Source: Opitutales bacterium (lineage in GTDB: Bacteria > Verrucomicrobiota > Verrucomicrobiia > Opitutales > T3Sed10-336). From it: a DNA stretch of 64,000 bases. The notes beneath the pieces were generated by a model, which was not told the origin of the DNA, ran no database searches, and saw only the letters and a program-made list of their open reading frames with translations. The position numbers and the translations under genes were made by a program. Of this stretch, positions 1 through 64,000 are shown piece after piece; the stretch's first letter is position 1; every line of letters begins with the position of its first letter. The stretch is from NCBI GenBank assembly GCA_007130045.1, contig SLTG01000008.1, forward strand, positions 1 through 64,000. The letters run 5' to 3'.

Positions 1-264
1 TCGTTGAGCATCCGCGCCGGGAGAATTTCTCCCGTAGGCCTCGTTTCGTTTTTTGCACCCGATTCCTGGTCGGCCGTCGACATGGCCGGGGTATTTGAAC
101 GGAAATCCCTACATTTGTCAATGGTATCGAATGTTTTACAAAATTTGCACCTTCGCTCCCCGCCGTGCGGGGGAGCGTGGAAGGGGTGGCCGGTTTGTTC
201 TGTAATCGGAGGTGGTGGGAAAGTTTCGCTTGTCGAGATTGCGTTGTCCTGCATCTCTGTTTCC

Positions 265-1191
265 ATGGAAGCGTTTCCAGATTTCTTGCGACCTTTGGAG
301 TATTTGACGCAGCCGTTTCCGGAGGAGGCGGTTCGGGCAGCGATCGCCCGGCGCGACGAAAGTGTTCCTCATTTTCTCGCCGCGCTGGAGTGGACGGCGG
401 CAAACATGGAGAAGGCCGTCGAGAGGAGCGATTATATCCTGCCCGAGTTTGCGATGTACCTGCTTGCGCAGTTTCGGGAGACTCGTGCCTATGAATCCGT
501 GGTGCAAATTGCGCGTCATTCTCTCGCCGACGACCTTTTTGGTGACACCATAACTCAAGGACTGAATTGCAGTTTGGCGTCGATTTCAGGCGGAAATCCG
601 GGCCCGATTCAATCGTTGATCGAAGACGAGGACGCTGATGAATATGCTCGGGGGTCCGGTTTGCAAGCGCTGGGAGCGATGATGAAGCACGGCATGCTGG
701 CGCGCGAAACGCTTTCCGATTACATGACGACTCTCTATTGCGAGAAGATCGAAAGGGAGGAATCCCACGTCTGGAACGCGTTGGTCATGGTTTCGACCGA
801 TTTGGGTTTCCCGGAACATCTGGAACTGATCCGCGAGGCGTATCAGAACGGTTTGGCCGATCCCTATTTCGAATCATTGGAAAGCGTGGAAGAGCGACTT
901 CGCACCGGTGAGCTGTTTGACTGCGAGCTGCGGGAGTATCGTTTGGTTGATGACGTGATCGAAGAGATGTCTTGGTGGGCCTGTTTTGACGAAAAGGAAA
1001 TGAGTCGGGAGACTCTGATTACAGCGGATGAAATCGCGGAGGATATAGACCGGGACGAGCCGGTCCGGATGCCGTTGTTCCGAGATCAGGCGAGTCCATC
1101 CGGTTATCGGCGCGCGGAACCCAAGATCGGTCGGAACGACCCCTGTCCGTGCGGAAGCGGTAGGAAATACAAGAAGTGCTGCATGGAGTGA
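265..1191 (+). CDS. DUF1186-family protein with C-terminal SEC-C zinc motif
   Basis: The 308-residue product starts at the ATG of MEAFPDFL. The upstream part of the tracked ORF does not look like the family and was trimmed. The N-terminal half ([19 protein letters not shown]) has the style of DUF1186 proteins, which are helical and of unknown function. The last 20 residues carry a SEC-C motif ([16 protein letters not shown]), a short zinc-binding tail also found at the C-terminus of SecA. The SEC-C tail suggests metal binding or docking to another protein; no enzymatic residues were recognised. It stands alone on the plus strand, converging on the nuclease gene that follows. Confidence 0.8.
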
Positions 1192-1283
1192 ACCTTCGGC
1201 GCTACAGTTTCCACTGGGACCCGACGGTACGAAGGAGGATCGTCAATCGGATCCCCGGCGGTAACACCTCGTCTGATGCCTGT

Positions 1284-2000
1284 TCAGCCATAGGGCTCAG
1301 CATGTTCTTCCACGATTCTGCGAATCCGCTCGGCGGTCTTTTCTCCGATTCCCTCGATCGCGGCCAGTTCCTCTGCCGAGGCGGAGAGGCATTTTTCCAC
1401 GCTGCCGAATTTCTCCAAGAGACGTTCGGCTCGGTCGGGGCCGATGCCGGGGAGAGTACGGAGGAGACGGACTTTTTGTTTTCGGACTGTTTTGGGTTTG
1501 CGGTGGTTGAGCGGGGCGAGCCCGCCACTGGCACGCCGGAGTTGTCCCGCCGCGTAAAGCATCAGTTTGGCGGTTTCCTTTTGGTCTATGGCGCGGAGCA
1601 CAGGGATACGAAAGATAAGGCTCAACGTGATCAAGGCGCCTTGCAGGGCTTCGCGTTTTATCCCCGTGGCCGAAAAGTCGCGACCGGTCCCTTCGATGAT
1701 ATAGATCACCGGGCAGCCGGTTTTGCCTGCCCGCGAAGCTTGACGAAAAAGCCGAGTGTCGAGTATGGAGGCGGCGAAGTCCGCCGCGGTTTTGCGTTCG
1801 ACCAGCAAGGTGCCATCCACCGAATAATCGCCGTCCGTCAATGTATCCACGGTGACTCGCACTCCCGGATGCTGCTCGAGGAATTCTTTCATGCCAGAAG
1901 GCGATTCGCGATGGTCCATGGTTACGAGGGCGCCGTCCCGGGAGAGATTCGATGGGGATGTAGGCGAAGCGGGATCTTGAGACGAGGCGTTGGCGTTCAT
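1284..2000 (-). CDS. XPF/ERCC4-type structure-specific nuclease
   Basis: The 238-residue protein has an ERCC4 nuclease fold at about residues 25-150, with the catalytic signature VERKTAADFAASI (V-ERK-x3-D) and an upstream acidic residue (VTMDHRE). The C-terminal third (LRTLPGIGPDRAERLLEKFGS, then AAIEGIGEKTAERIRRI) is a tandem helix-hairpin-helix (HhH)2 domain that binds branched DNA. This is the minimal architecture of archaeal XPF or the MUS81/XPF nuclease half, without a helicase domain. Expected role: incision of flaps, forks or crosslinked DNA. The family is much commoner in archaea and eukaryotes than in bacteria, and this copy lies next to accessory genes. All active-site residues visible to me are intact. 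Confidence 0.85.
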   Translation of the reverse strand: MNANASSQDPASPTSPSNLSRDGALVTMDHRESPSGMKEFLEQHPGVRVTVDTLTDGDYSVDGTLLVERKTAADFAASILDTRLFRQASRAGKTGCPVIYIIEGTGRDFSATGIKREALQGALITLSLIFRIPVLRAIDQKETAKLMLYAAGQLRRASGGLAPLNHRKPKTVRKQKVRLLRTLPGIGPDRAERLLEKFGSVEKCLSASAEELAAIEGIGEKTAERIRRIVEEHAEPYG

Positions 2001-2136
2001 GGGGGAGGTTTGGAGGATTACAGCTTTAAGAATTCGATATCAATCTTTCGGGCGCGCCGGATGTCCGGGGGGAAGATGTTGGCGGAGGAGCTCCTTGAAG
2101 TTTTCGCGTCCTTTTTCCCGGCGTGTACGGATATCG

Positions 2137-2538
2137 TTATTCTTCCGGGATTGGTCGTTCAAATGCCGTTGACCCTGGATTTCCGAGTTTTGCAGAAAGT
2201 CGGCCCAGGACCGCAATTGCCGCGAGCAGCTCTCTGCAATTGATTTGAGATTTGAAATCGCGAAGCTGGGGGCGGCGCTCGAAGTAACACAGCATGGAGC
2301 GGGATTCGCCGGCCGAGCCGCGAGCGATATAGAGAAAATGGAGAAGTTCGCTGGTGGTTCCGCGTTCGAAACCTTCCGCGATGTTATTGGAGACCGAGAG
2401 GGAACAGCGGTCGAGTTGATCTCGTTTGGACCACGTGATTCGTTCTTTGGTCGCCAGGAGAAAATCCTCGCACCCTTCGGCGAGGCGAATGGCCTCGTTC
2501 CAGACGGGAAGATCCTCGAAACGTTCGTAAGTGGGCAT
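2137..2538 (-). CDS. Four-helix-bundle protein (23S rRNA-intervening-sequence/S23 family)
   Basis: The 133-residue protein contains the family pattern FEDLPVWNEAIRLAEG, then LDRCSLSVSNNIAEGFER, then LHFLYIARGSAGE. These are the amphipathic helices of the S23/IVP four-helix bundle. Members are often encoded within 23S rRNA intervening sequences or as solitary, readily transferred genes; their biochemical role is not established. Residues 95-100 (DFKSQIN) are encoded by a 15-nt sequence that recurs just upstream of the gene, so the tail may have been extended by a dispersed repeat. Confidence 0.8.
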   Translation of the reverse strand: MPTYERFEDLPVWNEAIRLAEGCEDFLLATKERITWSKRDQLDRCSLSVSNNIAEGFERGTTSELLHFLYIARGSAGESRSMLCYFERRPQLRDFKSQINCRELLAAIAVLGRLSAKLGNPGSTAFERPIPEE

Positions 2539-2581
2539 GGGATCTTTTGATTTGGGATTTCAGATCTGAGATTTGAAATCG
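2246..2581. repeat. Direct 15-nt repeat bracketing most of the S23-like gene
   Basis: TGAGATTTGAAATCG occurs at 2246-2260, inside the 3' part of the four-helix gene, and again at 2567-2581, upstream of its start, in the same orientation. Both sit in AT-richer sequence than the surroundings. This may be a dispersed element or an insertion or slippage footprint. Confidence 0.5.
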
Positions 2582-2799
2582 GGGTTGTTGTTTTGAAACG
2601 TTTGGGGATCTTGGTCGTCCGTTGGGAAATATCAACGGAAATATTCTTGAACTCTTCGTTACGGGTTCTTTTTCGGTTGCTTGGGCATATCCGGTGCGTC
2701 GTCAGCTTCGGTCATGGAGGCATTTTTGAAAGAGCCGGGAGGCCTGTCGAGACAACTTGCGAGGGAGTCGGCAAACAGATCCCAATTTGGTGGCGTTTC

Positions 2800-3108
2800 T
2801 CATTCTTCGCCGTGCGTATTGGAGCGGGATGGACACGTCGGTGGATAATCCGCCGGGGATTCCGCCACCTGGGAAGCATCGGCTCCTTTTCGGCCCGGCA
2901 CGAACTCTCCGGTGTCGGGATCGAAGTAGGGTTCGCCCCTGGCTTTGCGGCGGGCGAAAATTTCGTTGGCGAAATTGTTCATTTCTTCGTTTGCCCTGAG
3001 TTTTTCGTCGAAACTGAGCCGTCGCCATCCCCGCAGGTTCTCGCGCTCCGCGCCTTCGAACGTGGTTCTAGACCAATCGATGTCGTCTTTGTCCCGGGAT
3101 TTGTTCAT
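2800..3108 (-). CDS. Small hypothetical protein paired with nucleotidyltransferase
   Basis: The 102-residue product is hydrophilic and charged (SFDEKLRANEEMNNFANEIF). It has a helical middle and a disordered proline/serine-rich tail. I do not recognise a family. Its ATG overlaps the TGA of the upstream nucleotidyltransferase gene (ATGA at 3105-3108), so the two are translationally coupled. The pairing of an AbiEii/MNT-like nucleotidyltransferase with a small charged protein suggests a functional pair, but which partner would be effector or regulator cannot be told from sequence. Confidence 0.6.
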   Translation of the reverse strand: MNKSRDKDDIDWSRTTFEGAERENLRGWRRLSFDEKLRANEEMNNFANEIFARRKARGEPYFDPDTGEFVPGRKGADASQVAESPADYPPTCPSRSNTHGEE

Positions 3109-3614
3109 GGCAGCGGATCTTCCTGGATTTTGCGAAGGTACTCAATATCGATGCGGTCTTCGGGCCGATCGGCGACTTGCTTCATTTTAATGAGGGTGGG
3201 GATGGTGGCAAAGCGGATTTCCGTAGCCCGGGCGCCGGTCGCTTCCTTCTTGGCGATATTCCATTCGGATTCGAAGTCAAATGGATGCTCGATGAAGACA
3301 TCGAGCTTTGCGCCCGGATGGGCATCGCTCCAGAACTGGAGGACCTGCATGTGCTTCTTATCGCGCCAACCCCGGCGTGTGTCAGGATCGGCAAACTGTT
3401 CGGCGGAGACAGGCACTGTGGGACGGTAGCCGATCCCCGCGAGCGCTTCAAAGGCGTGCGCGATGTTGTCGGGAACGAGTTCAATCACGATGTCCGCATC
3501 CCGAGTCACGCGCAGGTAACCGTGAGCGATCACCGCAAGCCCGCCGACAACGATGAATCGGACCCGAGCGGCATCAAGAGCTTCGACAATGGCATGGAAT
3601 GAGGCGGCCTTCAT
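3105..3614 (-). CDS. Nucleotidyltransferase (AbiEii/MNT-like fold)
   Basis: The 169-residue protein shows the nucleotidyltransferase signature: GGLAVIAHGYLRVTRDADIVI gives the glycine-rich turn and the first catalytic aspartates (DADI), and the later strand AKLDVFIEH supplies a third acidic residue. The family includes AbiEii-type toxins, MNT antitoxins and other minimal NTases that transfer nucleotides to RNA or protein. The gene lies about 200 nt upstream of the terminal cas gene but is separately transcribed on the minus strand together with the 102-residue partner. Confidence 0.75.
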   Translation of the reverse strand: MKAASFHAIVEALDAARVRFIVVGGLAVIAHGYLRVTRDADIVIELVPDNIAHAFEALAGIGYRPTVPVSAEQFADPDTRRGWRDKKHMQVLQFWSDAHPGAKLDVFIEHPFDFESEWNIAKKEATGARATEIRFATIPTLIKMKQVADRPEDRIDIEYLRKIQEDPLP

Positions 3615-3809
3615 GATCTCTTGCCGGCCTCAGCCTGCATAGACGAGTGCGCCGGTATTGCTGAAACCACTTTCGCGGATCTCCCGACAGTCATCCGCGT
3701 GCGAGTCAGTTTGCTCTCGAATTACCCGGTACATGAGATTGAGGAAGGATGGCCGAAATCAGGGAGCCCGGCAACCGTTACCGTACAGGAGTTCGCGTTC
3801 ATATGAACA

Positions 3810-4724
3810 TTAAACCGCCCGTGCTGGCGTGAAGTTGCGGAATTTGCCGGTGGTGATGCGCTGGCTGCTGAATACGGCGGCGATGCTGCGGGCGCGGAGT
3901 TCGGCGGAGTCGGATGAACTGGGCTGGATGTCACGCAGGGCGAGGAGAGAACGTCCGGTGTCGAGGGTGATGGAGGGCGTCCAGATCGGCCAGGTCCAGA
4001 AGGTGTCGTTGCTGCGGTGGCCCGTGAAGCCGGTGGTTTCGAGGTGAGTGCCAACGGGAGAAGTCGGCAGCAAGGGAAGGGCTTCAATGGCGAGGCGGTT
4101 GGCGCCGCGTTGAGTGCGGGTGGGGTCTTGACTGGGATTTTTCCATGCGAGCGCGTAGCGTTTGTCTTCGGCGGGGTCCCAGCGTAGGCCGATTTTCTCA
4201 TCGGGGTAGGTCCAGGTCTCAAACAAAGTCTTTTGGAGTTGCTCCTCGGTGGTGACTTCCGCGAGGTCGTTCATGGTCTTGAGGAAGTGTTGGTGTCCGG
4301 CTCCGCTCATGGTGCGCAGGGCGGTGTCCTCAATGTCGCCTTGCTCGTTGATCGCCACAGTGGAGCCGAAAGCGGCGAAAAAGGCGGCTGAAATCCGGTC
4401 ATCCTCATTAAACCAACGTTCCATCGCCGCCTTGGCTTCCTTTTCGAATTCGCCGGGTTTGAGTTTGAGGTTTTGTGAGAAGGTGAAGAGCCGGTGTTGA
4501 CGCATTTTCGCCAGCTCCGTGTGGAGTTGCGCAACAAAAGGGTCGCGTTCCAGGGGCTGGGGAAAGGAAAGCACCGGCGTCCAGTGCCCGGCGTGGGGTT
4601 TCCAGTGGAGTTTGGTGCCAGGCTGATTCCGGTCGGCGATGCGCCACGTGCCGAGTGCGGCGAGAAAACCTAGGGGATTGGCGCCGTCGAGGCCGGGAAA
4701 GGGAAGCGGGTGGAGGGCGTTCAT
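3810..4724 (-). CDS. Type I-G CRISPR effector subunit, Cas8u2/GSU0052-like
   Basis: The 304-residue protein is the last gene of the cas operon. Its start codon overlaps the cas3 stop (ATGA at 4721-4724). The N-terminus (PFPGLDGANPLGFLAALGTW) has the style of large/extension subunits in type I-G (ex I-U) loci, and its position next to cas3 matches the Geobacter GSU0051-GSU0052 arrangement. It is far too short to be Csx17 (about 700 residues), so the assignment to the Cas8u2 or Cas3-extension family is by context and N-terminal pattern. Expected role: large-subunit-like component of the crRNA surveillance complex. No catalytic motif was recognised. Confidence 0.6.
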   Translation of the reverse strand: MNALHPLPFPGLDGANPLGFLAALGTWRIADRNQPGTKLHWKPHAGHWTPVLSFPQPLERDPFVAQLHTELAKMRQHRLFTFSQNLKLKPGEFEKEAKAAMERWFNEDDRISAAFFAAFGSTVAINEQGDIEDTALRTMSGAGHQHFLKTMNDLAEVTTEEQLQKTLFETWTYPDEKIGLRWDPAEDKRYALAWKNPSQDPTRTQRGANRLAIEALPLLPTSPVGTHLETTGFTGHRSNDTFWTWPIWTPSITLDTGRSLLALRDIQPSSSDSAELRARSIAAVFSSQRITTGKFRNFTPARAV

Positions 4725-7700
4725 GATGCGGCGGTGGTTTCGAAGTTGGCGATGTCGTCGGCATACCAGCCTTCGGCCTCGGCTTCGCTGGCCTGCTGGT
4801 CCGCGAGGCGCAGGATGGTTTCGAGGAAGGCGAGTCCCCAGGGACCGTGTTGGCGGAGCAATCTCCAGAAACGGTCGGGGACGCCCGAGTCGAGGCGGTG
4901 GGCGGGGTGATCTTTGCGCTCGTTTCCGGAGATAGAGATGGCCGGTGCGCCGGGCAGGCTGTGGGTGCTGAGCGGTAGCGGATCGGGATCGTCGATGACC
5001 GGGGCGAAGGGTCGGGCGTGTCCGTGGTGGGCGGCGATGAGGTGAAGCGCGAGATCGCGAAGGCCGGCGGCATCGGGCAGAAGGTCCGCCGCGTCCGGGT
5101 GGGTGGCAAGCGGGAGCGAGCTGAATTCGTGTCGGAAGCCTTTGGGCAATGCGGAACGTTGGTGCGCGAGTTCTCGTTCGCGGAGGCTGGCGGAGAGGCG
5201 GTCGGATTTTGCCAGGGGTTCGGGAAGGGCGTAGGCGGCGTGTGGGTTGCCGCCGAGGAGCAAGGACTGAAAGCGCGGATCGAGTTTACCCCAGTCGTGT
5301 AGATCGGCGGCGGCAACGAGGCAATTCCGGATGTCTTCGCTCAAACCGAGAACCCGGGCACTGGCGACGACGAGATCCCTGACGTGATCGGTGTGGGCAC
5401 GCAGGGTCACCGTACCGGTGCTGGCGGCGCGGCTCCATTCGTCGGCTTCGTCTTCGGCCTGGCTTACGGTGAGGTTCCGTCCGAGGCGGCGGCGGGTGGT
5501 GAGGACGATGCCGCGCTCGTCGGCATAGCGTGTTTCGATGAAACCGAGCTTGTGCAGTGAAAGCAGGGACTCCCTCAAAGGCTGGGAAAGGGCCTCGTCT
5601 TGCGAGGCTTCTTTGAGGAGACTTCGAAACTCTCTCTGGTTCAGACTTGCGTCCGGATCACTGGCAAAGGTGAGAAGTGCCTGCCAGGCTTCGCCGCCGG
5701 TAACGTTGGGGAAAAGGCCGGCCCGGAGGCGGAGCAAAGCTCGGTCGCGGGTGATGCGGAAAGCCTCTTCCGCGCGATCGACGGAAAGAAGTTGGTCCAA
5801 TGGGAGCGGCTCTTCTTTTTCTTTACGGGTCGCCGGATCGGATGGGGCCTTGGGGATGTGCCCGAGTTGGCTCCAGCCGCCAAGCGTGAGGGGAAGAACG
5901 ATGGTGGCGCCGGGGTAAAGGTCTCCCGGTTGGGTGATTACTTTGCTTTCGGAGGTCCCCCTCCACAGGAGTGCTGTGCCGATCGGATCTTTTGTTTCGT
6001 CTCGACCTGCCGGTGCGTCGGCGGAAGCGGCGGCATCGAGCACATCGCCGGTGTCGGCGAGGGCGAGGGTTTTTGCACTCGCCTGGAAAAACCAGTTTTG
6101 GAAAACGTGCAGGGGGACGGGGAGGGCTTCGACTTGCGAGGGCGGGCAAAGGCTAAGGTTCTGAATGGCGGTATCAAGATCGGCATTCTCCGGAAGGTCG
6201 GCCCGCCAGAGGACGAGAACATCCGGGCGGGCGGTCTGTTTGCCGTGGAGAAAGTGAGCGGGATCGGGGTCGGGCCAGGGGGCGGGATTGGTTTGCGCCC
6301 AGGTGTCGAGGTAGGCGGGAAAGAGGACGGGTGCGGACGATGTCGGGGCCTGGAGGCGGTTGAATTCCTCTTCGGGAAAATTCTTCACAAGGCTACCCAT
6401 GTGGGTGAGTCCGAAATCGACCGAATCCCCGGAGGCGATGGATTGGAGCCAGTTCCACGTTTCCGACAAGGCGTTGCCGTAGATGGGGTCGAGTGGTTGG
6501 CCGTCGGCGGCGAGTTTGTCCAGTTTCTGGCGGTCGGTCTCGATCAGGTGTCCCGGCATGACGATTGCGCCAGTGGCCGAGATGTCGCGTCCAGTACGGT
6601 TGAGGCGGCCAAAGCGTTGGCGAAGGGCGTCCAGGCTCGCGCATTCCGTAACGAGCGCATCGAAGTCGAGATCGGCACCGACCTCAAGGCACTGGGTGGC
6701 CACAATAATTTCAACGGGGGGCGGGGCTTCGCCATCGGGGATCGGGTCGCGGCGGGCGGCGGTTTTGAGGGCGGCCTGGATGCGCTGGGTTTCGGCGTCC
6801 CGGTCAACGGGGCGCATCCGTCCGATCAGGAGAGAAGTGTTCGCCTGAAAGCGAGCCTTTTTTGATTTGGATTCCTTTGCAACTAAGTCGGCGACCAGGT
6901 GGGCGGTGCCCACGCGGTTAACCATGATGGCGAGGGAGCGCGTCGCGGTTTCCGCAATGATGGCGGCCGCTTGATCGAGGAGGTCGGCGGCAAGAGTTTC
7001 GTGCTTCTTGGCCTTGGTTTTTGCCGAGGAGATTGTCAGGCGAACCGGCTTGGTGGCGTTCAGGCGTTTGCTCAGCACCGGATGCTCGCGGTCGGCGTCG
7101 GTGAGGGTGATCGTGTTTGTGACACCCTTGGGAGGCGTGGCGGTCATCTGCACCCAGCGCAGCGGCGGCGGCTGAATGGAGTCCGGGTTTTGAGCGATAT
7201 GGTGTTCGCGAAAACGTTGGAGCGTGGCCACGGTTTCGGCGAAGGGGCGGCTGATGTGGGCTTCGTCGAGAATCCACAGCGCATCCGTCGCGACCAATGC
7301 GGCGTGGATGGGACGGGCGTTGGGGGTGACACCGTATCCGCGGAAGAGCATGCGGGAACCGATTTGGTCGATGGTCGTGGCGACAAGTGTCGGCTGTAGG
7401 AGCGAACGCGTCCAGCGCTGGTCGCGGAAGATCGCTCCGCGGAGTTGGATGCAATCAAGCGGCGGATGGGGAAAGCGATTTCCGTTTTCTGGAACAGGAT
7501 TTAGTTTTAACAATGCCTCGGCAACGGCGGCGCAGGCCGGACGTTCGGAAGCCGGATTTGCCAATGCCTTTGTAATGCGCCGAGCCCGCTCGAAAGCCTC
7601 GTCGACGATAACCCGGCGGTTGACGATAAAGAAGATGCGGCGGCAGGCGTTTCGCTCGCTCACGGGAAGGCTGGCCTGGGTCGCGAGGGCATAGACGGCA

Positions 7701-7873
7701 ACTTCGAGACAGGCGGTTTTCCCGCTTCCGGTGGGGGCGGCGATAAACTCCGGCCAATTTCCGGATGCGGCACGTTCGGCGAAGTCGCGCTGCCAGGGGA
7801 AAGGGTCGAGGGTCTGCCCGTCGTCGGTGCAATTGAATTCGCGGAAGAATTCTTCGAACGTGGGAAAACTCAT
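4721..7873 (-). CDS. cas3: Cas3 helicase-nuclease, type I-G, C-terminal HD
   Basis: The 1050-residue protein has an SF2 helicase core with Walker A APTGSGKT (46-53), DEAH box ILDEAH (203-206), motif III MTAT (about 243-246) and motif VI QRFGRLNRTGR. A C-terminal HD nuclease domain follows from about residue 825: H830, the HD dyad in ADLHDWGK at 859-860, and AHHGH near 949-952. C-terminal placement of HD is characteristic of the I-G/I-U Cas3. It would unwind and degrade DNA recruited by the crRNA complex. All core motifs are intact although csb1 in the same operon is interrupted. ATGA overlaps link it to the ORF6N gene upstream and the Cas8-like gene downstream. Confidence 0.93.
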   Translation of the reverse strand: MSFPTFEEFFREFNCTDDGQTLDPFPWQRDFAERAASGNWPEFIAAPTGSGKTACLEVAVYALATQASLPVSERNACRRIFFIVNRRVIVDEAFERARRITKALANPASERPACAAVAEALLKLNPVPENGNRFPHPPLDCIQLRGAIFRDQRWTRSLLQPTLVATTIDQIGSRMLFRGYGVTPNARPIHAALVATDALWILDEAHISRPFAETVATLQRFREHHIAQNPDSIQPPPLRWVQMTATPPKGVTNTITLTDADREHPVLSKRLNATKPVRLTISSAKTKAKKHETLAADLLDQAAAIIAETATRSLAIMVNRVGTAHLVADLVAKESKSKKARFQANTSLLIGRMRPVDRDAETQRIQAALKTAARRDPIPDGEAPPPVEIIVATQCLEVGADLDFDALVTECASLDALRQRFGRLNRTGRDISATGAIVMPGHLIETDRQKLDKLAADGQPLDPIYGNALSETWNWLQSIASGDSVDFGLTHMGSLVKNFPEEEFNRLQAPTSSAPVLFPAYLDTWAQTNPAPWPDPDPAHFLHGKQTARPDVLVLWRADLPENADLDTAIQNLSLCPPSQVEALPVPLHVFQNWFFQASAKTLALADTGDVLDAAASADAPAGRDETKDPIGTALLWRGTSESKVITQPGDLYPGATIVLPLTLGGWSQLGHIPKAPSDPATRKEKEEPLPLDQLLSVDRAEEAFRITRDRALLRLRAGLFPNVTGGEAWQALLTFASDPDASLNQREFRSLLKEASQDEALSQPLRESLLSLHKLGFIETRYADERGIVLTTRRRLGRNLTVSQAEDEADEWSRAASTGTVTLRAHTDHVRDLVVASARVLGLSEDIRNCLVAAADLHDWGKLDPRFQSLLLGGNPHAAYALPEPLAKSDRLSASLRERELAHQRSALPKGFRHEFSSLPLATHPDAADLLPDAAGLRDLALHLIAAHHGHARPFAPVIDDPDPLPLSTHSLPGAPAISISGNERKDHPAHRLDSGVPDRFWRLLRQHGPWGLAFLETILRLADQQASEAEAEGWYADDIANFETTAAS

Positions 7874-8394
7874 GACTTGTTGGCGGTATGAAAACCGATG
7901 GCGCGGTTGGGTTTTTTTTCAGGGGGTTGGAGGAGGGGCAGGAGTTTCTGGTAAAGGCCCCAGAGGGCCTGGTCTTGCTGCATGAGGGTTTTGTCGATTT
8001 CGGCCAGGCGTTTGAGGATGGTGGTATTGGCCATGAGTTCCTCGCGCATCTTCACAAATGCCCGAATGACGTAGACGCTCATCGCAACCGTCCGCTCGGA
8101 GTTCAGGATTGTCGAGGCCATGAGCGCGCCGTGCTCGGTGAAGACTCGCGGTGGTTTTCGTCGCCCGCCACGGCCTTTTGATCTTCCAGTTTGGAACATC
8201 AATTCTCTAAATTCTTTGTCTGTAAGGACAAATGAGAATTCATCGGGAAAACGAGCCAGGTTTCTCCCTACAGCTTTATTGAAATTTCCGGTCGTGACCT
8301 GATAAATCCCGGCCAGATCGCTATCCAAAACGACGTGAAGACCTCGAATGGTGTGGATGGGGAGGTCTTGAAGAATTTCCCGGTTCCGCGTCAT
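7870..8394 (-). CDS. ORF6N-domain (KilA-N/antirepressor-like) protein inside cas operon
   Basis: The tracked 240-residue ORF was trimmed to the ATG at 8394 (MTRNREILQDLP), giving 174 residues, because the longer N-terminus is only out-of-frame csb2 sequence. Residues 15-120 match the ORF6N pattern: IRGLHVVLDSDLAGIYQV, RNLARFPDEFSFVLTDKEF, then GGRRKPPRVFTEHGALM and a terminal helix. ORF6N is a small domain of phage and large DNA virus proteins, often with KilA-N or antirepressor architecture. The C-terminus is a coiled helix ending in PPEKKPNRAIGF, typical of bacterial members. The ATG overlaps the csb2 stop (8391-8394) and its own TGA overlaps the cas3 ATG (7870-7873), so it is translationally coupled on both sides. 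Role unknown; regulation or phage-derived interference is plausible. Confidence 0.88.
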   Translation of the reverse strand: MTRNREILQDLPIHTIRGLHVVLDSDLAGIYQVTTGNFNKAVGRNLARFPDEFSFVLTDKEFRELMFQTGRSKGRGGRRKPPRVFTEHGALMASTILNSERTVAMSVYVIRAFVKMREELMANTTILKRLAEIDKTLMQQDQALWGLYQKLLPLLQPPEKKPNRAIGFHTANKS

Positions 8395-10019
8395 TTCAGA
8401 CCTCCTTTGAACCACGGCTTGCACAACCCATAACCCCGGTAACGGCCGCCTCCGAGGAGGACAGGGCCGAGGACGGGGCGGTCGAAGCGCAGCCAGACAT
8501 GGACCTGGCGGCGGTTGGGGCCGCCGGGACGGGTGGGCATGAGGGGATAGCCGTCGGGTCCGGGCTTGGCGCGGGGGGTGCCGCGATGCCATGAGGTTTT
8601 GTCGATGTCGATTTCAACCGGGTCGGGCAGGCCGATGCGGCGGCAGCTTTCGGTGATGATGGTCGCCACTTCGGCGAGATGACCGCCGCGGTCCTTGCGC
8701 GGGTCGGTTTTGGGATGGCGGTCGAGCACCACGGGGGAGACGCTGGCCCAGACTTCCGCGGGACCGGTCCAAGTGGTGGAACGGAGTGCTTTTGGCGAGG
8801 AGGGACGAAGCTCTTCGCCCAGGGTCCAGACACCCAGTTTGCCGAGGGTCAACTTGAGTTCCTGCGAGAGGCCTTTGGCGTCGTAGAGGAGTTTTCCGAC
8901 GAGCTTGCCCCGGTCTTGCGGGGAGACGGCTCTTGGAAACGCAAGGGCCACGCCGAGGAGGTGTCCGTCGGCATGTTCATTGCCGACGAAGCCCAGTGGG
9001 ATGAGTGCGAGGTGCGGGTGTTCGGAAGGTTTGCCGTCGGATTTGTGGCCGTTCACCCATTCCGGGGTGGGGGCGGTGTGTTTTTCAATGGCTCCGCGCA
9101 GGGCGGTGAGCAGTTGCCAGGTGGATTCGAGTCCGAGGCTGGGGCCTTCCCGTTTGTCGAGAATGAGGAGGGTGTCGTCGAATACGGTGGAGACTGGTGA
9201 AGCTTCGTCCGGATTGTTGGAGATGCGTTGGTAGGCTTGGGTCATGCTGAGGACGGGGCGGCGGAAGGCGGGCGCGGTGAGGCTTGCCTTCCATGGAACT
9301 CCGAATTCGGCTTCGAACTCGGCCTTCAATGCCTTTTGCTCTTTCCCTTGGGTTGATTGGATGCCGACATAAAAATCGTAAAACCGCTCCACTGCTTCGC
9401 CGTTGTATTGTTCGCGGAGGTAGTCGAGGCAGCCGGGGCCGGGCATCCGGAAGCGTTCCAGAGATCTGGTCGCGTTATCTTCCGGAGCGGGCACCCAGCC
9501 TGATGGTTCGTCCGGGGGACTCTCGCTCGACCACATGCGGACCAGAGACGAGGAATGTCCGATGCGGATGACTTTCGCGCAAATCCGCTCCAAAGCGGCG
9601 CGTTGCGTATCGGTCGGTTCCGGCGCAGGCCAATGAAGATAGAGCATCGACTGGTGCGGGCGGACCTTCGGGAAGGTGCGGGGCTGGCGGTTGGTGCGGT
9701 AGGCGGGAATGATCGTCCGTTTGGTTGGCCCCATGTCGTTGGGCGGAACAAACACGTCCACGACATCGCGGCGGTCGATGGTCTCCGAACCGAAGATCAG
9801 CGGTGCTTCAAGCTTTTCCAACCAACGCAATGCCTCTTCCTCCTCTTGCCATGACTGAATGGCCTCCGTTTCCAAGGACTCTGGCCGGGATTCGAAATAG
9901 GCTGCCGCCATGGCCATGAAGACGCGTCCGGGATGGGGCGGCCATTCCGCCACCGCACGGTCGCCCGTGGATGTGGCAACCGCGTAACCGGTGAGATATT
10001 CGATGCCCAGGGTAAGCAT
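8391..10019 (-). CDS. csb2: Csb2 (GSU0054 family), type I-G Cas5/Cas6 fusion
   Basis: The 542-residue protein begins MLTLGIEYLTGYAVA, followed by EWPPHPGRVFMAMAAA, a hallmark of Csb2. The C-terminal glycine-rich loop GPVLLGGGRYRGYGLCKPW is the Cas6-like RNA-binding segment. A histidine-containing segment (HADGHLLGVALAFP) lies in the middle. The protein is expected to process pre-crRNA and occupy the Cas5 position in the effector complex. It starts 3 nt after the csb1 stop codon and ends overlapping the ORF6N start. The frame is complete. Confidence 0.9.
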   Translation of the reverse strand: MLTLGIEYLTGYAVATSTGDRAVAEWPPHPGRVFMAMAAAYFESRPESLETEAIQSWQEEEEALRWLEKLEAPLIFGSETIDRRDVVDVFVPPNDMGPTKRTIIPAYRTNRQPRTFPKVRPHQSMLYLHWPAPEPTDTQRAALERICAKVIRIGHSSSLVRMWSSESPPDEPSGWVPAPEDNATRSLERFRMPGPGCLDYLREQYNGEAVERFYDFYVGIQSTQGKEQKALKAEFEAEFGVPWKASLTAPAFRRPVLSMTQAYQRISNNPDEASPVSTVFDDTLLILDKREGPSLGLESTWQLLTALRGAIEKHTAPTPEWVNGHKSDGKPSEHPHLALIPLGFVGNEHADGHLLGVALAFPRAVSPQDRGKLVGKLLYDAKGLSQELKLTLGKLGVWTLGEELRPSSPKALRSTTWTGPAEVWASVSPVVLDRHPKTDPRKDRGGHLAEVATIITESCRRIGLPDPVEIDIDKTSWHRGTPRAKPGPDGYPLMPTRPGGPNRRQVHVWLRFDRPVLGPVLLGGGRYRGYGLCKPWFKGGLK

Positions 10020-10022
10020 GGA

Positions 10023-11246
10023 TCAGGCTCCGTCTTCGTCGGTGGCTTCGGCGGCGGCGATTTCCTGACTGCGCTGGAGAAGCTCGACGAGTTGATGGGC
10101 GGGCGTGAGTTTGAGGGGTTCCTTGCGCCAGATGAGGCCGGCCCTTTCGGCAGCGGCGACGGCCTCTTTTAGCGTCCGGATGGCGGAGTCGGCATCAACG
10201 GTCAGAACGGAGGGTTTCGCGCCCGGCTTTTCGAGAAGCTCCCATTGAAGTTCTTCCTCCGGCCAGAGGAGACAACGGGAGCGCAGATCATAACCGCTTT
10301 CGGCGGCGAGAGCTGAAGCGGTCAGGGCGAGGGCCGCAAGGACGGTTCGCCCAGCGGCATCGGATTCGGTGGTGGGAGCGGCACCATTGATGGGGAAGCG
10401 TAGGCGTCGCAACGCTGGAAGTGAAAGGACCGTGGTCTGCTCGGCGTAGTCGATGGTGACGCCGCCTGTCTTTCGATCCACATCTGGAGGAATATTGCCG
10501 TGGTTGACTTCCGAGGGTGACACCGCGCCCTTGGCGGAGTCGCTTTTCGCCAAAGTATATCCATCTTTCGATTTCATGACCTTGGCAGCGGCGCGAATCT
10601 GCAATGGATCGATACGACTGCTGGTTTTCGCGCCGGTCTGAGCGTTGATGCCGACAATCTCCGAAACCAGTGCCCGCTGGAACTTTGCGCCCAAGCCGCC
10701 CTTCGGGCCGGTGGAATCCCAGATCCCGAAAATCAGGGCCGTCGGGCAGATTTCGTAAAGCGGGGTGGCATTGTTGAGGGTGGCTTAATCGAGCTTTTTG
10801 CCGATGTCGGATTTACGGAAGGGAGTGCCGTCCAGGAGACTGTCGCGCAGAATGGCATCCGCCGCGCGGTGGGGGGCCTGCAAACTCGTGATCCGGCCAA
10901 TTTCGTCGAGAAGTTCAAGGCCCGAGAAATCGACTTCGATGAGTGGAATCGGGCAATCTTCGAAGCGTCCGGCATCGATGGCCAGTTGGAGCGCTTCTTC
11001 GAGGCGGTTGGCCTGCGACTGAACGGAGTCCATGAGGACGCACGGAATCGTCTGCCAAGAGGTTTTTCCATCGCTGTCGGTAATCGTCACCCGCCGCTTT
11101 TCCGTGGCGTATACTGCGCCCGCATAGGAAGGGGGGAAGGCTTTGTCGCCTTCGCCTCCGGCGGGCTGAAGGCGCGTGCGGGCTCGGAAAGCTGCGGCGG
11201 TCCCAGAGACCGCGGATTGGAGGGTCGAGAGGTCTAGTGTTTTCAT
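10023..11246 (-). pseudogene. csb1: csb1/cas7 (GSU0053 family) interrupted by in-frame TAA
   Basis: Two tracked ORFs (10785-11246 and 10023-10694) are the same reading frame of one Csb1 gene. The first half has the signatures TRLQPAGGEGDKAFPPSYAG and LMDSVQSQANRLEEALQ. The second half continues ATLNNATPLYEICPTALIFG and GGLGAKFQRALVSEIVG, also typical of Csb1. They are separated only by a TAA codon (plus strand tta at 10785-10787), codon 154 of about 407. A CAA-to-TAA transition is the simplest explanation. Csb1 forms the multi-copy crRNA backbone, so truncation at 153 residues should abolish complex assembly unless the stop is read through or is a sequence error. No alternative ATG restarts the second half convincingly. 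Confidence 0.85.
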
Positions 11247-11367
11247 CTTATGTTTCGTTTTCTTTTGATTCTTTTCTTATTCTTGCACTTGACAGCCTAG
11301 TTGGCAAGGTCAAATTGCTTGAACATGGACGAACCTTTCCACACTGAAATCAGCCGTTACCAGAGTA

Positions 11368-11499
11368 GAGGGACGGTGAGTAGGCGTGGGGCTCCATTGA
11401 AGGTGTTTCGCTTTGTTTTGGCGGATTCCTTGATCGACCGTTTCCGCGCTCTCCGGAGCGCGGCCCCATTGAAGCTTGCAGGTGCGGTCCCATTGAAGC
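11368..11499 (+). CRISPR. Degenerate mini CRISPR array beside type I-G cas operon
   Basis: The block 11440-11475 is a 36-nt repeat-like unit (GTTTCCGCGC...CCATTGAAGC) with a perfect 8-bp stem CCGCGCTC/GAGCGCGG around a TCCG loop. Its ATTGAAGC tail resembles crRNA 5' handles of type I systems. The last 16 nt recur with one mismatch at 11484-11499 (GCGGTCCCATTGAAGC). A weaker copy of the 3' half ends at 11403 (GGGGCTCCATTGAAGG). The distance from that end to the intact unit is 36 nt (11404-11439), a normal spacer length. It lies between csb1 and the DUF433 gene. I read it as a decayed array with one spacer; no further repeats were found in the window. Confidence 0.6.
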
Positions 11500-11511
11500 A
11501 TATTGAAAGGT

Positions 11512-11739
11512 ATGAAAAAGGGGCGCAGCACTTTCGACCCGAACGTCATGGGAGGAAAGCCCTGTGTCCGCGGAATGCGGGTGACGGTGGGGACGATTCT
11601 CGGTTTGTTGGCGGCGGGCCGCAGCACCGAGGAGATTCTGGAACTGTACCCGTATCTGGAAAAAGAGGACATCCGTGCGGTTCTCGAATTCGCGGCGTGG
11701 CGCAGCGAGGAAATCGAAGCCCCCCTCGAACCGGCTTGA
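11512..11739 (+). CDS. DUF433 antitoxin-like protein
   Basis: The 75-residue protein (or 78 from TTG at 11503) has the family pattern FDPNVMGGKPCVRGMRVTV, LGLLAAGRSTEEILELYPYLEKEDIRAVLEFAA, a small winged-helix-like fold. DUF433 proteins are usually the antitoxin-like partner of a downstream DUF5615 PIN-like protein. Here the partner starts at an overlapping TTGA (11736-11739) but is deleted internally. The gene starts about a dozen bases after the last CRISPR-repeat fragment. Confidence 0.85.
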   Translation: MKKGRSTFDPNVMGGKPCVRGMRVTVGTILGLLAAGRSTEEILELYPYLEKEDIRAVLEFAAWRSEEIEAPLEPA

Positions 11740-11888
11740 AAGTTTTGATCGACATGAACCTTTCGCCGGATGCGCAGGGTCCGGCGGTGAGCCGGGTTGT
11801 GCGAAAATACGCGTCGGAACTGATGCAAGGTGTCATTGTGACGATCGAACCCGGACGCGCGAGGGTGAGACTTTTGCCGTTGGTGTAA
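11736..11888 (+). pseudogene. DUF5615 PIN-like toxin remnant with internal deletion
   Basis: The 50-codon frame begins LKVLIDMNLSP, the conserved start of DUF5615 proteins including the first PIN-type acidic residue. It then jumps to KYASELMQGVIVTIEPGRARVRLLPL, which matches the C-terminal strand and helix of the same family. Full-length members are about 110-120 residues, so roughly half of the protein, including the remaining acidic residues, is missing. The toxin is therefore probably inactive while the DUF433 partner remains intact. Confidence 0.65.
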
Positions 11889-11933
11889 TTTTGCGGCGGG
11901 ACTCCTCCGCCACGCTTTGCCTGCTTTGGAGGA

Positions 11934-12047
11934 CAAGTTGTCGATGAGGCGGAACTGGCAATGCGGGTTTTCCGCAAGGCGGCGTTGCCAGTCGTAGGGG
12001 GAGTTGTCGGCGGCGGCTTGGAAAAAGTCCGGGTAGGAAAGCTTCAT
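11934..12047 (-). pseudogene. N-terminal scrap of a second Cas3-like helicase
   Basis: The first 38 codons of a tracked 245-residue minus-strand ORF read MKLSYPDFFQAAADNSPYDWQ, then RRLAENPHC and RLID. This pattern matches the stretch just before the Walker A motif in type I-G/I-U Cas3 proteins (PY-WQ-RLA ... LI-IPTGLGKT). Sequence similarity stops where the P-loop should begin; the rest of the ORF is antisense to the DUF433/DUF5615 genes. It differs from the intact Cas3 at 4721-7873 (PFPWQRDFAERA), so it is not a recent duplication of it. Assignment is by pattern only. Confidence 0.45.
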
Positions 12048-12297
12048 TGTTCGTTCAGGAAAGCGTTCGGGTTAAAATTTGGCAAGTTGTTTCGACTGCG
12101 TGGCTTGGGTGTTCAATCAGGCGGGGCGGGATCCGGCTGCCCAACGGCGGATAGCGTTCGTGAGTACGTCTGCCCCGCGCTGTTCCGGCAGGGCGGGCAC
12201 GGATGGAGACCATCCCTTCGGTTTGGGCGGTCTGGCTTCTCTTTTTCATTCATTATGCGGACAGTGTAACCGATCGCCGCGAGGGCGGCGGATGCGT

Positions 12298-13473
12298 TTA
12301 CTTCTGGAGTACTTCCGCGCCGTCAGTGATGGCGCAGGCGAGCGTGTCGGGGAAGTGATTGTAGGCTTTACGGTACTCTTCGCGGATGGCTGTCGCGTCG
12401 TCGTCGCCGAACGCCTCCGATGTCAGCGCGATCGCGGCCCCGCCGAATCCGCCGCCGCTGAGGCGGGCGCCGTGCACCCGGGGATGGGCGTTGAGGAGGT
12501 CGGACAGAGTGTCGAGTTCCGGGCAACTGTTCTCGAAGAGAGTGCGCGAGCTTTCGTGGGACTCGTGCATCAGCTTTCCGGTCCGCTCGATGTCGCCGCG
12601 GTTAAGCGCTTCCCTGGTCGCGCGAACGCGTTCGTTTTCACGGATCACGTGGCGCGCGCACTTGACGACTTCCTCGGGCGCGTTGCCTCCGAGTTCATCC
12701 AGGAACGATTCCTTCGCGTCGGTCAGGTATTCGATTTCCGGATGCATCTTCCGGATAATCCGCAGCACCTCCGAGCATTCCGAGTGACGCTTCGAGTAAA
12801 GGGAATCGAGCAGGGAATGTTTCGTTCCTGTATTGAATATTCGGATTCGGCACTCCGGGGGAACGGGAACGAGATCCGCTTCCAGGGTGCGGCAGTCAAT
12901 GAAAACAAGGTGGTTTTCCCTGCCGTGCGCGCAGACTGACTGGTCGAGCGGGCCCGTTGGAACTCCAAGAAACTTGTTTTCCGCGCTGCGGCCGATTTGA
13001 ACGAGGTCCGCGCGAGAAAGGGTCATCCCGTAAAGAGTACCGATGGCGAGAGCGGTGGACAGCTCAAGGGCGGCGCTGCTGCTCAATCCCGCGCCGGAAG
13101 GCAGGTCCGACATGATCGCCAGATTGAACCCGGCATCCGGGCGCAGACCGCGTTCCGCCAGCTCGGTATAGACGCCCAGGGGATAATTCGCCCACCGTCC
13201 TTTGCCTTCGATCTTGCGGATGGCGTCAAGTTCGCAACTTGCAGTTCCGGTTGAAAACTCCGATGCGAATCGCAGAATGCGGTCGGTTCGAATTCCAGCG
13301 GCGACAAGGATCGAGCGGTCGATCGCCGCGCCCGCAACCAGGCCGCCGTTGTAGTCCGTGTGGTTGCCGATAAACTCGATCCGGCCGGGAGCGCGCGTGA
13401 TCACCGCCGGGTGCGACTGGTAAACGGAGCGGAAATAATCGGCGATTCGGCTCTTCGATGCACGTTTGCTCAT
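12298..13473 (-). CDS. galK: Galactokinase
   Basis: The 391-residue protein is a GHMP kinase of normal galactokinase length. It has the galactokinase signature APGRIEFIGNHTDYNGG (about 24-40), the ATP-binding motif LPSGAGLSSSAALE (about 127-140) and the C-terminal motif SGGGFGGAAIAL. It phosphorylates galactose to galactose-1-phosphate, the entry step of the Leloir pathway. No galT, galE or sugar transporter lies beside it. It is divergent from the S8 protease gene, with 184 nt between them. Confidence 0.95.
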   Translation of the reverse strand: MSKRASKSRIADYFRSVYQSHPAVITRAPGRIEFIGNHTDYNGGLVAGAAIDRSILVAAGIRTDRILRFASEFSTGTASCELDAIRKIEGKGRWANYPLGVYTELAERGLRPDAGFNLAIMSDLPSGAGLSSSAALELSTALAIGTLYGMTLSRADLVQIGRSAENKFLGVPTGPLDQSVCAHGRENHLVFIDCRTLEADLVPVPPECRIRIFNTGTKHSLLDSLYSKRHSECSEVLRIIRKMHPEIEYLTDAKESFLDELGGNAPEEVVKCARHVIRENERVRATREALNRGDIERTGKLMHESHESSRTLFENSCPELDTLSDLLNAHPRVHGARLSGGGFGGAAIALTSEAFGDDDATAIREEYRKAYNHFPDTLACAITDGAEVLQK

Positions 13474-13535
13474 GGGGCGTTCACGTTAAGCCGGGCGGGA
13501 GTCCAGGGGAAGGGAAAAAGTCCAAATAGCGAAGA

Positions 13536-13547
13536 GGGAAATTTCCC
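13536..13547. promoter_or_regulatory. 12-bp perfect palindrome in the galK/protease divergent intergenic region
   Basis: GGGAAATTTCCC is a perfect inverted repeat about 62 nt upstream of galK and 110 nt upstream of the protease start. Its position in a divergent promoter region makes an operator possible. No regulator gene is adjacent. Confidence 0.25.
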
Positions 13548-13657
13548 GGCAGCCGAAAAGGGCCGCGTTGTCCGGCTTGAACCGTGACTGCTCCAAGGGG
13601 AACCGAACGCGCGTGAGCGCTTGATGCCGCTTGAAAGCGAGAGTAGAGTGATCGAAT

Positions 13658-16600
13658 TTGACCCGCTTCAACGTGATCAACCGCCGCCAAATTCTGTCCG
13701 TCTTTCTGGTATTTACTCTTGTGGGAATCATCTGGTTTCTTCGGACTGGCGAAATTTCGGCGCCCGTTGCGTTTGAGCACAAGGACGATGTGGAGTTGTT
13801 TGATGGGGGTGTTGCGGAAATCCGGTCCGCGCAAGCGGAGACATTGCCCCGGTGGTTGGATTCGGTTTTGGAGGCGGAGAATGAATCCGGTCGGTCCGCG
13901 GATCCCCGGCGCGACGCGGGTCTAACGGAGACGCCGTTGAGATTATACGGGGAGAGCGATTCCGACATCGCGTCCGCGCCTTATGACACGGAGTCCGTTC
14001 CCGCCCCTCTTCCGGTGCGCCGCGAAAGGGCCTTGGTCAATGACGAGCAGCGGAACGAACTCGCGGGCGCCCTTCGTTCCTACACGGAATCCCTGTATCG
14101 CGAAGCCCGGGAGGAGGCGGAGCGATTCGGATTTCCGCTCCGGAGCCGGGACGACGAAGGGCGGACGCTGGAGCTTGTCGCGGTTGTGGACGGGAAGCCG
14201 GTTTATCGGACCACGTTCAACGCAACGGTCGCCGCGTCGACGGGGGCCGCGCTGTTGCGAAACGACGAGGACGCGGTGCGCGGAGAAGGCGTAGCGGTGG
14301 GGATATGGGACGAGGCGAGGATTCTTGCATTTCACCGGGAGTTTGACGAGGGCCGCGTGGTCAATCACAACGAGGCCCCCTTTTACTCTCACCATTCTAC
14401 GCACGTCGCGGGCACGATCGGGGCGCGCGGAACGCGCGGGCCGGCAATGGGAATGGCGCCAGAGGCGCGAATTGAGGGGTATGACTGGAATCAGTCCCTT
14501 GCCGAGATGGTTCACCACGCCGCGCTTTATCCGGACGAACCCGGCGGAATACAGATCGCGAATCATTCCTACGGGCTGGTTTCCGGATGGTTTTTCCTCG
14601 GAGAACGCGGCGCGTTTGTTTTCACCGGATTCGATCGCTTCGGCCGATACGACCAGTTCGCCTACCTCACCGACGTGGTTTCGCACGCCGCGCCGTACCT
14701 TTTGTCCGTCTGGGCCGCGGGCAACCATCGAAGCGGCGATCCCGCACCGGGCGATCCGATTGTCTGGAATGATCGGGTTGTTCCGTACGACCCGGATGTC
14801 CATCCGCCCGGCGACGCCGAGTACAAGCGGGGGTTCGACACGATAAACTCGTTTCAGATCGCGAAAAACGCGCTGACAATCGGCGCGATTGAATTTGAGG
14901 CTCCGGAGGACAGGGGAGAAGGTTCCGGTTCGGCCAGAATGACGGAGTTCAGTTCATGGGGACCGACCGACGACGGGCGCATCAAACCCGACGTGGTCGC
15001 GCACGGAGTGCGCGTGCTTTCTCCGATCGCTCTCGACGGATGGTACGCGCGCGCCTCAGGAACAAGTATGGCCGCGCCGGCTGTGTCGGGTTCCGTTGCG
15101 CTCCTGGTAGATCTGTTTGACGATCGTTTTCCGGGACACGCTTTGCGGGCGAGTACGCTGAAAGCGCTTCTCGTTCACACCGCTGACGACCTTGGGAATC
15201 CCGGTCCGGACTACCGGTATGGATGGGGATTGATCAATACCCCCGCCGCGGCGGAGCTGATTAACGCCTATTACGAGGGGCCCCGATCGAACGTGCTGGT
15301 GGAAGGTTTGTTATCAGAAACCCGTCCCGGAAGGAGCTATTCGGTCGAGTGGGATGGCGAGAGTCCGGTCCTCGCGACACTCGCCTGGACGGATCCGCCT
15401 CCGTCGGGACCGGTCGAAGTGCCGGATGATCGAACGCCGGTCCTTGTCAACAACCTGCATCTTGAGATTTCCGCGCCGAACGGAGAAACCGTTCATTACC
15501 CCTTCCGGCTCGACCCGGCGAATCCCGCCGCGCCGTCGACGACCGGGGTGAACGACGTCGACAACGTGCTTCGAGTCGAGGTGCCCGCGCCCGGGGAGGG
15601 GACTTACACTGTATCGGTTGACTACGACGGGGTGCTCTACGGCGGCGAACAGGTCTATTCCCTGATTGTTACCGGAGCGCAAGCCGTTGAGCCGCCCGGA
15701 GTGGGAATCAGCGTTTCTTCAATCACTCCGGCGTTCGCGCCCAATGACGATGTGGTTATCGTCGAAGTGGAAGGCGAGCACTTTCTCATGGGGACGGATC
15801 TGCGGCTTACGCGGGCGGAAGAGGAGCCGATCGAAGGGTTCGGGATCGAGGTAACGGATTCGCGCATCACGGCGCGCTTTGACTTGTACGGGGCGACACC
15901 GGGACAGTGGGATTTCGAGTTACTGCCGCCCGACGGGGATGAATTGGTCCTGCCCGACGCGTTTGAAGTCGAGCCGGCGTGCCACTTTGCATTCGATCCC
16001 GAGATCGCGGAGGTTCCCGTTGCGGGAGGGTTCTTTACGGCTTCGCTCAACAGCTTCCTGGAGGATTGCGAATGGACGCTGAACAGCAGCGAGAGCTGGC
16101 TGTTGTTTGTGACCCCGCGTACGGGATCAGGGGATACGGAAGTGATTTACAGTGTCGGAGGGCACCATGGCAGCGCGATCCCGCGCTCGGCGGCCATAAG
16201 CGTGGGTTCGAGGGAACTTCTGCTTGTCGAGCAGGACGGTGTCGCCCCAATCCGTCTCAACGACGGACAGGTTCGCTCGGATTTTATAACCGGCCGCGAA
16301 CGCCAGTTCGACTGGAAGTATTACCGGATCGACGTGCCTCACATGCAAGCAGGGAAAGTTGAGTTCTCTGTGGCGGGGCTCACCGGCGACGCCGACCTGT
16401 ACGTCCGCTACGGTGAGAAACCGGACCTCGTCGATTTCGATTGTCGTCCCTTCCTCGGAGGAACCCAGAACGAACTTTGCGAGCTCACGGATCCGGCCCC
16501 GGGCGTCTGGTGGATTGGCGTGAACAATTGGGAAACGGGCAGAATTGATTACATGATATCGGCGACGGTGTTTATTGAGAGAATTCGGTACGATGACTGG

Positions 16601-16990
16601 GTGCGGAATTCGTTCGATCCGGACGAGGCCGAGGATCCCGGAATCTCCGGACCGGAATCCGATCCCGGAGCTTTCGGTGTTCCCAATATCCTGCGATACG
16701 CCCTGGCGATGGACCCGCGAACCCCGGACAAAACGGATTTTCCTCGGGCGGGCGTAATGGCGGAGGCCGGGAATATGTATTCATTTATTGAGTACACCTA
16801 CCTGAAGGCGGCGACGGATTTGACGATCAGCGTGGAGGGTTCGGACGACCTTGTCGAGTGGGGCCAGGTGGATGGCGTTGCCGAAATAATCGACGAAAAT
16901 GCGGTGACGCGGACCGTGCGGGTTCGCGAACCGGATCCTGTTGCGGCGGGAGTGAGGCGGTTCCTTCGACTGCGTGTGACGCTGGATTGA
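13658..16990 (+). CDS. Secreted subtilisin-family (S8) serine protease with PPC domain
   Basis: The 1110-residue protein has an N-terminal membrane/signal segment (ILSVFLVFTLVGIIWFL). The S8 catalytic triad is visible as D218 (VGIWDEA), H249 (STHVAGTIGA) and S470 (SGTSMAAPAVSG). Downstream come Ig-like regions, a BACON-like segment (about 770-850), a PPC-type prepeptidase domain with GLTGDADLYVRYG and WWIGVNNW (about 880-960), and a C-terminal module with ILRYALAMDP shared with two other secreted proteins here. The start is TTG at 13658; GTG at 13673 is an alternative and no strong ribosome site decides it. Likely an exported or surface protease acting on extracellular protein. Confidence 0.9.
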   Translation: MTRFNVINRRQILSVFLVFTLVGIIWFLRTGEISAPVAFEHKDDVELFDGGVAEIRSAQAETLPRWLDSVLEAENESGRSADPRRDAGLTETPLRLYGESDSDIASAPYDTESVPAPLPVRRERALVNDEQRNELAGALRSYTESLYREAREEAERFGFPLRSRDDEGRTLELVAVVDGKPVYRTTFNATVAASTGAALLRNDEDAVRGEGVAVGIWDEARILAFHREFDEGRVVNHNEAPFYSHHSTHVAGTIGARGTRGPAMGMAPEARIEGYDWNQSLAEMVHHAALYPDEPGGIQIANHSYGLVSGWFFLGERGAFVFTGFDRFGRYDQFAYLTDVVSHAAPYLLSVWAAGNHRSGDPAPGDPIVWNDRVVPYDPDVHPPGDAEYKRGFDTINSFQIAKNALTIGAIEFEAPEDRGEGSGSARMTEFSSWGPTDDGRIKPDVVAHGVRVLSPIALDGWYARASGTSMAAPAVSGSVALLVDLFDDRFPGHALRASTLKALLVHTADDLGNPGPDYRYGWGLINTPAAAELINAYYEGPRSNVLVEGLLSETRPGRSYSVEWDGESPVLATLAWTDPPPSGPVEVPDDRTPVLVNNLHLEISAPNGETVHYPFRLDPANPAAPSTTGVNDVDNVLRVEVPAPGEGTYTVSVDYDGVLYGGEQVYSLIVTGAQAVEPPGVGISVSSITPAFAPNDDVVIVEVEGEHFLMGTDLRLTRAEEEPIEGFGIEVTDSRITARFDLYGATPGQWDFELLPPDGDELVLPDAFEVEPACHFAFDPEIAEVPVAGGFFTASLNSFLEDCEWTLNSSESWLLFVTPRTGSGDTEVIYSVGGHHGSAIPRSAAISVGSRELLLVEQDGVAPIRLNDGQVRSDFITGRERQFDWKYYRIDVPHMQAGKVEFSVAGLTGDADLYVRYGEKPDLVDFDCRPFLGGTQNELCELTDPAPGVWWIGVNNWETGRIDYMISATVFIERIRYDDWVRNSFDPDEAEDPGISGPESDPGAFGVPNILRYALAMDPRTPDKTDFPRAGVMAEAGNMYSFIEYTYLKAATDLTISVEGSDDLVEWGQVDGVAEIIDENAVTRTVRVREPDPVAAGVRRFLRLRVTLD

Positions 16991-17035
16991 GCGGATGGCG
17001 CCGGATATGGAGCGGGCGAGTTTGCGCCGGCGGAG

Positions 17036-19615
17036 TTACTGGTTCGTCAATCTGACACGCACGCGGAAGAAAAGTTGGGATCGCTCCGGAGCGGGGCGTT
17101 TGTCAACGAATCTTGCGGTTCGTTCAGACAGGTCTCCGATGACCGTGGTGTGCCCGTCTCCCGTTTCCACGAAGGGCCCCATTCCGGTTGCGCGGGCGAT
17201 CGCTGTCCATGTGCGGAGGTCGCCGGATTCCTCCACAGTGAGGATTGCGTCGGGTCGCCTGGCGCGCCTCTGAAACGAAAATTCAACGCATTCGTCATGA
17301 TCGGACGCGACCCGGAGAAGATTGCGCGGGGCGGGCGCGTTCGGATCGAGGCCCAGGGCGTATTTCACAAGGTTGGATACGTTGTCCCCAAAAGGTTTGT
17401 GGCGGGGATTCCTCAGGTGCTCAATCTCGATTTCCCGCGACCACTCCTCGTAGCTGACGGCCGGATCGATGACGAGGTCCCACAAGTTGACGGTTCCGTC
17501 GAGGCTGGCTGTCAGGACCTTCGACCCGTCCGGGTGAAACGCGACCGTACGCACCGCTTGATTATGCCCGGCGAAGGTTCGCAAGAGTTGTCCCGTATCG
17601 CGGTCGAACAGCCGGGCGACTCCGTTAAGGCTACCCGTCAGAATCGATTGACCGTCCGGAGAAAAGGTCGCCGACGTGATCCAGCTTGACTGTGGGCGCA
17701 ACGCCCGGAGGAGCTCGCCGGATTCAACGCTCCAGACGATCGCTGCTCCGTCGTTTCCGCCTGTGACGATCTCTTTGCCTGACGGGGAGAACGCGACCGC
17801 GTTGACCTGGCGGCCGGCGGCTTCGAAACTCCGGACAAGTTCTCCGGTTTCCGCGTTCCAGAGCTTTGCGGTCGAATCGCCGCCGCCGGTAAGGATCGTT
17901 TCTCCGTCGGGCGACACGGCTGCGGAAACGACCCATCGTTCGTGCGCGGTAAAGCTAAGCAGGACTTCCTTTGTCTCAATGCTCCAGACGTTGACGGCGG
18001 AATCCAGGCCTGCGGAAACAATGCGAACGCCGTCCGGAAAGAATGCCAGCGACGAAACCGTTCTCGAATGGCCTTCGAAGCTTTCGGGCATGGTTCCCGA
18101 TTCCACGTTCCAGAGACGGATGACGCCTTTGTCGTCGCCCGTGGCCGCGAACCGGTTATCCGGCGAGAAAGCGACCGAAAAAACGGATTCTTTGCTTTCG
18201 TTGAAGGTTCGCACATCATTCCCTGTATCTATATCCCAAATACGGGTTTCCATTTCACCTCCTGCGAGAACGAATCTGCCGTCGGATGAAAGTGCCGCGG
18301 AACGGAACGATCCTGAATCGCTCTCCAGCGTTCGAATCGGCCGGTACAATATACCATTGCCTTTGACCGGAACAACGCGTTCGCCGTGGAGGACGTCGGA
18401 CCGGATAAAAATGGATCCCTCGTACGCCAATTCCTCGCGAGGAGAGAATGTCACTGTGAGTTCGCGGATCTCCCTGGGTAGGAGCGGTTCGGAGTGGCCG
18501 TCGATTGCGAAGCCCTCAGGAACGCTGATAGCAGACAGGGGAACGGGAGAATCGAGAACGTTGCGGACTCTGAGGGCCAGTTGTTCCGAATCTCCGGCCA
18601 TAAGGGATCCGAAATCGAGGTTGCCCGACAACTCGATTGCATAATCGATCGGATAGGCCTTCCAAAGTTTTGCCGTTCCGTCGCCGCTGCCCGTAAGTAC
18701 TGCCATTCCGTCCCGTGAGAATGCGACGGCGCCGATCGAGGCTCTGTGTCCTTCGAGCCTTCGGAACACCTGATTTCTTATTACATCGCGTATCGCAGCG
18801 TTACCGCTTGAGTTTCCGGTGAGAACGACCTGCCGGTTCGGCGAGAAGGCGGCTGAATTGACGCCCGGGTCGGAGAAGCGGCGGATTTCCCCTCCGGTTT
18901 CCGCGTTCCAGAGCCGAACCGTGCCGTCGTCGCCGGAGGTGAGAATCACCGATCCGTTCATCTGGAAACTCACGGAAGTGACCGCGCCCGCGTGTCCGTG
19001 GAGACTCCGGATCAGTGTTCCCGATTCAGCATCCCAGAGGCGGACGGTGTTTGCCCGGTCGCCGGTAAGAACCCTTGAACCGCTCGGGGAGAAAGCCGCG
19101 GCAACGACCTGGCCGTCGTGTTCCTCGAAGGAACGAATCAAATCTCCGCTCGAAACGTCCCAAATCGCAGCGGTTTTGTCCGAGCCGGCGGTCAGCACCT
19201 TGTCGCCATCCGGAGAGAATGCCACGGAGTTGACCGACGAATTATGGCCGTCGAGAGTGAGCAACGCACTCCCAGACTCCGCATCCCAGAGCCTGGCCGT
19301 ACCATCCGCGCCGCCGGTGAGAACGGACTTTCCGTCGGGGGAGAACGCCACCGACCAGATCCATCCGGTGTGTCCTTCAAAGACCCGGACAGTGCTTCCG
19401 GTTTCGATGCTCCAAAGCCTGGCCGTATGATCGAAACTACCGGTTAGAATCCGGGTTCCATCCGGCGAGAATGCGACGGAATAAACCGGCGAGCCGTGGC
19501 CAACGAATGTACGCAGCGGGTCGTTTTCATCAGCGGATCCGTTCAACGCGCAAAAGAGCGAAAACAGGAACACGGCGGAAGCAAACCGCCTCAAATGGAA
19601 ACGTTTCCAATACAT
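17036..19615 (-). CDS. Secreted WD40 double-propeller protein with central Ig-like domain
   Basis: The start was moved to the ATG at 19615 (MYWKRF), which has a GGAGG five bases upstream, giving 859 residues. A signal peptide (FASAVFLFSLFCALNGSA) is followed by about seven WD40 repeats (units such as VAFSPDGTRILTGS, TARLWDAESG). A central Ig-like/ASH-type domain (LDFGSLMAGDSEQLALRVRN, about 330-430) separates a second set of about seven repeats. The C-terminus has NLVKYALGLDPNAP and RVRVRL, the module shared with the S8 protease and metzincin. Two seven-bladed propellers imply an extracellular or periplasmic scaffold. It converges on the protease gene, with only 45 nt between stops. Confidence 0.88.
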   Translation of the reverse strand: MYWKRFHLRRFASAVFLFSLFCALNGSADENDPLRTFVGHGSPVYSVAFSPDGTRILTGSFDHTARLWSIETGSTVRVFEGHTGWIWSVAFSPDGKSVLTGGADGTARLWDAESGSALLTLDGHNSSVNSVAFSPDGDKVLTAGSDKTAAIWDVSSGDLIRSFEEHDGQVVAAAFSPSGSRVLTGDRANTVRLWDAESGTLIRSLHGHAGAVTSVSFQMNGSVILTSGDDGTVRLWNAETGGEIRRFSDPGVNSAAFSPNRQVVLTGNSSGNAAIRDVIRNQVFRRLEGHRASIGAVAFSRDGMAVLTGSGDGTAKLWKAYPIDYAIELSGNLDFGSLMAGDSEQLALRVRNVLDSPVPLSAISVPEGFAIDGHSEPLLPREIRELTVTFSPREELAYEGSIFIRSDVLHGERVVPVKGNGILYRPIRTLESDSGSFRSAALSSDGRFVLAGGEMETRIWDIDTGNDVRTFNESKESVFSVAFSPDNRFAATGDDKGVIRLWNVESGTMPESFEGHSRTVSSLAFFPDGVRIVSAGLDSAVNVWSIETKEVLLSFTAHERWVVSAAVSPDGETILTGGGDSTAKLWNAETGELVRSFEAAGRQVNAVAFSPSGKEIVTGGNDGAAIVWSVESGELLRALRPQSSWITSATFSPDGQSILTGSLNGVARLFDRDTGQLLRTFAGHNQAVRTVAFHPDGSKVLTASLDGTVNLWDLVIDPAVSYEEWSREIEIEHLRNPRHKPFGDNVSNLVKYALGLDPNAPAPRNLLRVASDHDECVEFSFQRRARRPDAILTVEESGDLRTWTAIARATGMGPFVETGDGHTTVIGDLSERTARFVDKRPAPERSQLFFRVRVRLTNQ

Positions 19616-19775
19616 CCAATCCTCCATGGCAGATACCGCTGCCGGAAATCACAGTATCGTTTGGGCCGATTGAGAAGTCAATTCAGCGAAACCGCATCCG
19701 TGCCCACAAACCGCAGAACTACGCGGATCAATGAAATATCCGTGGAACGCTTCAACGCGAAGTCGAATCGCTGAA

Positions 19776-22478
19776 TCAGGGATTTTCCGGGGAAGGTGCG
19801 GGTGAACGTTCGAAGGAGCGTCGCGGGTCGAAAGGCAGGCGCCACTGGGGATCCTCCAGCGTGCCGCTGAGCGAGGTTTCCAGGATGTGTCCGAATGGCT
19901 CCAGCAGCCTTCCGAAAATGGCGGATACAAAAGGGACGGGGCTCTGGCGCAGAGGAAAGAGTTTGACGTTGAAATCGAGTGCTCCCCCTTCGACATAGTA
20001 GTCTCCGATTGCTTCCATGCCAACGTTCGGACCCTTCATTTGCAGATCGGGGAAGCGAACAACGCCGTTTTCTAGTTCGAACGAGGATTCGGCCTCATTG
20101 AGTTGAAGCGAGGTGAACCGCAACGGGGTTTGGTCAAGGAGGCGCGAAAGCAGTCCGAGCAATCTGATCCGTCCGAAGTCGGCCTCGCGGACATGCAGGT
20201 CGCCTTTTCCTTCGAATGAAAGGAGGTCTCCGATGCGACCTTCGGCATTCAAGTTGAAATCCGCCTTTCCTCCCAGGTTGCGAAGTTCCTCCAAGGCGCT
20301 TTCGGAGATTTCCCCGGTTCCTGTGTTCGTTGCCAGGCGCTCCAGGGCTTCGCCGAACGAGGTGTCGTCGATCGAAAACGTGAAGGAAAGCAGCGGGTCG
20401 TTTTCGCCGGTGTCGATTTGTGCGGAGGCACGGGCCTCGCCGCCGGAGAAGCCGAAATCAAGGGGATCGAGAGTGAGTTTGGAGCCCGCTAAAAGCCCCG
20501 CGAGCGCCAAGTGATCGAGTGGAATTCCGTGGAATTCAAGCGGTCCATCGCTGCGTGCGGCGATTTTGATGGACGTCTCCTCCGGGGATCCTCCCGGCTG
20601 GAATCGGCCTTTGATGCGAACTTCAGGAGGGGATTCGAGCGCGAACAGGTCAAGGATCTCGGTCCCGGTTCCTCCGAGAAGAGCCTGTGCCGCTTCGTGA
20701 TCGATGCCGCTCTTGAGGTCGAACGCGAAATAGCCCTCCTCGCCCCGGTAATGCAGGTCGCCTTCGACAGTTCCCTCGGTCCGGTCGATCCGGGCATCGA
20801 ATATGTGGGCGTCGTCTTTGGAAACAAAGTAGCTGGCGCGCACGCGATCGGCGTCAACTCCCCGGATCCGCGAATTACGGCCTTCGATGGAGCCTGAAAC
20901 GATCCGCTCGTCCCGGCGGTCCCAGTTTCCTCGAAGGTCCACGCGGGCGACGGGCGGTCCTCCGGCAAACTCGAACTCTCCCCATAACGTTCCCCACCAG
21001 TCCTGGAACCAGGGATCGATATGCATGGGACGAAACGTTCCCTGAAACAGCAGGCGGTAATCCCGCGAACGGAAGTCCGTCCAATAGCTGCCGCCCACTT
21101 CGAAATCACCTCGTTTCAGCTTCAGGGTCGTCACGTCGAATTCGGTGTTCGGGATCCATTGCGCGACCGCATAAGCTGCATCCAGTTCCACGCCGTCGAT
21201 GAAACAGAGGCCGGATCTGAGTTCCAAGTCCGCGTGACGCGGCTCCCAGTTCGGACCGAATTCCAGCATGGCTGTGAGCTCGGGAGCGTCCTCGAACTCT
21301 ACGTCAAAACGAAACCCGGTGTCACGAACTCGCGGACTATCGAGAATGCGCGTCGGATTTACGTCGGCGAATGCCTCGATCACGCCTTCCCCGGTGACCC
21401 AGTTCAGGCTTGCGCGCCCTCTCAGGGATTCTCCTTCGTGGCGAAGGAAGTACGAGAGGTCCGCCCGTTCTTCGTTCGCCCGCCGGCCTTCGACGTAGAG
21501 GGGCCCGACGGATTCGCCGAGGATCGTCGCGCAGGCCGAGGCGAGCCGAACGCGGGTCGGAAGATGGTTTTCGAGGCCGAGACCGGCGGGCAACGTCAAA
21601 TCGGCAACAACGGCCCGAATCTCCGCCCGGTCCGGAACGCGTATGGCTGCGGTGCGTGCGCTGACGGACGCGGGGCGGCCGGTATCGTTCAACACGATCG
21701 CCATTTGTATTTCGGGACGGTCGAATTCGATTCCCGAGACGTGACGGAATCGCTTGGCGGAAACGCGCGCGTTGATGGCGCTCGCGCCGAAGAGATCCCG
21801 TTCAATTGCGATATTCAGGACTCCTTCTTCAACGCCATCGAGCACGTCGTGCTTGAAGCGGAAATACTCCTCGACGCCGCGCACCAACATTTCATTCCAT
21901 GTCAGCTCTTCGACTGGTTCGGGAGGTTCGTCCGGAATTTCCGGTAGCCGGCCGCGCACATTTGCGACAAGATCGCCCGTTCTGAGAAGCAGGTCCGCGA
22001 TAGTCCATTCCTCGTCGTTCCGGACCACGGTGAAAAAAAGGTCGTCCACCAGAGTTCGGTCTTCACCTGAAGGAGTCAATCCAGCGGGGGAGGTGATACG
22101 TCCGCGATCCATCGAGACCGTGCGGCCCTGGAATCGTTTCCAGAGTAGCGCGGCCGGCGAGAACTCGATGACCAGCGACTCCGCTTCCAGAACGAGACCG
22201 GGATGGGTGCTCGATGCGACCCGAACGGATCCCGCGGCCAGCCGGTCCGGAGGGAGCCACTCGATCTCAGCGTGTTCCAGCCACAAACCCTCGGATGCAA
22301 GGTGTTCGCGAAGGCCGCCCAACAGATAATCCGGCACTGGAAGCGTCTTTTGCCACACGACGTAGGACTGGAAAATGACGAATGCGACAAGAAACGCCTG
22401 TAGTGAAATGTGGAATACCTTGCCTGTCCAACGGAGGCAGTTGGTCAGGCGATGGCGGACGGACGCGGCGTTAGGCAT
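19776..22478 (-). CDS. AsmA/TamB-like envelope protein
   Basis: The 900-residue protein has one N-terminal transmembrane helix (ISLQAFLVAFVIFQSYVVW) followed by a long beta-rich region with repeated LDFGFSGGEARASAQIDTG-like strands and a C-terminal AsmA-like segment (FSGKGDL-type strands, GNYYVEGGALDFNVKLFPL-like). Proteins of this architecture (AsmA, TamB, YhdP) are inner-membrane anchored, span the periplasm and serve lipid or outer-membrane protein transport. Which branch it belongs to cannot be settled by eye. It lies downstream of the Gld-like operon on the same strand, separated by 92 nt and a hairpin. Confidence 0.7.
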   Translation of the reverse strand: MPNAASVRHRLTNCLRWTGKVFHISLQAFLVAFVIFQSYVVWQKTLPVPDYLLGGLREHLASEGLWLEHAEIEWLPPDRLAAGSVRVASSTHPGLVLEAESLVIEFSPAALLWKRFQGRTVSMDRGRITSPAGLTPSGEDRTLVDDLFFTVVRNDEEWTIADLLLRTGDLVANVRGRLPEIPDEPPEPVEELTWNEMLVRGVEEYFRFKHDVLDGVEEGVLNIAIERDLFGASAINARVSAKRFRHVSGIEFDRPEIQMAIVLNDTGRPASVSARTAAIRVPDRAEIRAVVADLTLPAGLGLENHLPTRVRLASACATILGESVGPLYVEGRRANEERADLSYFLRHEGESLRGRASLNWVTGEGVIEAFADVNPTRILDSPRVRDTGFRFDVEFEDAPELTAMLEFGPNWEPRHADLELRSGLCFIDGVELDAAYAVAQWIPNTEFDVTTLKLKRGDFEVGGSYWTDFRSRDYRLLFQGTFRPMHIDPWFQDWWGTLWGEFEFAGGPPVARVDLRGNWDRRDERIVSGSIEGRNSRIRGVDADRVRASYFVSKDDAHIFDARIDRTEGTVEGDLHYRGEEGYFAFDLKSGIDHEAAQALLGGTGTEILDLFALESPPEVRIKGRFQPGGSPEETSIKIAARSDGPLEFHGIPLDHLALAGLLAGSKLTLDPLDFGFSGGEARASAQIDTGENDPLLSFTFSIDDTSFGEALERLATNTGTGEISESALEELRNLGGKADFNLNAEGRIGDLLSFEGKGDLHVREADFGRIRLLGLLSRLLDQTPLRFTSLQLNEAESSFELENGVVRFPDLQMKGPNVGMEAIGDYYVEGGALDFNVKLFPLRQSPVPFVSAIFGRLLEPFGHILETSLSGTLEDPQWRLPFDPRRSFERSPAPSPENP

Positions 22479-22488
22479 GTCTTATTCA

Positions 22489-22503
22489 CGCGGCTTTGCC
22501 GCG
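22489..22503 (-). terminator. Short GC hairpin between DUF4340 gene and AsmA-like gene
   Basis: On the minus strand CGCGGC-AAA-GCCGCG forms a 6-bp stem, directly after the DUF4340 stop region and before the AsmA-like start. There is no U-tract, so this is at best a weak terminator or an attenuator within one transcript. Confidence 0.25.
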
Positions 22504-22570
22504 CAGCTTAAAGGATTCAACGGATCACTGTGATTTCGGGAAAGCACGGGGTGTTCAGCCCGGACCACAA

Positions 22571-24499
22571 TCAAAACCCGGCGGACTCGTCGGGCTCTGC
22601 GGTGGAATCATCCAAAGCCGGTTCCGGAAATGGAGGTGGAACGTTTTCAAAGGTGTCGATCAGAGATGTGACGGCATCGACAAACGTTTGTCTGGCAAGG
22701 AAAACCACGTTGAGCTCCCACGAGCCGACGAACATGCTCTCCCCGCCCATTTGATCGGTCAGGTACAGCTCGAAATCGGTCGTCAGATCCTCGTCTCCGC
22801 CGGTCAGGGAGTAAGTTGTCTCCAGAATGTAAACCCATGGGCGGTCTTCCTGTCCGAAAGTGAGAATCCGCGGGAATTCATCCAGCACGTAACTTTGGAC
22901 GCGAAGTTGCCGTAACTCGGGAATCAGCGCGAGAACGGCTTTTCGAACCGCTTCGTCCTCTTCATTGAGAACATCGTCCCATGACGCCTGGTCCGACGGG
23001 AGTTCAACGCTGAATATTTCCTGTTCGCGGTCGAGGCTGTAGAGGTTGACCGAGGTGATCCTCGCACCGTCCGGCCGGCTCATGAGCAGGCGATCGCGAT
23101 AAAACTGCGGAAGTACCGGAAGCGCTTCCAGAATGGAGCTGTCCACCGTATACACGAAGGCTTCGCCGTCGATTTTCGCATAGATTTCGTTGGCGCGGGT
23201 CTTGGAAAAATACCCGAGGTGGAGTGTAATTTCGCTGGCGCCATACAGGGTGACGGAGCGCTGAGGTTCGTCCAGACCGAACTCTTCAATATCCTCGGAC
23301 GACGGCGCGTCGCTTCGGAACGAACGTGCCCGCAGCTCTTCCAACCGGCTGATGAGCCTGTTGACGATCGCCGTATCGGAGGGAAGCAGCCGGATCGACT
23401 GGTCGGGCTGGCGGGCGACAAGTTGCCATTGCCCGGTTTCCAATCTCTGGAGGGTGACCGGATCCCTGTTCGGTACGCCGATCTCGATCGACGTAAGCTG
23501 TTCGCGCGAAAATCTCAGAAATTGCCGGTCGCGAAGCGTTTCCCTCGCATCCTTCAGCTCGTCGATTCGATCCGCGTCGACTGTGAAGATCGTCGCCGGC
23601 CCGTCGGCGCGCTGCGGTTTCTTCGCGAAATATTCACGAGTGTCTGTGGTTTCGGCCACTTCGTTGCCGACCAGCAGCTCCTGGCTCCTCATGTTTCCAT
23701 CAAGGGTAATTCTCATCGTCGGCCTGTTGAGGCCGTACTCAGCAAGATCTCCGGTTCCCTCCCCGTTGAACCGACGAACCTTCAGCGCGCTCAGGCGGTT
23801 GACGGTTGTTTGCACGGCGTATTCGTCGGCAGGCACCTGGATGGGCGTTTCAAACGCCCATTTGTCGTCGCTTCGAACGACCCGCATTTTCAGGTTTTGG
23901 GGGGAGGTGATCTCGAGGGTCAGACTGCGGACTTCGAAAAGGGGAATGTCGAAAATCGAGTCACTCCGCAACTGATCAAGAGGCATTGCCAACGCACTCA
24001 ATATTTCCCTCCTGGCAACGTGAATTGTGTCCTTTGCCGGATCGAGAATATAGAGTCGATTGCCGATTCCGCCCGTTGCCGCAAACCGGAGCTCGTAACG
24101 TGTGTTCCCGTAACCGAAGATCAGCGTCATATCGGGGTTGTCCAGACCGTAATCGGCGAGGGTTTGGTCGGTTCGTTCGAGCACGGCGGTGCTGAAGCTC
24201 GTTTCTCGTTCGAGCAATTGAATCTGGTTGAGAATCCGGCTGACGGCGTGGTGGTTGGCGGGCCAGTCGAGCGGCGAGGTCAACCGCCATCGCTCGCGTT
24301 CACGTTCCAGTACATGGGTGTCAGCCAGGTGCTTTCCATCGATCCTGAGGTAATCGACCTGCGCTGTCTCCAGTTGGAATATCCTGTTCGAGGTTTCGGC
24401 GCCCGCATCGGAGCCGAATATCCGGTCCTCGAAGTACAATATGAACGAGAACAACGCGACGTTGAGGATAACGAGAGTGACTGTGATTTTGGTGCGCAT
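22571..24499 (-). CDS. DUF4340 protein of Gld-like ABC operon
   Basis: The start was placed at the ATG at 24499 (MRTKITVTLVILN), giving 642 residues with one N-terminal membrane helix. The body repeats DUF4340 units, seen as VDYLRIDG...WRLTSPLDWPANHHAVSRILNQI and again KWAFETPIQVPADEYAVQTTVNRL, then WQLVARQP...LISRLEELRARSF. DUF4340 proteins accompany GldG-like substrate-binding subunits in uncharacterised ABC systems. The protein is probably periplasmic and membrane anchored. It starts 11 nt after the GldG-like stop. Confidence 0.85.
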   Translation of the reverse strand: MRTKITVTLVILNVALFSFILYFEDRIFGSDAGAETSNRIFQLETAQVDYLRIDGKHLADTHVLERERERWRLTSPLDWPANHHAVSRILNQIQLLERETSFSTAVLERTDQTLADYGLDNPDMTLIFGYGNTRYELRFAATGGIGNRLYILDPAKDTIHVARREILSALAMPLDQLRSDSIFDIPLFEVRSLTLEITSPQNLKMRVVRSDDKWAFETPIQVPADEYAVQTTVNRLSALKVRRFNGEGTGDLAEYGLNRPTMRITLDGNMRSQELLVGNEVAETTDTREYFAKKPQRADGPATIFTVDADRIDELKDARETLRDRQFLRFSREQLTSIEIGVPNRDPVTLQRLETGQWQLVARQPDQSIRLLPSDTAIVNRLISRLEELRARSFRSDAPSSEDIEEFGLDEPQRSVTLYGASEITLHLGYFSKTRANEIYAKIDGEAFVYTVDSSILEALPVLPQFYRDRLLMSRPDGARITSVNLYSLDREQEIFSVELPSDQASWDDVLNEEDEAVRKAVLALIPELRQLRVQSYVLDEFPRILTFGQEDRPWVYILETTYSLTGGDEDLTTDFELYLTDQMGGESMFVGSWELNVVFLARQTFVDAVTSLIDTFENVPPPFPEPALDDSTAEPDESAGF

Positions 24500-24510
24500 T
24501 GCAGATCCGT

Positions 24511-25995
24511 CTATTTTCGGCGTATCCAATAAACAATGATTCCGGAGAGAGCGACCACTCCCGGAAGGAGGCCGAGAAAGGTGAGGCGAAGGTGATTGAT
24601 GTTTTCCCTCGTGAGCACCAGTTCAATGCTCTCGGTTGGCCTGGGCGGAATGTTGATCATGTTGTCGCGGTCCACCATCCAGTTTGCCGTATTGAGGAAA
24701 AGGGTGAGATTGCCCGGCACCCGGACAATCCGGTTGTTCGATACGAAGTCGGAGGTACCGAACACGATCAGGCGTCCGCCGGGTATATTGATGCCGAGCT
24801 GGGACGGAAGTTGCCGTTCGGATACCATCGCGATGCTGAGCGGACCCATCAGGTCGGTTCCGGGGGTGTAGGTCCAGTTCTCGTCGGGTGTGCCATACGC
24901 GCGTTCGCCCCAACTGGTGCGTGAACTGAATATCAGGGGCTGAAGCGAAAGGGAATCGTCGAAAGGCCGCCCCATATCCTCGCGCACGGACCGGATCAGG
25001 CCGCTGACCAGCACGAGATCGTTGTCGAGCAGGCTTTGCGTAATCGGATGTTCCGCATAGCCCCTGAGGATCATATCCCCGCCTCCGGCGAGCGTGCCCT
25101 GATCTTGGTCCAGGATGAGAACGTCGTCAACAAGGACTCCCCATTCGTAAAAGAGTTCGCCCAGACCGTGCCGGCGTCCGGGGTCGATCATAACGATGAG
25201 TCGTCCGGCGTCGTTGGAAAGATACCGCCTCAGGATCTCCTCTTCGTGCGAAAACAGCGGCGTGCGCGGTGCGGCGAGTATAACCAGGTCCGCGTCTTCG
25301 GGAACGCGTCCGGTTTCTCTCAGGTCGAGCGGACGGAGTTGGAAATTCCTGTGGGACAGGGCGTCGCCCAACTCGGATAGTCCGTTGACGGGGTCGGTAT
25401 CGTCCACTCGTTTCACTCCGTGCCCGGTGATGAAATAGATTGTTCTCTGCTGGTCGCTTGCGACGTCGAGAAGTGCGGAAGTAAAAACCTGTTCTCCGCG
25501 AAAGCTTTTTCGCTTTCGATCTTTGGATTCGTAGATTTCGTACGGCTCGATAATTCGCTGTCTGTCCTGGCTTGCGAAAATAATGAGATTCTCCTGCTGA
25601 ACGCCGTATTCGCTCGCGATAAGCTGGGCCTTCTTGCGTTGCTGGTAGATGTTGACGAACTCGACCTCGAAAGTGGCGTCCGGATTGGTGCGGGCGGCGT
25701 ATTCGTACTCCCGAAGCAGGCCGCGAACGTCGCGGTAGAGCTGTTCCATTTCGTCCATTGCGCCTTCCGATGCGATCGTGACGATTACCCTGATCGGCTT
25801 ATCGAGGTTTTCCAGGTACGAAAGGGTCTCGGCGGACAGCGAATAACGGTGGTTCTGGGTCAGGTCGGAGCGCCAGAAGAATTTTGAAGCGATGTGCATC
25901 GCTCCCCCGAAAAGGAGCACGACGAGAACCGTCTGCAGAAACGTGTTCAGCAAGTTGACCCAACGGTAGTGGGTGAAGTCTTTCTTGTGGTTCAT
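24511..25995 (-). CDS. GldG-like auxiliary component of ABC transporter
   Basis: The 494-residue protein has membrane helices at both ends (FLQTVLVVLLFGGAMHIA near the start and LGLLPGVVALSGIIVYWIRRK at the end). Between them is a periplasmic domain with DLTQNHRYSLSAETLSYLENLDKPIRV and FITGHGVKRVDD, typical of the GldG/ABC-2 auxiliary family. In gliding Bacteroidetes GldAFG form an ABC complex; outside that group the substrate is unknown. It is 6 nt downstream of the permease gene and forms an operon with the ATPase, permease and DUF4340 genes. Confidence 0.85.
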   Translation of the reverse strand: MNHKKDFTHYRWVNLLNTFLQTVLVVLLFGGAMHIASKFFWRSDLTQNHRYSLSAETLSYLENLDKPIRVIVTIASEGAMDEMEQLYRDVRGLLREYEYAARTNPDATFEVEFVNIYQQRKKAQLIASEYGVQQENLIIFASQDRQRIIEPYEIYESKDRKRKSFRGEQVFTSALLDVASDQQRTIYFITGHGVKRVDDTDPVNGLSELGDALSHRNFQLRPLDLRETGRVPEDADLVILAAPRTPLFSHEEEILRRYLSNDAGRLIVMIDPGRRHGLGELFYEWGVLVDDVLILDQDQGTLAGGGDMILRGYAEHPITQSLLDNDLVLVSGLIRSVREDMGRPFDDSLSLQPLIFSSRTSWGERAYGTPDENWTYTPGTDLMGPLSIAMVSERQLPSQLGINIPGGRLIVFGTSDFVSNNRIVRVPGNLTLFLNTANWMVDRDNMINIPPRPTESIELVLTRENINHLRLTFLGLLPGVVALSGIIVYWIRRK

Positions 25996-26001
25996 TCCGG
26001 A

Positions 26002-26763
26002 TTAACCTCGCCAGATTTTGCTTCGGACAACGAGGGTGCTGAAGGTGAGCATAAGTATGGTGGAGAAAAGGTAGAAAAACACGGCACGGCTGTCCAGGAT
26101 TCCGCGGCTGAGGTCTTCGGCGTGCTCGAAGATCTGGAGGGCGTCGATCCAGTTGCGGAGGGATGCCGAGTAACCGTCTTCGAGCTGTTTCAACTCCGAC
26201 AGGTAGCGGCTTCCGATGATCATTCCGAACAGCAGCGAGAACGAAAGTATTCCGGCGACAAGCTGGCTGCGTGTAACCGTGCTTGCGAAAATTCCCGTGG
26301 CGATAAAAAGGAGCCCGCTCAACGCCGCGAACGCGAATCCTCCCAGCAGCGGTCCGGCCTCGATGACACGGGCATCGCCGGCGTAATGAAACAGGATGAA
26401 GTTGAATCCGATCGTGATCGACCAGAGGCCGACATAGAGGAAGTACGCCGAGAAAAACTTTGCGAGGACGATTTCGGCGGTTCCCGCGGGGGTGGTCATA
26501 AGATTCTCCAGAGTGCCGAGCCGCTTTTCCTCCGAGAAGCTCTTCATTGTCAGCAGGGGCACCATGAAGAAAACCGGTAGCCAGAAGAGCTGGAAGAAAA
26601 TGACCCAAGGGATAGTCTCCTGCACGCTCTGATTGTAGGTTTCGATCACCCATTGGAACATCGAACCCATCACCAGGAGAAAGAGGAACGCGGCAATGTA
26701 GGTTGCCGGGGAGTAACAGAGTATCCTGATTTCGTGTCTGAGAAGAGTGCCGAAATGTCGCAT
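26002..26763 (-). CDS. ABC-2 type permease, GldF-like
   Basis: The upstream part of the tracked 303-residue ORF is spurious; the ATG at 26763 (MRHFGTLLRHEIRILCYSPATY) gives 253 residues. The protein has about six transmembrane segments (AAFLFLLVMGSMFQWV, WVIFFQLFWLPVFFMVPLL, ILSFSLLFGMIIGSRY, and others) and the cytoplasmic loop MTTPAGTAEIVLAKF, a known ABC-2 permease signature. It would pair with the ATPase encoded just upstream. Export is expected for ABC-2 systems, but the substrate is not indicated. Confidence 0.88.
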   Translation of the reverse strand: MRHFGTLLRHEIRILCYSPATYIAAFLFLLVMGSMFQWVIETYNQSVQETIPWVIFFQLFWLPVFFMVPLLTMKSFSEEKRLGTLENLMTTPAGTAEIVLAKFFSAYFLYVGLWSITIGFNFILFHYAGDARVIEAGPLLGGFAFAALSGLLFIATGIFASTVTRSQLVAGILSFSLLFGMIIGSRYLSELKQLEDGYSASLRNWIDALQIFEHAEDLSRGILDSRAVFFYLFSTILMLTFSTLVVRSKIWRG

Positions 26764-26824
26764 GGTGAATAGAGTGTGGGTCTGCGAGTGAAAAGGTTGG
26801 GTCTCGGTTTTCGGAAGCGACCGG

Positions 26825-27877
26825 CTAGTCTGCCTCCACGGATGATTCCCGCCTCGCTGCGCCGCCGTTATTGCCTCGGTTCGATTTCGGTTTCGGATCG
26901 GGCATGATGACATCCCAGCTTCGTTTTGTCGCTGCCATGAAGACCTCTTCGAGCGTCGATTCGATTCGCTTTAACGAGCGCAACCGAAATCTGCGTCCGG
27001 CCAGAAGCGCGTCGGTGATCTTTTCGCCCAACTCTTCTTCGCTCTCCGTCGAGAGCCTGGCGGTGATGAATCCGTTGTCGTTCCCGGAGGGAAGCAGATC
27101 GACCGACAGGTCGAGACCCGCGCGCTCAAGCGCCGTTGAAATCCCGTGCGGAGGTCCCTTGACTTCAACGATGTACGTCTTCTCGGGAATGAATTCCCGG
27201 CGCAGATTCTCCGGGGTGTTCGCGGCGACGATTCGTCCGCCGTTGATAATCACCACGCGATCGCAGGTCATCTCGATTTCGGGCAGGATATGACTCGAAA
27301 TCAGTATGCTCATCTTTCCCCGGAGGCTGGCGATCAGGTCCCGGATCATTACGATCTGGTGGGGATCGAGGCCGATCGTCGGTTCGTCCATGATGATGAC
27401 TTCCGGTTCGGCGAGGATGCTGTCGGCGATGCCGACCCGTTGGCGGTAGCCCTTCGAAAGAGTGCCGATGATGCGCCTTTGGGCGCGCTTGAGGTCGCAG
27501 ACTTCGAGTACTTCGTCCAGCCGGGAGCGAAGTCGCCGCCGGGGGATCTCCTTGAGGCGACCGCGAAGCTTGAGGTACTCGATAACCCGCATGTCTTCGG
27601 GAAGGGGATTGTTCTCCGGCATGTAACCGACGTGGCGCTTGATTCGCTCCGGGTAACGGGCGACGTCGATGCCGCAAACCGATGCCCACCCGGATGTTGC
27701 CGGAATGAAACCGGTCAGGATTCGCATCGTGGTGCTCTTCCCGGCGCCGTTCGGGCCGAGAAAGCCAATGATCTCCCCTTTCGCCACTTTGAAGGAGACT
27801 TCATTGACTGCTGTGATCCCGGCGTATTTTTTCACCAGGTTGTTTACGAGAATGGATGGTTCGGTGCGTGTCGCCAT
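26825..27877 (-). CDS. ABC transporter ATPase, GldA-like
   Basis: The start at 27877 (MATRTEPSILVNNLVKKY) gives 350 residues. Walker A is GPNGAGKSTT, the signature LSKGYRQRVGIADSILAEPEVIIMDEPT gives the ABC signature and Walker B in the canonical order, and the H-loop follows in ISSHILPE. An extended C-terminal domain (about 230-330) is typical of ABC-2 exporter ATPases. It is the first gene of the four-gene Gld-like operon. Confidence 0.92.
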   Translation of the reverse strand: MATRTEPSILVNNLVKKYAGITAVNEVSFKVAKGEIIGFLGPNGAGKSTTMRILTGFIPATSGWASVCGIDVARYPERIKRHVGYMPENNPLPEDMRVIEYLKLRGRLKEIPRRRLRSRLDEVLEVCDLKRAQRRIIGTLSKGYRQRVGIADSILAEPEVIIMDEPTIGLDPHQIVMIRDLIASLRGKMSILISSHILPEIEMTCDRVVIINGGRIVAANTPENLRREFIPEKTYIVEVKGPPHGISTALERAGLDLSVDLLPSGNDNGFITARLSTESEEELGEKITDALLAGRRFRLRSLKRIESTLEEVFMAATKRSWDVIMPDPKPKSNRGNNGGAARRESSVEAD

Positions 27878-27924
27878 GCTGGAGCTTACGGTTAATTGTA
27901 CGACAGGCGTTTGGCAACATCGTT

Positions 27925-28746
27925 TCATTCGGAATTCCGCTCCCGGAATGCCAGGGCAAGTCCTTTGAGCGTAAGATCCGGTACAGTGGAAACCTCGATT
28001 CCGTCCAGTTTGTTCCGTTGTATTTCGCGTTTTTCATCTGCCTCTCGAAAAAGGAACTCCGCGGAGCCTCCGGTAAGAATCAGGGCGGGGTCGGTTTCCC
28101 CGCCCGCGGAAAGGTCCTCCCTTATCGCCCCAAGAAGGGCTTCGAGCATTCCGCGAAAACCGATAACACACCCGATCGTCATCGCTTCCCGTGTGGATTT
28201 CCCGATCGCCCGATCGACGCGGAGTTCGTCGTCGAGCTGGGGAAGCAGGGCGGTCTGGCGGTGCAGGTATCGCGTCATCACGCCGATTCCCGGTGCGATG
28301 ATTCCCCCTTCGTAGCCGTTTCGGGAAGAGAGAATGTCGAAGGTCACCGCGGTTCCCATGTCGATCACGATACAGGGAAGACGGAACAGGTTCGAAGTGG
28401 CGACGGCATTCGCCAACCGGTCCTGACCGATTTCTTCCGGCAGGGGATAATGGATGCGAACGGATTTCGGCAGCGTTCTGTAGTCCAGCTGAAACACGGT
28501 GGTTTTCCCGTCGATGTTCCCGATCAGGCGGCGGAGCCGCTTTCCCGCTTCGGGGACGACCGTACAGAACGCAATACTCCCTCCCTGTGGAGCGGAATCC
28601 GCGATCACTTTGATTTCCCGGTACAGGGCGGTATCCGGATGATCGATCTCCGCGGTGGGAATTCGCTGCGGAGCGATGTCGCCGTAATTCCCGTCAATCA
28701 GGCCGAAATGAGTGTGGGTGTTTCCGATATCTATACATAGAAGCAT
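27925..28746 (-). CDS. coaX: Type III pantothenate kinase
   Basis: The 273-residue protein is of normal CoaX length. It opens with the phosphate-binding motif LLCIDIGNTHTHFGL and has the second ASKHA motif IDMGTAVTFDIL plus GGIIAPGIGVM. It catalyses ATP-dependent phosphorylation of pantothenate, the first step of coenzyme A synthesis. It lies 16 nt downstream of birA, a very common coaX-birA pairing. The stop precedes the ABC ATPase start by 47 nt. Confidence 0.95.
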   Translation of the reverse strand: MLLCIDIGNTHTHFGLIDGNYGDIAPQRIPTAEIDHPDTALYREIKVIADSAPQGGSIAFCTVVPEAGKRLRRLIGNIDGKTTVFQLDYRTLPKSVRIHYPLPEEIGQDRLANAVATSNLFRLPCIVIDMGTAVTFDILSSRNGYEGGIIAPGIGVMTRYLHRQTALLPQLDDELRVDRAIGKSTREAMTIGCVIGFRGMLEALLGAIREDLSAGGETDPALILTGGSAEFLFREADEKREIQRNKLDGIEVSTVPDLTLKGLALAFRERNSE

Positions 28747-28762
28747 GATTGTGCCGGAAGGT

Positions 28763-29788
28763 TCAGATGGTTTCGCGGTCGGAGGGGCTCAATTCCCGGG
28801 ATCGATTCAACGTGACGTCGCCGGCGTTCAGCCGGACCGGATTGGCCGCGGCCTCCTTGGTTGCGATCAGCAGCCGGCCTTCCTCGTCGATTCCGAGGGC
28901 CCGCCCGGAGATCGTTTCCTTTCCTTGCTGCGCGGTAACGTTCCGTCCCCGGAGAAGATCGTATTTTTCCCATAGAGAATTCAGGGCGGTCCGATAGCCG
29001 TCGTTCATGAACGCGTCGTACGCGTCGAACAGGCTCGTGATGATGGCGCATGTGAGCCGGTTGATGTCCTGCTTGCCCTGGAGGGCTTCGCGCAGCGACG
29101 TCGCTTCCGTGCAGAGCGGAGATGCCCAAAGGCTTGGGGCGCTGTTGATGTTGAGGCCGATGCCAAGGACCATTTCCAGGATCTGGTCGGCGTTGACTCT
29201 CGCCTCGGTCAGGATGCCCCCGATCTTTAGGGTTCCGCACAGGATGTCGTTCGGCCACTTGATTCTCGGAGAAAGGCCTGTTTCCTCTTCGATGCAACGG
29301 CAGATTGAGACGCCGGTCCAGAGGGTGAATCTTTGCATGCGTTCCGGGGGAACCTTCGGGCGAAAAGCAAAGCTTGCGTACAGGTTGCCTTCGTCGGAGC
29401 TGTGCCAGGCGCGTCCAAGGCGACCCCGGCCCTTTGTCTGCCGGCGGGACAGAACGATGAACGGGGTGTTCCTTCCTTCGCCGAGGAGGCGTTCGGCGTC
29501 GCGGTTGGTGCTTTCGGTGCGATTGAAGAAAACGAGCCGATCCTCGGTGGCGGGCCCCGGCAGGAGGCATTGAAGGTACGGGAGGGACAATCGTTCGGGC
29601 GTCGCCCGAATCCGGTAGCCCCGGTTGCGAACCGCATCGAACACGAATCCGTCGCGGCGGAGGGTTTTCATGTGCGACCAGACTGTCACACGCGATACTC
29701 CGAGCAAACCGGCGAGCCGATTGCCCGTGACAAAATATCCCCGGGAATCGAGGAGAGTGCGTAGAATCGTCGGTTCGATTTCAGGCAA
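28763..29788 (-). CDS. birA: Biotin-protein ligase with N-terminal repressor domain
   Basis: The 341-residue protein has an N-terminal winged HTH (about 5-60: GNRLAGLLGVSRVTVWSHMKTL). The central ligase domain carries the biotinyl-AMP loop KGRGRLGRAWHS and IKWPNDILCG, and an SH3-like C-terminal domain follows (ISGRALGIDEEGRLLIAT). It ligates biotin to carboxylase carrier proteins, and the HTH indicates a second role as biotin-operon repressor. No bio operator was identified in the window. Confidence 0.95.
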   Translation of the reverse strand: MPEIEPTILRTLLDSRGYFVTGNRLAGLLGVSRVTVWSHMKTLRRDGFVFDAVRNRGYRIRATPERLSLPYLQCLLPGPATEDRLVFFNRTESTNRDAERLLGEGRNTPFIVLSRRQTKGRGRLGRAWHSSDEGNLYASFAFRPKVPPERMQRFTLWTGVSICRCIEEETGLSPRIKWPNDILCGTLKIGGILTEARVNADQILEMVLGIGLNINSAPSLWASPLCTEATSLREALQGKQDINRLTCAIITSLFDAYDAFMNDGYRTALNSLWEKYDLLRGRNVTAQQGKETISGRALGIDEEGRLLIATKEAAANPVRLNAGDVTLNRSRELSPSDRETI

Positions 29789-29890
29789 GGATTTAAGTGT
29801 GTCACGCGAAACGCGGGTTCAGCGGATCACATTGATAGAACGTTGGATGTGGAGAGTGGAATGACATCGGGAAACGGAGATGGCGACGGG

Positions 29891-31045
29891 TTACGTCCTG
29901 CGAATCCGGTTTCCCATGCATGTCTCCACCAATTCGGCCGCGTGGATCCACGGATGGTCGATCGGAACGGTGCGATGTCCGTTGGAAACCTCCTCGAGCG
30001 GAACGGGGACGGTCTTCGACCCTCGTACGGCGATCATGACGTTGTACTTGCCCTCCGCGAGCAGTTGGCCGGCTTCGGTGCCGAGGAGAGTGCAGAGCAT
30101 GCGGTCCTGGGGCGACGGAGAACCGCCTCGCTGTACGTGGCCGAGCGAAGTGGTGCGCGCTTCCAGTCCGGTAAGTTGCTGGAGTTGCCGGGCGATACGG
30201 CTGTCGAGTGACTCCTGCACGAGGTGCGGGCCTTCGTGGAGCGCGTGAGCGTGGCCCTTTTTCCCCTGGCTTTGGCGGGCACTTTCCACTCCGGAGGGTT
30301 TCGCCGGTTTCCCGTCGCGGGCTTCCTTTATCGAACGGGCGCCTTCGGCGACGGCGATGATCGAAAAGCGTTTGTTGTGTTTTCGGCGTTCGATAAGGTG
30401 TGCGGCGACGACTCCACGATCATACGGGATTTCGGGGATGAGAATGACGTCCGCGCCTCCCGCGATTCCCGCGCCGAGCGCAAGCCATCCGGTCTTGTGA
30501 CCCATCAGTTCGCACACGATCACCCGGTGGTGGCTGGTCGCGGTGGTGTGAAGGCGGTCGATCGCCTCGGTGGCGGTGTTCATTGCCGTGTTGAATCCGA
30601 ATGTCACGTCCGTGCCGATAACGTCGTTGTCGATCGTCTTTGGCAGAGTGATCACATTCTGACCCGCTTCGCGGATGCGTTGAGCGTTTTTCTGGGTTCC
30701 GTTACCGCCGAGGCAGACGAGGCAGTCGATCTCGCGGCTGCGGGCGTTGGCGACGGCAACCTTGGTCATGTCCAGCACTTGGTCGCCCATTCGCATCTTG
30801 TGGGGTTTGTCCCGGCTTGTGCCGAGAATGGTTCCTCCCCGGGTGAGGATACCGGAGACATCCGGATCATCCAAAGGAAGAAACCTGTTTTCCACCAGGC
30901 CGCGGAATCCGTCGGGTATTCCGAGCACTTTGATTCCGTAGTGTATGGCGGATTTGGCCACTGCGCGGATAGCGGCGTTCAAGCCGGGGCAGTCACCGCC
31001 GGACGTGAGTATTCCAATACATTTGGTCTTTGAGTTTCGGCTCAT
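29891..31045 (-). CDS. pfkA: 6-phosphofructokinase
   Basis: The 384-residue protein has the nucleotide loop GILTSGGDCPGLNAAIRA, the substrate motif PKTIDNDVIGTDVTFGFNTA with catalytic TIDND, MGHKTGWLALGAG and LGHVQRGGSPSPQDR. The loop CLGGNGTQKNA replaces the GGDGS of Escherichia coli-type ATP enzymes and occurs in the longer group III enzymes; which phosphoryl donor is used (ATP or PPi) cannot be read with certainty. It commits fructose-6-phosphate to glycolysis. The gene is alone, with about 280 nt of noncoding sequence upstream. Confidence 0.93.
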   Translation of the reverse strand: MSRNSKTKCIGILTSGGDCPGLNAAIRAVAKSAIHYGIKVLGIPDGFRGLVENRFLPLDDPDVSGILTRGGTILGTSRDKPHKMRMGDQVLDMTKVAVANARSREIDCLVCLGGNGTQKNAQRIREAGQNVITLPKTIDNDVIGTDVTFGFNTAMNTATEAIDRLHTTATSHHRVIVCELMGHKTGWLALGAGIAGGADVILIPEIPYDRGVVAAHLIERRKHNKRFSIIAVAEGARSIKEARDGKPAKPSGVESARQSQGKKGHAHALHEGPHLVQESLDSRIARQLQQLTGLEARTTSLGHVQRGGSPSPQDRMLCTLLGTEAGQLLAEGKYNVMIAVRGSKTVPVPLEEVSNGHRTVPIDHPWIHAAELVETCMGNRIRRT

Positions 31046-31327
31046 GGCAAATCCGGATAACCGTAGGGTGAAAAGCGGAATCGGGCAATGTCGATTTTAA
31101 CGGTTCGTAAGCGACGGGCGTAAGGTGTGAATATGCCGTCTGAGTATGCACCTGACTAAAATGAGCACATTAATCCTATCTCGAAAGTCAGATACGCGGC
31201 AGTAAATTTCCCGGAGAACCCCGCCCGGGAGGTTAACTTGCGGAAAGAGAGCGGCGGAGTCTTGTGATTGATCCCCGATCGCCCGGACAGTAGCCTCAGT
31301 GCCGGTCTTCTGCGAATGCACGGGCGG

Positions 31328-32785
31328 TCAGGATAGGGGGAAAAGGGAGGACAAGGAGTTGGCGATGGTATCGAGGAAAAGTCCTGGGACGGTGCCGAGA
31401 CCGATGATGACGGCGATGAGGAGAATGCAGAGGACGCGGGCGGCGGGATCGAGGTGAATGGGCGAGGTATCCGCGTCTGCCGGTGGTTCCGCCAGAAAGG
31501 CGGCGTGCACGACACGCAGGTAATAATACACGGCGATGACGGTGTTGAGGACGGCAAGGAGTACGAGCCAGAGGAAGCCTTGCTGGAGGGCGGAGGTTAG
31601 GAGGGAGAATTTGCCCATGAAACCGACAAAGGGGGGAATTCCTGCGAGGGAGAAGACCCCGACGAGGAGGGTTCCGGCGAGCAGCGGGGAGCGCTTGTGG
31701 AGACCGGCGAGGGCGATTATGGGGAGATTCGCGCCGTCGCGGGATACCCGCGTGATGACCGTGAAGCAGGCCAAGACCATGAAGAGGTATCCGGTAACGT
31801 AATACAGGGAGGCGGTGAATCCGGCTTCCTCGAGAGCGACCACACCGAGGATTGTGTAGCCTGCGTGGGCGACGGCGGAAAATCCGAGCAGGCGCTTGAA
31901 GTCGGTCTGGGCGAGGGCGAGGAGGTTGCCGTAGAACATGGAGCCGACTGCAAGGGCGGCGAAAACAAGGGCGAGGCTGTGATCGCCGGGATTGGCCGTC
32001 CCGGCAAAGCGCAGGATAAGGAGGACCGCGGCGACCTTGGGAAGGGACGCAATGATGGCGGTGGTTTCATTGGAGGCGCCTTGATACACGTCGGGCGTCC
32101 AGAAATGGAAGGGAAAGACCGCCAACTTGTAGAAGAACGCGGCCAGGGTGAGCACGAGCCCGGTGATTGCGAGGGGTGTGTGCATCAACGGTTGGAGTCG
32201 CTCGACGAGGAGAGGGAGGGAGGTCGTGCCGGTAAGGCCGTAGAGGTAACCCATTCCGAAGAGCATGATCCCGCTGGCGGCGATTCCAAACATCATGTAT
32301 TTTACGGCGGACTCCATCTGGGAACGCTGGCCGTGGGCCTCCCGGCGCATGGCGATGAGCAGGAAAAGCGGGAAGGAGGAGAGTTCCAATGCGACGACCA
32401 GGGTGATGAGGTCGACGCTGCTGGCCAGAAGGACGAATCCGGTGACGCTGGTTGCGAGGAGAAAGAAATACTCGGGGCGTATGTCGGCGCGGATATCCTT
32501 TAGGTTGTGGCCGATGACGATGCAGCTCAGGTAACCGAGCGCGAAAACGAGCTTGAGCCATTGCGAAAAGGCATCGACGCGGTAGGCTCCATCGAAGAGG
32601 ATGGCTTCCGCTCCGCAAGTGGCCACGCTGGCGAGCGCGAGGGCGGCTGCGGTCGCCAGGGAAACGTAACGGGCCGTGCGGACGCGCTGGGTCCCCAGTG
32701 TGACACCAAAGAGCGCGAGGACCCCGAGGAGCAGGATCCACTCGGGGAGGAAGGCGACCAGGATGGAGGATTGCGCGTCGGGCAT
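31328..32785 (-). CDS. nuoN: NADH-quinone oxidoreductase-type subunit N
   Basis: The 485-residue protein has about 14 transmembrane helices and the antiporter-family features LELSSFPLFLLIAM, FYKLAVFPFHFWTPDVYQGA and SLAGIPPFVGFMGKF. It is a proton-translocating subunit of complex I. It is the last gene of the nuo cluster, 8 nt after nuoM. Everything needed for the pump channel (conserved Lys/Glu in membrane helices) is visible. Confidence 0.93.
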   Translation of the reverse strand: MPDAQSSILVAFLPEWILLLGVLALFGVTLGTQRVRTARYVSLATAAALALASVATCGAEAILFDGAYRVDAFSQWLKLVFALGYLSCIVIGHNLKDIRADIRPEYFFLLATSVTGFVLLASSVDLITLVVALELSSFPLFLLIAMRREAHGQRSQMESAVKYMMFGIAASGIMLFGMGYLYGLTGTTSLPLLVERLQPLMHTPLAITGLVLTLAAFFYKLAVFPFHFWTPDVYQGASNETTAIIASLPKVAAVLLILRFAGTANPGDHSLALVFAALAVGSMFYGNLLALAQTDFKRLLGFSAVAHAGYTILGVVALEEAGFTASLYYVTGYLFMVLACFTVITRVSRDGANLPIIALAGLHKRSPLLAGTLLVGVFSLAGIPPFVGFMGKFSLLTSALQQGFLWLVLLAVLNTVIAVYYYLRVVHAAFLAEPPADADTSPIHLDPAARVLCILLIAVIIGLGTVPGLFLDTIANSLSSLFPLS

Positions 32786-32793
32786 GGTTCAGG

Positions 32794-34302
32794 TCAGGAC
32801 GGAATCGGCGCGGCGGTTTCGGCCGCGCGGGCGATAATATCGAGTATGTTCTGGATGCTGGCTTCCATGAGGCCGATGAAGGGGCCCGGCTGGAGGCCGA
32901 TCCAGAGAATGAATACGAGAAAGGGAGTGAGGAGGAGAATCTCCCGCAGTCCGAGATCGGAAACGGACGAGTGATCGGGATTGTTCGTGCCGCCGTAGGC
33001 GACGCGCTGGAGGATGCGCAGGTTGTAGGCCGCCGCGACGACGATGCCCGGGATGATCGCGAGCCCGAGGATCAAAGAGCCTTCGAAGGCTCCGGCGAGG
33101 ACGAGAAACTCCCCGATGAAGGTGTTGGTGCCGGGGAAGGCGAGCGAGGAGAGGCAGAACATGCCGAGGAAAAAGGCGAAGACGGGCATCTGCTTTCCCA
33201 GGCCGGCCGCACGCGCGAGGTCGCGGGTGTGAAGTCGTTCGTAAACGATGCCGACGGCGATAAAGAGCGCGCCGGTGGTGACGCCATGATTGATCATCAC
33301 GAGGGCGCCCCCGATGGTTCCGTTTTGGACAAGGGAGAAGATGCCCAGAGTGGCGAATCCCATGTGGGCGACACTGGAATAGGCGACGATTTTTTTGAGG
33401 TCGGACTGGGCGAGCGCGGTCAGTCCCCCGTAGATGATGGCTGCGACCGAAAGCCAGAGGATGGCGTGCGCAAAGTGGATCGTGGCAAGCGGGGTGATGG
33501 GCAGGCAAAAGCGGAGGAATCCATAGGCCCCCATCTTCAGGAGGATGCTTGCCAGGAGCACGCTCCCGGCGGTGGGGGCTTCCACGTGCGCGGCGGGCAG
33601 CCAGGTATGGAAGGGGAACATCGGCACCTTGATGGCGAAGGAAATGAAGAAGGCGGCGAAGATCCAGAGCTGGAAATTCCGGTCGTAGGGCTGGTCCATC
33701 AACGCCGGAATGCTGAAGGTACCCGTATCCAGGCGAAGGGCAATGATGGCCACGATGAGGAGTACGGAGCCCGCCATTGTGTAGATGAAGAACTTCATCG
33801 CCGCATAGGCGCGGCCGGACCCGCCCCAAACGCCAATGAGGATGCTCATCGGGATCAGCATAGCCTCCCAGAAGATAAAGAAGAGAACAAAGTCGAGGGC
33901 GGTAAAGACACCCGTCATGGCGGTCTGCATGATGAGCAGGCAGATCATGAACTCCCGGGAGCGGAGTTTGACCGATGTCCATGAGGCGATCACGCAGAAG
34001 GGAGTGATGAGCGTGGTGAGTAGCACCAGGAGGAGACTGATGCCGTCGATTCCGAGGGTATAGTGCATTCCCAGGTGGGGAATCCATTCCCGGTGCTCGA
34101 CGAACTGAAACTCGGCCGTGGAGGCGTCGAAACCGCCGAGGAGGAAAAGGGAGAACGCGCCGATGGACGCGGTGGCGAGAAGCGTCCACCAACGCACCTG
34201 GCGTTCGTCGCACAGGACCAGGGCGATCGCCGCCGCCGCCAGCGGCGCGAAAATAAGGATGCTGAGAAAGGGAATTGCGGTGCTGGATTCGGACAAGTTC
34301 AT
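32794..34302 (-). CDS. nuoM: NADH-quinone oxidoreductase-type subunit M
   Basis: The start is placed at the ATG at 34302 (MNLSESSTAIPF), which follows the upstream stop; the tracked 34323 start would overlap it. The 502 residues have about 14 membrane helices. The NuoM pattern includes LVLLTTLITPFCVIASW, VLFFIFWEAMLIPMSILIGVWGG, IKVPMFPFHTWLPAAHVEAPTAGSVLLA, and conserved membrane glutamates and lysines. Antiporter-like proton pump of complex I. Confidence 0.93.
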   Translation of the reverse strand: MNLSESSTAIPFLSILIFAPLAAAAIALVLCDERQVRWWTLLATASIGAFSLFLLGGFDASTAEFQFVEHREWIPHLGMHYTLGIDGISLLLVLLTTLITPFCVIASWTSVKLRSREFMICLLIMQTAMTGVFTALDFVLFFIFWEAMLIPMSILIGVWGGSGRAYAAMKFFIYTMAGSVLLIVAIIALRLDTGTFSIPALMDQPYDRNFQLWIFAAFFISFAIKVPMFPFHTWLPAAHVEAPTAGSVLLASILLKMGAYGFLRFCLPITPLATIHFAHAILWLSVAAIIYGGLTALAQSDLKKIVAYSSVAHMGFATLGIFSLVQNGTIGGALVMINHGVTTGALFIAVGIVYERLHTRDLARAAGLGKQMPVFAFFLGMFCLSSLAFPGTNTFIGEFLVLAGAFEGSLILGLAIIPGIVVAAAYNLRILQRVAYGGTNNPDHSSVSDLGLREILLLTPFLVFILWIGLQPGPFIGLMEASIQNILDIIARAAETAAPIPS

Positions 34303-34315
34303 GTAGCGTCGGACC

Positions 34316-36097
34316 TCAGGCAAAGAGGAAAAACATCAGGAGCATCACCGCCACCGCGGCGAAGACGAAGGTGAGGTTCTGTTGGAGGGAGCCCCGCTGG
34401 AGGAGGCGCAGGCGCCAGCCGAGGCCGCGGACACCATGGGCGGCGCCGTCGACGGCGCCGTCGATGACACGGTTGTCGAAAACAGCCAGAGCGAGGGCGG
34501 ATCGCATGAGCGGGAGAATGCCGCCCTTCTCGTGAAGGGCGGCCCAGAAACGGTCGACGGCCTGCAGGGGCGCCTGTGTGAACCGCACCAGCGCCCGTCC
34601 GCCCACCCGGTAGAACCGGTCTAGGTCGAGGGTGACGGCCTCGTTGGGAGTCAGCTTCTTTCGCAGGAGAGCAAATCCGAGGGCGGCCGAGAGTAACAGC
34701 AGGAGAGTCTCGGAGAGATGGTATGAGGTGTAGGGCTGGTAGTCGACGGCGTAGGGAAGCAACTGGTAGAGCGATGCGGGAAAGATTCCCATGAAAAAGC
34801 AGAGAAAAGCCGTCGCTCCCATGGCGGCGGTCATGTTCCATCCCGGGTCTGCGGCTTTATTCCAGGTTTCCGCGCCGGCGCGGCGTTCGCCGAACCAGAT
34901 AAAATAAATGAGCTTGAGACCGATGCTGAGGAACGTGCCGACGGAGGCCAGCATGAGCAGGTAGACGGCCCAGTAGTGGTGGGCCTCGTAACCCGCCCCG
35001 ATCGTCATGGATTTGCTGATGAAGCCGCTGAAGAAGGGAAAGGCCGAGATGGAAAGCCCTCCGACGAGGGTGAAAAACATCGTCCAGGGCATTTTCGCAT
35101 ACAGCCCGCCGAGCTCGGTGAATTTGCTTTTTCCGGTCATGAACAGGACGGTGCCGGCACCCATGAAGAGCAGGCCCTTGTAGAGGATGTGGGCGAAGGC
35201 GTGGGCGATGGTTCCATTGATCGCCATCGCCGTGCCGATGCCGACCCCCGCGACCATGAAGCCGACCTGGCTGACGATGTGGTAGGAGAGGAGACGCCGG
35301 GGATCGTTGGTGAGGAAGGCGTACACGACTCCGTAAAGGGCCATGATGACCCCGAGGACGATGAGGATCTCAAACCCCGCGAATCCGCGGCAGAGGGCGT
35401 AAACCGCCGTCTTGGTGGTAAACGCGGAAAGAAAGACCGAGCCGCTGAAGGTGGCCGCGGGATAGGCGTCGGGCAGCCAGGCGTGGAGAGGGGGGACCGC
35501 CGCATTCAAAAGGAATCCGACGAGTATCAACCAGACGGCGAGGGAGGGGTCGGCGGGAGAAAACGCATTGAAACTGAAATCACCGCCCTGGCCCGCGCCG
35601 TAGAGGACGATGCCTGCGAGGAGAATTACGCCTCCGGCGGTGTGGACGAGGAGGTAGCGGAACCCCGCTGCGAGCGATTCGGGGGTTCGGCGGGCCCATA
35701 TCAGGAAGACCGACGAGAGCGCCATCAGTTCCCAGAAGAGGAAGAGGACCAGCAAATCGCCCGCAAAAATGACTCCGAGCGATCCGGCCACGTAGGTCCA
35801 GGCCGCGACATGTTCGCCGGTATTCTCTACCTTCAGTGCGTAGAGTGTTCCCAGCAGGCACATCAGCGCCATGATGATCGCAAAGACCCGACTGACCGCG
35901 TCCACCCGTCCGAATTCGAGAGTCCAGTCGAGGAAGCGGACACTGCCGAATTCGCCCATGGGCATGTTCAGGACGAGAACGAGGACGCCGGCGGGAACGG
36001 CGAGGAGCCAGAATTTCCGGAGGGCTTGCGGAAGGAGCGGCAGCACGGCCGCACCCAGGAGAAGAAGGAGGGAGGGATGCAGCCAGAACTCATTCAT
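34316..36097 (-). CDS. MrpD/NuoL-like antiporter subunit with C-terminal extension
   Basis: The 593-residue protein has about 14 antiporter-type helices (VLFLFWELMALSSVFLIWARR, AVPPLHAWLPDAYPAATFSGSVFLSAFTTKTAVYAL). It is more like MrpD than canonical NuoL, which would have the typical GKSAQ-PL-WLPDAM stretch. After the pump core it has an amphipathic stretch of about 100 residues and a final helix (SLQQNLTFVFAAVAVMLLMFFLF). This recalls the lateral helix and last helix of NuoL, so it may fill the distal L position. It overlaps the preceding 86-codon gene by 8 nt and lies between it and nuoM. Confidence 0.85.
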   Translation of the reverse strand: MNEFWLHPSLLLLLGAAVLPLLPQALRKFWLLAVPAGVLVLVLNMPMGEFGSVRFLDWTLEFGRVDAVSRVFAIIMALMCLLGTLYALKVENTGEHVAAWTYVAGSLGVIFAGDLLVLFLFWELMALSSVFLIWARRTPESLAAGFRYLLVHTAGGVILLAGIVLYGAGQGGDFSFNAFSPADPSLAVWLILVGFLLNAAVPPLHAWLPDAYPAATFSGSVFLSAFTTKTAVYALCRGFAGFEILIVLGVIMALYGVVYAFLTNDPRRLLSYHIVSQVGFMVAGVGIGTAMAINGTIAHAFAHILYKGLLFMGAGTVLFMTGKSKFTELGGLYAKMPWTMFFTLVGGLSISAFPFFSGFISKSMTIGAGYEAHHYWAVYLLMLASVGTFLSIGLKLIYFIWFGERRAGAETWNKAADPGWNMTAAMGATAFLCFFMGIFPASLYQLLPYAVDYQPYTSYHLSETLLLLLSAALGFALLRKKLTPNEAVTLDLDRFYRVGGRALVRFTQAPLQAVDRFWAALHEKGGILPLMRSALALAVFDNRVIDGAVDGAAHGVRGLGWRLRLLQRGSLQQNLTFVFAAVAVMLLMFFLFA

Positions 36098-36350
36098 CGC
36101 ACTTATCCTTCCCCTGTTGGATGCCGAGGCGGCCGGCGGTTTTGGCGAAGATCAGTAGAAGGAAGCTCGCGGCCAGCCCGTAGAAGGCCCAGAATCCCGG
36201 AAGCCGTTCGACGGCGGTGTGCGCTTCCGACTTGTCCACGAGAAAAGGCAGGGCGTCGAGCACAACAAACAGCGCCAGCATCCCCCAACCCGCCTTCAGC
36301 AGAGTGCCTGAATGCGCGCGCAGGCCTTCGATTATACGGAGAAGGATCAT
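36090..36350 (-). CDS. 86-residue two-helix membrane protein in nuo cluster
   Basis: This is the C-terminal part of the tracked 485-residue ORF 36090-37547; the rest of that ORF is antisense-style arginine-rich shadow. The ATG at 36350 (MILLRIIEGLRAH) overlaps the stop of the upstream antiporter gene (ATGA). Two hydrophobic segments (GWGMLALFVVLDALPFLV and FWAFYGLAASFLLLIFAKTAGRL) predict a small two-pass protein. I do not recognise a family. It may seat an additional antiporter subunit within the membrane arm; this is inferred from position only. Confidence 0.75.
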   Translation of the reverse strand: MILLRIIEGLRAHSGTLLKAGWGMLALFVVLDALPFLVDKSEAHTAVERLPGFWAFYGLAASFLLLIFAKTAGRLGIQQGKDKCDE

Positions 36351-37822
36351 GGCAGAACCAGTTGGACGAATTGCATGAAGAAACCGGGGAAGATCCCGAT
36401 CAGGACGGACAGGATGGCCGTGATTATGAGGGGAACGACAATCAGGGGGGACGCCTCCCGCACGGGGGGATCCGATGATTCGGCGGTCTGTTCTCCGAAG
36501 AAGCCGTGGTAAACGATCGGGCCGAAATACGCCGCGTTGAGCAGGGTGCTGGTGAGGAGGACGAGAATAAGGCCCATCGATCCGGCATCCCATGCCCCCA
36601 GCAGAAGATGCCATTTGCTGATGAATCCGGCCACCCCGGGGACTCCGATCATGCTCAGGGAGGCGATGGCGAAGGCGGCGAAGGTCCATGGCATGGCACG
36701 CCCCAGGCCCCCCATCTCCGAGATCTTCTTGCGGTGCGCGCCGACGTAGATGGCGCCGGCGCAAAAGAAAAGGGTGATCTTGGCGAAGGCGTGGTTGGCG
36801 ATATGGATGAGTCCCCCGGCGATTCCGTAGGGCGTGAGCAGTGCCACCCCGAGTACGATGTACGCGAGCTGGCTGACGGTGGAGAAGGCGAGCCGCGCTT
36901 TCAGATCGTCCTTGCCCAGCGCGATAAGCGAGGCGATGATAATGGTGATCGAAACAAACCACGCCGTCGGCAGACCGAGATTGAGATCGGCCATGGTCTC
37001 CGTGCCGAAGATATAAAGCATAACCCGGACGGTGGCGAACACTCCGACCTTGACGACCGCGACCGCGTGCAGGAGCGCGCTCACCGGGGTGGGCGCGACC
37101 ATGGCGCCGGGAAGCCACTGATGAAGCGGCATGAGGCCGTTCTTCGCGAAGCCGATGAGGAAAGCGATATAGAGCCCCGTCACTACCCAGCGGTGGACCC
37201 CCTCCGAAAGCACTCCGGAGGCGGAGTCGTGTGCGAAGTCGAGGTTGCCGTTGAGGACGTAGAGGAGCACCATCGCCGGCAGGACGAGGGCCTTGGCCGT
37301 GACCGTGAGGTAGGCGAGGTATTTGCGGCCTCCTGCATAGCCCTCGCGGTCCTGGTGGTGCGCGACGAGCGGGTAGGTCGTGATGCTGACGATCTCGTAA
37401 AAGAGGTAGAGTGTGAGAAGATTGTCGGAGAGGGCGCAGCCAATGGCTCCGAAGAGCGCGAGGGCGAAGCAGGTGCCGAAGCGCGTCTGGGATCGCTCGC
37501 CCAGTCCCCGCATGTAGCCCGCCGAATAGAATACCGCGAGGATCCATAGGGAGGAGGCCGTGAGGGCAAAGACCATGGAAAGCGGGTCGGCTCGGAGGGT
37601 GAAGCTCAGTCCGGGAAGCAGCTCGACTAGCGTCCAGGTGAAGGTGCGCCCAGCGAGAATGTCCGGGATGAGCGAGATGACCGTGCCAAAGAGGGTCACC
37701 GCCGCAAGGAGCGTGACGCCTTCGCGCAAGTTGGGGCGTCTGCCGGTTACCATGATCAGGCCCGCCCCGAGCAAGGGGACCAGGATCGCGATCAGCAGGC
37801 GCGGGTCGGTGATCGTCTCCAT
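36347..37822 (-). CDS. Extra MrpD-like proton/cation antiporter subunit
   Basis: The 491-residue protein has about 14 helices and conserved pump residues: Glu in LYLFYEIVSITTYPLVAHH, Lys in FAKNGLMPLHQWLPGAMVAPTPVSALLHAVAVVKVGVF. The best match by pattern is the monovalent cation/H+ antiporter subunit D family (MrpD), related to NuoM. It is the first of four antiporter-like subunits in the cluster and lies 4 nt after nuoK. Canonical complex I has three (L, M, N). Confidence 0.88.
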   Translation of the reverse strand: METITDPRLLIAILVPLLGAGLIMVTGRRPNLREGVTLLAAVTLFGTVISLIPDILAGRTFTWTLVELLPGLSFTLRADPLSMVFALTASSLWILAVFYSAGYMRGLGERSQTRFGTCFALALFGAIGCALSDNLLTLYLFYEIVSITTYPLVAHHQDREGYAGGRKYLAYLTVTAKALVLPAMVLLYVLNGNLDFAHDSASGVLSEGVHRWVVTGLYIAFLIGFAKNGLMPLHQWLPGAMVAPTPVSALLHAVAVVKVGVFATVRVMLYIFGTETMADLNLGLPTAWFVSITIIIASLIALGKDDLKARLAFSTVSQLAYIVLGVALLTPYGIAGGLIHIANHAFAKITLFFCAGAIYVGAHRKKISEMGGLGRAMPWTFAAFAIASLSMIGVPGVAGFISKWHLLLGAWDAGSMGLILVLLTSTLLNAAYFGPIVYHGFFGEQTAESSDPPVREASPLIVVPLIITAILSVLIGIFPGFFMQFVQLVLP

Positions 37823-37826
37823 AGTC

Positions 37827-38153
37827 TCAGCCCTTCATCTGTGAAAGTTCGTTGGTCTGAATAGACTGGTAATTGCGGTAAACCGCGATCACGATGCTAA
37901 GGGCGATTGCCACCTCGGCCGCCGAGAGGCCCATGATAAAGAGGACGAAGACCTGGCCGGTCGTGGGGTCGGGCGCGAAAAACCGGTTTACCGCCATGAG
38001 GTTGAGCATGGCCGCCCCGAAGATAAGCTCCCCGGAGATGAGCATCCCGACGAGGGTGTGGCGCCGAATAAGTCCGAAGAGTCCGATGGCGAGAAGCAGC
38101 GCCGCGAGGACGAGATAGACGGAGGGATTCTGGTGCATTTCGAGCAGGTTCAT
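37827..38153 (-). CDS. nuoK: NADH-quinone oxidoreductase-type subunit K
   Basis: The 108-residue protein has three membrane helices, with conserved membrane glutamates in ISGELIFGAAMLNLMAV and GLSAAEVAIALSIVIAVYR. Normal NuoK length. It links the proximal membrane arm to the antiporter-like subunits. Its ATG overlaps the nuoJ stop. Confidence 0.95.
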   Translation of the reverse strand: MNLLEMHQNPSVYLVLAALLLAIGLFGLIRRHTLVGMLISGELIFGAAMLNLMAVNRFFAPDPTTGQVFVLFIMGLSAAEVAIALSIVIAVYRNYQSIQTNELSQMKG

Positions 38154-38680
38154 TCCATGTGCCTCCCTTTCCGGGCGATGGCGATGGCGCCAAGAATGGC
38201 GACGAGGAGGACGAGGGCGATCGTCAAAAATGCGAGGCTCTGGGAGGTGAGAAGGGCGACGCCGATATTTTCCACGGACCCGTCACTCACCTGTTTTGGG
38301 GGCGCCGGCCAGTCGCCTTTGAGACCCAGCAAGGCGAGCGCCAGGAAGACGCCGCCGGCCGCCGCCGCTGCGCCCAGGGTCCAGGAAAGGGAATGCTGGC
38401 CGGGTGCGTCCGTGGGTTCGTCGGGTTCGGCGAGCATGATCGCGAATATAATGGTGATACAGACGGCCCCGATGTAGATCAGGATGTGGATCACGGCCAG
38501 AAAAGGGCTGTTGAGGAAATAGAACATGCCCGCGAGCCCTACCGAAGCCAAAGCCAGCCCGCAGACGCTTCGGATAATCCATTTGGTGAATACGGCAATG
38601 AGTGCTCCGGCCAGGGTGGCGCCCAGAAAAAGGATGAAGATCGGCAGGACGACGTATTCCGAGGCGGGAAACGGGGTCAT
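38150..38680 (-). CDS. nuoJ: NADH-quinone oxidoreductase-type subunit J
   Basis: The 176-residue protein has about five membrane helices and the NuoJ pattern SVCGLALASVGLAGMFYFLNSPFLAVIHILIYIGAVCITIIFAIML, including the pi-bulge-forming third helix. It is part of the proximal membrane arm. It overlaps nuoI (ATGA at 38677-38680) and nuoK. Confidence 0.95.
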   Translation of the reverse strand: MTPFPASEYVVLPIFILFLGATLAGALIAVFTKWIIRSVCGLALASVGLAGMFYFLNSPFLAVIHILIYIGAVCITIIFAIMLAEPDEPTDAPGQHSLSWTLGAAAAAGGVFLALALLGLKGDWPAPPKQVSDGSVENIGVALLTSQSLAFLTIALVLLVAILGAIAIARKGRHME

Positions 38681-39126
38681 TTTTTCCGATTCCTTTCCTC
38701 CAGATCCTTGCAGAGATCCATGCGGCGGAACCGCTCCTTGTCGGGAGAGGCCAGATTATAACGTTTGGAGAAATCGATCGCGTCGGTCGGGCAGACTTCC
38801 ACGCACGCTCCGCAGAGGCTGCACGTTGTGAAGTTCAGTTCGTACTTGGTGACCGATTTCTTTCTCGCCCCCTCCTTCTTCTCGCCCTCCACGTAGATGC
38901 ATTGGCTCGGGCAGGCGTTCACACACATGTTGCAGGCGATGCACTTGGACGCGCCGTCCTCGTCCGGGGTAAAGATAATGTGCGAGCGATAGCGGGGGGT
39001 CATCTTCAAACTCTCGCGGGGGTAGTGGACGGTGACCGGTTTGCGGAAAAATTCCTTGAGGGTGATCCCCATGCCGATCATGAGACTGATGAAACCACCG
39101 GCGACGTCTTTGAAGATGTTATTCAT
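38677..39126 (-). CDS. nuoI: NADH-quinone oxidoreductase-type subunit I (two 4Fe-4S)
   Basis: The start is at the ATG at 39126 (MNNIFKDVAGGF), giving 149 residues; the tracked upstream extension is not family-like. Two ferredoxin-type clusters are visible as CIACNMCVNACP and CSLCGACVEVCP. These are the N6a/N6b clusters that pass electrons to NuoB. In an enzyme lacking NuoEFG, NuoI is the natural entry point for electrons from ferredoxin. Confidence 0.95.
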   Translation of the reverse strand: MNNIFKDVAGGFISLMIGMGITLKEFFRKPVTVHYPRESLKMTPRYRSHIIFTPDEDGASKCIACNMCVNACPSQCIYVEGEKKEGARKKSVTKYELNFTTCSLCGACVEVCPTDAIDFSKRYNLASPDKERFRRMDLCKDLEERNRKK

Positions 39127-39128
39127 GA

Positions 39129-40118
39129 TTAAAAGATTTTGATCATTACACTGGAGAGCAGAAAGGTGAAGAGCGTTACAGGGATGAGGATTTTCCAGGA
39201 AAGGTTGAGCAATCCGTAGAACTGAGTGCGTGGAAACGTCCAGCGGACCCAGATGACGATAAAGATAAGGAGGTATAGTTTGAGGAGAAACCAAATCACC
39301 CCGGGGAAGACGCCGATCGGGCTGTGCCAGCCGCCGAAGAAAAGTATGACGGCGAGGGCGCAACCGATGATAATGTTGGCGTATTCCGCCATGAAGAAGA
39401 CGCCGAAGCCCATCCCGGCGTACTCCGTATAGGCGCCGGCGACCAGTTCGCTCTCCGCCTCGGCCATGTCGAAGGGCGCCCGGTTTGTTTCGGAGAGCAT
39501 GCAGATGAAGAAAATGATGAACGTGACGGGCATCAGGGGGTTGGCCGCCAGATTGAAGAGGTTCCAGTTCCAGAAGGCTCCGGCCTGTTGCTCGACGATC
39601 CCCGTAAGGCTGAGGGTGCCCGACACAAGGAGCATGGTGATGATAACAAGCATCATAGGGATCTCATAGGCCACGTTTTGCGAGACTACGCGCGCGGCGG
39701 AGATGATGCCGTATTTGTTTCTGGAGGACCAGCCCGCGAGCATGACCGCGATGACGTTGAACGAACTGAATGCGAACAGGGCGATTAGCCCGACATTGAA
39801 GTCGATGGCAACCAGATGCTCACTGAAGGGCAGAATGGCGAATGCCATGATGGCGGGGGGCATCATCATTACGGGCGCCATACGGAATAGGAAACGGTCG
39901 GCTCCCGGCGGCACGATAAGCTGTTTCGACATCAACTTAATGGCGTCGGCAATCGGTTGAAGCAGTCCCGCGTAGCCCACTTCAGTCGGTCCGGCCCGCC
40001 GCTGGAAGCGTCCGGCGCTCTTGCGTTCGACCCATACGAGATAGGCCGCGTTGAGACCGACGAAGCTCGCTGCGCCGACGAGGAAGAGAAGGAGTCGGAT
40101 GGGTTCCACTGTAGTCAT
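39129..40118 (-). CDS. nuoH: NADH-quinone oxidoreductase-type subunit H
   Basis: The 329-residue protein has about eight membrane helices and conserved complex I motifs: ERKSAGRFQRRAGPTEVGYAGLLQPIADAIKLMSKQ near the N-terminus and FDMAEAESELVAGAYTEYAGM in the quinone-chamber loop. It forms the quinone cavity floor and the start of the proton path. Its ATG overlaps the nuoD stop; nuoI starts 2 nt after its stop. Confidence 0.95.
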   Translation of the reverse strand: MTTVEPIRLLLFLVGAASFVGLNAAYLVWVERKSAGRFQRRAGPTEVGYAGLLQPIADAIKLMSKQLIVPPGADRFLFRMAPVMMMPPAIMAFAILPFSEHLVAIDFNVGLIALFAFSSFNVIAVMLAGWSSRNKYGIISAARVVSQNVAYEIPMMLVIITMLLVSGTLSLTGIVEQQAGAFWNWNLFNLAANPLMPVTFIIFFICMLSETNRAPFDMAEAESELVAGAYTEYAGMGFGVFFMAEYANIIIGCALAVILFFGGWHSPIGVFPGVIWFLLKLYLLIFIVIWVRWTFPRTQFYGLLNLSWKILIPVTLFTFLLSSVMIKIF

Positions 40119-41239
40119 CGGTCGATGTCGGGTATCACCAGATCGAGGCTGCCCATCATGGCGATGCCGTCGGCCAGCATCATACCGCGGGCGGCCTCCT
40201 CAAAGAGACTGAGATTGCCGAAACAGGGGGTGCGGAGGCGAATCCGGTGGGGGATGAGTTTGCCCGTGCTCACGATCCGTACCTCAAAACGCCCCCGCGC
40301 GGCTTCGGTGGCGTAGCAGTATTCCCCGGCGGGGACTTTGATGACCCGCGGCACCTTAGCCATCACGGGGCCGTCCGGAAGCCGGTCCAGGGCCTGCTCA
40401 ATGATGCGCAGGCTCTGCTCCATTTCCTCCATGCGCACCTTGTAGCGTCCCATGCTGTCGGCCGCGGGATCGGTCGCGACCTCGAAGTCCAGCTCGGGGT
40501 AAACCGAATAGGGTTCGGCCCGCCGGACATCGTAGGGGACGCCCGCGCCGCGAATCATTGGCCCGGTGGCTCCGTATTTGCGGCACATTTCGGCGTCGAT
40601 TATGCCTATGTTTTCCACGCGCTTGCGGAAAATAATATTCTCCGAAACCAGGCGCCGGAACATTCTCAGGCGGGGCCGGAACTCTTTCACGAAGGCGCGT
40701 GTTCCGGCGATGAAATTGTCATCCACATCTTCCAAAACCCCGCCGAACCGGTAGTAGCAGTAGGTCAGACGGGCGCCGGTGAGGGCCTCGAGCAGATCGA
40801 GGATTTTCTCACGATCATCGAAGGCGTAGAGCAGAGGGGTCATTCCGCCGAGGTCCAGGAGATAGGCTCCCCACCAGACGAGGTGGCTGGAGATCCGGTT
40901 CAGCTCCGAGGTGATGACGCGGATATACTCCGCGCGGGACGGCGGTTGGATTCCGCAGGCCCGTTCGACCGCCCCGACGTAGGCGTGCGTGTACATCATC
41001 GCGGAAAGGTAGTCGATCCGGCTCGTATTCGGGAGGAACTGAGCCCAGGTCCGGTTCTCTCCCATTTTCTCGTGTTCGCGGTGCACGTAGCCCGCGACGA
41101 TGACGGCGTCTTTGATGAACTCACCGTCCATCGTCAGCTTGATCCGCAGAACCCCGTGGGTGGCGGGATGCTGGGGGCCCAGGTTGAGGACGAAGGTTTC
41201 CTGGGGACCGGTGGCGTGAACGGGTTGCAACTCCATCAT
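40115..41239 (-). CDS. nuoD: NADH-quinone oxidoreductase-type subunit D
   Basis: The start is at 41239 ([11 protein letters not shown]), where ATGA overlaps the nuoC stop; the longer tracked ORF runs through nuoC in another frame. The 374 residues include the 49-kDa subunit motifs NLGPQHPATHGVLRIKL (quinone-binding histidine loop), HREHEKMGENRTWAQFLPNTSR and SYPELDFEVATD-like segments. The C-terminus DLVIPDIDR is complete. It forms the quinone site together with NuoB. Confidence 0.95.
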   Translation of the reverse strand: MMELQPVHATGPQETFVLNLGPQHPATHGVLRIKLTMDGEFIKDAVIVAGYVHREHEKMGENRTWAQFLPNTSRIDYLSAMMYTHAYVGAVERACGIQPPSRAEYIRVITSELNRISSHLVWWGAYLLDLGGMTPLLYAFDDREKILDLLEALTGARLTYCYYRFGGVLEDVDDNFIAGTRAFVKEFRPRLRMFRRLVSENIIFRKRVENIGIIDAEMCRKYGATGPMIRGAGVPYDVRRAEPYSVYPELDFEVATDPAADSMGRYKVRMEEMEQSLRIIEQALDRLPDGPVMAKVPRVIKVPAGEYCYATEAARGRFEVRIVSTGKLIPHRIRLRTPCFGNLSLFEEAARGMMLADGIAMMGSLDLVIPDIDR

Positions 41240-41799
41240 GACGGGTCGGGTTCGGGTTTGAAGTCCTTGCGGAGTGGAAATCCCTGAAAATCGTCCGGGA
41301 GGAGGAGATGAATCGGGTTGGGGTGGCCGGTGAACTGGATACCGTAAAACTCGGCTGTCTCCCGCTCGTGCCAATTGGCTCCGGGGAAGATGGCGGACAG
41401 GCTGGCGATCTCCGGCCTGTCGCGGGGGACACGGGTTCGCACAACGACACGGGCCGGCCCCTGGAAGTGGAGGAAATCATAGATCAGTTCGAACTGGTTG
41501 TCATCCGGCCAATCGATCCCGGTGATCATGTCGATGGCGAAGCCGCCCTCGTCCAGAACCCCGGCCGCTTCGAGGACCTGTTGGGGCTCGACGGCGAGGT
41601 CGAGATCGTAACCCGCTTTGGCGTGCTCCGTCCGGCGGCAGCGCAGTTGCGGGACTGCCGCAGGCGCCTCGGCTTCGAGCGGCTCCGCCTCCTCTCTCGA
41701 ATCCGTTCCGGCTTCATCGGCGGGGGAAGGATTGTCGGCGTCCATGGCGGGAAACAATTTTTGGAATCGCTCGTGGAGGTGTTTGATCGATTGGCTCAT
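41236..41799 (-). CDS. nuoC: NADH-quinone oxidoreductase-type subunit C
   Basis: The start at 41799 ([12 protein letters not shown]) overlaps the nuoB stop, giving 187 residues. The C-terminal half has the 30-kDa subunit signature [24 protein letters not shown]...PLRKDF. An insertion near the N-terminus is rich in alanine, glutamate and proline (about 30-60), longer than in most homologues and probably a flexible linker. It is a separate gene, not fused to nuoD. Confidence 0.93.
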
Positions 41800-42326
41800 T
41801 CCGTTTCGACTTTGGGCCACCGCCGGTGGCTGGTTATCTTTTCCTCCAGTTCAAGGATCCCTTCAATGAGCGCCTCGGGGCGGGGCGGGCACCCCGGCAC
41901 ATAGATGTCGACGGGGAAAAGTTTCTCGACCCCGAGCACCACCGAATACTGATCCGGATTGACGAAGGGCCCCCCCGACATGGCGCAGTTGCCCATGGCG
42001 ATGACCCACTTCGGCTCCGGCATCTGGTCGTAGAGGGTCTTGACCATATCGGCCATCTTCCGGTTGACCGTTCCGGCCACGATCATCACGTCGGCCTGTC
42101 GCGGAGAGGGCCGAAAGACCTCCGCTCCGAAGCGGGAAATGTCGAAGCGCGAGGCGCCCGCCGCCATCATCTCGATGGCGCAGCAGGCCAATCCGAAGGT
42201 CAGTGGCCAAAGCGAGTTGGCCCGTCCTAGGGCCACCAACTCGTCCAGTTTCGCGAATTTGACGATCGAGGAAAGATCCGGCTGAGGAGATGATTGCTTG
42301 GAGCCGCCGGTTGTTTCGTAATTCAT
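41796..42326 (-). CDS. nuoB: NADH-quinone oxidoreductase-type subunit B (N2 cluster)
   Basis: The start at 42326 ([10 protein letters not shown]) overlaps the nuoA stop, giving 176 residues. The N2 4Fe-4S ligands are visible as [17 protein letters not shown] and PGCPPRPEA. The terminal redox cluster reduces quinone at the B/D interface. Confidence 0.96.
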
Positions 42327-42742
42327 GATACTTCCTTCTTGATTTGCGCGGGCGGCGGGCGGAGCACCCACTTAAAGACGCCCTTTATCCAGGCATACAC
42401 AACGACGAGGGACAGTATTCCAAGGAAAACAAAGAGACCGACTAGGTCCCGGTAGGGGAACACCCGGTCGTAGATGACCGCTACCGGGATGAGAAAGATG
42501 ACGGCCACGGCAAAGGCTACGAAGACCAGAGCGTAAAGATAGTAAACCGCACTGTAGCGGATCCAGGCGTCGCCGATGGGCTCCGCGCCGCACTCGATGA
42601 ATTGGCCCGCCCGGTTCATGGTCTGTCGGGCGCCCCGGGACATGAGAAGGTGGGCGATGATGAGCGGGACGAGCGCGAAGATGAGTCCCAGAAGGCCAAA
42701 GGCCATCAGGTAGATAATGTGGATCTGTAGTGGTTCGCTCAC
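42323..42742 (-). CDS. nuoA: NADH-quinone oxidoreductase-type subunit A
   Basis: The 139-residue protein has three membrane helices and the conserved NuoA loop YECG-type segment, here [31 protein letters not shown]. It is the first gene of the nuo cluster. About 150 nt separate it from korB on the same strand, so it may have its own promoter. Confidence 0.95.
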
Positions 42743-42892
42743 GTCGCGCCTGCCTGTCCGGTTCCTATAGTTCCGGATTCGGGCCTTGATGGTACAGGAA
42801 CCCCGGAAGTTCTCAATGAATATTCCGTCCGGTATCCGTTTATGTTTCGCTGGCGGTCCATTCCGCTACCCGTGTTGTCCATCGGTTTGTCC

Positions 42893-43825
42893 TCAGGTTA
42901 AACGCTCCAGTGCCGACATGAGAACCTCGGAAGCGAGGAGGCCTTTGGGCCGTGACTCGGCTTGCCCGACGATTTCGGCCTCGGTTTCGTTCAGGGTCGG
43001 ACGGCGCGACTTGTAATACACACCGAAATACCCGGGAAACCGCTTTTTCGTCAACGCGTAGGCCGCCTCTTCGTCCGTGACGTCGTGGTCGTCGGGAACA
43101 AGAGGGAACTCGCCGCCCTTGCGCGGGACGGCGCCGTCGAAGCACCCGCCGTTAAACTGGACGCATTCCGAGAGGCACTCGACGACCGAGAAGCCGTCGT
43201 GATTCGTTGCCTCTTCCAGCATCTCCAGCAAGTGGGCGGGGTTCGCGGCAATGGTGCGGGCAACGAAGCTGGCGCCGCTCGAAATCAGTTTTTTGGTTGG
43301 ATTCAACGCGGTAACCTTTGACCCCCATGGATCCGTTTTGGAGCGGAAGCCGACCGGGGAAGTGGGGGAGGTTTGTTTCTTGGTGAGACCGTAAACCTGG
43401 TTGTCCATGACAATCACCGTCATGCGCACGTTTTTCCGGGCGCAGTGGTCGAAGTGATTGCCTCCGATCGAAAAGGCGTCGCCGTCGCCGATAAACACGA
43501 AGGGATGGAGGTCGGGACGGGTGAGGCTCAATCCCGTCGTGAACGGAAGAATACGGCCGTGAATGTAGTGGACGCTGTGGGTGTTGACGAAGTACGGAAA
43601 GCGCGACGAGCACCCGATGCCCGAAAGGGTGACGATGGATTCCTGCGGGACATTCAGTTTCTCCAGCAGTTTCTGGTAGGCCGCGAGGACTGCGAAGTCG
43701 CCGCAGCCGGGGCACCAGGTCGGCTTGTCTGCTTTGAGTTGCGCCTTGGTGAGCGTATGCGCGTGTTCGGGCGCTGCGGTTCCGTTGGCGGCCGTTTCCG
43801 GAAAGGATGTGTTCGTGTCTTGCAT
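42893..43825 (-). CDS. korB: 2-oxoacid:ferredoxin oxidoreductase beta subunit
   Basis: The start at 43825 (MQDTNTSF) gives 310 residues; the tracked extension is not family-like. The N-terminal CxxC (WCPGCGDFAVL) and the thiamine-diphosphate motif IGDGDAFSIGGNHFDHCARKN followed by VYGLTKKQTSPTSP are the standard KorB features. It forms the TPP-binding, Fe-S half of the enzyme with KorA. The split-gene layout and KorA sequence point to 2-oxoglutarate rather than pyruvate, but other 2-oxoacids cannot be excluded. Confidence 0.93.
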   Translation of the reverse strand: MQDTNTSFPETAANGTAAPEHAHTLTKAQLKADKPTWCPGCGDFAVLAAYQKLLEKLNVPQESIVTLSGIGCSSRFPYFVNTHSVHYIHGRILPFTTGLSLTRPDLHPFVFIGDGDAFSIGGNHFDHCARKNVRMTVIVMDNQVYGLTKKQTSPTSPVGFRSKTDPWGSKVTALNPTKKLISSGASFVARTIAANPAHLLEMLEEATNHDGFSVVECLSECVQFNGGCFDGAVPRKGGEFPLVPDDHDVTDEEAAYALTKKRFPGYFGVYYKSRRPTLNETEAEIVGQAESRPKGLLASEVLMSALERLT

Positions 43826-43838
43826 GTCGGGATTGAGG

Positions 43839-45674
43839 TTAGGGGGTTTCGGCGGCGGTCTCGACCTCCGGAAGTCGTTGCAGGATTTCACGGACGCGGA
43901 AGGATAGACCGTCGGTCTTCGTGATCCCGCGGATTCGTTTCAGGCAGGTTTCGGCCCGCAGGAGCCGCCCGAGGTGGCCGCATCCGTTGGTGTCGCAGTC
44001 GTTCATTTCCACAACGAAGACGTGCTGGAAACGGAGGAAGATTTCTTCGAGGCCTTCGGGGAGTGGATTGAGGTGGCGCAGGTGCAGCGAACTGAGGGTT
44101 CTCCCCTGGCTTGCGGCGCGGTCCACCGACTCGCGAATGATCCCTCCGGTCGAACCCCAACCGACGAGAAGAATCTCGCCTTCCCGGGGTCCGTAAACCT
44201 CGGGCGGCGGGAGTTCGCGGGCGAGCGCGACGAGCTTATCCCGGCGCTTCGCCGTCATGGCCGCGTGCGTCTTGGGATTCGCCGACGGGTGCCCGTTTTC
44301 GGTGTGTTCCAAGCCGGTGATATTGGGATATTTCCCATCCTTGATTCGCGTTCCCGGCGGGGCGTGACATGTGATGGATTCCAGGTCGTACGCCATGTGA
44401 GTGGCGAGCGCCTCGCGAGGCGCCGGCGGGACCTGCTTCAGTGTCGAAAGGTCGGGCAGGTTGAACGCTTCGATCCGGGTGGCGAGGGCCTGGTCGCTCA
44501 GAAACATGACCGGCACGCTGTACTTGTGCGCAATCCGCACCGCTTCGATAACCAGATAGAAGCAGTCCTCAACATTCGCCGGGGCCATGACCACGCGGGG
44601 AGCGTCTCCGTGTCCGGCATGAAGGGCCTGGTTGAGATCGGACTGCTCCACGTTGGTCGGCAGTCCCGTCGAGGGACCGCCCCGCTGAACGTCAACGATC
44701 AGGATCGGAATCTCCGCCATGACGGCGTAGCTGATTGCTTCGCTCTTCAAGGCTATTCCGGGCCCGCTGGACCCGGTCATTGAGACGGTGCCGCCGTATG
44801 CCGCGCCAAGCGCCGCGGAGATGGCCGCAAGTTCGTCTTCGGTCTGCAGGAATGTGCCTCCGTAATGCGGAAGGTCGCGGCGCAATTGCTCCATCACCTC
44901 CGTCCACGGAGTGATCGGGTAGGCGGCCCCGAAGCGGACGCCCGCGGCGATGGCGCCGTACGCCAGAGCCTGGTTCCCGGTCATGGTGACCTTCGGCCGG
45001 CCCGTGGCTTCGGGTTCTTCGAAAGAATACAGCGACATGACGTTGCCGATGGAATAGGCATATCCGCCGTTCAACGCCAGAAGCGCGTTGCGGACGACCG
45101 ATTCGTCCTTGCCGGCGAAGCGTTCCTTGATCAGCTTCCGGACCTTTTTCATGTCCAGGTCGAAGGCCCGAGCCAGCAGGCCCATGAGGAAAATATTCTT
45201 CCCTTTCTGTTTTCCGGTACCGCCGAGAACCTCGATCGTGAGCGAGGTCATCGGAACTCCGGCCGGCGTGATCCTGCGGGCGCGGAGCACGCCGATGTCC
45301 GGTCTTACGTGGGTCGAATCGTAAAGCAGGATGCCGCCGTCGCGGAGGTTGTCCAAGTGGTCTTCGTACGAATGTTGGTAAAAGGCTACCAGGATATCCG
45401 AAGTGTCCCCGGGGGTGAGGACCTCGCCGGCGCCCATGTGGACCTGAAAGATCGAGGGGCCTCCGGAGATCGTGGCGGGGATGGTCATGTAAGTCATGAC
45501 ATCCATCTCGCTTCGACCTGCCAAGCGGGCGAGCATGGCGCCGACCGACTGGATGCCGTCCTGGGAATTCCCCGCGATGCGGATGACCGAGTCGCGGATC
45601 GTGCGTGGCACGGAAAGAATCGAGGCGCCGTCGGCCGGGTCTTTGTCGAGCGCTGGCAGGGATTGGTCTTTCAT
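43839..45674 (-). CDS. korA: 2-oxoacid:ferredoxin oxidoreductase alpha subunit (gamma-alpha fusion)
   Basis: The 611-residue protein has an N-terminal gamma domain (about 20-185: VIRIAGNSQDGIQSVGAMLARLAGRSEMDVMTYMTIP). The alpha domain has AAYPITPWTEVMEQLRR and GGPSTGLPTNVEQSDLNQALHAGHGDAPRVVMAP, the typical KorA signature. A C-terminal transketolase-like domain starts near 490. It decarboxylates 2-oxoglutarate to succinyl-CoA while reducing ferredoxin. It precedes korB by 13 nt. No dedicated ferredoxin gene lies beside it. Confidence 0.93.
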   Translation of the reverse strand: MKDQSLPALDKDPADGASILSVPRTIRDSVIRIAGNSQDGIQSVGAMLARLAGRSEMDVMTYMTIPATISGGPSIFQVHMGAGEVLTPGDTSDILVAFYQHSYEDHLDNLRDGGILLYDSTHVRPDIGVLRARRITPAGVPMTSLTIEVLGGTGKQKGKNIFLMGLLARAFDLDMKKVRKLIKERFAGKDESVVRNALLALNGGYAYSIGNVMSLYSFEEPEATGRPKVTMTGNQALAYGAIAAGVRFGAAYPITPWTEVMEQLRRDLPHYGGTFLQTEDELAAISAALGAAYGGTVSMTGSSGPGIALKSEAISYAVMAEIPILIVDVQRGGPSTGLPTNVEQSDLNQALHAGHGDAPRVVMAPANVEDCFYLVIEAVRIAHKYSVPVMFLSDQALATRIEAFNLPDLSTLKQVPPAPREALATHMAYDLESITCHAPPGTRIKDGKYPNITGLEHTENGHPSANPKTHAAMTAKRRDKLVALARELPPPEVYGPREGEILLVGWGSTGGIIRESVDRAASQGRTLSSLHLRHLNPLPEGLEEIFLRFQHVFVVEMNDCDTNGCGHLGRLLRAETCLKRIRGITKTDGLSFRVREILQRLPEVETAAETP

Positions 45675-46468
45675 GGAAGCTCGTGCTGGTTTGGAATTGG
45701 ATTCTCGCAGGAGATTGGGTGAAACGCTTGGCAGCGACTGTCCTTTGTTGTGTAAGTATTGCTCATTGAGTTTTTCCGTTGTGTGGAAACCGAAGGTGTT
45801 CCTGGTTTAAAGCATGGGCTATGCCAACCGGGTGGCTGCGACATTCAAGCGCGTGAAATGCGGGGACACGGTGAGCATGCTTCAGGATCTATCAGAACGA
45901 TGACATTCCGGTACGACGCCGCTATACAGACGGTTTCGGCGTGCGTGATTCCTCGCCGTGTCGACCCGGGGGTCATGTGTGAATCCCGGAAATCACAGGC
46001 CTGCAGGGCCTTCCCGTAGGGCGGTTTGGTGGGGCGCTGTCACGCTTACGTGACATCCGGTTTCTGCCGCGCCGCCTGTGGATTCGGTTGAATGGCTTGG
46101 AGGGTCAAGACTCATCGCTATTTTGTGGCGCTGGCTGCCAGTGTCATAACTTTGTGACTGCTTGAGTCCGGTATTCACGTGTGTGTGACAGTGGCCGGTG
46201 CTGCGGCTGAACGACCGGTTAATTGTCGTAGAGGGACGAATGCATGAGTTGGTGTAACGATTGATCACTCGCCGGTGCTAAAGCCGTTCTTATTGAAATC
46301 CCATGCTCAAGACTGATGGACATAATTTCTGCGGTTGCTTTTCCCTGGGATTTACCTAAGGTGACCATCGTGCCTTGAGGCCGGAAATTCCAGAATCAAT
46401 CCAAGCATTTGTTGTTGTCCATGAACATTATTCGAATTCTTTCGCCCAGCGGTTTTGAGTGTCCGACG
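45675..46468. other. Noncoding region of about 790 nt before the TRAP operon
   Basis: I see no convincing coding sequence here. It serves as the divergent upstream region of korA (minus) and the TRAP operon (plus). Its notable content is the cluster of related palindromes listed separately. Confidence 0.7.
46038..46190. promoter_or_regulatory. Three related 18-nt palindromic sites upstream of TRAP operon
   Basis: TGTCACGCTTACGTGACA (46038-46055) is a palindrome with 7-nt arms. Related sites are TGTCATAACTTTGTGACT (46142-46159) and ATTCACGTGTGTGTGACA (46173-46190), sharing 11-12 of 18 positions with the first. The second and third are 31 nt apart (about three helical turns). A further loose half-match is GTCATGTGTGAA near 45972. 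The arrangement suggests binding sites of one dimeric regulator. The sites resemble TGTGA/TCACA (CRP-FNR family) sites only loosely. Confidence 0.45.
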
Positions 46469-47596
46469 ATGAAATCGATCGGTAAAATGATTGGCTCCTG
46501 TTTTGTGTTGGTCTGCGCTCTGACTGTTTCAGGATGCGGCGATGGGACAGGGGAGGACGAAGAAAGCGAGACCCGGCGTACCGCCACCTATCGGATTACG
46601 ATGGTCGATCAGGACCTCTCCTATACGCGGGCCGGATCAGAGGTGTTCAAGCACCACGTCGAAACGGCGACGGATGGCGACATGACAGTCACACTCCTTC
46701 CGTGGGGCGCCGTCGGCACCGACCGGGAAGTGATTGACCAGCTCCGGCTCGGGGAACTTGAGGTGGTCAACGCAACGACTCCCGGTCTAACGGGTGTTAT
46801 TCCGGAAGTGCAGGCTTATAATCTCCCCTTTCTCTTCCCGGACCGGATTACGGCCTGGACTCTGATGCTCGATCCCGCGCATGTCGCGTTCATCCGCGAG
46901 CATTGGCTGGAGCGGTCCGGCAACACACTTCGCTTTCTCGGTGCGGCCGAAAACGCGATCCGCCACATGTACACGACGCGGGGCCCGATCCGGACGCCGG
47001 CGGATTTGACCGAACACCGCATTGTGATGCGAACGATGGAGGCGCCGCTGTATGTCAGCCTCTTCGAAGCCCTGGGTGTCCGCTCGGTTCTCACGATCCC
47101 GGCCGCCGAACGCTACACGGCGCTACAAACGGGCATGATCGACGGCACGGAAGGCGGCTTGGCATCCGCGTGGGAGGCGGGCCTGCTCGAGGTCAGCGAG
47201 TACGTGAGCCTTACGGGTCACATGTTCGACTATCACTGGTACGTCGTGAACAATGATTTTTACAAGTCCCTCCCCGAGAGGTACCGGGAAATTGTCGGCG
47301 AAGCAGCGCTGCTTGCGGTTTTCACGCAAAATGTGGCGGCCATGCGTGAAAGCGATCAGGCGTTGACCGAGATGCGCAAGGCCGGTAGGCAAGTTTACCA
47401 ACCCACCGCCGACGAATTGTCCCAATGGCGTGAAATCGGGCGCGAGCACGGCCTGGCGTATATGTCCCGCGAATTATCGACGGAATATCTGGATACGGTC
47501 ATGGAAGCGGTTGAAGCGGCGCACGAACGTATTGAGGCATATCACGGGCGGCATGCGACGCCGTCAAACGACAGTGCCCGGGAGTTGGACGAATGA
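46469..47596 (+). CDS. dctP: TRAP transporter substrate-binding lipoprotein (DctP family)
   Basis: The start at 46469 (MKSIGKMIGSCFVLVCAL) was chosen because it gives a clean lipoprotein signal ending in the lipobox VSGC; upstream ATG at 46421 is possible. The 375-residue product has DctP-family features: LLPWGAVGTDREVIDQLRLGELEVVNATTPGL, AYNLPFLFPD, and LPAAERYTALQTGMIDGTEGG-like segments. Such proteins bind carboxylates or other small acids at the outer face for a TRAP permease. The ligand is not indicated. The stop overlaps the dctM start. Confidence 0.92.
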   Translation: MKSIGKMIGSCFVLVCALTVSGCGDGTGEDEESETRRTATYRITMVDQDLSYTRAGSEVFKHHVETATDGDMTVTLLPWGAVGTDREVIDQLRLGELEVVNATTPGLTGVIPEVQAYNLPFLFPDRITAWTLMLDPAHVAFIREHWLERSGNTLRFLGAAENAIRHMYTTRGPIRTPADLTEHRIVMRTMEAPLYVSLFEALGVRSVLTIPAAERYTALQTGMIDGTEGGLASAWEAGLLEVSEYVSLTGHMFDYHWYVVNNDFYKSLPERYREIVGEAALLAVFTQNVAAMRESDQALTEMRKAGRQVYQPTADELSQWREIGREHGLAYMSRELSTEYLDTVMEAVEAAHERIEAYHGRHATPSNDSARELDE

Positions 47597-48879
47597 TCGT
47601 TGTATGGATGTTCGTCGTCCTTATCGTCCTGATTCTCCTGGCAATGCCGGTGTTTGGCGCCATGGGTATCGCCGCGTTCCTTCATTACTTGGACACCGGT
47701 CGTGAGGGTACCCTCACGATCCTCTTTCAACAGATTTTCCGGGGCCTCACCGGAACGAGTTTCATGGCGATTCCGATGTTCCTGCTCGCAGGACAGATCA
47801 TGAGTGCCGGCGGCCTGATAGACAGGCTGTTGGATCTCGCGAAGGCGTTGCTCGGTCACCTTACGGGCGGGCTTGCGCAGGTAAATATCGGGGCGAGCGT
47901 TTTCTTTTCGTCGATCTCCGGCTCCGCCCACGCGGACGTCGCCGCGCTTGGAACCACCTTGATACCTGCTATGGAGCGGGAAGGATACCCCAGAGGATTC
48001 GCAGGCGCGTTGACAGCCGCCTCGGGAACCCTCACGCCACTGCTGCCTCCCAGCATCGTGCTGATTGTCTATGGGGCGGCCTTTGGCGTATCGATTGGCG
48101 CTCTTTTTGCCGCCGGCGCGGGAGTGGGTCTTTTGCTGGCCCTGATGCTTTCGGTGCAGACCTATTTCATGGTCAGGAAGGGAAACTACCCCCGGAGCCG
48201 ACGGCAATCGGGGCGCGAAATCCTGCGCTGCCTGCTACGCGCCCTCCCCGCGCTCGGTCTCCCGGCCATAATTCTCGGGGGAATCTTCGGCGGGATCTTC
48301 ACTGCAACCGAAGCCTCCGCCGTCGCGGTGGCCTACGCACTGACTCTGATCGTCATCTACGGGACGCTGCCGATCCGGAAACTCCCGGAGTTGATGCGGC
48401 AAACAGCGCTCACCACCGCCGCGATCATGATTCTGATCGCGATGGCCCAGTCGTTTTCCTATGTGATCGCCCGTCGAAACGTGCCGGAGGCCGTCATGGG
48501 CATGCTGGGCAGCATCACGGACAATTATATCATCCTGCTCATGCTGATAGTCGGGATTCTCGTCTGTGCCGGGATGTTCGTTGACCGCACAACGAATGTA
48601 CTGCTTTTCGGGCCCATTCTCTTGCCGATTCTCCACGGGCCGGAACTGGGATTCGGTCCGGTCCATGCCGCCATGACCATGATCATGGCCCTGGGCGTTG
48701 GGCATCTGACCCCTCCCGTCGGCGGCACGCTCCTGACCACCGCCCTTGTGGGGAGGATTCCGGTGGAGGAACTGACGCGGTACATGTGGCCGTACATCAT
48801 TTCCTTCATAATTCTCGCTATGGCCGTGACCTTCGTACCCGCCGTCTCGGAAACCCTTCCGCGCATCCTCGGATTCTGA
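47593..48879 (+). CDS. dctM: TRAP transporter large permease (DctM family)
   Basis: The 428-residue protein has about 12 membrane segments. Family features are SFMAIPMFLLAGQIMSAGG, VFFSSISGSAHADVAALGT and TATEASAVAVAYAL. It starts at ATGA overlapping dctP and precedes the small permease gene, an unusual order because dctQ is more often between dctP and dctM. It drives sodium-coupled uptake of the bound ligand. Confidence 0.93.
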   Translation: MIVVWMFVVLIVLILLAMPVFGAMGIAAFLHYLDTGREGTLTILFQQIFRGLTGTSFMAIPMFLLAGQIMSAGGLIDRLLDLAKALLGHLTGGLAQVNIGASVFFSSISGSAHADVAALGTTLIPAMEREGYPRGFAGALTAASGTLTPLLPPSIVLIVYGAAFGVSIGALFAAGAGVGLLLALMLSVQTYFMVRKGNYPRSRRQSGREILRCLLRALPALGLPAIILGGIFGGIFTATEASAVAVAYALTLIVIYGTLPIRKLPELMRQTALTTAAIMILIAMAQSFSYVIARRNVPEAVMGMLGSITDNYIILLMLIVGILVCAGMFVDRTTNVLLFGPILLPILHGPELGFGPVHAAMTMIMALGVGHLTPPVGGTLLTTALVGRIPVEELTRYMWPYIISFIILAMAVTFVPAVSETLPRILGF

Positions 48880-49451
48880 TGAGAGACCCCGACGCCACGC
48901 CCGAAATCGACGCGCCCGCAGGAGCCTTCCGATCCGCGGTCCGTATGCTGGATAAGGCGACAGGTGTGCTCGATCGATGGGTCCTGTTTGCCGTTACCAC
49001 GTTTCTCGGGGCGCTATTCATTGCCTTGTTCACGCAAGTGGCGCTTCGTTACGTATTTGACATTCCCCTTCGCTGGCTTCCGGAACTGGCGGGATTTATT
49101 CAGGCCTACCTGATCATGTGGGGCTGCAGTTGCCTCATTCGCAACGACGGGCACATCCGAATTACCTTCATTCCGAACCTCCTCCCCGCGCCGCTGCGGC
49201 GCGCGCTGTCGATCGGCATGCACGCCGTCCTCCTCATTTACATTATATACCTGACGTTCTACGGCTATCGGTTCGCGCTCCTCGGGTCCGGAGAGACAAC
49301 CCCCACCGGAACGTTCGATTTCTTCATCCCCCGCCTCGCCCTCGTCACCGGCGGTTTCCTCATGGCCGTCCAATTGTCAAATGCCCTGCTCCGGGAAATT
49401 TTTATCAGACCGAAATCGCCGCCGACTGACCAACTTGCGCTTAACCGGTAA
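48879..49451 (+). CDS. dctQ: TRAP transporter small permease (DctQ family)
   Basis: The start at 48879 (MRDPDATPEIDAP) sits in a TGATG junction with the dctM stop, giving 190 residues. Four membrane segments are visible (VLFAVTTFLGALFIALFTQVA, WLPELAGFIQAYLIMWG, HAVLLIYIIYLTFYG, LALVTGGFLMAVQLSNAL). The WLPEL/GHIRITF-type pattern is typical of DctQ. It forms the membrane complex with DctM. Confidence 0.9.
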   Translation: MRDPDATPEIDAPAGAFRSAVRMLDKATGVLDRWVLFAVTTFLGALFIALFTQVALRYVFDIPLRWLPELAGFIQAYLIMWGCSCLIRNDGHIRITFIPNLLPAPLRRALSIGMHAVLLIYIIYLTFYGYRFALLGSGETTPTGTFDFFIPRLALVTGGFLMAVQLSNALLREIFIRPKSPPTDQLALNR

Positions 49452-49552
49452 ACTTGCGCCTGATTCGCCGCTTCAATAGTGGTAACCAAACGAATTCTTA
49501 TTATCTTTAATGTTGCCCATACATCGAAGCGTTTTCGTAGCAGGACGCACTT

Positions 49553-50668
49553 TCACGCCCATGCGGATTTTTTATTAGCATCAATGGGGTAGATGCAAAT
49601 GACGGCCATCCCGCACACGACCCCGAAAGGAAGGTACCCGAAATAGCCGAGGAGCGGCATTTCAAAAATCATGAGGGCGTGAAAATGCGGGACGCCGTAC
49701 ACCCATTTCAAGGCGCTGAAATAATTCCACATCTCCCAGAAAAATCCGCACACGAGGGCGGCCAGCGCCCAGGCGCCGACCCAGCGCCAGTCGCCGGACC
49801 CGAGCCTGCCGGCGCACGTCCAGCGCGTTCGGGGAGGAGGCCAGGCGAGCAGGACGAGGATAGGCGCGACCCAGAGAAGAGGAAATAATGTCTCCGGCCA
49901 CGCTCCGATTGCAATGAGAACGGCGCCGCCGGCGGCGCCGAACCCCGCCCTGAATCGAAGTGTATCCTCAATCGTAATACGAGGTCCGGCCGCGAGAAAC
50001 CGGTTCAGGCGGGGAAAGGTCTTCAGCCAGCACGCGGTGGCGAAGACGGCGGGGAGAACGACCGAGAACGAAACGCTGGCGTGCAGGATGTACTCCGTGG
50101 CGGAAATTTCCTCGGCCCCCGCGTACATCCAGTTTTGGGTGTGACGGTTCAACTGCTCGAAAACCCACCAGAACAATGCGCTCGCCGGAAAGAGGAGGGC
50201 GTAGCGCAATGGCGCGCTCGTCGCCGGACACGTTCCCGCGCGGGCGACGACCAGCGCGTTGACGACGCCGATGTAGCCGAGCCAGAGGGGAGTGAAGGTG
50301 TAGTCCTGGAACGGGGCGAACCAATCGAACCGAGTCCAGGCGAGCACCCAGAAACCCAGCGTCCATCCGGCCGCCGTCCATCCCCACCAGGGAAAGCGGG
50401 CCGCACGCTGCGGTCTCGCCGGGCGGACGAGCTCCTCCGGCGGTTTTCGCCTGAAGACAAACCAGAGCAACACGAGCGCTACTCCGCTTCCGGCGAGGGC
50501 AACCCATGATACCGGAGACAGAAACGGTTCCTGCCGTTCCTCCGATTGCGGCGGAGAATCCAGAAAGCCCTCCACGGGCTCTCCCTCGATCATCGCTCCG
50601 ACAAGCGGAAGGAGAATCACAACGCACAGAATCCCGAACAACCAAACCAATTTTTCAAGAACAGTCAT
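49553..50668 (-). CDS. Multi-pass membrane protein of unknown function
   Basis: The 371-residue protein has about ten hydrophobic segments (LVWLFGILCVVILLPLVGAMI, VSWVALAGSGVALVLLWFVF, WTAAGWTLGFWVLAW, ALVCGFFWEMWNYFSALKWVYGVPHF and others). It is tryptophan- and phenylalanine-rich and contains WVFEQLNRHTQNWMYAG. I do not recognise a family. It is convergent with dctQ, and its neighbours give no functional hint. Confidence 0.65.
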   Translation of the reverse strand: MTVLEKLVWLFGILCVVILLPLVGAMIEGEPVEGFLDSPPQSEERQEPFLSPVSWVALAGSGVALVLLWFVFRRKPPEELVRPARPQRAARFPWWGWTAAGWTLGFWVLAWTRFDWFAPFQDYTFTPLWLGYIGVVNALVVARAGTCPATSAPLRYALLFPASALFWWVFEQLNRHTQNWMYAGAEEISATEYILHASVSFSVVLPAVFATACWLKTFPRLNRFLAAGPRITIEDTLRFRAGFGAAGGAVLIAIGAWPETLFPLLWVAPILVLLAWPPPRTRWTCAGRLGSGDWRWVGAWALAALVCGFFWEMWNYFSALKWVYGVPHFHALMIFEMPLLGYFGYLPFGVVCGMAVICIYPIDANKKSAWA

Positions 50669-51005
50669 TTCATGCGAGGCGCGGATTCATGCAATGCATC
50701 CCGATGTTTTCACACGGTCAGCGACCATCCGGCAAGACCGGATCCGCAGCATCGGGCCTCGCCCGATGAATATGGGCGCGACAACTTCGATACGGGCGCG
50801 TCAATTTCGGAATGTACCGAGTTTCATGTCTCAGGATGTTTCGCAGCACCGCAGAGGAGGGAAGGGAGCAGAGCCGCCCTCTCCGGTATTGTGGCGTGCT
50901 TGCTTGCAAGCGCTGTACGGAGAACGGAACACCCCCCCGTCCACGCTCCGTCCCTTGCCTCGCGGGCCACTCGTCCAGGCACGTAACCCCCCGGACGAAC
51001 AGCAT
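50669..51005. other. Noncoding spacer of about 340 nt
   Basis: Between the membrane-protein start and the secreted-protein stop I see no coding sequence, RNA gene or repeat. It contains only short inverted repeats (GCTTGCTTGCAAGC) of no clear meaning. Confidence 0.6.
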
Positions 51006-51713
51006 CTATCGGCGTGACCCCGTTTCCTTCACCCCGTCGGTCGAGATGGTGTGGGCGCCTTCGTAATTCATTGTTCGGTAATAACGGTGGCGCCCATCAT
51101 CGTCGATCACGATCAGTTCGGTCGATCCATGGCCTTCGGAATCATCCCAACGAAGGGGGTGCCCGGTTTCCAAGGACGATTCCTCCGCCCGCCGGCGCAT
51201 CATCTGTTGGTGCTCCCTGAGCTCGGAAATCCGCTCGATCGACCGCTGCAGACGGGCCTCCCTCATTTGGGCGCCGGTAGTCAAGTTCCCCTCGGAGTCG
51301 ATCAAGGGAGGCCGCAGGAATTCACTGAAATCAGGCAGCTCCCGCGGCGGGCGGGGCTCGTGGGCGTCCGGATCGAACTCCCCGTACTCTGCGCGCTCCG
51401 CCTCGGCATGGGCGGCGTTCGTCAGGAGTTCGCGATGGTCGGCAACGAGACGCTCGCGCCGATCCGGGGAGAACGTGTCCCACCGTGCCCCGTATTGGCC
51501 GATCAGTCTTTGCTCGATCACCTCCGTGGGGATTTCGAAGGATTGGAATACTCGAGCCGCCATTGCGGAGCCAACCGCTTCACCGTGGATTTTGGACAAC
51601 CGTTCCTCCAATTCGGCTTCAGTCACCGCGTATGACGCCAAAATCGGTGCTGTAGAGAGAATCAAGCAGCCGACGACGGCTGCCAGGCAAACGAGAGGGG
51701 TGAGGGTTTTCAT
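51006..51713 (-). CDS. Secreted helical protein of unknown function
   Basis: The 235-residue protein has a signal peptide (LTPLVCLAAVVGCLILSTAPILA) and a mostly helical, charged mature part (ERISELREHQQMMRRRAEESS). No domain is recognised. A DUF-like secreted or periplasmic protein is likely. It is adjacent to the IS66 remnant but in a separate frame and looks intact. Confidence 0.6.
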   Translation of the reverse strand: MKTLTPLVCLAAVVGCLILSTAPILASYAVTEAELEERLSKIHGEAVGSAMAARVFQSFEIPTEVIEQRLIGQYGARWDTFSPDRRERLVADHRELLTNAAHAEAERAEYGEFDPDAHEPRPPRELPDFSEFLRPPLIDSEGNLTTGAQMREARLQRSIERISELREHQQMMRRRAEESSLETGHPLRWDDSEGHGSTELIVIDDDGRHRYYRTMNYEGAHTISTDGVKETGSRR

Positions 51714-51882
51714 AACGGTTAGAGATCTGGTGGTTTCGGTCGAAGGGGTCGAACTGGATTATGGTCAGTGCGATTTCCCAGGATCTGAATGCAATTGTCA
51801 ACTGATGGGAGCGGGAACACAATTCGGTTTCGATGGGGTTTTCCAAATATTAACGTAACTGCTCAGGTGCAATAGGACCGTT

Positions 51883-52776
51883 TCAAGCAAGAGTGCTAGT
51901 GGTACCCGACATTGCGTCGGTTAATGCCTCAAGGAGGGGTACCCATTGTTTGACGCATGTGGACAGGTAGGAACGAGTGGCGGCGAAGATCTCCGCTCCC
52001 TTCCAACTGTGGAAGCAGCCGGATAACTCTTGCCGGATCTTTGCCATGCGTACGTCACGCTCGGCTTGGTTATACGTGAAGGGGGCCTCCTCGTGATAGA
52101 GAAACGCCAACACCCATTCTTCGTGCTCGTTGAGGCGATCGGTAAGGTTGAGCGCATTCGGTTTGGCCACCCAATCTCGTTGTCCCGACTTGAGAACCGG
52201 AGGTTTCCAAGGGTTTTCCTTTCGGCCTTGCTCCAGACATCGGTGGTAACTCTTTCGCCATTTGTCGGAAGGTTTCGCCTCAGGCTCCCGGCAGGCGCGT
52301 TGCAGCAAGCGCTTCAGGTGGCGCGCCCAACTTTGCCCAAGATCCTCAAAGTAGGTCAACTTGCTGATGATATGTTCGTTGGAGATGGAATGCTCGAAAC
52401 CCAGACCAAGGTAAGCCGACCAGAAGTGATGCACAAACCTTCCCCGATACTCGGGAAGCACTCCCATCCGTTCGATCGCTTTGCCCCCGCGTTTCGGATC
52501 GATATGGTAAAGCGTCTGCTTGGAAGTGCTCAACGAATGCAGCCACACGCATTTTCCTTCCACCAGCATTCCGTTTTCATCGGCATGAAGCCACCGGCTC
52601 ATTCCCGAGTTTGCAAGCCATCTCTTTCCGGAAACCCTCCAGATTGGCGGCGCAGCGTTTACGAGGTTCGTACAGAGTACCCTCCGAAGGTTAGCATCCG
52701 AAAAGATCTTTGCACATCTCTTGAATCCTGCGCATCGGAACGGTATTGTGCCCGCTTGCGGGCATCCCGCGCACAT
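51883..52776 (-). mobile_element. IS66-type transposase remnant
   Basis: The 297-codon frame contains IS66 transposase pieces: WLHADENGMLVEGKCVWLHSLST (first DDE aspartate region), then KAIERMGVLPEYRGRFVHHFW, and the C-terminal AFLYHEEAPFTYNQAERDVRMAKIRQELSGCF with GAEIFAATRSYLSTCVKQ. The N-terminal 55 codons are degraded, and the upstream zinc-finger and tnpA/tnpB (IS66 ORF2) parts are missing. The frame is therefore a truncated, inactive copy. I found no clear terminal inverted repeats. Confidence 0.8.
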
Positions 52777-52837
52777 CGCCTGAACGGGGGCCGACGCGTT
52801 CGCGAGCGGACGCCCTGCGAAATCAGTTTCGATGCGG

Positions 52838-52933
52838 CTACAGGACCAGCAAACCGATAAATCCCAGGAGCAGGAGCAGTAGCAGGACGGAGAGGGTTTT
52901 CACTTCCTGTTTGGTGAGCTGAAAGAGTTTCAT
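52838..52933 (-). CDS. 31-residue single-helix membrane peptide
   Basis: This ORF is too short for the track. The sequence reads MKLFQLTKQEVKTLSVLLLL followed by more leucine, glycine and isoleucine, ending GLLVL with a TAG stop. It is a short amphipathic N-terminus followed by one predicted transmembrane helix. No strong ribosome site is visible. It might be a small regulatory membrane peptide or the leftover N-terminus of a longer protein such as ComEA, whose N-termini look alike. Confidence 0.45.
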   Translation of the reverse strand: MKLFQLTKQEVKTLSVLLLLLLLGFIGLLVL

Positions 52934-53292
52934 CGTGATGAATTGGAGTTAGAGCGTTTGCGCCGGATGGATGGCGCCTGCGAAGCGATTTGCCCGGCAA
53001 GAAATTCCGGTTACCGATTCCGGGCGCCGGGCTCGCGCGCGGCGCGCCGGGCGAGGGCGGTTTCGGAAGGGTCGCCGGCGGAGAGAGGATGGAATCGCAC
53101 ACTGAATGCAAACGGCTCCGGACGCAAGGCGTATTGTGGGAGAACGCCGGGCCCGCACGCGATTTGCATCGTTGACGGACGGCGAAAAAAGCGGGGACGT
53201 TTTCGCGTTGTTCCATCGGGGCGATTGCTTATTCTTAATTCCCGGATCCACCTGAACCGGCGAGCGCGCGATTGTCCGGTTATCGAAAAGAA

Positions 53293-53865
53293 ATGACAAA
53301 GCAGAGCAATAACGGAGCAAAACCCGAGACGAACCTTTACCTGGTCGGATTCATGGGAACGGGAAAGAGCACGATCGGACGAATGGTCGCCTCGCGGCTC
53401 GGGTTCAAGTTTCTCGACAGCGACGCCGAGATCGAACGCGCCAGGGGCAAGAGCGTTCGAAAGATCTTCGAGCAGGAGGGGGAGGATGCTTTTCGCAGGT
53501 ACGAGAGGGATTTTATTGTGGACGGTCATCCCCCGCAACGGTGCGTCGTGGCTTGCGGGGGAGGGCTGATCACGCAACCCGGGATGGTGGACATCCTCAA
53601 AGCGAAGGGCGTGCTGATCGCCCTGTACGCGTCGCCCGAAACGATCATTGAGCGGACGAGCATCAATCGCGCGCGACCGCTTCTGGACTGCGATAATCCG
53701 GAAAAACGTATCCGCGAACTCATGGCTGCCAGGGAAGCGATTTACAGGGAGGCGGGGTCGCTTGTGCTGACCGATCACCGGTCCCGCTGCGAGGTGCTTG
53801 CCCACATCCAACGCATTTATTCCAGGGAAGTCCGGGAGCGGGGAACCCGAAAGTTGGAGGAGTAG
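53293..53865 (+). CDS. aroK: Shikimate kinase
   Basis: The start is at the ATG at 53293 (MTKQSNNGAKPE), after a GAAAAG sequence, giving 190 residues. Walker A is GFMGTGKST, the substrate residues include DSDAEIERARGKSVRKIFEQEGEDAFRRYE, and ACGGGLI forms the glycine-rich Walker B region. The lid arginine region is NRARPLL. It phosphorylates shikimate in aromatic amino acid synthesis. It is followed by queG after about 90 nt. Confidence 0.93.
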   Translation: MTKQSNNGAKPETNLYLVGFMGTGKSTIGRMVASRLGFKFLDSDAEIERARGKSVRKIFEQEGEDAFRRYERDFIVDGHPPQRCVVACGGGLITQPGMVDILKAKGVLIALYASPETIIERTSINRARPLLDCDNPEKRIRELMAAREAIYREAGSLVLTDHRSRCEVLAHIQRIYSREVRERGTRKLEE

Positions 53866-53957
53866 GAGGGGATTGGGCTGGACTGTTGCATCCGCCAGGC
53901 GTCTCAGTTAGGGTTGAATGTCATGGAAATCCATGCGTTCCAAACGTGTCCGAGTCA

Positions 53958-55280
53958 ATGAGCAGTCTCTCCAGGAGTTCCGATCCCTCTCCCGCAGGGT
54001 CACGGAAGACGAGTATCGAGAAGCGGGAATCCTTTCGGAATGCCGTCAAAGACATGGGATTCGACGAGGTGCGCTTCGCGCCGGCAACCGAGGCCCCCGC
54101 AATCTACGCCGATCGCTTCGCCGAATGGCTCAATGACGGCGGACACGCCGGCATGGGTTGGCTTGAACGGACCCGGGAGAAACGGCTGGATCCGTCGAGG
54201 GTGCTGCCCGGCGCGCGCTCGATGGTTATGCTGGGGGTCAATTATTGGCCCGGCGAAGAAAAGGCGCGCCGGCAGGAAATGTGGGCGAAGTATGCCCTGT
54301 ACAAGGATTACCATGACATGATCGAGGCCGCGTTGAAGCGGTGCGGGACGCTCCTTGAGGAGCGGTTTGGAATCGGTCCGTCCGACCACCGGTATTACGT
54401 GGATACCGGACCGGTGATGGAGCGCGGGTTCGCGGCCCGGTGCGGGATCGGATTCCAGGGGAAAAACGGGATGCTGATCTCCCGGAGTCATGGGAACTGG
54501 TTGTTTCTTGCCTGCATTGTGACGCGACTCCGTTTTATTCCGGATCCGCCGCTCGTGGGTGGAAATCCGGTCGAAGGCGCGGGCGACACCGGCCAGTTCT
54601 GCGGCACCTGCCGACGCTGCATCGACGCGTGCCCGACCGATGCCATTCGCGAGCCGGGCCTGGTGGAGTCGCGGTTGTGCATATCCTACCAGACTATTGA
54701 AAACAAAGGGATCATTCCCAGAGAACTCCGACCGTTGATCGGAGGGCGGATTTTCGGGTGTGACATCTGTCTCGACGTCTGCCCATGGAACCGCTTCGCC
54801 CGATCGGGGCGGCAATTGTTGCTGGAACAACGCTACCGGCTGGCGGACCTCACGTTGCTGGAGATCCTCTGTATGACCCGGGAGCGCTTCAGCGAGGAAT
54901 TTCGGAGAAGTCCGGTCAAGCGTTTGAAGTGGCGCGGGCTGATGCGAAACGGGTGTGTGGTTGCGGCGAACACGTGCGGCAAAGAACCGAGCGAGCGGGC
55001 GGCGATTCTCGATGCTCTCGAGCGACTCGCCAAAGACGACGAACCGATCGTTCGCGCTCATGCGGTCTGGGCGATTCACCGCATTGCCGGCGGCAACGCC
55101 CGCGACCGGCTGAAATCCCTTTGCCAAAAAGAAACGGACCCCGAGGTTCTCGAAGAATACGCCCGGGCGGAACAACCCCGGGCGGGCCTCAATGCTCATA
55201 CCGGCGCGTCGGCCGGGAACGGCGATTTCGCGGCGGGGATACGCACTAATCGCCGCTCAGGCGAGCCTGAGAAACAGTAA
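53958..55280 (+). CDS. queG: Epoxyqueuosine reductase
   Basis: The start at 53958 (MSSLSRSS) is favoured over the long tracked start, giving 440 residues. The cobalamin-binding part includes YYVDTGPVMERGFAARCGIGFQGKNGMLI. Two 4Fe-4S clusters follow as CGTCRRCIDACPTDAI and CDICLDVCPWNRF. The C-terminus is HEAT-like (AILDALERLAKDDEPIVRAHAVWAIHRIAGG). It performs the last step of queuosine synthesis in tRNA. A 6-bp hairpin (GGTCTG-TAGT-CAGACC) lies 12 nt after the stop. Confidence 0.93.
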   Translation: MSSLSRSSDPSPAGSRKTSIEKRESFRNAVKDMGFDEVRFAPATEAPAIYADRFAEWLNDGGHAGMGWLERTREKRLDPSRVLPGARSMVMLGVNYWPGEEKARRQEMWAKYALYKDYHDMIEAALKRCGTLLEERFGIGPSDHRYYVDTGPVMERGFAARCGIGFQGKNGMLISRSHGNWLFLACIVTRLRFIPDPPLVGGNPVEGAGDTGQFCGTCRRCIDACPTDAIREPGLVESRLCISYQTIENKGIIPRELRPLIGGRIFGCDICLDVCPWNRFARSGRQLLLEQRYRLADLTLLEILCMTRERFSEEFRRSPVKRLKWRGLMRNGCVVAANTCGKEPSERAAILDALERLAKDDEPIVRAHAVWAIHRIAGGNARDRLKSLCQKETDPEVLEEYARAEQPRAGLNAHTGASAGNGDFAAGIRTNRRSGEPEKQ

Positions 55281-55429
55281 TCTCACGATCGGGTCTGTAG
55301 TCAGACCGTTCGGCGAATGGGATCGATCTTGAACCATCATTTCGAGATTGCCGACGGGGCTACGAAGGCTCGCGGGGAAGGTGAATTCAGGCTTGTATTC
55401 TTCAATCATTCATTAAAGGATACCGAGGT

Positions 55430-57031
55430 ATGAGATATTGCCCCCGTGTATTCCCCGCCGTGTTTTCCGCCGTCTCAGCCGGCGTGGTTTTGTCGGCTTG
55501 CATGCCGCCTGCCGAAGCGGATCTTGACGAGCGACGATCCGTAGAGGTCACGGATCGGGAGATCAGTGATGCGTTTTTCACCGTGGTGGAGCAACTCGAC
55601 CTCGGCGGCGTGTTTTTCGGCTACATCGACATCGAAGAGGATATTGCGGGGTTTGCCGCTGATTTGAACCGGTTCATCGCCGAGATCCAGGAGCATGTGT
55701 CTCCTTTTCCGCCGCTTCCGGTTGACGTCGAGGCGATTGTCCGCAGCGCGCACCTGGACGGGTTGCGTGCGGTCGGGTTGAGTTCGGTGCGAAGCGAAGG
55801 CCTGTTTCGGAATTCCGGGTTCCTTTACCTGCCCGAGGGGCGGCAGGGTGTGTTTCGGGTAATGGGCGGCGAGCCGAAGCCGTTTGCCGGGCTTGCCTAC
55901 GCTCCGGCCGATACGGCGTTTTTCTATGAGATTGAGTGCGACGTTCCCGCGTTGACGAATGTGGTGACCGGGATTGTCGAAACCGTCATGGGCGACGCGG
56001 GACGCAATATGATTGAAAGCTGGAAGGAGCAACCGATCGACGAAAGCGGGGTCACACCGGGGGAAGTCATTGCAGCCCTGGACGGGCGGCTTTCGGTGGC
56101 GCTCGGCCTGAATCCCGGGAATCGGCTGCCGATCCCCGGCGCCGGCGCGACCTTCGCCGAACCGGAGCTTCTGGTTCGGGCCGAGGGATTTGGTTCCCTT
56201 GTGCTAAAGTTGTTGGGTGACAATCCGTTTTTCGTGCGCAGCGACGAGGGCGGGGTTATCATTTTCGAGACCGTGGAGGCGCTTCCGGCGCCGTTTTCCG
56301 GGAAGCACCCCATTTTCCTGATCGAAGACGGAAACATGTTCTTTTCGTTGTCGCGGGAATTCCTGGCGGAAAACCGGGATCTGGACGGTGACACCCTGGG
56401 TGCGCAGGAGGAGTTTGCGACGATTCTGGAAGCCCTGGGCGGTCCGGAAGGGAACGGGCTGCTCTTTGTTCGACCCGTTGTACTGGACCAAATCAGGCGT
56501 TTTGTTCAGGAAAGCGGAGGCGCGAATCCGGAGATGGCTTCGAGTATTGCGATCCTGCAACAAATGCTTCCCGTCACGGATCGTCCGATCGCATCGCTAC
56601 GCCAGAACGTCGATCACGGCATCCTGTTTAAATCCGAATGGCCGAGTTCACACAAGCAGACGATGATTTCCGGGGCTTATTTCAATCCGCTCGTGCTGGG
56701 ACTTCTCAGTTCGATGGCGATTCCCGCGTTCACCCGGGTACGGGAGGATTCCATTGAGGCGCGAACGGATAACGATGCCAGGCAGATCGCGGCGGCGGCG
56801 CAGCAGTATTTCCTCGAGGAAAACGTGGAGGAGGTTTTGGTGGAATACGATCCCGGCACCGGCGAAATTTCCGGACCGCTTGCATTATACGTGCGGAAGC
56901 TCGGCACCGGGTACGACCGGTTTCCTGAAAAGATGACGTTGGACGGCGAGTTTGTCCTGGGTCACCCGACACTCGTCGATGACCGGCGTTACAAGGACTT
57001 TGGGCAGTACATTGGGCCTTCGTGGGAGTGA
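55430..57031 (+). CDS. Lipoprotein with DUF3352-like body and pilin-like C-terminal segment
   Basis: The 533-residue protein begins with a lipoprotein signal ending VLSACMPP. The body (about 40-410) has the loosely DUF3352-like pattern YAPADTAFFYEIECDVPALTNVV and IAALDGRLSVALG. Near residue 420 it has a hydrophobic segment followed by LSSMAIPAFTRVREDSIEART and NDARQIAAAAQQYF, which resembles the N-terminal helix of type IV pilins and pseudopilins (AIP-F-ARE-S... NNLRQI-AA--Y). Such a segment at the C-terminal end of a lipoprotein is unusual. The function is unknown; a surface or envelope role is likely. Confidence 0.6.
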   Translation: MRYCPRVFPAVFSAVSAGVVLSACMPPAEADLDERRSVEVTDREISDAFFTVVEQLDLGGVFFGYIDIEEDIAGFAADLNRFIAEIQEHVSPFPPLPVDVEAIVRSAHLDGLRAVGLSSVRSEGLFRNSGFLYLPEGRQGVFRVMGGEPKPFAGLAYAPADTAFFYEIECDVPALTNVVTGIVETVMGDAGRNMIESWKEQPIDESGVTPGEVIAALDGRLSVALGLNPGNRLPIPGAGATFAEPELLVRAEGFGSLVLKLLGDNPFFVRSDEGGVIIFETVEALPAPFSGKHPIFLIEDGNMFFSLSREFLAENRDLDGDTLGAQEEFATILEALGGPEGNGLLFVRPVVLDQIRRFVQESGGANPEMASSIAILQQMLPVTDRPIASLRQNVDHGILFKSEWPSSHKQTMISGAYFNPLVLGLLSSMAIPAFTRVREDSIEARTDNDARQIAAAAQQYFLEENVEEVLVEYDPGTGEISGPLALYVRKLGTGYDRFPEKMTLDGEFVLGHPTLVDDRRYKDFGQYIGPSWE

Positions 57032-57057
57032 ACGCGAGCCCGGAAGGCGTAACTGAG

Positions 57058-57279
57058 ATGTATTCGGTAAGGAGACCGACGCGGGGGGAATATCTCGTGC
57101 TGTTCACCGTTTTGGGACTGATATTTTTCGGTTTTGGAGTTGCCGGGCTGTATTTCGGATTGCAGGCGCCTGAAGAGAAGAAGGAAGCCGCGGAAGAGCT
57201 CGTTCGGTACAGCTTCATTTCAATCGCATGCGGGGTTGTTTCGGTTTTTTTCGCATCCCTGTTTCGCCGTTGGTCTTAA
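57058..57279 (+). CDS. Small two-helix membrane protein
   Basis: The start is at ATG 57058 (MYSVRRPTRGEYL), preceded by a GGAAGG ribosome site; the tracked start is further upstream. The 73-residue product has two membrane segments (VLFTVLGLIFFGFGVAGLYFGL and FISIACGVVSVFFASLF) joined by a charged loop. I do not recognise a family. It lies 26 nt after the lipoprotein gene and is probably cotranscribed with it. Confidence 0.6.
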   Translation: MYSVRRPTRGEYLVLFTVLGLIFFGFGVAGLYFGLQAPEEKKEAAEELVRYSFISIACGVVSVFFASLFRRWS

Positions 57280-57301
57280 TCCGGACGACAAGTAATCATC
57301 A

Positions 57302-57341
57302 AAACAGGAAGCGCGCATTCACCGGACTGCGCTTCCTGTTT
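57302..57341. terminator. Bidirectional terminator hairpin between convergent genes
   Basis: AAACAGGAAGCGC and GCGCTTCCTGTTT form a perfect 13-bp stem with a 14-nt loop. The A-tract on one side and the T's on the other suit termination on either strand. It lies between the small membrane-protein gene and the convergent DoxX gene. Confidence 0.75.
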
Positions 57342-57463
57342 GGTTGGATTGCAGAAAGGACTCGACGCCGCCGGCGCCGGATTGCGAACCCGAGGAACAT
57401 GACGCCGAGGGGATTTTCAGAAGGCGGATCCCTGTCCTTACGAACAGGCCTGTGCCGATTCAG

Positions 57464-57901
57464 CTACTTCTTGCTGAATTTCCGGTCGAGGGCATAAGTG
57501 CCGGAGCCGGCGTAGATCAGGTAAATGCAGGCGAGGAGGAGGAGTCCGTCCAATCTTATGCTGTGTGCACCGGCTATAAGCCCGTTGTCGGCGAACACGG
57601 GTACCTTCGTCAACCAAATGGCAAAGATCATCGTGACGGCGAGCGGAACGGCCGCCAGCCGGGTGTAGAGTCCGAGTAGGACGCCGATTCCTCCAAGAAG
57701 TTCGAACATGCCCACGAACGGACCGAGAAATCCCGCCGCGGGAAGTCCCATTTCCGCGAAACGGCCGGCGCCCATCTCGGCGGGTTCAATAAATTTGCGC
57801 AGGCCCGCGAGGATAAAGACGAGGCCCGCGCCGATCCGAAGGAGGATGACCGCGCGGAACGTGCGGTCCTGATAGGTCTTATTGAATACGGTGGCTCTCA
57901 T
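57464..57901 (-). CDS. DoxX-family membrane protein
   Basis: The 145-residue protein has four membrane segments and the DoxX pattern LLRIGAGLVFILAGLRKFIEP, GPFVGMFELLGGIGVLLGLYTRLAAVPLAVTM. DoxX-like proteins take part in membrane redox processes or redox homeostasis; a specific reaction cannot be assigned. It is convergent with the upstream plus-strand genes and stands alone. Confidence 0.85.
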   Translation of the reverse strand: MRATVFNKTYQDRTFRAVILLRIGAGLVFILAGLRKFIEPAEMGAGRFAEMGLPAAGFLGPFVGMFELLGGIGVLLGLYTRLAAVPLAVTMIFAIWLTKVPVFADNGLIAGAHSIRLDGLLLLACIYLIYAGSGTYALDRKFSKK

Positions 57902-58345
57902 TGAATTATCGCGTGGTATTTACGGATTGGGTGTGCCGAGGTCAAACCTGGAATCCACAGGGTAATTCCGGCGGATTTTCAAAAGTCGAAAGTATATCAT
58001 AATTGGCACGGGAATTCGCGAAGGACGAAGCCACATATTGGCAAGAGTTGACGCGATTTTGGCCGAAGAAGCGCTTTTATTGGCAAGTGCGTGAGATTTT
58101 GCGCGTCGAGGCTTCTGTTCTGTGATGAAACGCTTTCGTCCGGCAGGGTGCCTGTCGGGCGCCGGCTTCTTAGGGTTGCAAAGTGGGGCGATGCGCGTGG
58201 GAGGGGTATTTATTTTGATGCAGGGAGTTGATACCGGCACAATTAGGTGACATAAAAAGCGTGTGCGTGACTTTTTTGAATTCCCGTACCCATTGCAACG
58301 AGCGTATCCTGTACACTAACTATAATCCTCCCGAGTCCTGAACTA
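57902..58345. other. Noncoding region between DoxX and the metzincin gene
   Basis: This 444-nt stretch is the divergent promoter region of doxX and the large protease gene. It contains AT-rich segments (AGTATATCATAATTGG) and three scattered TTGGCA motifs, but no ORF or RNA gene was recognised. Confidence 0.6.
58321..58326 (+). promoter_or_regulatory. Candidate -10 element (TATAAT) of the metzincin gene
   Basis: A perfect TATAAT lies 20 nt before the start codon of the 1305-residue protein. The nearest -35-like TTGCAA is 22 nt further upstream, longer than the ideal spacing, so only the -10 box is suggested. Confidence 0.35.
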
Positions 58346-61300
58346 ATGAAGAATTTCATATTGCTTCGGCGATCGCATGTTCCTGCGGCGATTGCGTGTG
58401 GTGTGGCGGCATTGGTCTGTTTGGCCATTGTTTATTTGATGTCTCCCGGCTCCGGGACCGTATCCGGTTCCGATGCCGCTTCAATCGACGGATCCGTTGA
58501 AATCCTTCCGGGTCCGTCCGAACAATACGAGCCGGTTGAGGCACGTACTTCATATCTGGATACGATCGATAACGGTTTCCCCGGCGAGATTTCGGAAGAG
58601 GGGGGTGGCGACGGCAGTGCGTCCGAAGCTTTTGCCGCATGGAGCGAGCGCTACGCGACCGCTTCGCCTGCCGAGCGAGCGGCGATGGAGGCGGAGGGAG
58701 TGTTCCTGGCCGGGGAGCGGAGGGACGAGCTGTACCGGTTGATTCGCGAAGATCCTGAAGCCGCGCTGAAATTGGCGGTTCCCGATCGCGTGCGCGGAGC
58801 ACTGCCCGGTTCGGTGACGGCCCTTATCGAGGAACGGTTTGGCGGCACTGGAAGTCTTGTGGTTTTCGGGGTGACCCCGGGTGCCGAAAGACCCGAAGAA
58901 TTTGATCCGGTGTTGCGTTACGCGGAGATTGACGGGGAGCGATACGAGGCGTTCACGTACGGCCGGCGCCTGGATCAGAGGACCGGACGGGATCTATCGC
59001 TGCACGGAATTTCGGTCGATGGACGGATGGCGCTCCACGAGAGCCCTCTGCGGTTGATGGAGGAGGGGGAACGCATCGATGCCGGAACTTCCGTCCTCAA
59101 ATACGATTGCGAAACCGGAAGTGTGTCCGGGACGACGGATGCGGATGTGGCTCCGGGGGCGGTTGCGGCGCAATCCTCCGATATGACTTTCCTGCTTTGC
59201 GGCGAAGACGGTTGCGCCAGCGGGCATTTCATGGCGCTTTCGGACGATTTCACATCCGATTTCGAGGACGGCTTCATTCCCCATCCGTACCGGACCAGGG
59301 GATCAAGAAGCGTTTTGGTCGTCCGGTTTTTGACCGAGGAGGACGAAGACGATGAGAACGGCGATGGAAACGGCGACGAAAACGGCGACGAAAACGGCGA
59401 CGAAAATGGGGGAATTTTCGCGCTGGAGAACGGAGAGGGTAACGGGGAAGAAGAGGAATTGATCCCGGACTGGAGCGATGAGGCCGTTATGGCGGCGATG
59501 CAGGAGGTTAATGAATTCCTGCGCGCGAATTCGTTCCAACAGTTTTCATTCACAACGATCCATGTGACCGAGTTCCTGGCACCGCCCGGCGACTTGTCTT
59601 CGGACCCGATGGAGGTCATCGAAGCGGGACGAAATGCCGCCCGCGATGCCGGGTATGCCGGTGAATATGATTTTCTTATCGTCGGCACGAGGGCGGAGGA
59701 AGGGCTTGGTCGCGGGTACGGGTTGATCGGAGGGAAGGGCGCCTGGGTGCTGGGGGAATTCGATCCCGCCGTCGTCGCCCACGAACTGGGGCACAATTTC
59801 GGTCTGTTTCATGCCGACTACTGGGAGCCTTTCGGTCTCCTGGGGGATTATCCGATCGCAAACGCGCGATCGGTCGAGTCCGGTAATGTGTTTGATTTGA
59901 TGGGCAATGCGGATGCGTTTCCGCAAAATCATTTCAATTCCGCCTTCAAGTCCTTTCTGCGCTGGCTGCCTGAAGCAAACACGCATGTGATTCCTGACGC
60001 GAGTTCGGGCGGGACATACCGATTGCACCGGCTTGACGGAGGCGCCGCCCTCTCGATGAATCGCCGTCACGCGATCCGGCTCGTAAACGATCGCCCCGGC
60101 GATTTTCCAAACATCCCGATCGAGGATTATTGGATTGAGTTTCGTCCGTTGTTCGAAGAAAACCCGCGCGCGAGCATGGGCGTCGCGGTACTCTGGGGCG
60201 ACGAGGGAACCTTCCGCGGAAATCATCTTTTGAACATGGGGCAGGCGGTGGCCGGGATCGAGGCGGGTCTGCTCGATGCCGAGGAATCCGCGCTTGTTTT
60301 AGGGGAAACCTTTTCCGATCTCGCCAACAATATTCACATCACTCCGCTCTCCATGGGGGGGGCGGCGCCTCACGAGTTCGTTGATGTCGCAGTGACGCGG
60401 GGTGTTCTCGAAGTCGCGCTGATCGATCCGTCGCCCGAACCTTCCGTTGTGAATCCCGATGGGGTCATTGGGGTTCCAATAAACGAACAAATCATACTGA
60501 CAGCCGACGCTTGGGCGACAGGCAGTCCGGTCGATAGCGTGGAGTTCCTGCTCAACGGCGAACCCATTCGTCCTGGTGAACCGGTTGGAGGCGGCAGGTA
60601 CACCGCTGAAATGACGCTCGATGGTTTTGGACCCGAAATTCACGAACTGCGGGCGCTGGTCAGGAATGCTGCCGGCAACGAGCGAACGTCCTCCGCCGTT
60701 CTGCTGCAAATCGCGCCGCCCGTTCCCCAGGTCGGTCTCCAGGTTTCGGATATCCAGGTCACGTTGGGTGAAACGGTCACGTTGAGTGTCGTTGACGCGG
60801 ATCAAGGCGAATTTTTCACGATTTCCACAGTGGAGTTCTTCGTCGAGGGGCAAAGCCTCGGGGTGGTTGAGGCGGCGCCGTTCACCATCGAATGGACCGC
60901 TGACGGCAAGGGAGATTTCCTGTTGCAGGCGGTAGTGACCGACGATACCGGTGAATCGGTAACAACTAATTTCGTCGTCGTATTCGTGGTCGACGGCGAT
61001 TTGCCCGATTCTCCGCTCGCTTTCTCCTGGTTCCCCATTACAAGCGGCACAACGGGCGATCTCTTCGATGTCACCTATGGCGGAGATCGATTCCTCGCTG
61101 TCGGAGCATCGGGAATCCTTTTGTCATCCGAAAACGCGGAGGATTGGGTGAGCGAAGACAGCGGGGTGTCCGTGGACCTGCGGGGAATCGCTGCCGGGGA
61201 GGATCTGTACGTCGCGGTCGGCGGCACGGGAACAGTGCTGGAGTCCGTGAATTCGACAGAGTGGACGAGGGTTGACGCGCAAACGATCCGCGGCTTTGAA

Positions 61301-62263
61301 TCGGTTGCGTATGGGGACGGTGAATTTGTCGCGGTCGGCCGGAACGGCCGGACCAAGGTGCGGCAGAGCGACGGGGCATGGAGGCTCCGGTTCGCCGGGG
61401 AATTTTTCGATCTGCACGGCATAAGCTACGGGGCGGATACGTTCGTCGCGGTCGGGCAGGGAGGAAGCGTGTTCACTTCGGAGGACGGATTGGATTGGAC
61501 CCGGCGCTTTTCCGGAACCGACGCTCCTCTTTTTGGAATCGCCCACGGAAACGGGCGGTTTGTCGCCGTGGGCGGGGTCGCCCAGCCGGTGGTGTTGATC
61601 TCATTGGATGGAATCAATTGGACCGAGCTTGACGTTGACGGCTTCGGAGGGCTGCGCAGCGTTCGCTTCGGCGACGAAATGTTTGTCGCCGCGGGGACCG
61701 GTGGAATCATCGTCACGTCTAATCTCGGCGACGTCTGGAGCTTGAATGCTTCGGGCGTTGTGCAAACGCTGGAAGGTTCGACCTTTGGAGGTGAGTTCTG
61801 GGTGGCGGTTGGACGCGAGGGGGTGATCCTTGAATCTCGCCGTACAGGCTATGCGAATTGGCTCACCGTGAACCATTCGCCCATACATTTCGCCAATCCG
61901 GACTGGGTTCTTCCATTGGGAGATCGCGGAGCGACGGGAATTCCAAACGCGCTTCGTTACGCGCTCGGGATCGATCCCCATTCGCCGAGTCAGGAAAACC
62001 TGCCGCGTGTCGGCTTGATCGAGAATGACTCGACCGGCGGAGATTCCTTGTCGATTACATTTACCCGGAGAATCGGATTGAACGACATCGCCGTCCGGGT
62101 GGAGGTTTCAGAGGACCTTGAAAGCTGGGAGATCCTCGGCGACGAGCACATCGTGGAAGTCATCTCGAACGGCGCCATCGAGACGGTTACGGTGATGGAC
62201 AGCGCTCCCGTCACCGAACACACCAAACGTTTCATGAGAGTTCGCGTCGAAATGACGGATTAA
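58346..62263 (+). CDS. Large secreted metzincin-type metalloprotease
   Basis: The 1305-residue protein has an N-terminal membrane/signal segment (VPAAIACGVAALVCLAIVYLM). Zinc is bound by HELGHNFGLFH at 479-489 (metzincin HExxHxxGxxH), followed by a Met-turn-like VFDLMGNADA. A low-complexity stretch rich in Asp/Glu/Asn/Gly lies at about 331-360. Downstream are two Ig-like domains (about 700-880) and about six BNR/propeller-like repeats of about 45 residues (SYGADTFVAVGQGGSVFTSED, about 900-1170). The C-terminal module (ALRYALGIDPHSP ... MRVRVEM) is shared with the S8 protease and the WD40 protein. Likely an exported degrader of protein or glycoprotein. Confidence 0.88.
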   Translation: MKNFILLRRSHVPAAIACGVAALVCLAIVYLMSPGSGTVSGSDAASIDGSVEILPGPSEQYEPVEARTSYLDTIDNGFPGEISEEGGGDGSASEAFAAWSERYATASPAERAAMEAEGVFLAGERRDELYRLIREDPEAALKLAVPDRVRGALPGSVTALIEERFGGTGSLVVFGVTPGAERPEEFDPVLRYAEIDGERYEAFTYGRRLDQRTGRDLSLHGISVDGRMALHESPLRLMEEGERIDAGTSVLKYDCETGSVSGTTDADVAPGAVAAQSSDMTFLLCGEDGCASGHFMALSDDFTSDFEDGFIPHPYRTRGSRSVLVVRFLTEEDEDDENGDGNGDENGDENGDENGGIFALENGEGNGEEEELIPDWSDEAVMAAMQEVNEFLRANSFQQFSFTTIHVTEFLAPPGDLSSDPMEVIEAGRNAARDAGYAGEYDFLIVGTRAEEGLGRGYGLIGGKGAWVLGEFDPAVVAHELGHNFGLFHADYWEPFGLLGDYPIANARSVESGNVFDLMGNADAFPQNHFNSAFKSFLRWLPEANTHVIPDASSGGTYRLHRLDGGAALSMNRRHAIRLVNDRPGDFPNIPIEDYWIEFRPLFEENPRASMGVAVLWGDEGTFRGNHLLNMGQAVAGIEAGLLDAEESALVLGETFSDLANNIHITPLSMGGAAPHEFVDVAVTRGVLEVALIDPSPEPSVVNPDGVIGVPINEQIILTADAWATGSPVDSVEFLLNGEPIRPGEPVGGGRYTAEMTLDGFGPEIHELRALVRNAAGNERTSSAVLLQIAPPVPQVGLQVSDIQVTLGETVTLSVVDADQGEFFTISTVEFFVEGQSLGVVEAAPFTIEWTADGKGDFLLQAVVTDDTGESVTTNFVVVFVVDGDLPDSPLAFSWFPITSGTTGDLFDVTYGGDRFLAVGASGILLSSENAEDWVSEDSGVSVDLRGIAAGEDLYVAVGGTGTVLESVNSTEWTRVDAQTIRGFESVAYGDGEFVAVGRNGRTKVRQSDGAWRLRFAGEFFDLHGISYGADTFVAVGQGGSVFTSEDGLDWTRRFSGTDAPLFGIAHGNGRFVAVGGVAQPVVLISLDGINWTELDVDGFGGLRSVRFGDEMFVAAGTGGIIVTSNLGDVWSLNASGVVQTLEGSTFGGEFWVAVGREGVILESRRTGYANWLTVNHSPIHFANPDWVLPLGDRGATGIPNALRYALGIDPHSPSQENLPRVGLIENDSTGGDSLSITFTRRIGLNDIAVRVEVSEDLESWEILGDEHIVEVISNGAIETVTVMDSAPVTEHTKRFMRVRVEMTD
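59351..59410 (+). repeat. 12-nt tandem repeat encoding Gly-Asp-Glu-Asn units
   Basis: About four to five copies of a unit near AACGGCGACGAA encode the repeats GDGN/GDEN inside the metzincin. The copies nearest the centre are identical, which points to slippage-driven length change. The acidic, Asn-rich repeats may bind calcium. Confidence 0.75.
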
Positions 62264-62276
62264 CCGGCGAACCCCA

Positions 62277-64000
62277 TCACCCTCGGGCTTTCCATGCCTG
62301 GAGGACGGATTCGAGTTTTTCCGGGTTCTTTCCTCCACCCATCGCGAAATCGGGTTTTCCTCCGCCTTTGCCGCCGAGTTGGTGCGCGAGTTCGCGGATG
62401 ACGTCTCCGGCGCGGCGGCCGGCTTTGACGGCCGCGGGAGAGGCGAGAGCGACGAGGGTTGTCTTTTCGTCGAAGGCGGCCCCCAGGACAACGATTCCAT
62501 CGCCGAGTTCGCCAAGAATGCGGGCTCCCAGGGACCGAAGTTCTTCGGGCGAGGCGGCATCGACTTTGGCAACGACCTGCTTGAGTCCGTCGATCGACGC
62601 GGCGCCCGCAGCGAGCTCGCGAGCAATCCCGGCGGCATCGCGCTGGCGGGACTTCCGGAGCTCCTTTTCGATGCGGCTGGTTTCTTCGAGGATTTGACCG
62701 AGCCGCGCTTCGACCTCTTCGGGACGGCAGGAGAGTTTGCGGGAGAGGGCGTGAAGCCTTTCGTAACTTGTTCCGAGAAGGTCGAGGGCGGCGTCGCCTG
62801 CGACCGCCTCGATCCGACGCGTGCCGGCCGCGATGCCGGCTTCGGCGGTAATCTTGAACGGACCGATCTCGCCGGCGGCCCGGACGTGGGTGCCGCCGCA
62901 TAGCTCTTTTGAAAAGCCGCCGATGTCCACCACGCGCACCCGCTCGCCGTATTTTTCGCCGAAGAACGCGATGATGTCGTCCGGTTTGTCGGCGAAGTCC
63001 ATTTCGTACCATTGGACCGCGGCGTTATCGAGAATGCGCCGGTTGACGATGTCTTCGATTTTCCGAAGTTGTTCGGCGGTGACGGGTTCGAAGTGGGAGA
63101 AGTCGAACCGCAACCGATCGGGGGCGACCAGCGAGCCCGCCTGGTGGACGTGTTCGCCTACGGTGTTCCGGAGCGCAAAGTGCAGGAGGTGGGTGGCGGT
63201 GTGATGGCGCTGGATGGCCCGGCGGCGGTCGAAGTCAAGGGTGATCTCGACCTCCTGACCGGCGAGGTCGTCCGGCGGACTGCCCTTGATCTTGTGGAGG
63301 ATTCGCCCGGAATGATCCTGCTGGGTGTCGGCGATCCGAAGGGACGCGTCGCCGGCGCGTACCGTTCCGGTGTCCCCGATCTGGCCGCCCATTTCCGCAT
63401 AAAATGGAGTTCGGTCGAAAACGAGCCAGATGGTCCCGTCCTGATCGATGACATCAATGACGGTCACCGTGAAGGGACCGGCCTTTTCGAGGTCGTAACC
63501 GACAAAGGCCGTGCCTTCGCCGGAGTTTTTCCCTGAAGCGACCGTGATCTCCGTTTTCTTCCGGGCAGCCCGCGCCCGCGCCCGTTGTTTCTCCATTTCT
63601 TTCGAAAATCCGTCGGTATCGACGGAAAGCCCCTTTTCGCGCGCGAGGATCTGGGTGAGATCGAGCGGGAAGCCGTAGGTATCGTAGAGGGTGAAGGCAT
63701 CGTTGCCGGATATTTCCTTCCCGCTCTTTCCAGCGATTCCCTGGAAGAGCTGCATTCCGCGATCCAGGGTGCGGCCGAACGTCTCCTCTTCGGCGCGGAT
63801 GACCTTGCGGATCACCTCTTCCTGGCGCCTGATCTCGGGGAAGACGCCGCCGAGTTTCCGCACAACGGGGTCGATGAGCTTTTCGAAAAAACCGGTTTCC
63901 ATGCCCATGCGGCGACCGAAGTGAACGGCCCGGCGGAGGATGCGGCGGAGGACGTAGTTTCTGCCCTCGTTTCCAGGCAGGATTCCGTCGGCGATCGAGC
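62277..64000 (-). CDS. alaS: Alanyl-tRNA synthetase, C-terminal part (5' end beyond window)
   Basis: The open frame runs off the right edge; the start is not in the window. The tracked ATG at 63908 is internal, because the upstream frame reads ADGILPGNEGRNYVLRRILR, a standard AlaS catalytic-domain segment. The editing domain follows with RHHTATHLLHFALR and the zinc/editing motif CGGTHV, then the coiled-coil and C-terminal C-Ala domain. It charges tRNA-Ala and clears mischarged Ser/Gly. It is convergent with the metzincin gene, with 13 nt between stops. Confidence 0.95.
   Translation of the reverse strand, partial: SIADGILPGNEGRNYVLRRILRRAVHFGRRMGMETGFFEKLIDPVVRKLGGVFPEIRRQEEVIRKVIRAEEETFGRTLDRGMQLFQGIAGKSGKEISGNDAFTLYDTYGFPLDLTQILAREKGLSVDTDGFSKEMEKQRARARAARKKTEITVASGKNSGEGTAFVGYDLEKAGPFTVTVIDVIDQDGTIWLVFDRTPFYAEMGGQIGDTGTVRAGDASLRIADTQQDHSGRILHKIKGSPPDDLAGQEVEITLDFDRRRAIQRHHTATHLLHFALRNTVGEHVHQAGSLVAPDRLRFDFSHFEPVTAEQLRKIEDIVNRRILDNAAVQWYEMDFADKPDDIIAFFGEKYGERVRVVDIGGFSKELCGGTHVRAAGEIGPFKITAEAGIAAGTRRIEAVAGDAALDLLGTSYERLHALSRKLSCRPEEVEARLGQILEETSRIEKELRKSRQRDAAGIARELAAGAASIDGLKQVVAKVDAASPEELRSLGARILGELGDGIVVLGAAFDEKTTLVALASPAAVKAGRRAGDVIRELAHQLGGKGGGKPDFAMGGGKNPEKLESVLQAWKARG

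Follow-up and report, generated by a model that had tools for sequence, protein, structure and literature searches.

What defines a type IV pilin is its N-terminus, and this is where automatic annotation searches. The pilin leader is removed by the prepilin peptidase, while membrane storage and assembly depend on glutamate 5 and on the hydrophobic helix half. Both leader and helix have been described (PMC8179133), and modular type IV pilins with grafted domains are also known, e.g., PilB of Streptococcus sanguinis, the pilin module being N-terminal in the survey of such proteins (PMC8179133). The protein considered here, P0001, resembles S. sanguinis PilB in that a pilin module and an unrelated functional domain are combined in one protein (PMC8179133). 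However, the PilB module is N-terminal, carries a class III leader and is assembled (PMC8179133), whereas the module of P0001 is C-terminal, leaderless, devoid of Glu5 and located after an exported domain, so that the order of modular pilins, an N-terminal pilin module followed by the extra domain, is inverted. No description of an inverted leaderless fusion with host-matched tails was found in the open-licence papers searched.

The gene is located in a window of 64,000 nucleotides, the whole stretch of DNA analysed, from contig SLTG01000008.1 of an Opitutales bacterium (assembly GCA_007130045.1). Its features are as follows.

55430 to 57031, plus strand: whole gene, encoding a lipoprotein of 533 aa with a DUF3352-like domain and a C-terminal pilin body; an open frame with full-length relatives elsewhere
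55430 to 55501, plus strand: lipoprotein signal sequence and lipobox LSAC, with Cys24 as the predicted lipidation site, read from the translation
55559 to 56686, plus strand: DUF3352-like domain, residues 44-419, from an alignment of 16 relatives
56666 to 56722, plus strand: weakly hydrophobic segment, residues 413-431, which stands where a pilin has the proximal half of its helix, from Kyte-Doolittle values
56717 to 57028, plus strand: type IV pilin body, residues 430-533, from its identity to the genome's free prepilins

A previous sequence-only reading had placed a lipobox at the start of this 533-residue protein and assigned the range 55430-57279 to it. The lipobox is borne out by the translation, in which the signal sequence, MRYCPRVFPAVFSAVSAGVVLSAC followed by M, contains by inspection the lipobox and its Cys (VVLSAC, residues 19-24), although only about a third of the relatives have a lipid-anchored appearance according to a crude motif. 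The start at 55430 also stands, but the gene ends at 57031 and the remainder of the range corresponds to a separate small ORF, from 57022 or 57058 to 57279, that is not part of the lipoprotein. The beginning of the pilin body, AIPAFTRVREDSIEARTDNDARQ, comprises residues 430-452 (56717-56785). Structure prediction of P0001 alone and of its tail with two sequences yielded low confidence for both models.

The fusion is conserved in other genomes. A search of 52 relatives showed that many genomes of the order encode the full-length architecture, and a profile of the N-terminal domain (N-domain) detected this domain in 90 of 388 genomes of the phylum, with pilin bodies in nearly all tails when the tails of these N-domain proteins were read. 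Misassembly or a chance join of two genes, a danger raised by the sequence-only reading, is excluded by this recurrence of the same architecture with open frames across the phylum. The N-terminal domain shows distant similarity to DUF3352 (PF11832) in several relatives: L105 scores above the curated cut-off and L089 and L101 just below it, whereas P0001 itself gives no match to PF11832 and DUF3352 itself includes no pilin body. On these profile matches, the domain appears to be distantly related to DUF3352. The best explanation of P0001 is that it belongs to a phylum-wide family of exported proteins that combine a DUF3352-like domain with a C-terminal pilin body, lipid-anchored in this case.

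Across genomes, no conserved neighbours of the fusion gene and no conserved operon with pilus genes around it were found. The small membrane protein encoded downstream, which had been suggested as a partner, is present besides the window's genome in only one of the 52 relatives (G001, an incomplete genome whose matches to the lipoprotein are of the free-pilin type only); absent from nearly all relatives and without conserved linkage, it is not supported as a conserved partner. Elsewhere in the window, 51886-52776 (minus strand) encodes an IS66-type transposase, apparently the C-terminal part alone, and 58346-62263 (plus strand) a 1305-aa protein with a bacterial Ig domain, whose match to M12B/M66 metallopeptidases is weak and below cut-off.

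The pilin likeness of the tail is well supported. Bodies of free prepilins from the same genome match residues ~421-526 of P0001 with E-values from 1.9e-33 to 1.2e-16, phmmer searches of the P0001 tail against free prepilins reach a best E of 5e-37, and the identity to the true prepilins of the same genome (L002-L005) amounts to 47-57% across the body, although these prepilins differ in having their own leader, GFTLVE, and a fully hydrophobic helix. When only free prepilins serve as targets, matches at E<1e-3 are obtained for 51 of 57 tails (one gene, L017/L080, entered the count twice), whereas neither reversed tails nor pieces of the N-domain gave any match to the same prepilins (0/57). Moreover, solved structures of PilA/PilE are matched by a profile that combines fused with free modules, two true pilins among them. 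Judged from these alignments, the resemblance is homology, chance being excluded. The pilin-like segment of the sequence-only reading is thus genuine, as is its unusual C-terminal place; it is not the bare helix that had been proposed, since the pilin part of P0001 consists of the distal half of helix 1 and the whole globular body, ~104 residues. Searches of Pfam and NCBIfam returned no match for full P0001 and no significant match for the excised module, because the diagnostic N-terminal motif is missing.

Tails among the relatives fall into short major-pilin types, A and B, and a longer H-X9-DG/DUF1559 type, C, the window tail being of the short class A. Class C tails resemble the DUF1559/H-X9-DG pseudopilins (PF07596, TIGR04294), those of L101 and L103 scoring above the PF07596 cut-off and showing the H-x9-DG pattern, but the motif of L101 and L103 lies near the C-terminus of an exported protein instead of at a prepilin N-terminus. 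The pilin body is absent in some members of the family (L021, L024, and L117). Two pilin heads are arranged in tandem within the C-terminal 200 residues of the relatives L012 and L016. Related pilins also occur in the public record of a Puniceicoccaceae MAG.

Despite this homology, the features on which pilin processing and assembly depend have been lost. Neither a prepilin leader upstream of the body nor a Glu at the position matching glutamate 5 was found in any of the 43 scorable fusions, i.e., those in which a simple pattern located the proline motif, with visible errors of placement in a few of them (e.g., L013 and L085). The strongly hydrophobic N-terminal half of helix 1 is absent from P0001, where the hydrophobic segment has a mean Kyte-Doolittle value of 1.43 and contains Asn and Pro, and the mean is 1.67 in the fusions versus 2.92 in 68 free prepilins. 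Lacking leader, Glu5 and strong hydrophobicity, the fusion proteins are not expected to undergo the normal processing and assembly of pilins. With the three tested defining features missing from its sequence, P0001 would not count as a pilin if the term denotes an assembled subunit.

The ancestry of the tails is intertwined with that of free pilins. A single clade of fused modules is rejected (AU p = 1.2e-4, with four long-branched or degenerate rows omitted and the group defined by architecture, not from the tree), and when fused modules are placed in trees together with free ones from the order, at least four changes between the fused and the free state are forced on well-supported branches. 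The window tail and that of G006 cluster with pilins of their own bacterial family (support 100/99), and the tail of G046 likewise clusters with the pilin of that genome (100/99). The N-domain tree, on the other hand, groups the window's genome (G000) and G006 with G020, G041, G093, G139, and G005 (95/91), whose tails differ in type, which indicates that one of these lineages has swapped its tail; the simplest assumption is that the exchange happened in the lineage of the window. These trees show that the pilin body was replaced on more than one occasion by the pilin type of the host lineage.

Proximity to the host's pilins is also apparent at the genome level. Among the 26 fusions with free pilins available from the same genome, 11 have their nearest free pilin in that genome, against a permutation mean of 1.0 and a maximum of 6 in 20,000; these permutations ignore shared ancestry, which accounts for part of the signal, while the clade test is independent of them. 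An earlier own-genome permutation, based on 11 genomes from the order, had led to the same outcome. Furthermore, all 12 genomes with B tails have B pilins, whereas free B pilins are clearly present in only one of nine C-tail genomes (G161), a contrast that also tracks deep lineages. The G028 tail is unlike the one pilin recovered from that genome. Recent gene conversion as the origin of the likeness is unsupported, since synonymous sites are saturated: codon agreement at identical residues is 0.30-0.47 in six tail-pilin pairs, of which five are best-hit pairs within the gene set of one genome, versus 0.41-0.51 predicted by codon usage. An older exchange between tails and pilins is conceivable. 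Given the amino-acid likeness despite saturated synonymous sites, the natural inference is that the likeness would be maintained by selection on the protein.

Pilin bodies also occur at the end of other proteins. L187:1489-3474 (minus strand, G366), an ORF cut by the locus end, encodes a Ser/Thr protein kinase with Sel1 repeats and a terminal DUF1559-type pilin body, the order being protein kinase, membrane-like stretch, Sel1 repeats, and then pilin body, a layout that fits a periplasmic location of the body. A GYF_2 and DUF4190 protein (L162:1498-2430, minus strand, G262) ends in a class B pilin body. In addition, L134:5841-7421 (minus strand), L135:5151-6647 (plus strand), and L153:1-1749 (plus strand) bear a terminal pilin body with neither a Pfam match nor a clear preceding hydrophobic segment.

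The function that we tentatively favour for the tail, at somewhat less than an even chance, is docking in the periplasm, by a module that matches the type IV filament of its own host. In this view, the tail would be located in the periplasm, bypass the prepilin peptidase and the usual assembly, and offer its pilin body as a surface that docks to the host's type IV pilus or pseudopilus, either at the side or end of the filament or at those parts of the machine that recognise pilins. The DUF3352-like domain would thereby be tethered at the filament, and a role in the regulation or quality control of the filament would be a guess. The window's genome encodes a prepilin peptidase and several PilB/GspE-type ATPases, and therefore suitable machines exist. 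One of these ATPases (G000:C113:71923-73077), among about seven full-length ones in the genome, is encoded on the same contig beyond the window, about 15 kb downstream of the gene. Weighing against docking are the G028 tail, the family members that have no pilin body, and the absence of a conserved linkage between the fusion gene and pilus genes.

The main rival to docking, which we regard as rather unlikely yet deserving of serious consideration, is that the pilin body serves as a passive folded cap or spacer, occasionally replaced from abundant pilin genes and making no contact with the pilus. Genomes of the phylum contain up to 100 or more pilin-like matches each, unrelated proteins bear pilin bodies as well, and several members of the family lack the body, all of which a passive cap would accommodate. 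However, the retention of the body in 51 of the 57 tails, with residues conserved while codons are saturated, points to selection, and a passive cap does not require a swap to the host's own class.

The membrane side of the tail bears on a second alternative, close to the envelope-spanning role that the sequence-only reading had suggested, in which the lipid anchor would be combined with a true transmembrane helix, with either a cytoplasmic pilin head or a helix retained in the inner membrane. The conservation of a weak hydrophobic segment at the same place even where the pilin body is missing (L021 and L024) could be read in this way, as could the Kyte-Doolittle values of 2.0-2.5 that the segment reaches in class B and C members. 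Nevertheless, its retention without the body suggests instead that the proximal half of the segment probably belongs to the DUF3352-like part. Moreover, the segment of P0001, at 1.43 and interrupted by Asn and Pro, and that of the fusions on average fall well below the values of free prepilins, several proteins bear the pilin body without any hydrophobic stretch, and a cytoplasmic head would leave the match to extracytoplasmic pilin heads unexplained. An envelope-spanning arrangement thus appears improbable and the earlier suggestion is not upheld. The low hydrophobicity, the bodies without a hydrophobic stretch and the body placed after a kinase and a membrane-like stretch together favour a periplasmic tail, while a membrane span is conceivable, most of all for members of classes B and C. 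Least probable is that the pilin body acts as an export signal by which a type II-like pseudopilus or pilus of the host carries or pushes the protein to the cell surface. This reading draws on the same matching of tails and host pilins as docking and on the several PilB/GspE-type ATPases of the genome, but lipid-anchored members would have to be carried through the outer membrane together with their anchor.

Docking at the host's filament may also extend beyond this family, and a leaderless pilin body could then represent a general periplasmic docking tag in Verrucomicrobiota-type bacteria, carried by lipoproteins, other secreted proteins and even a protein kinase as a copy that matches the pilin of the cell, through which such non-pilin envelope proteins would be recruited to type IV filaments or sense their state, a generalization that we consider doubtful at present. 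If docking is correct, these proteins would reveal an unrecognised way to attach envelope proteins to type IV filaments, with a tail that is refreshed with the pilin type of the host, and would provide a first handle on DUF3352-like proteins.
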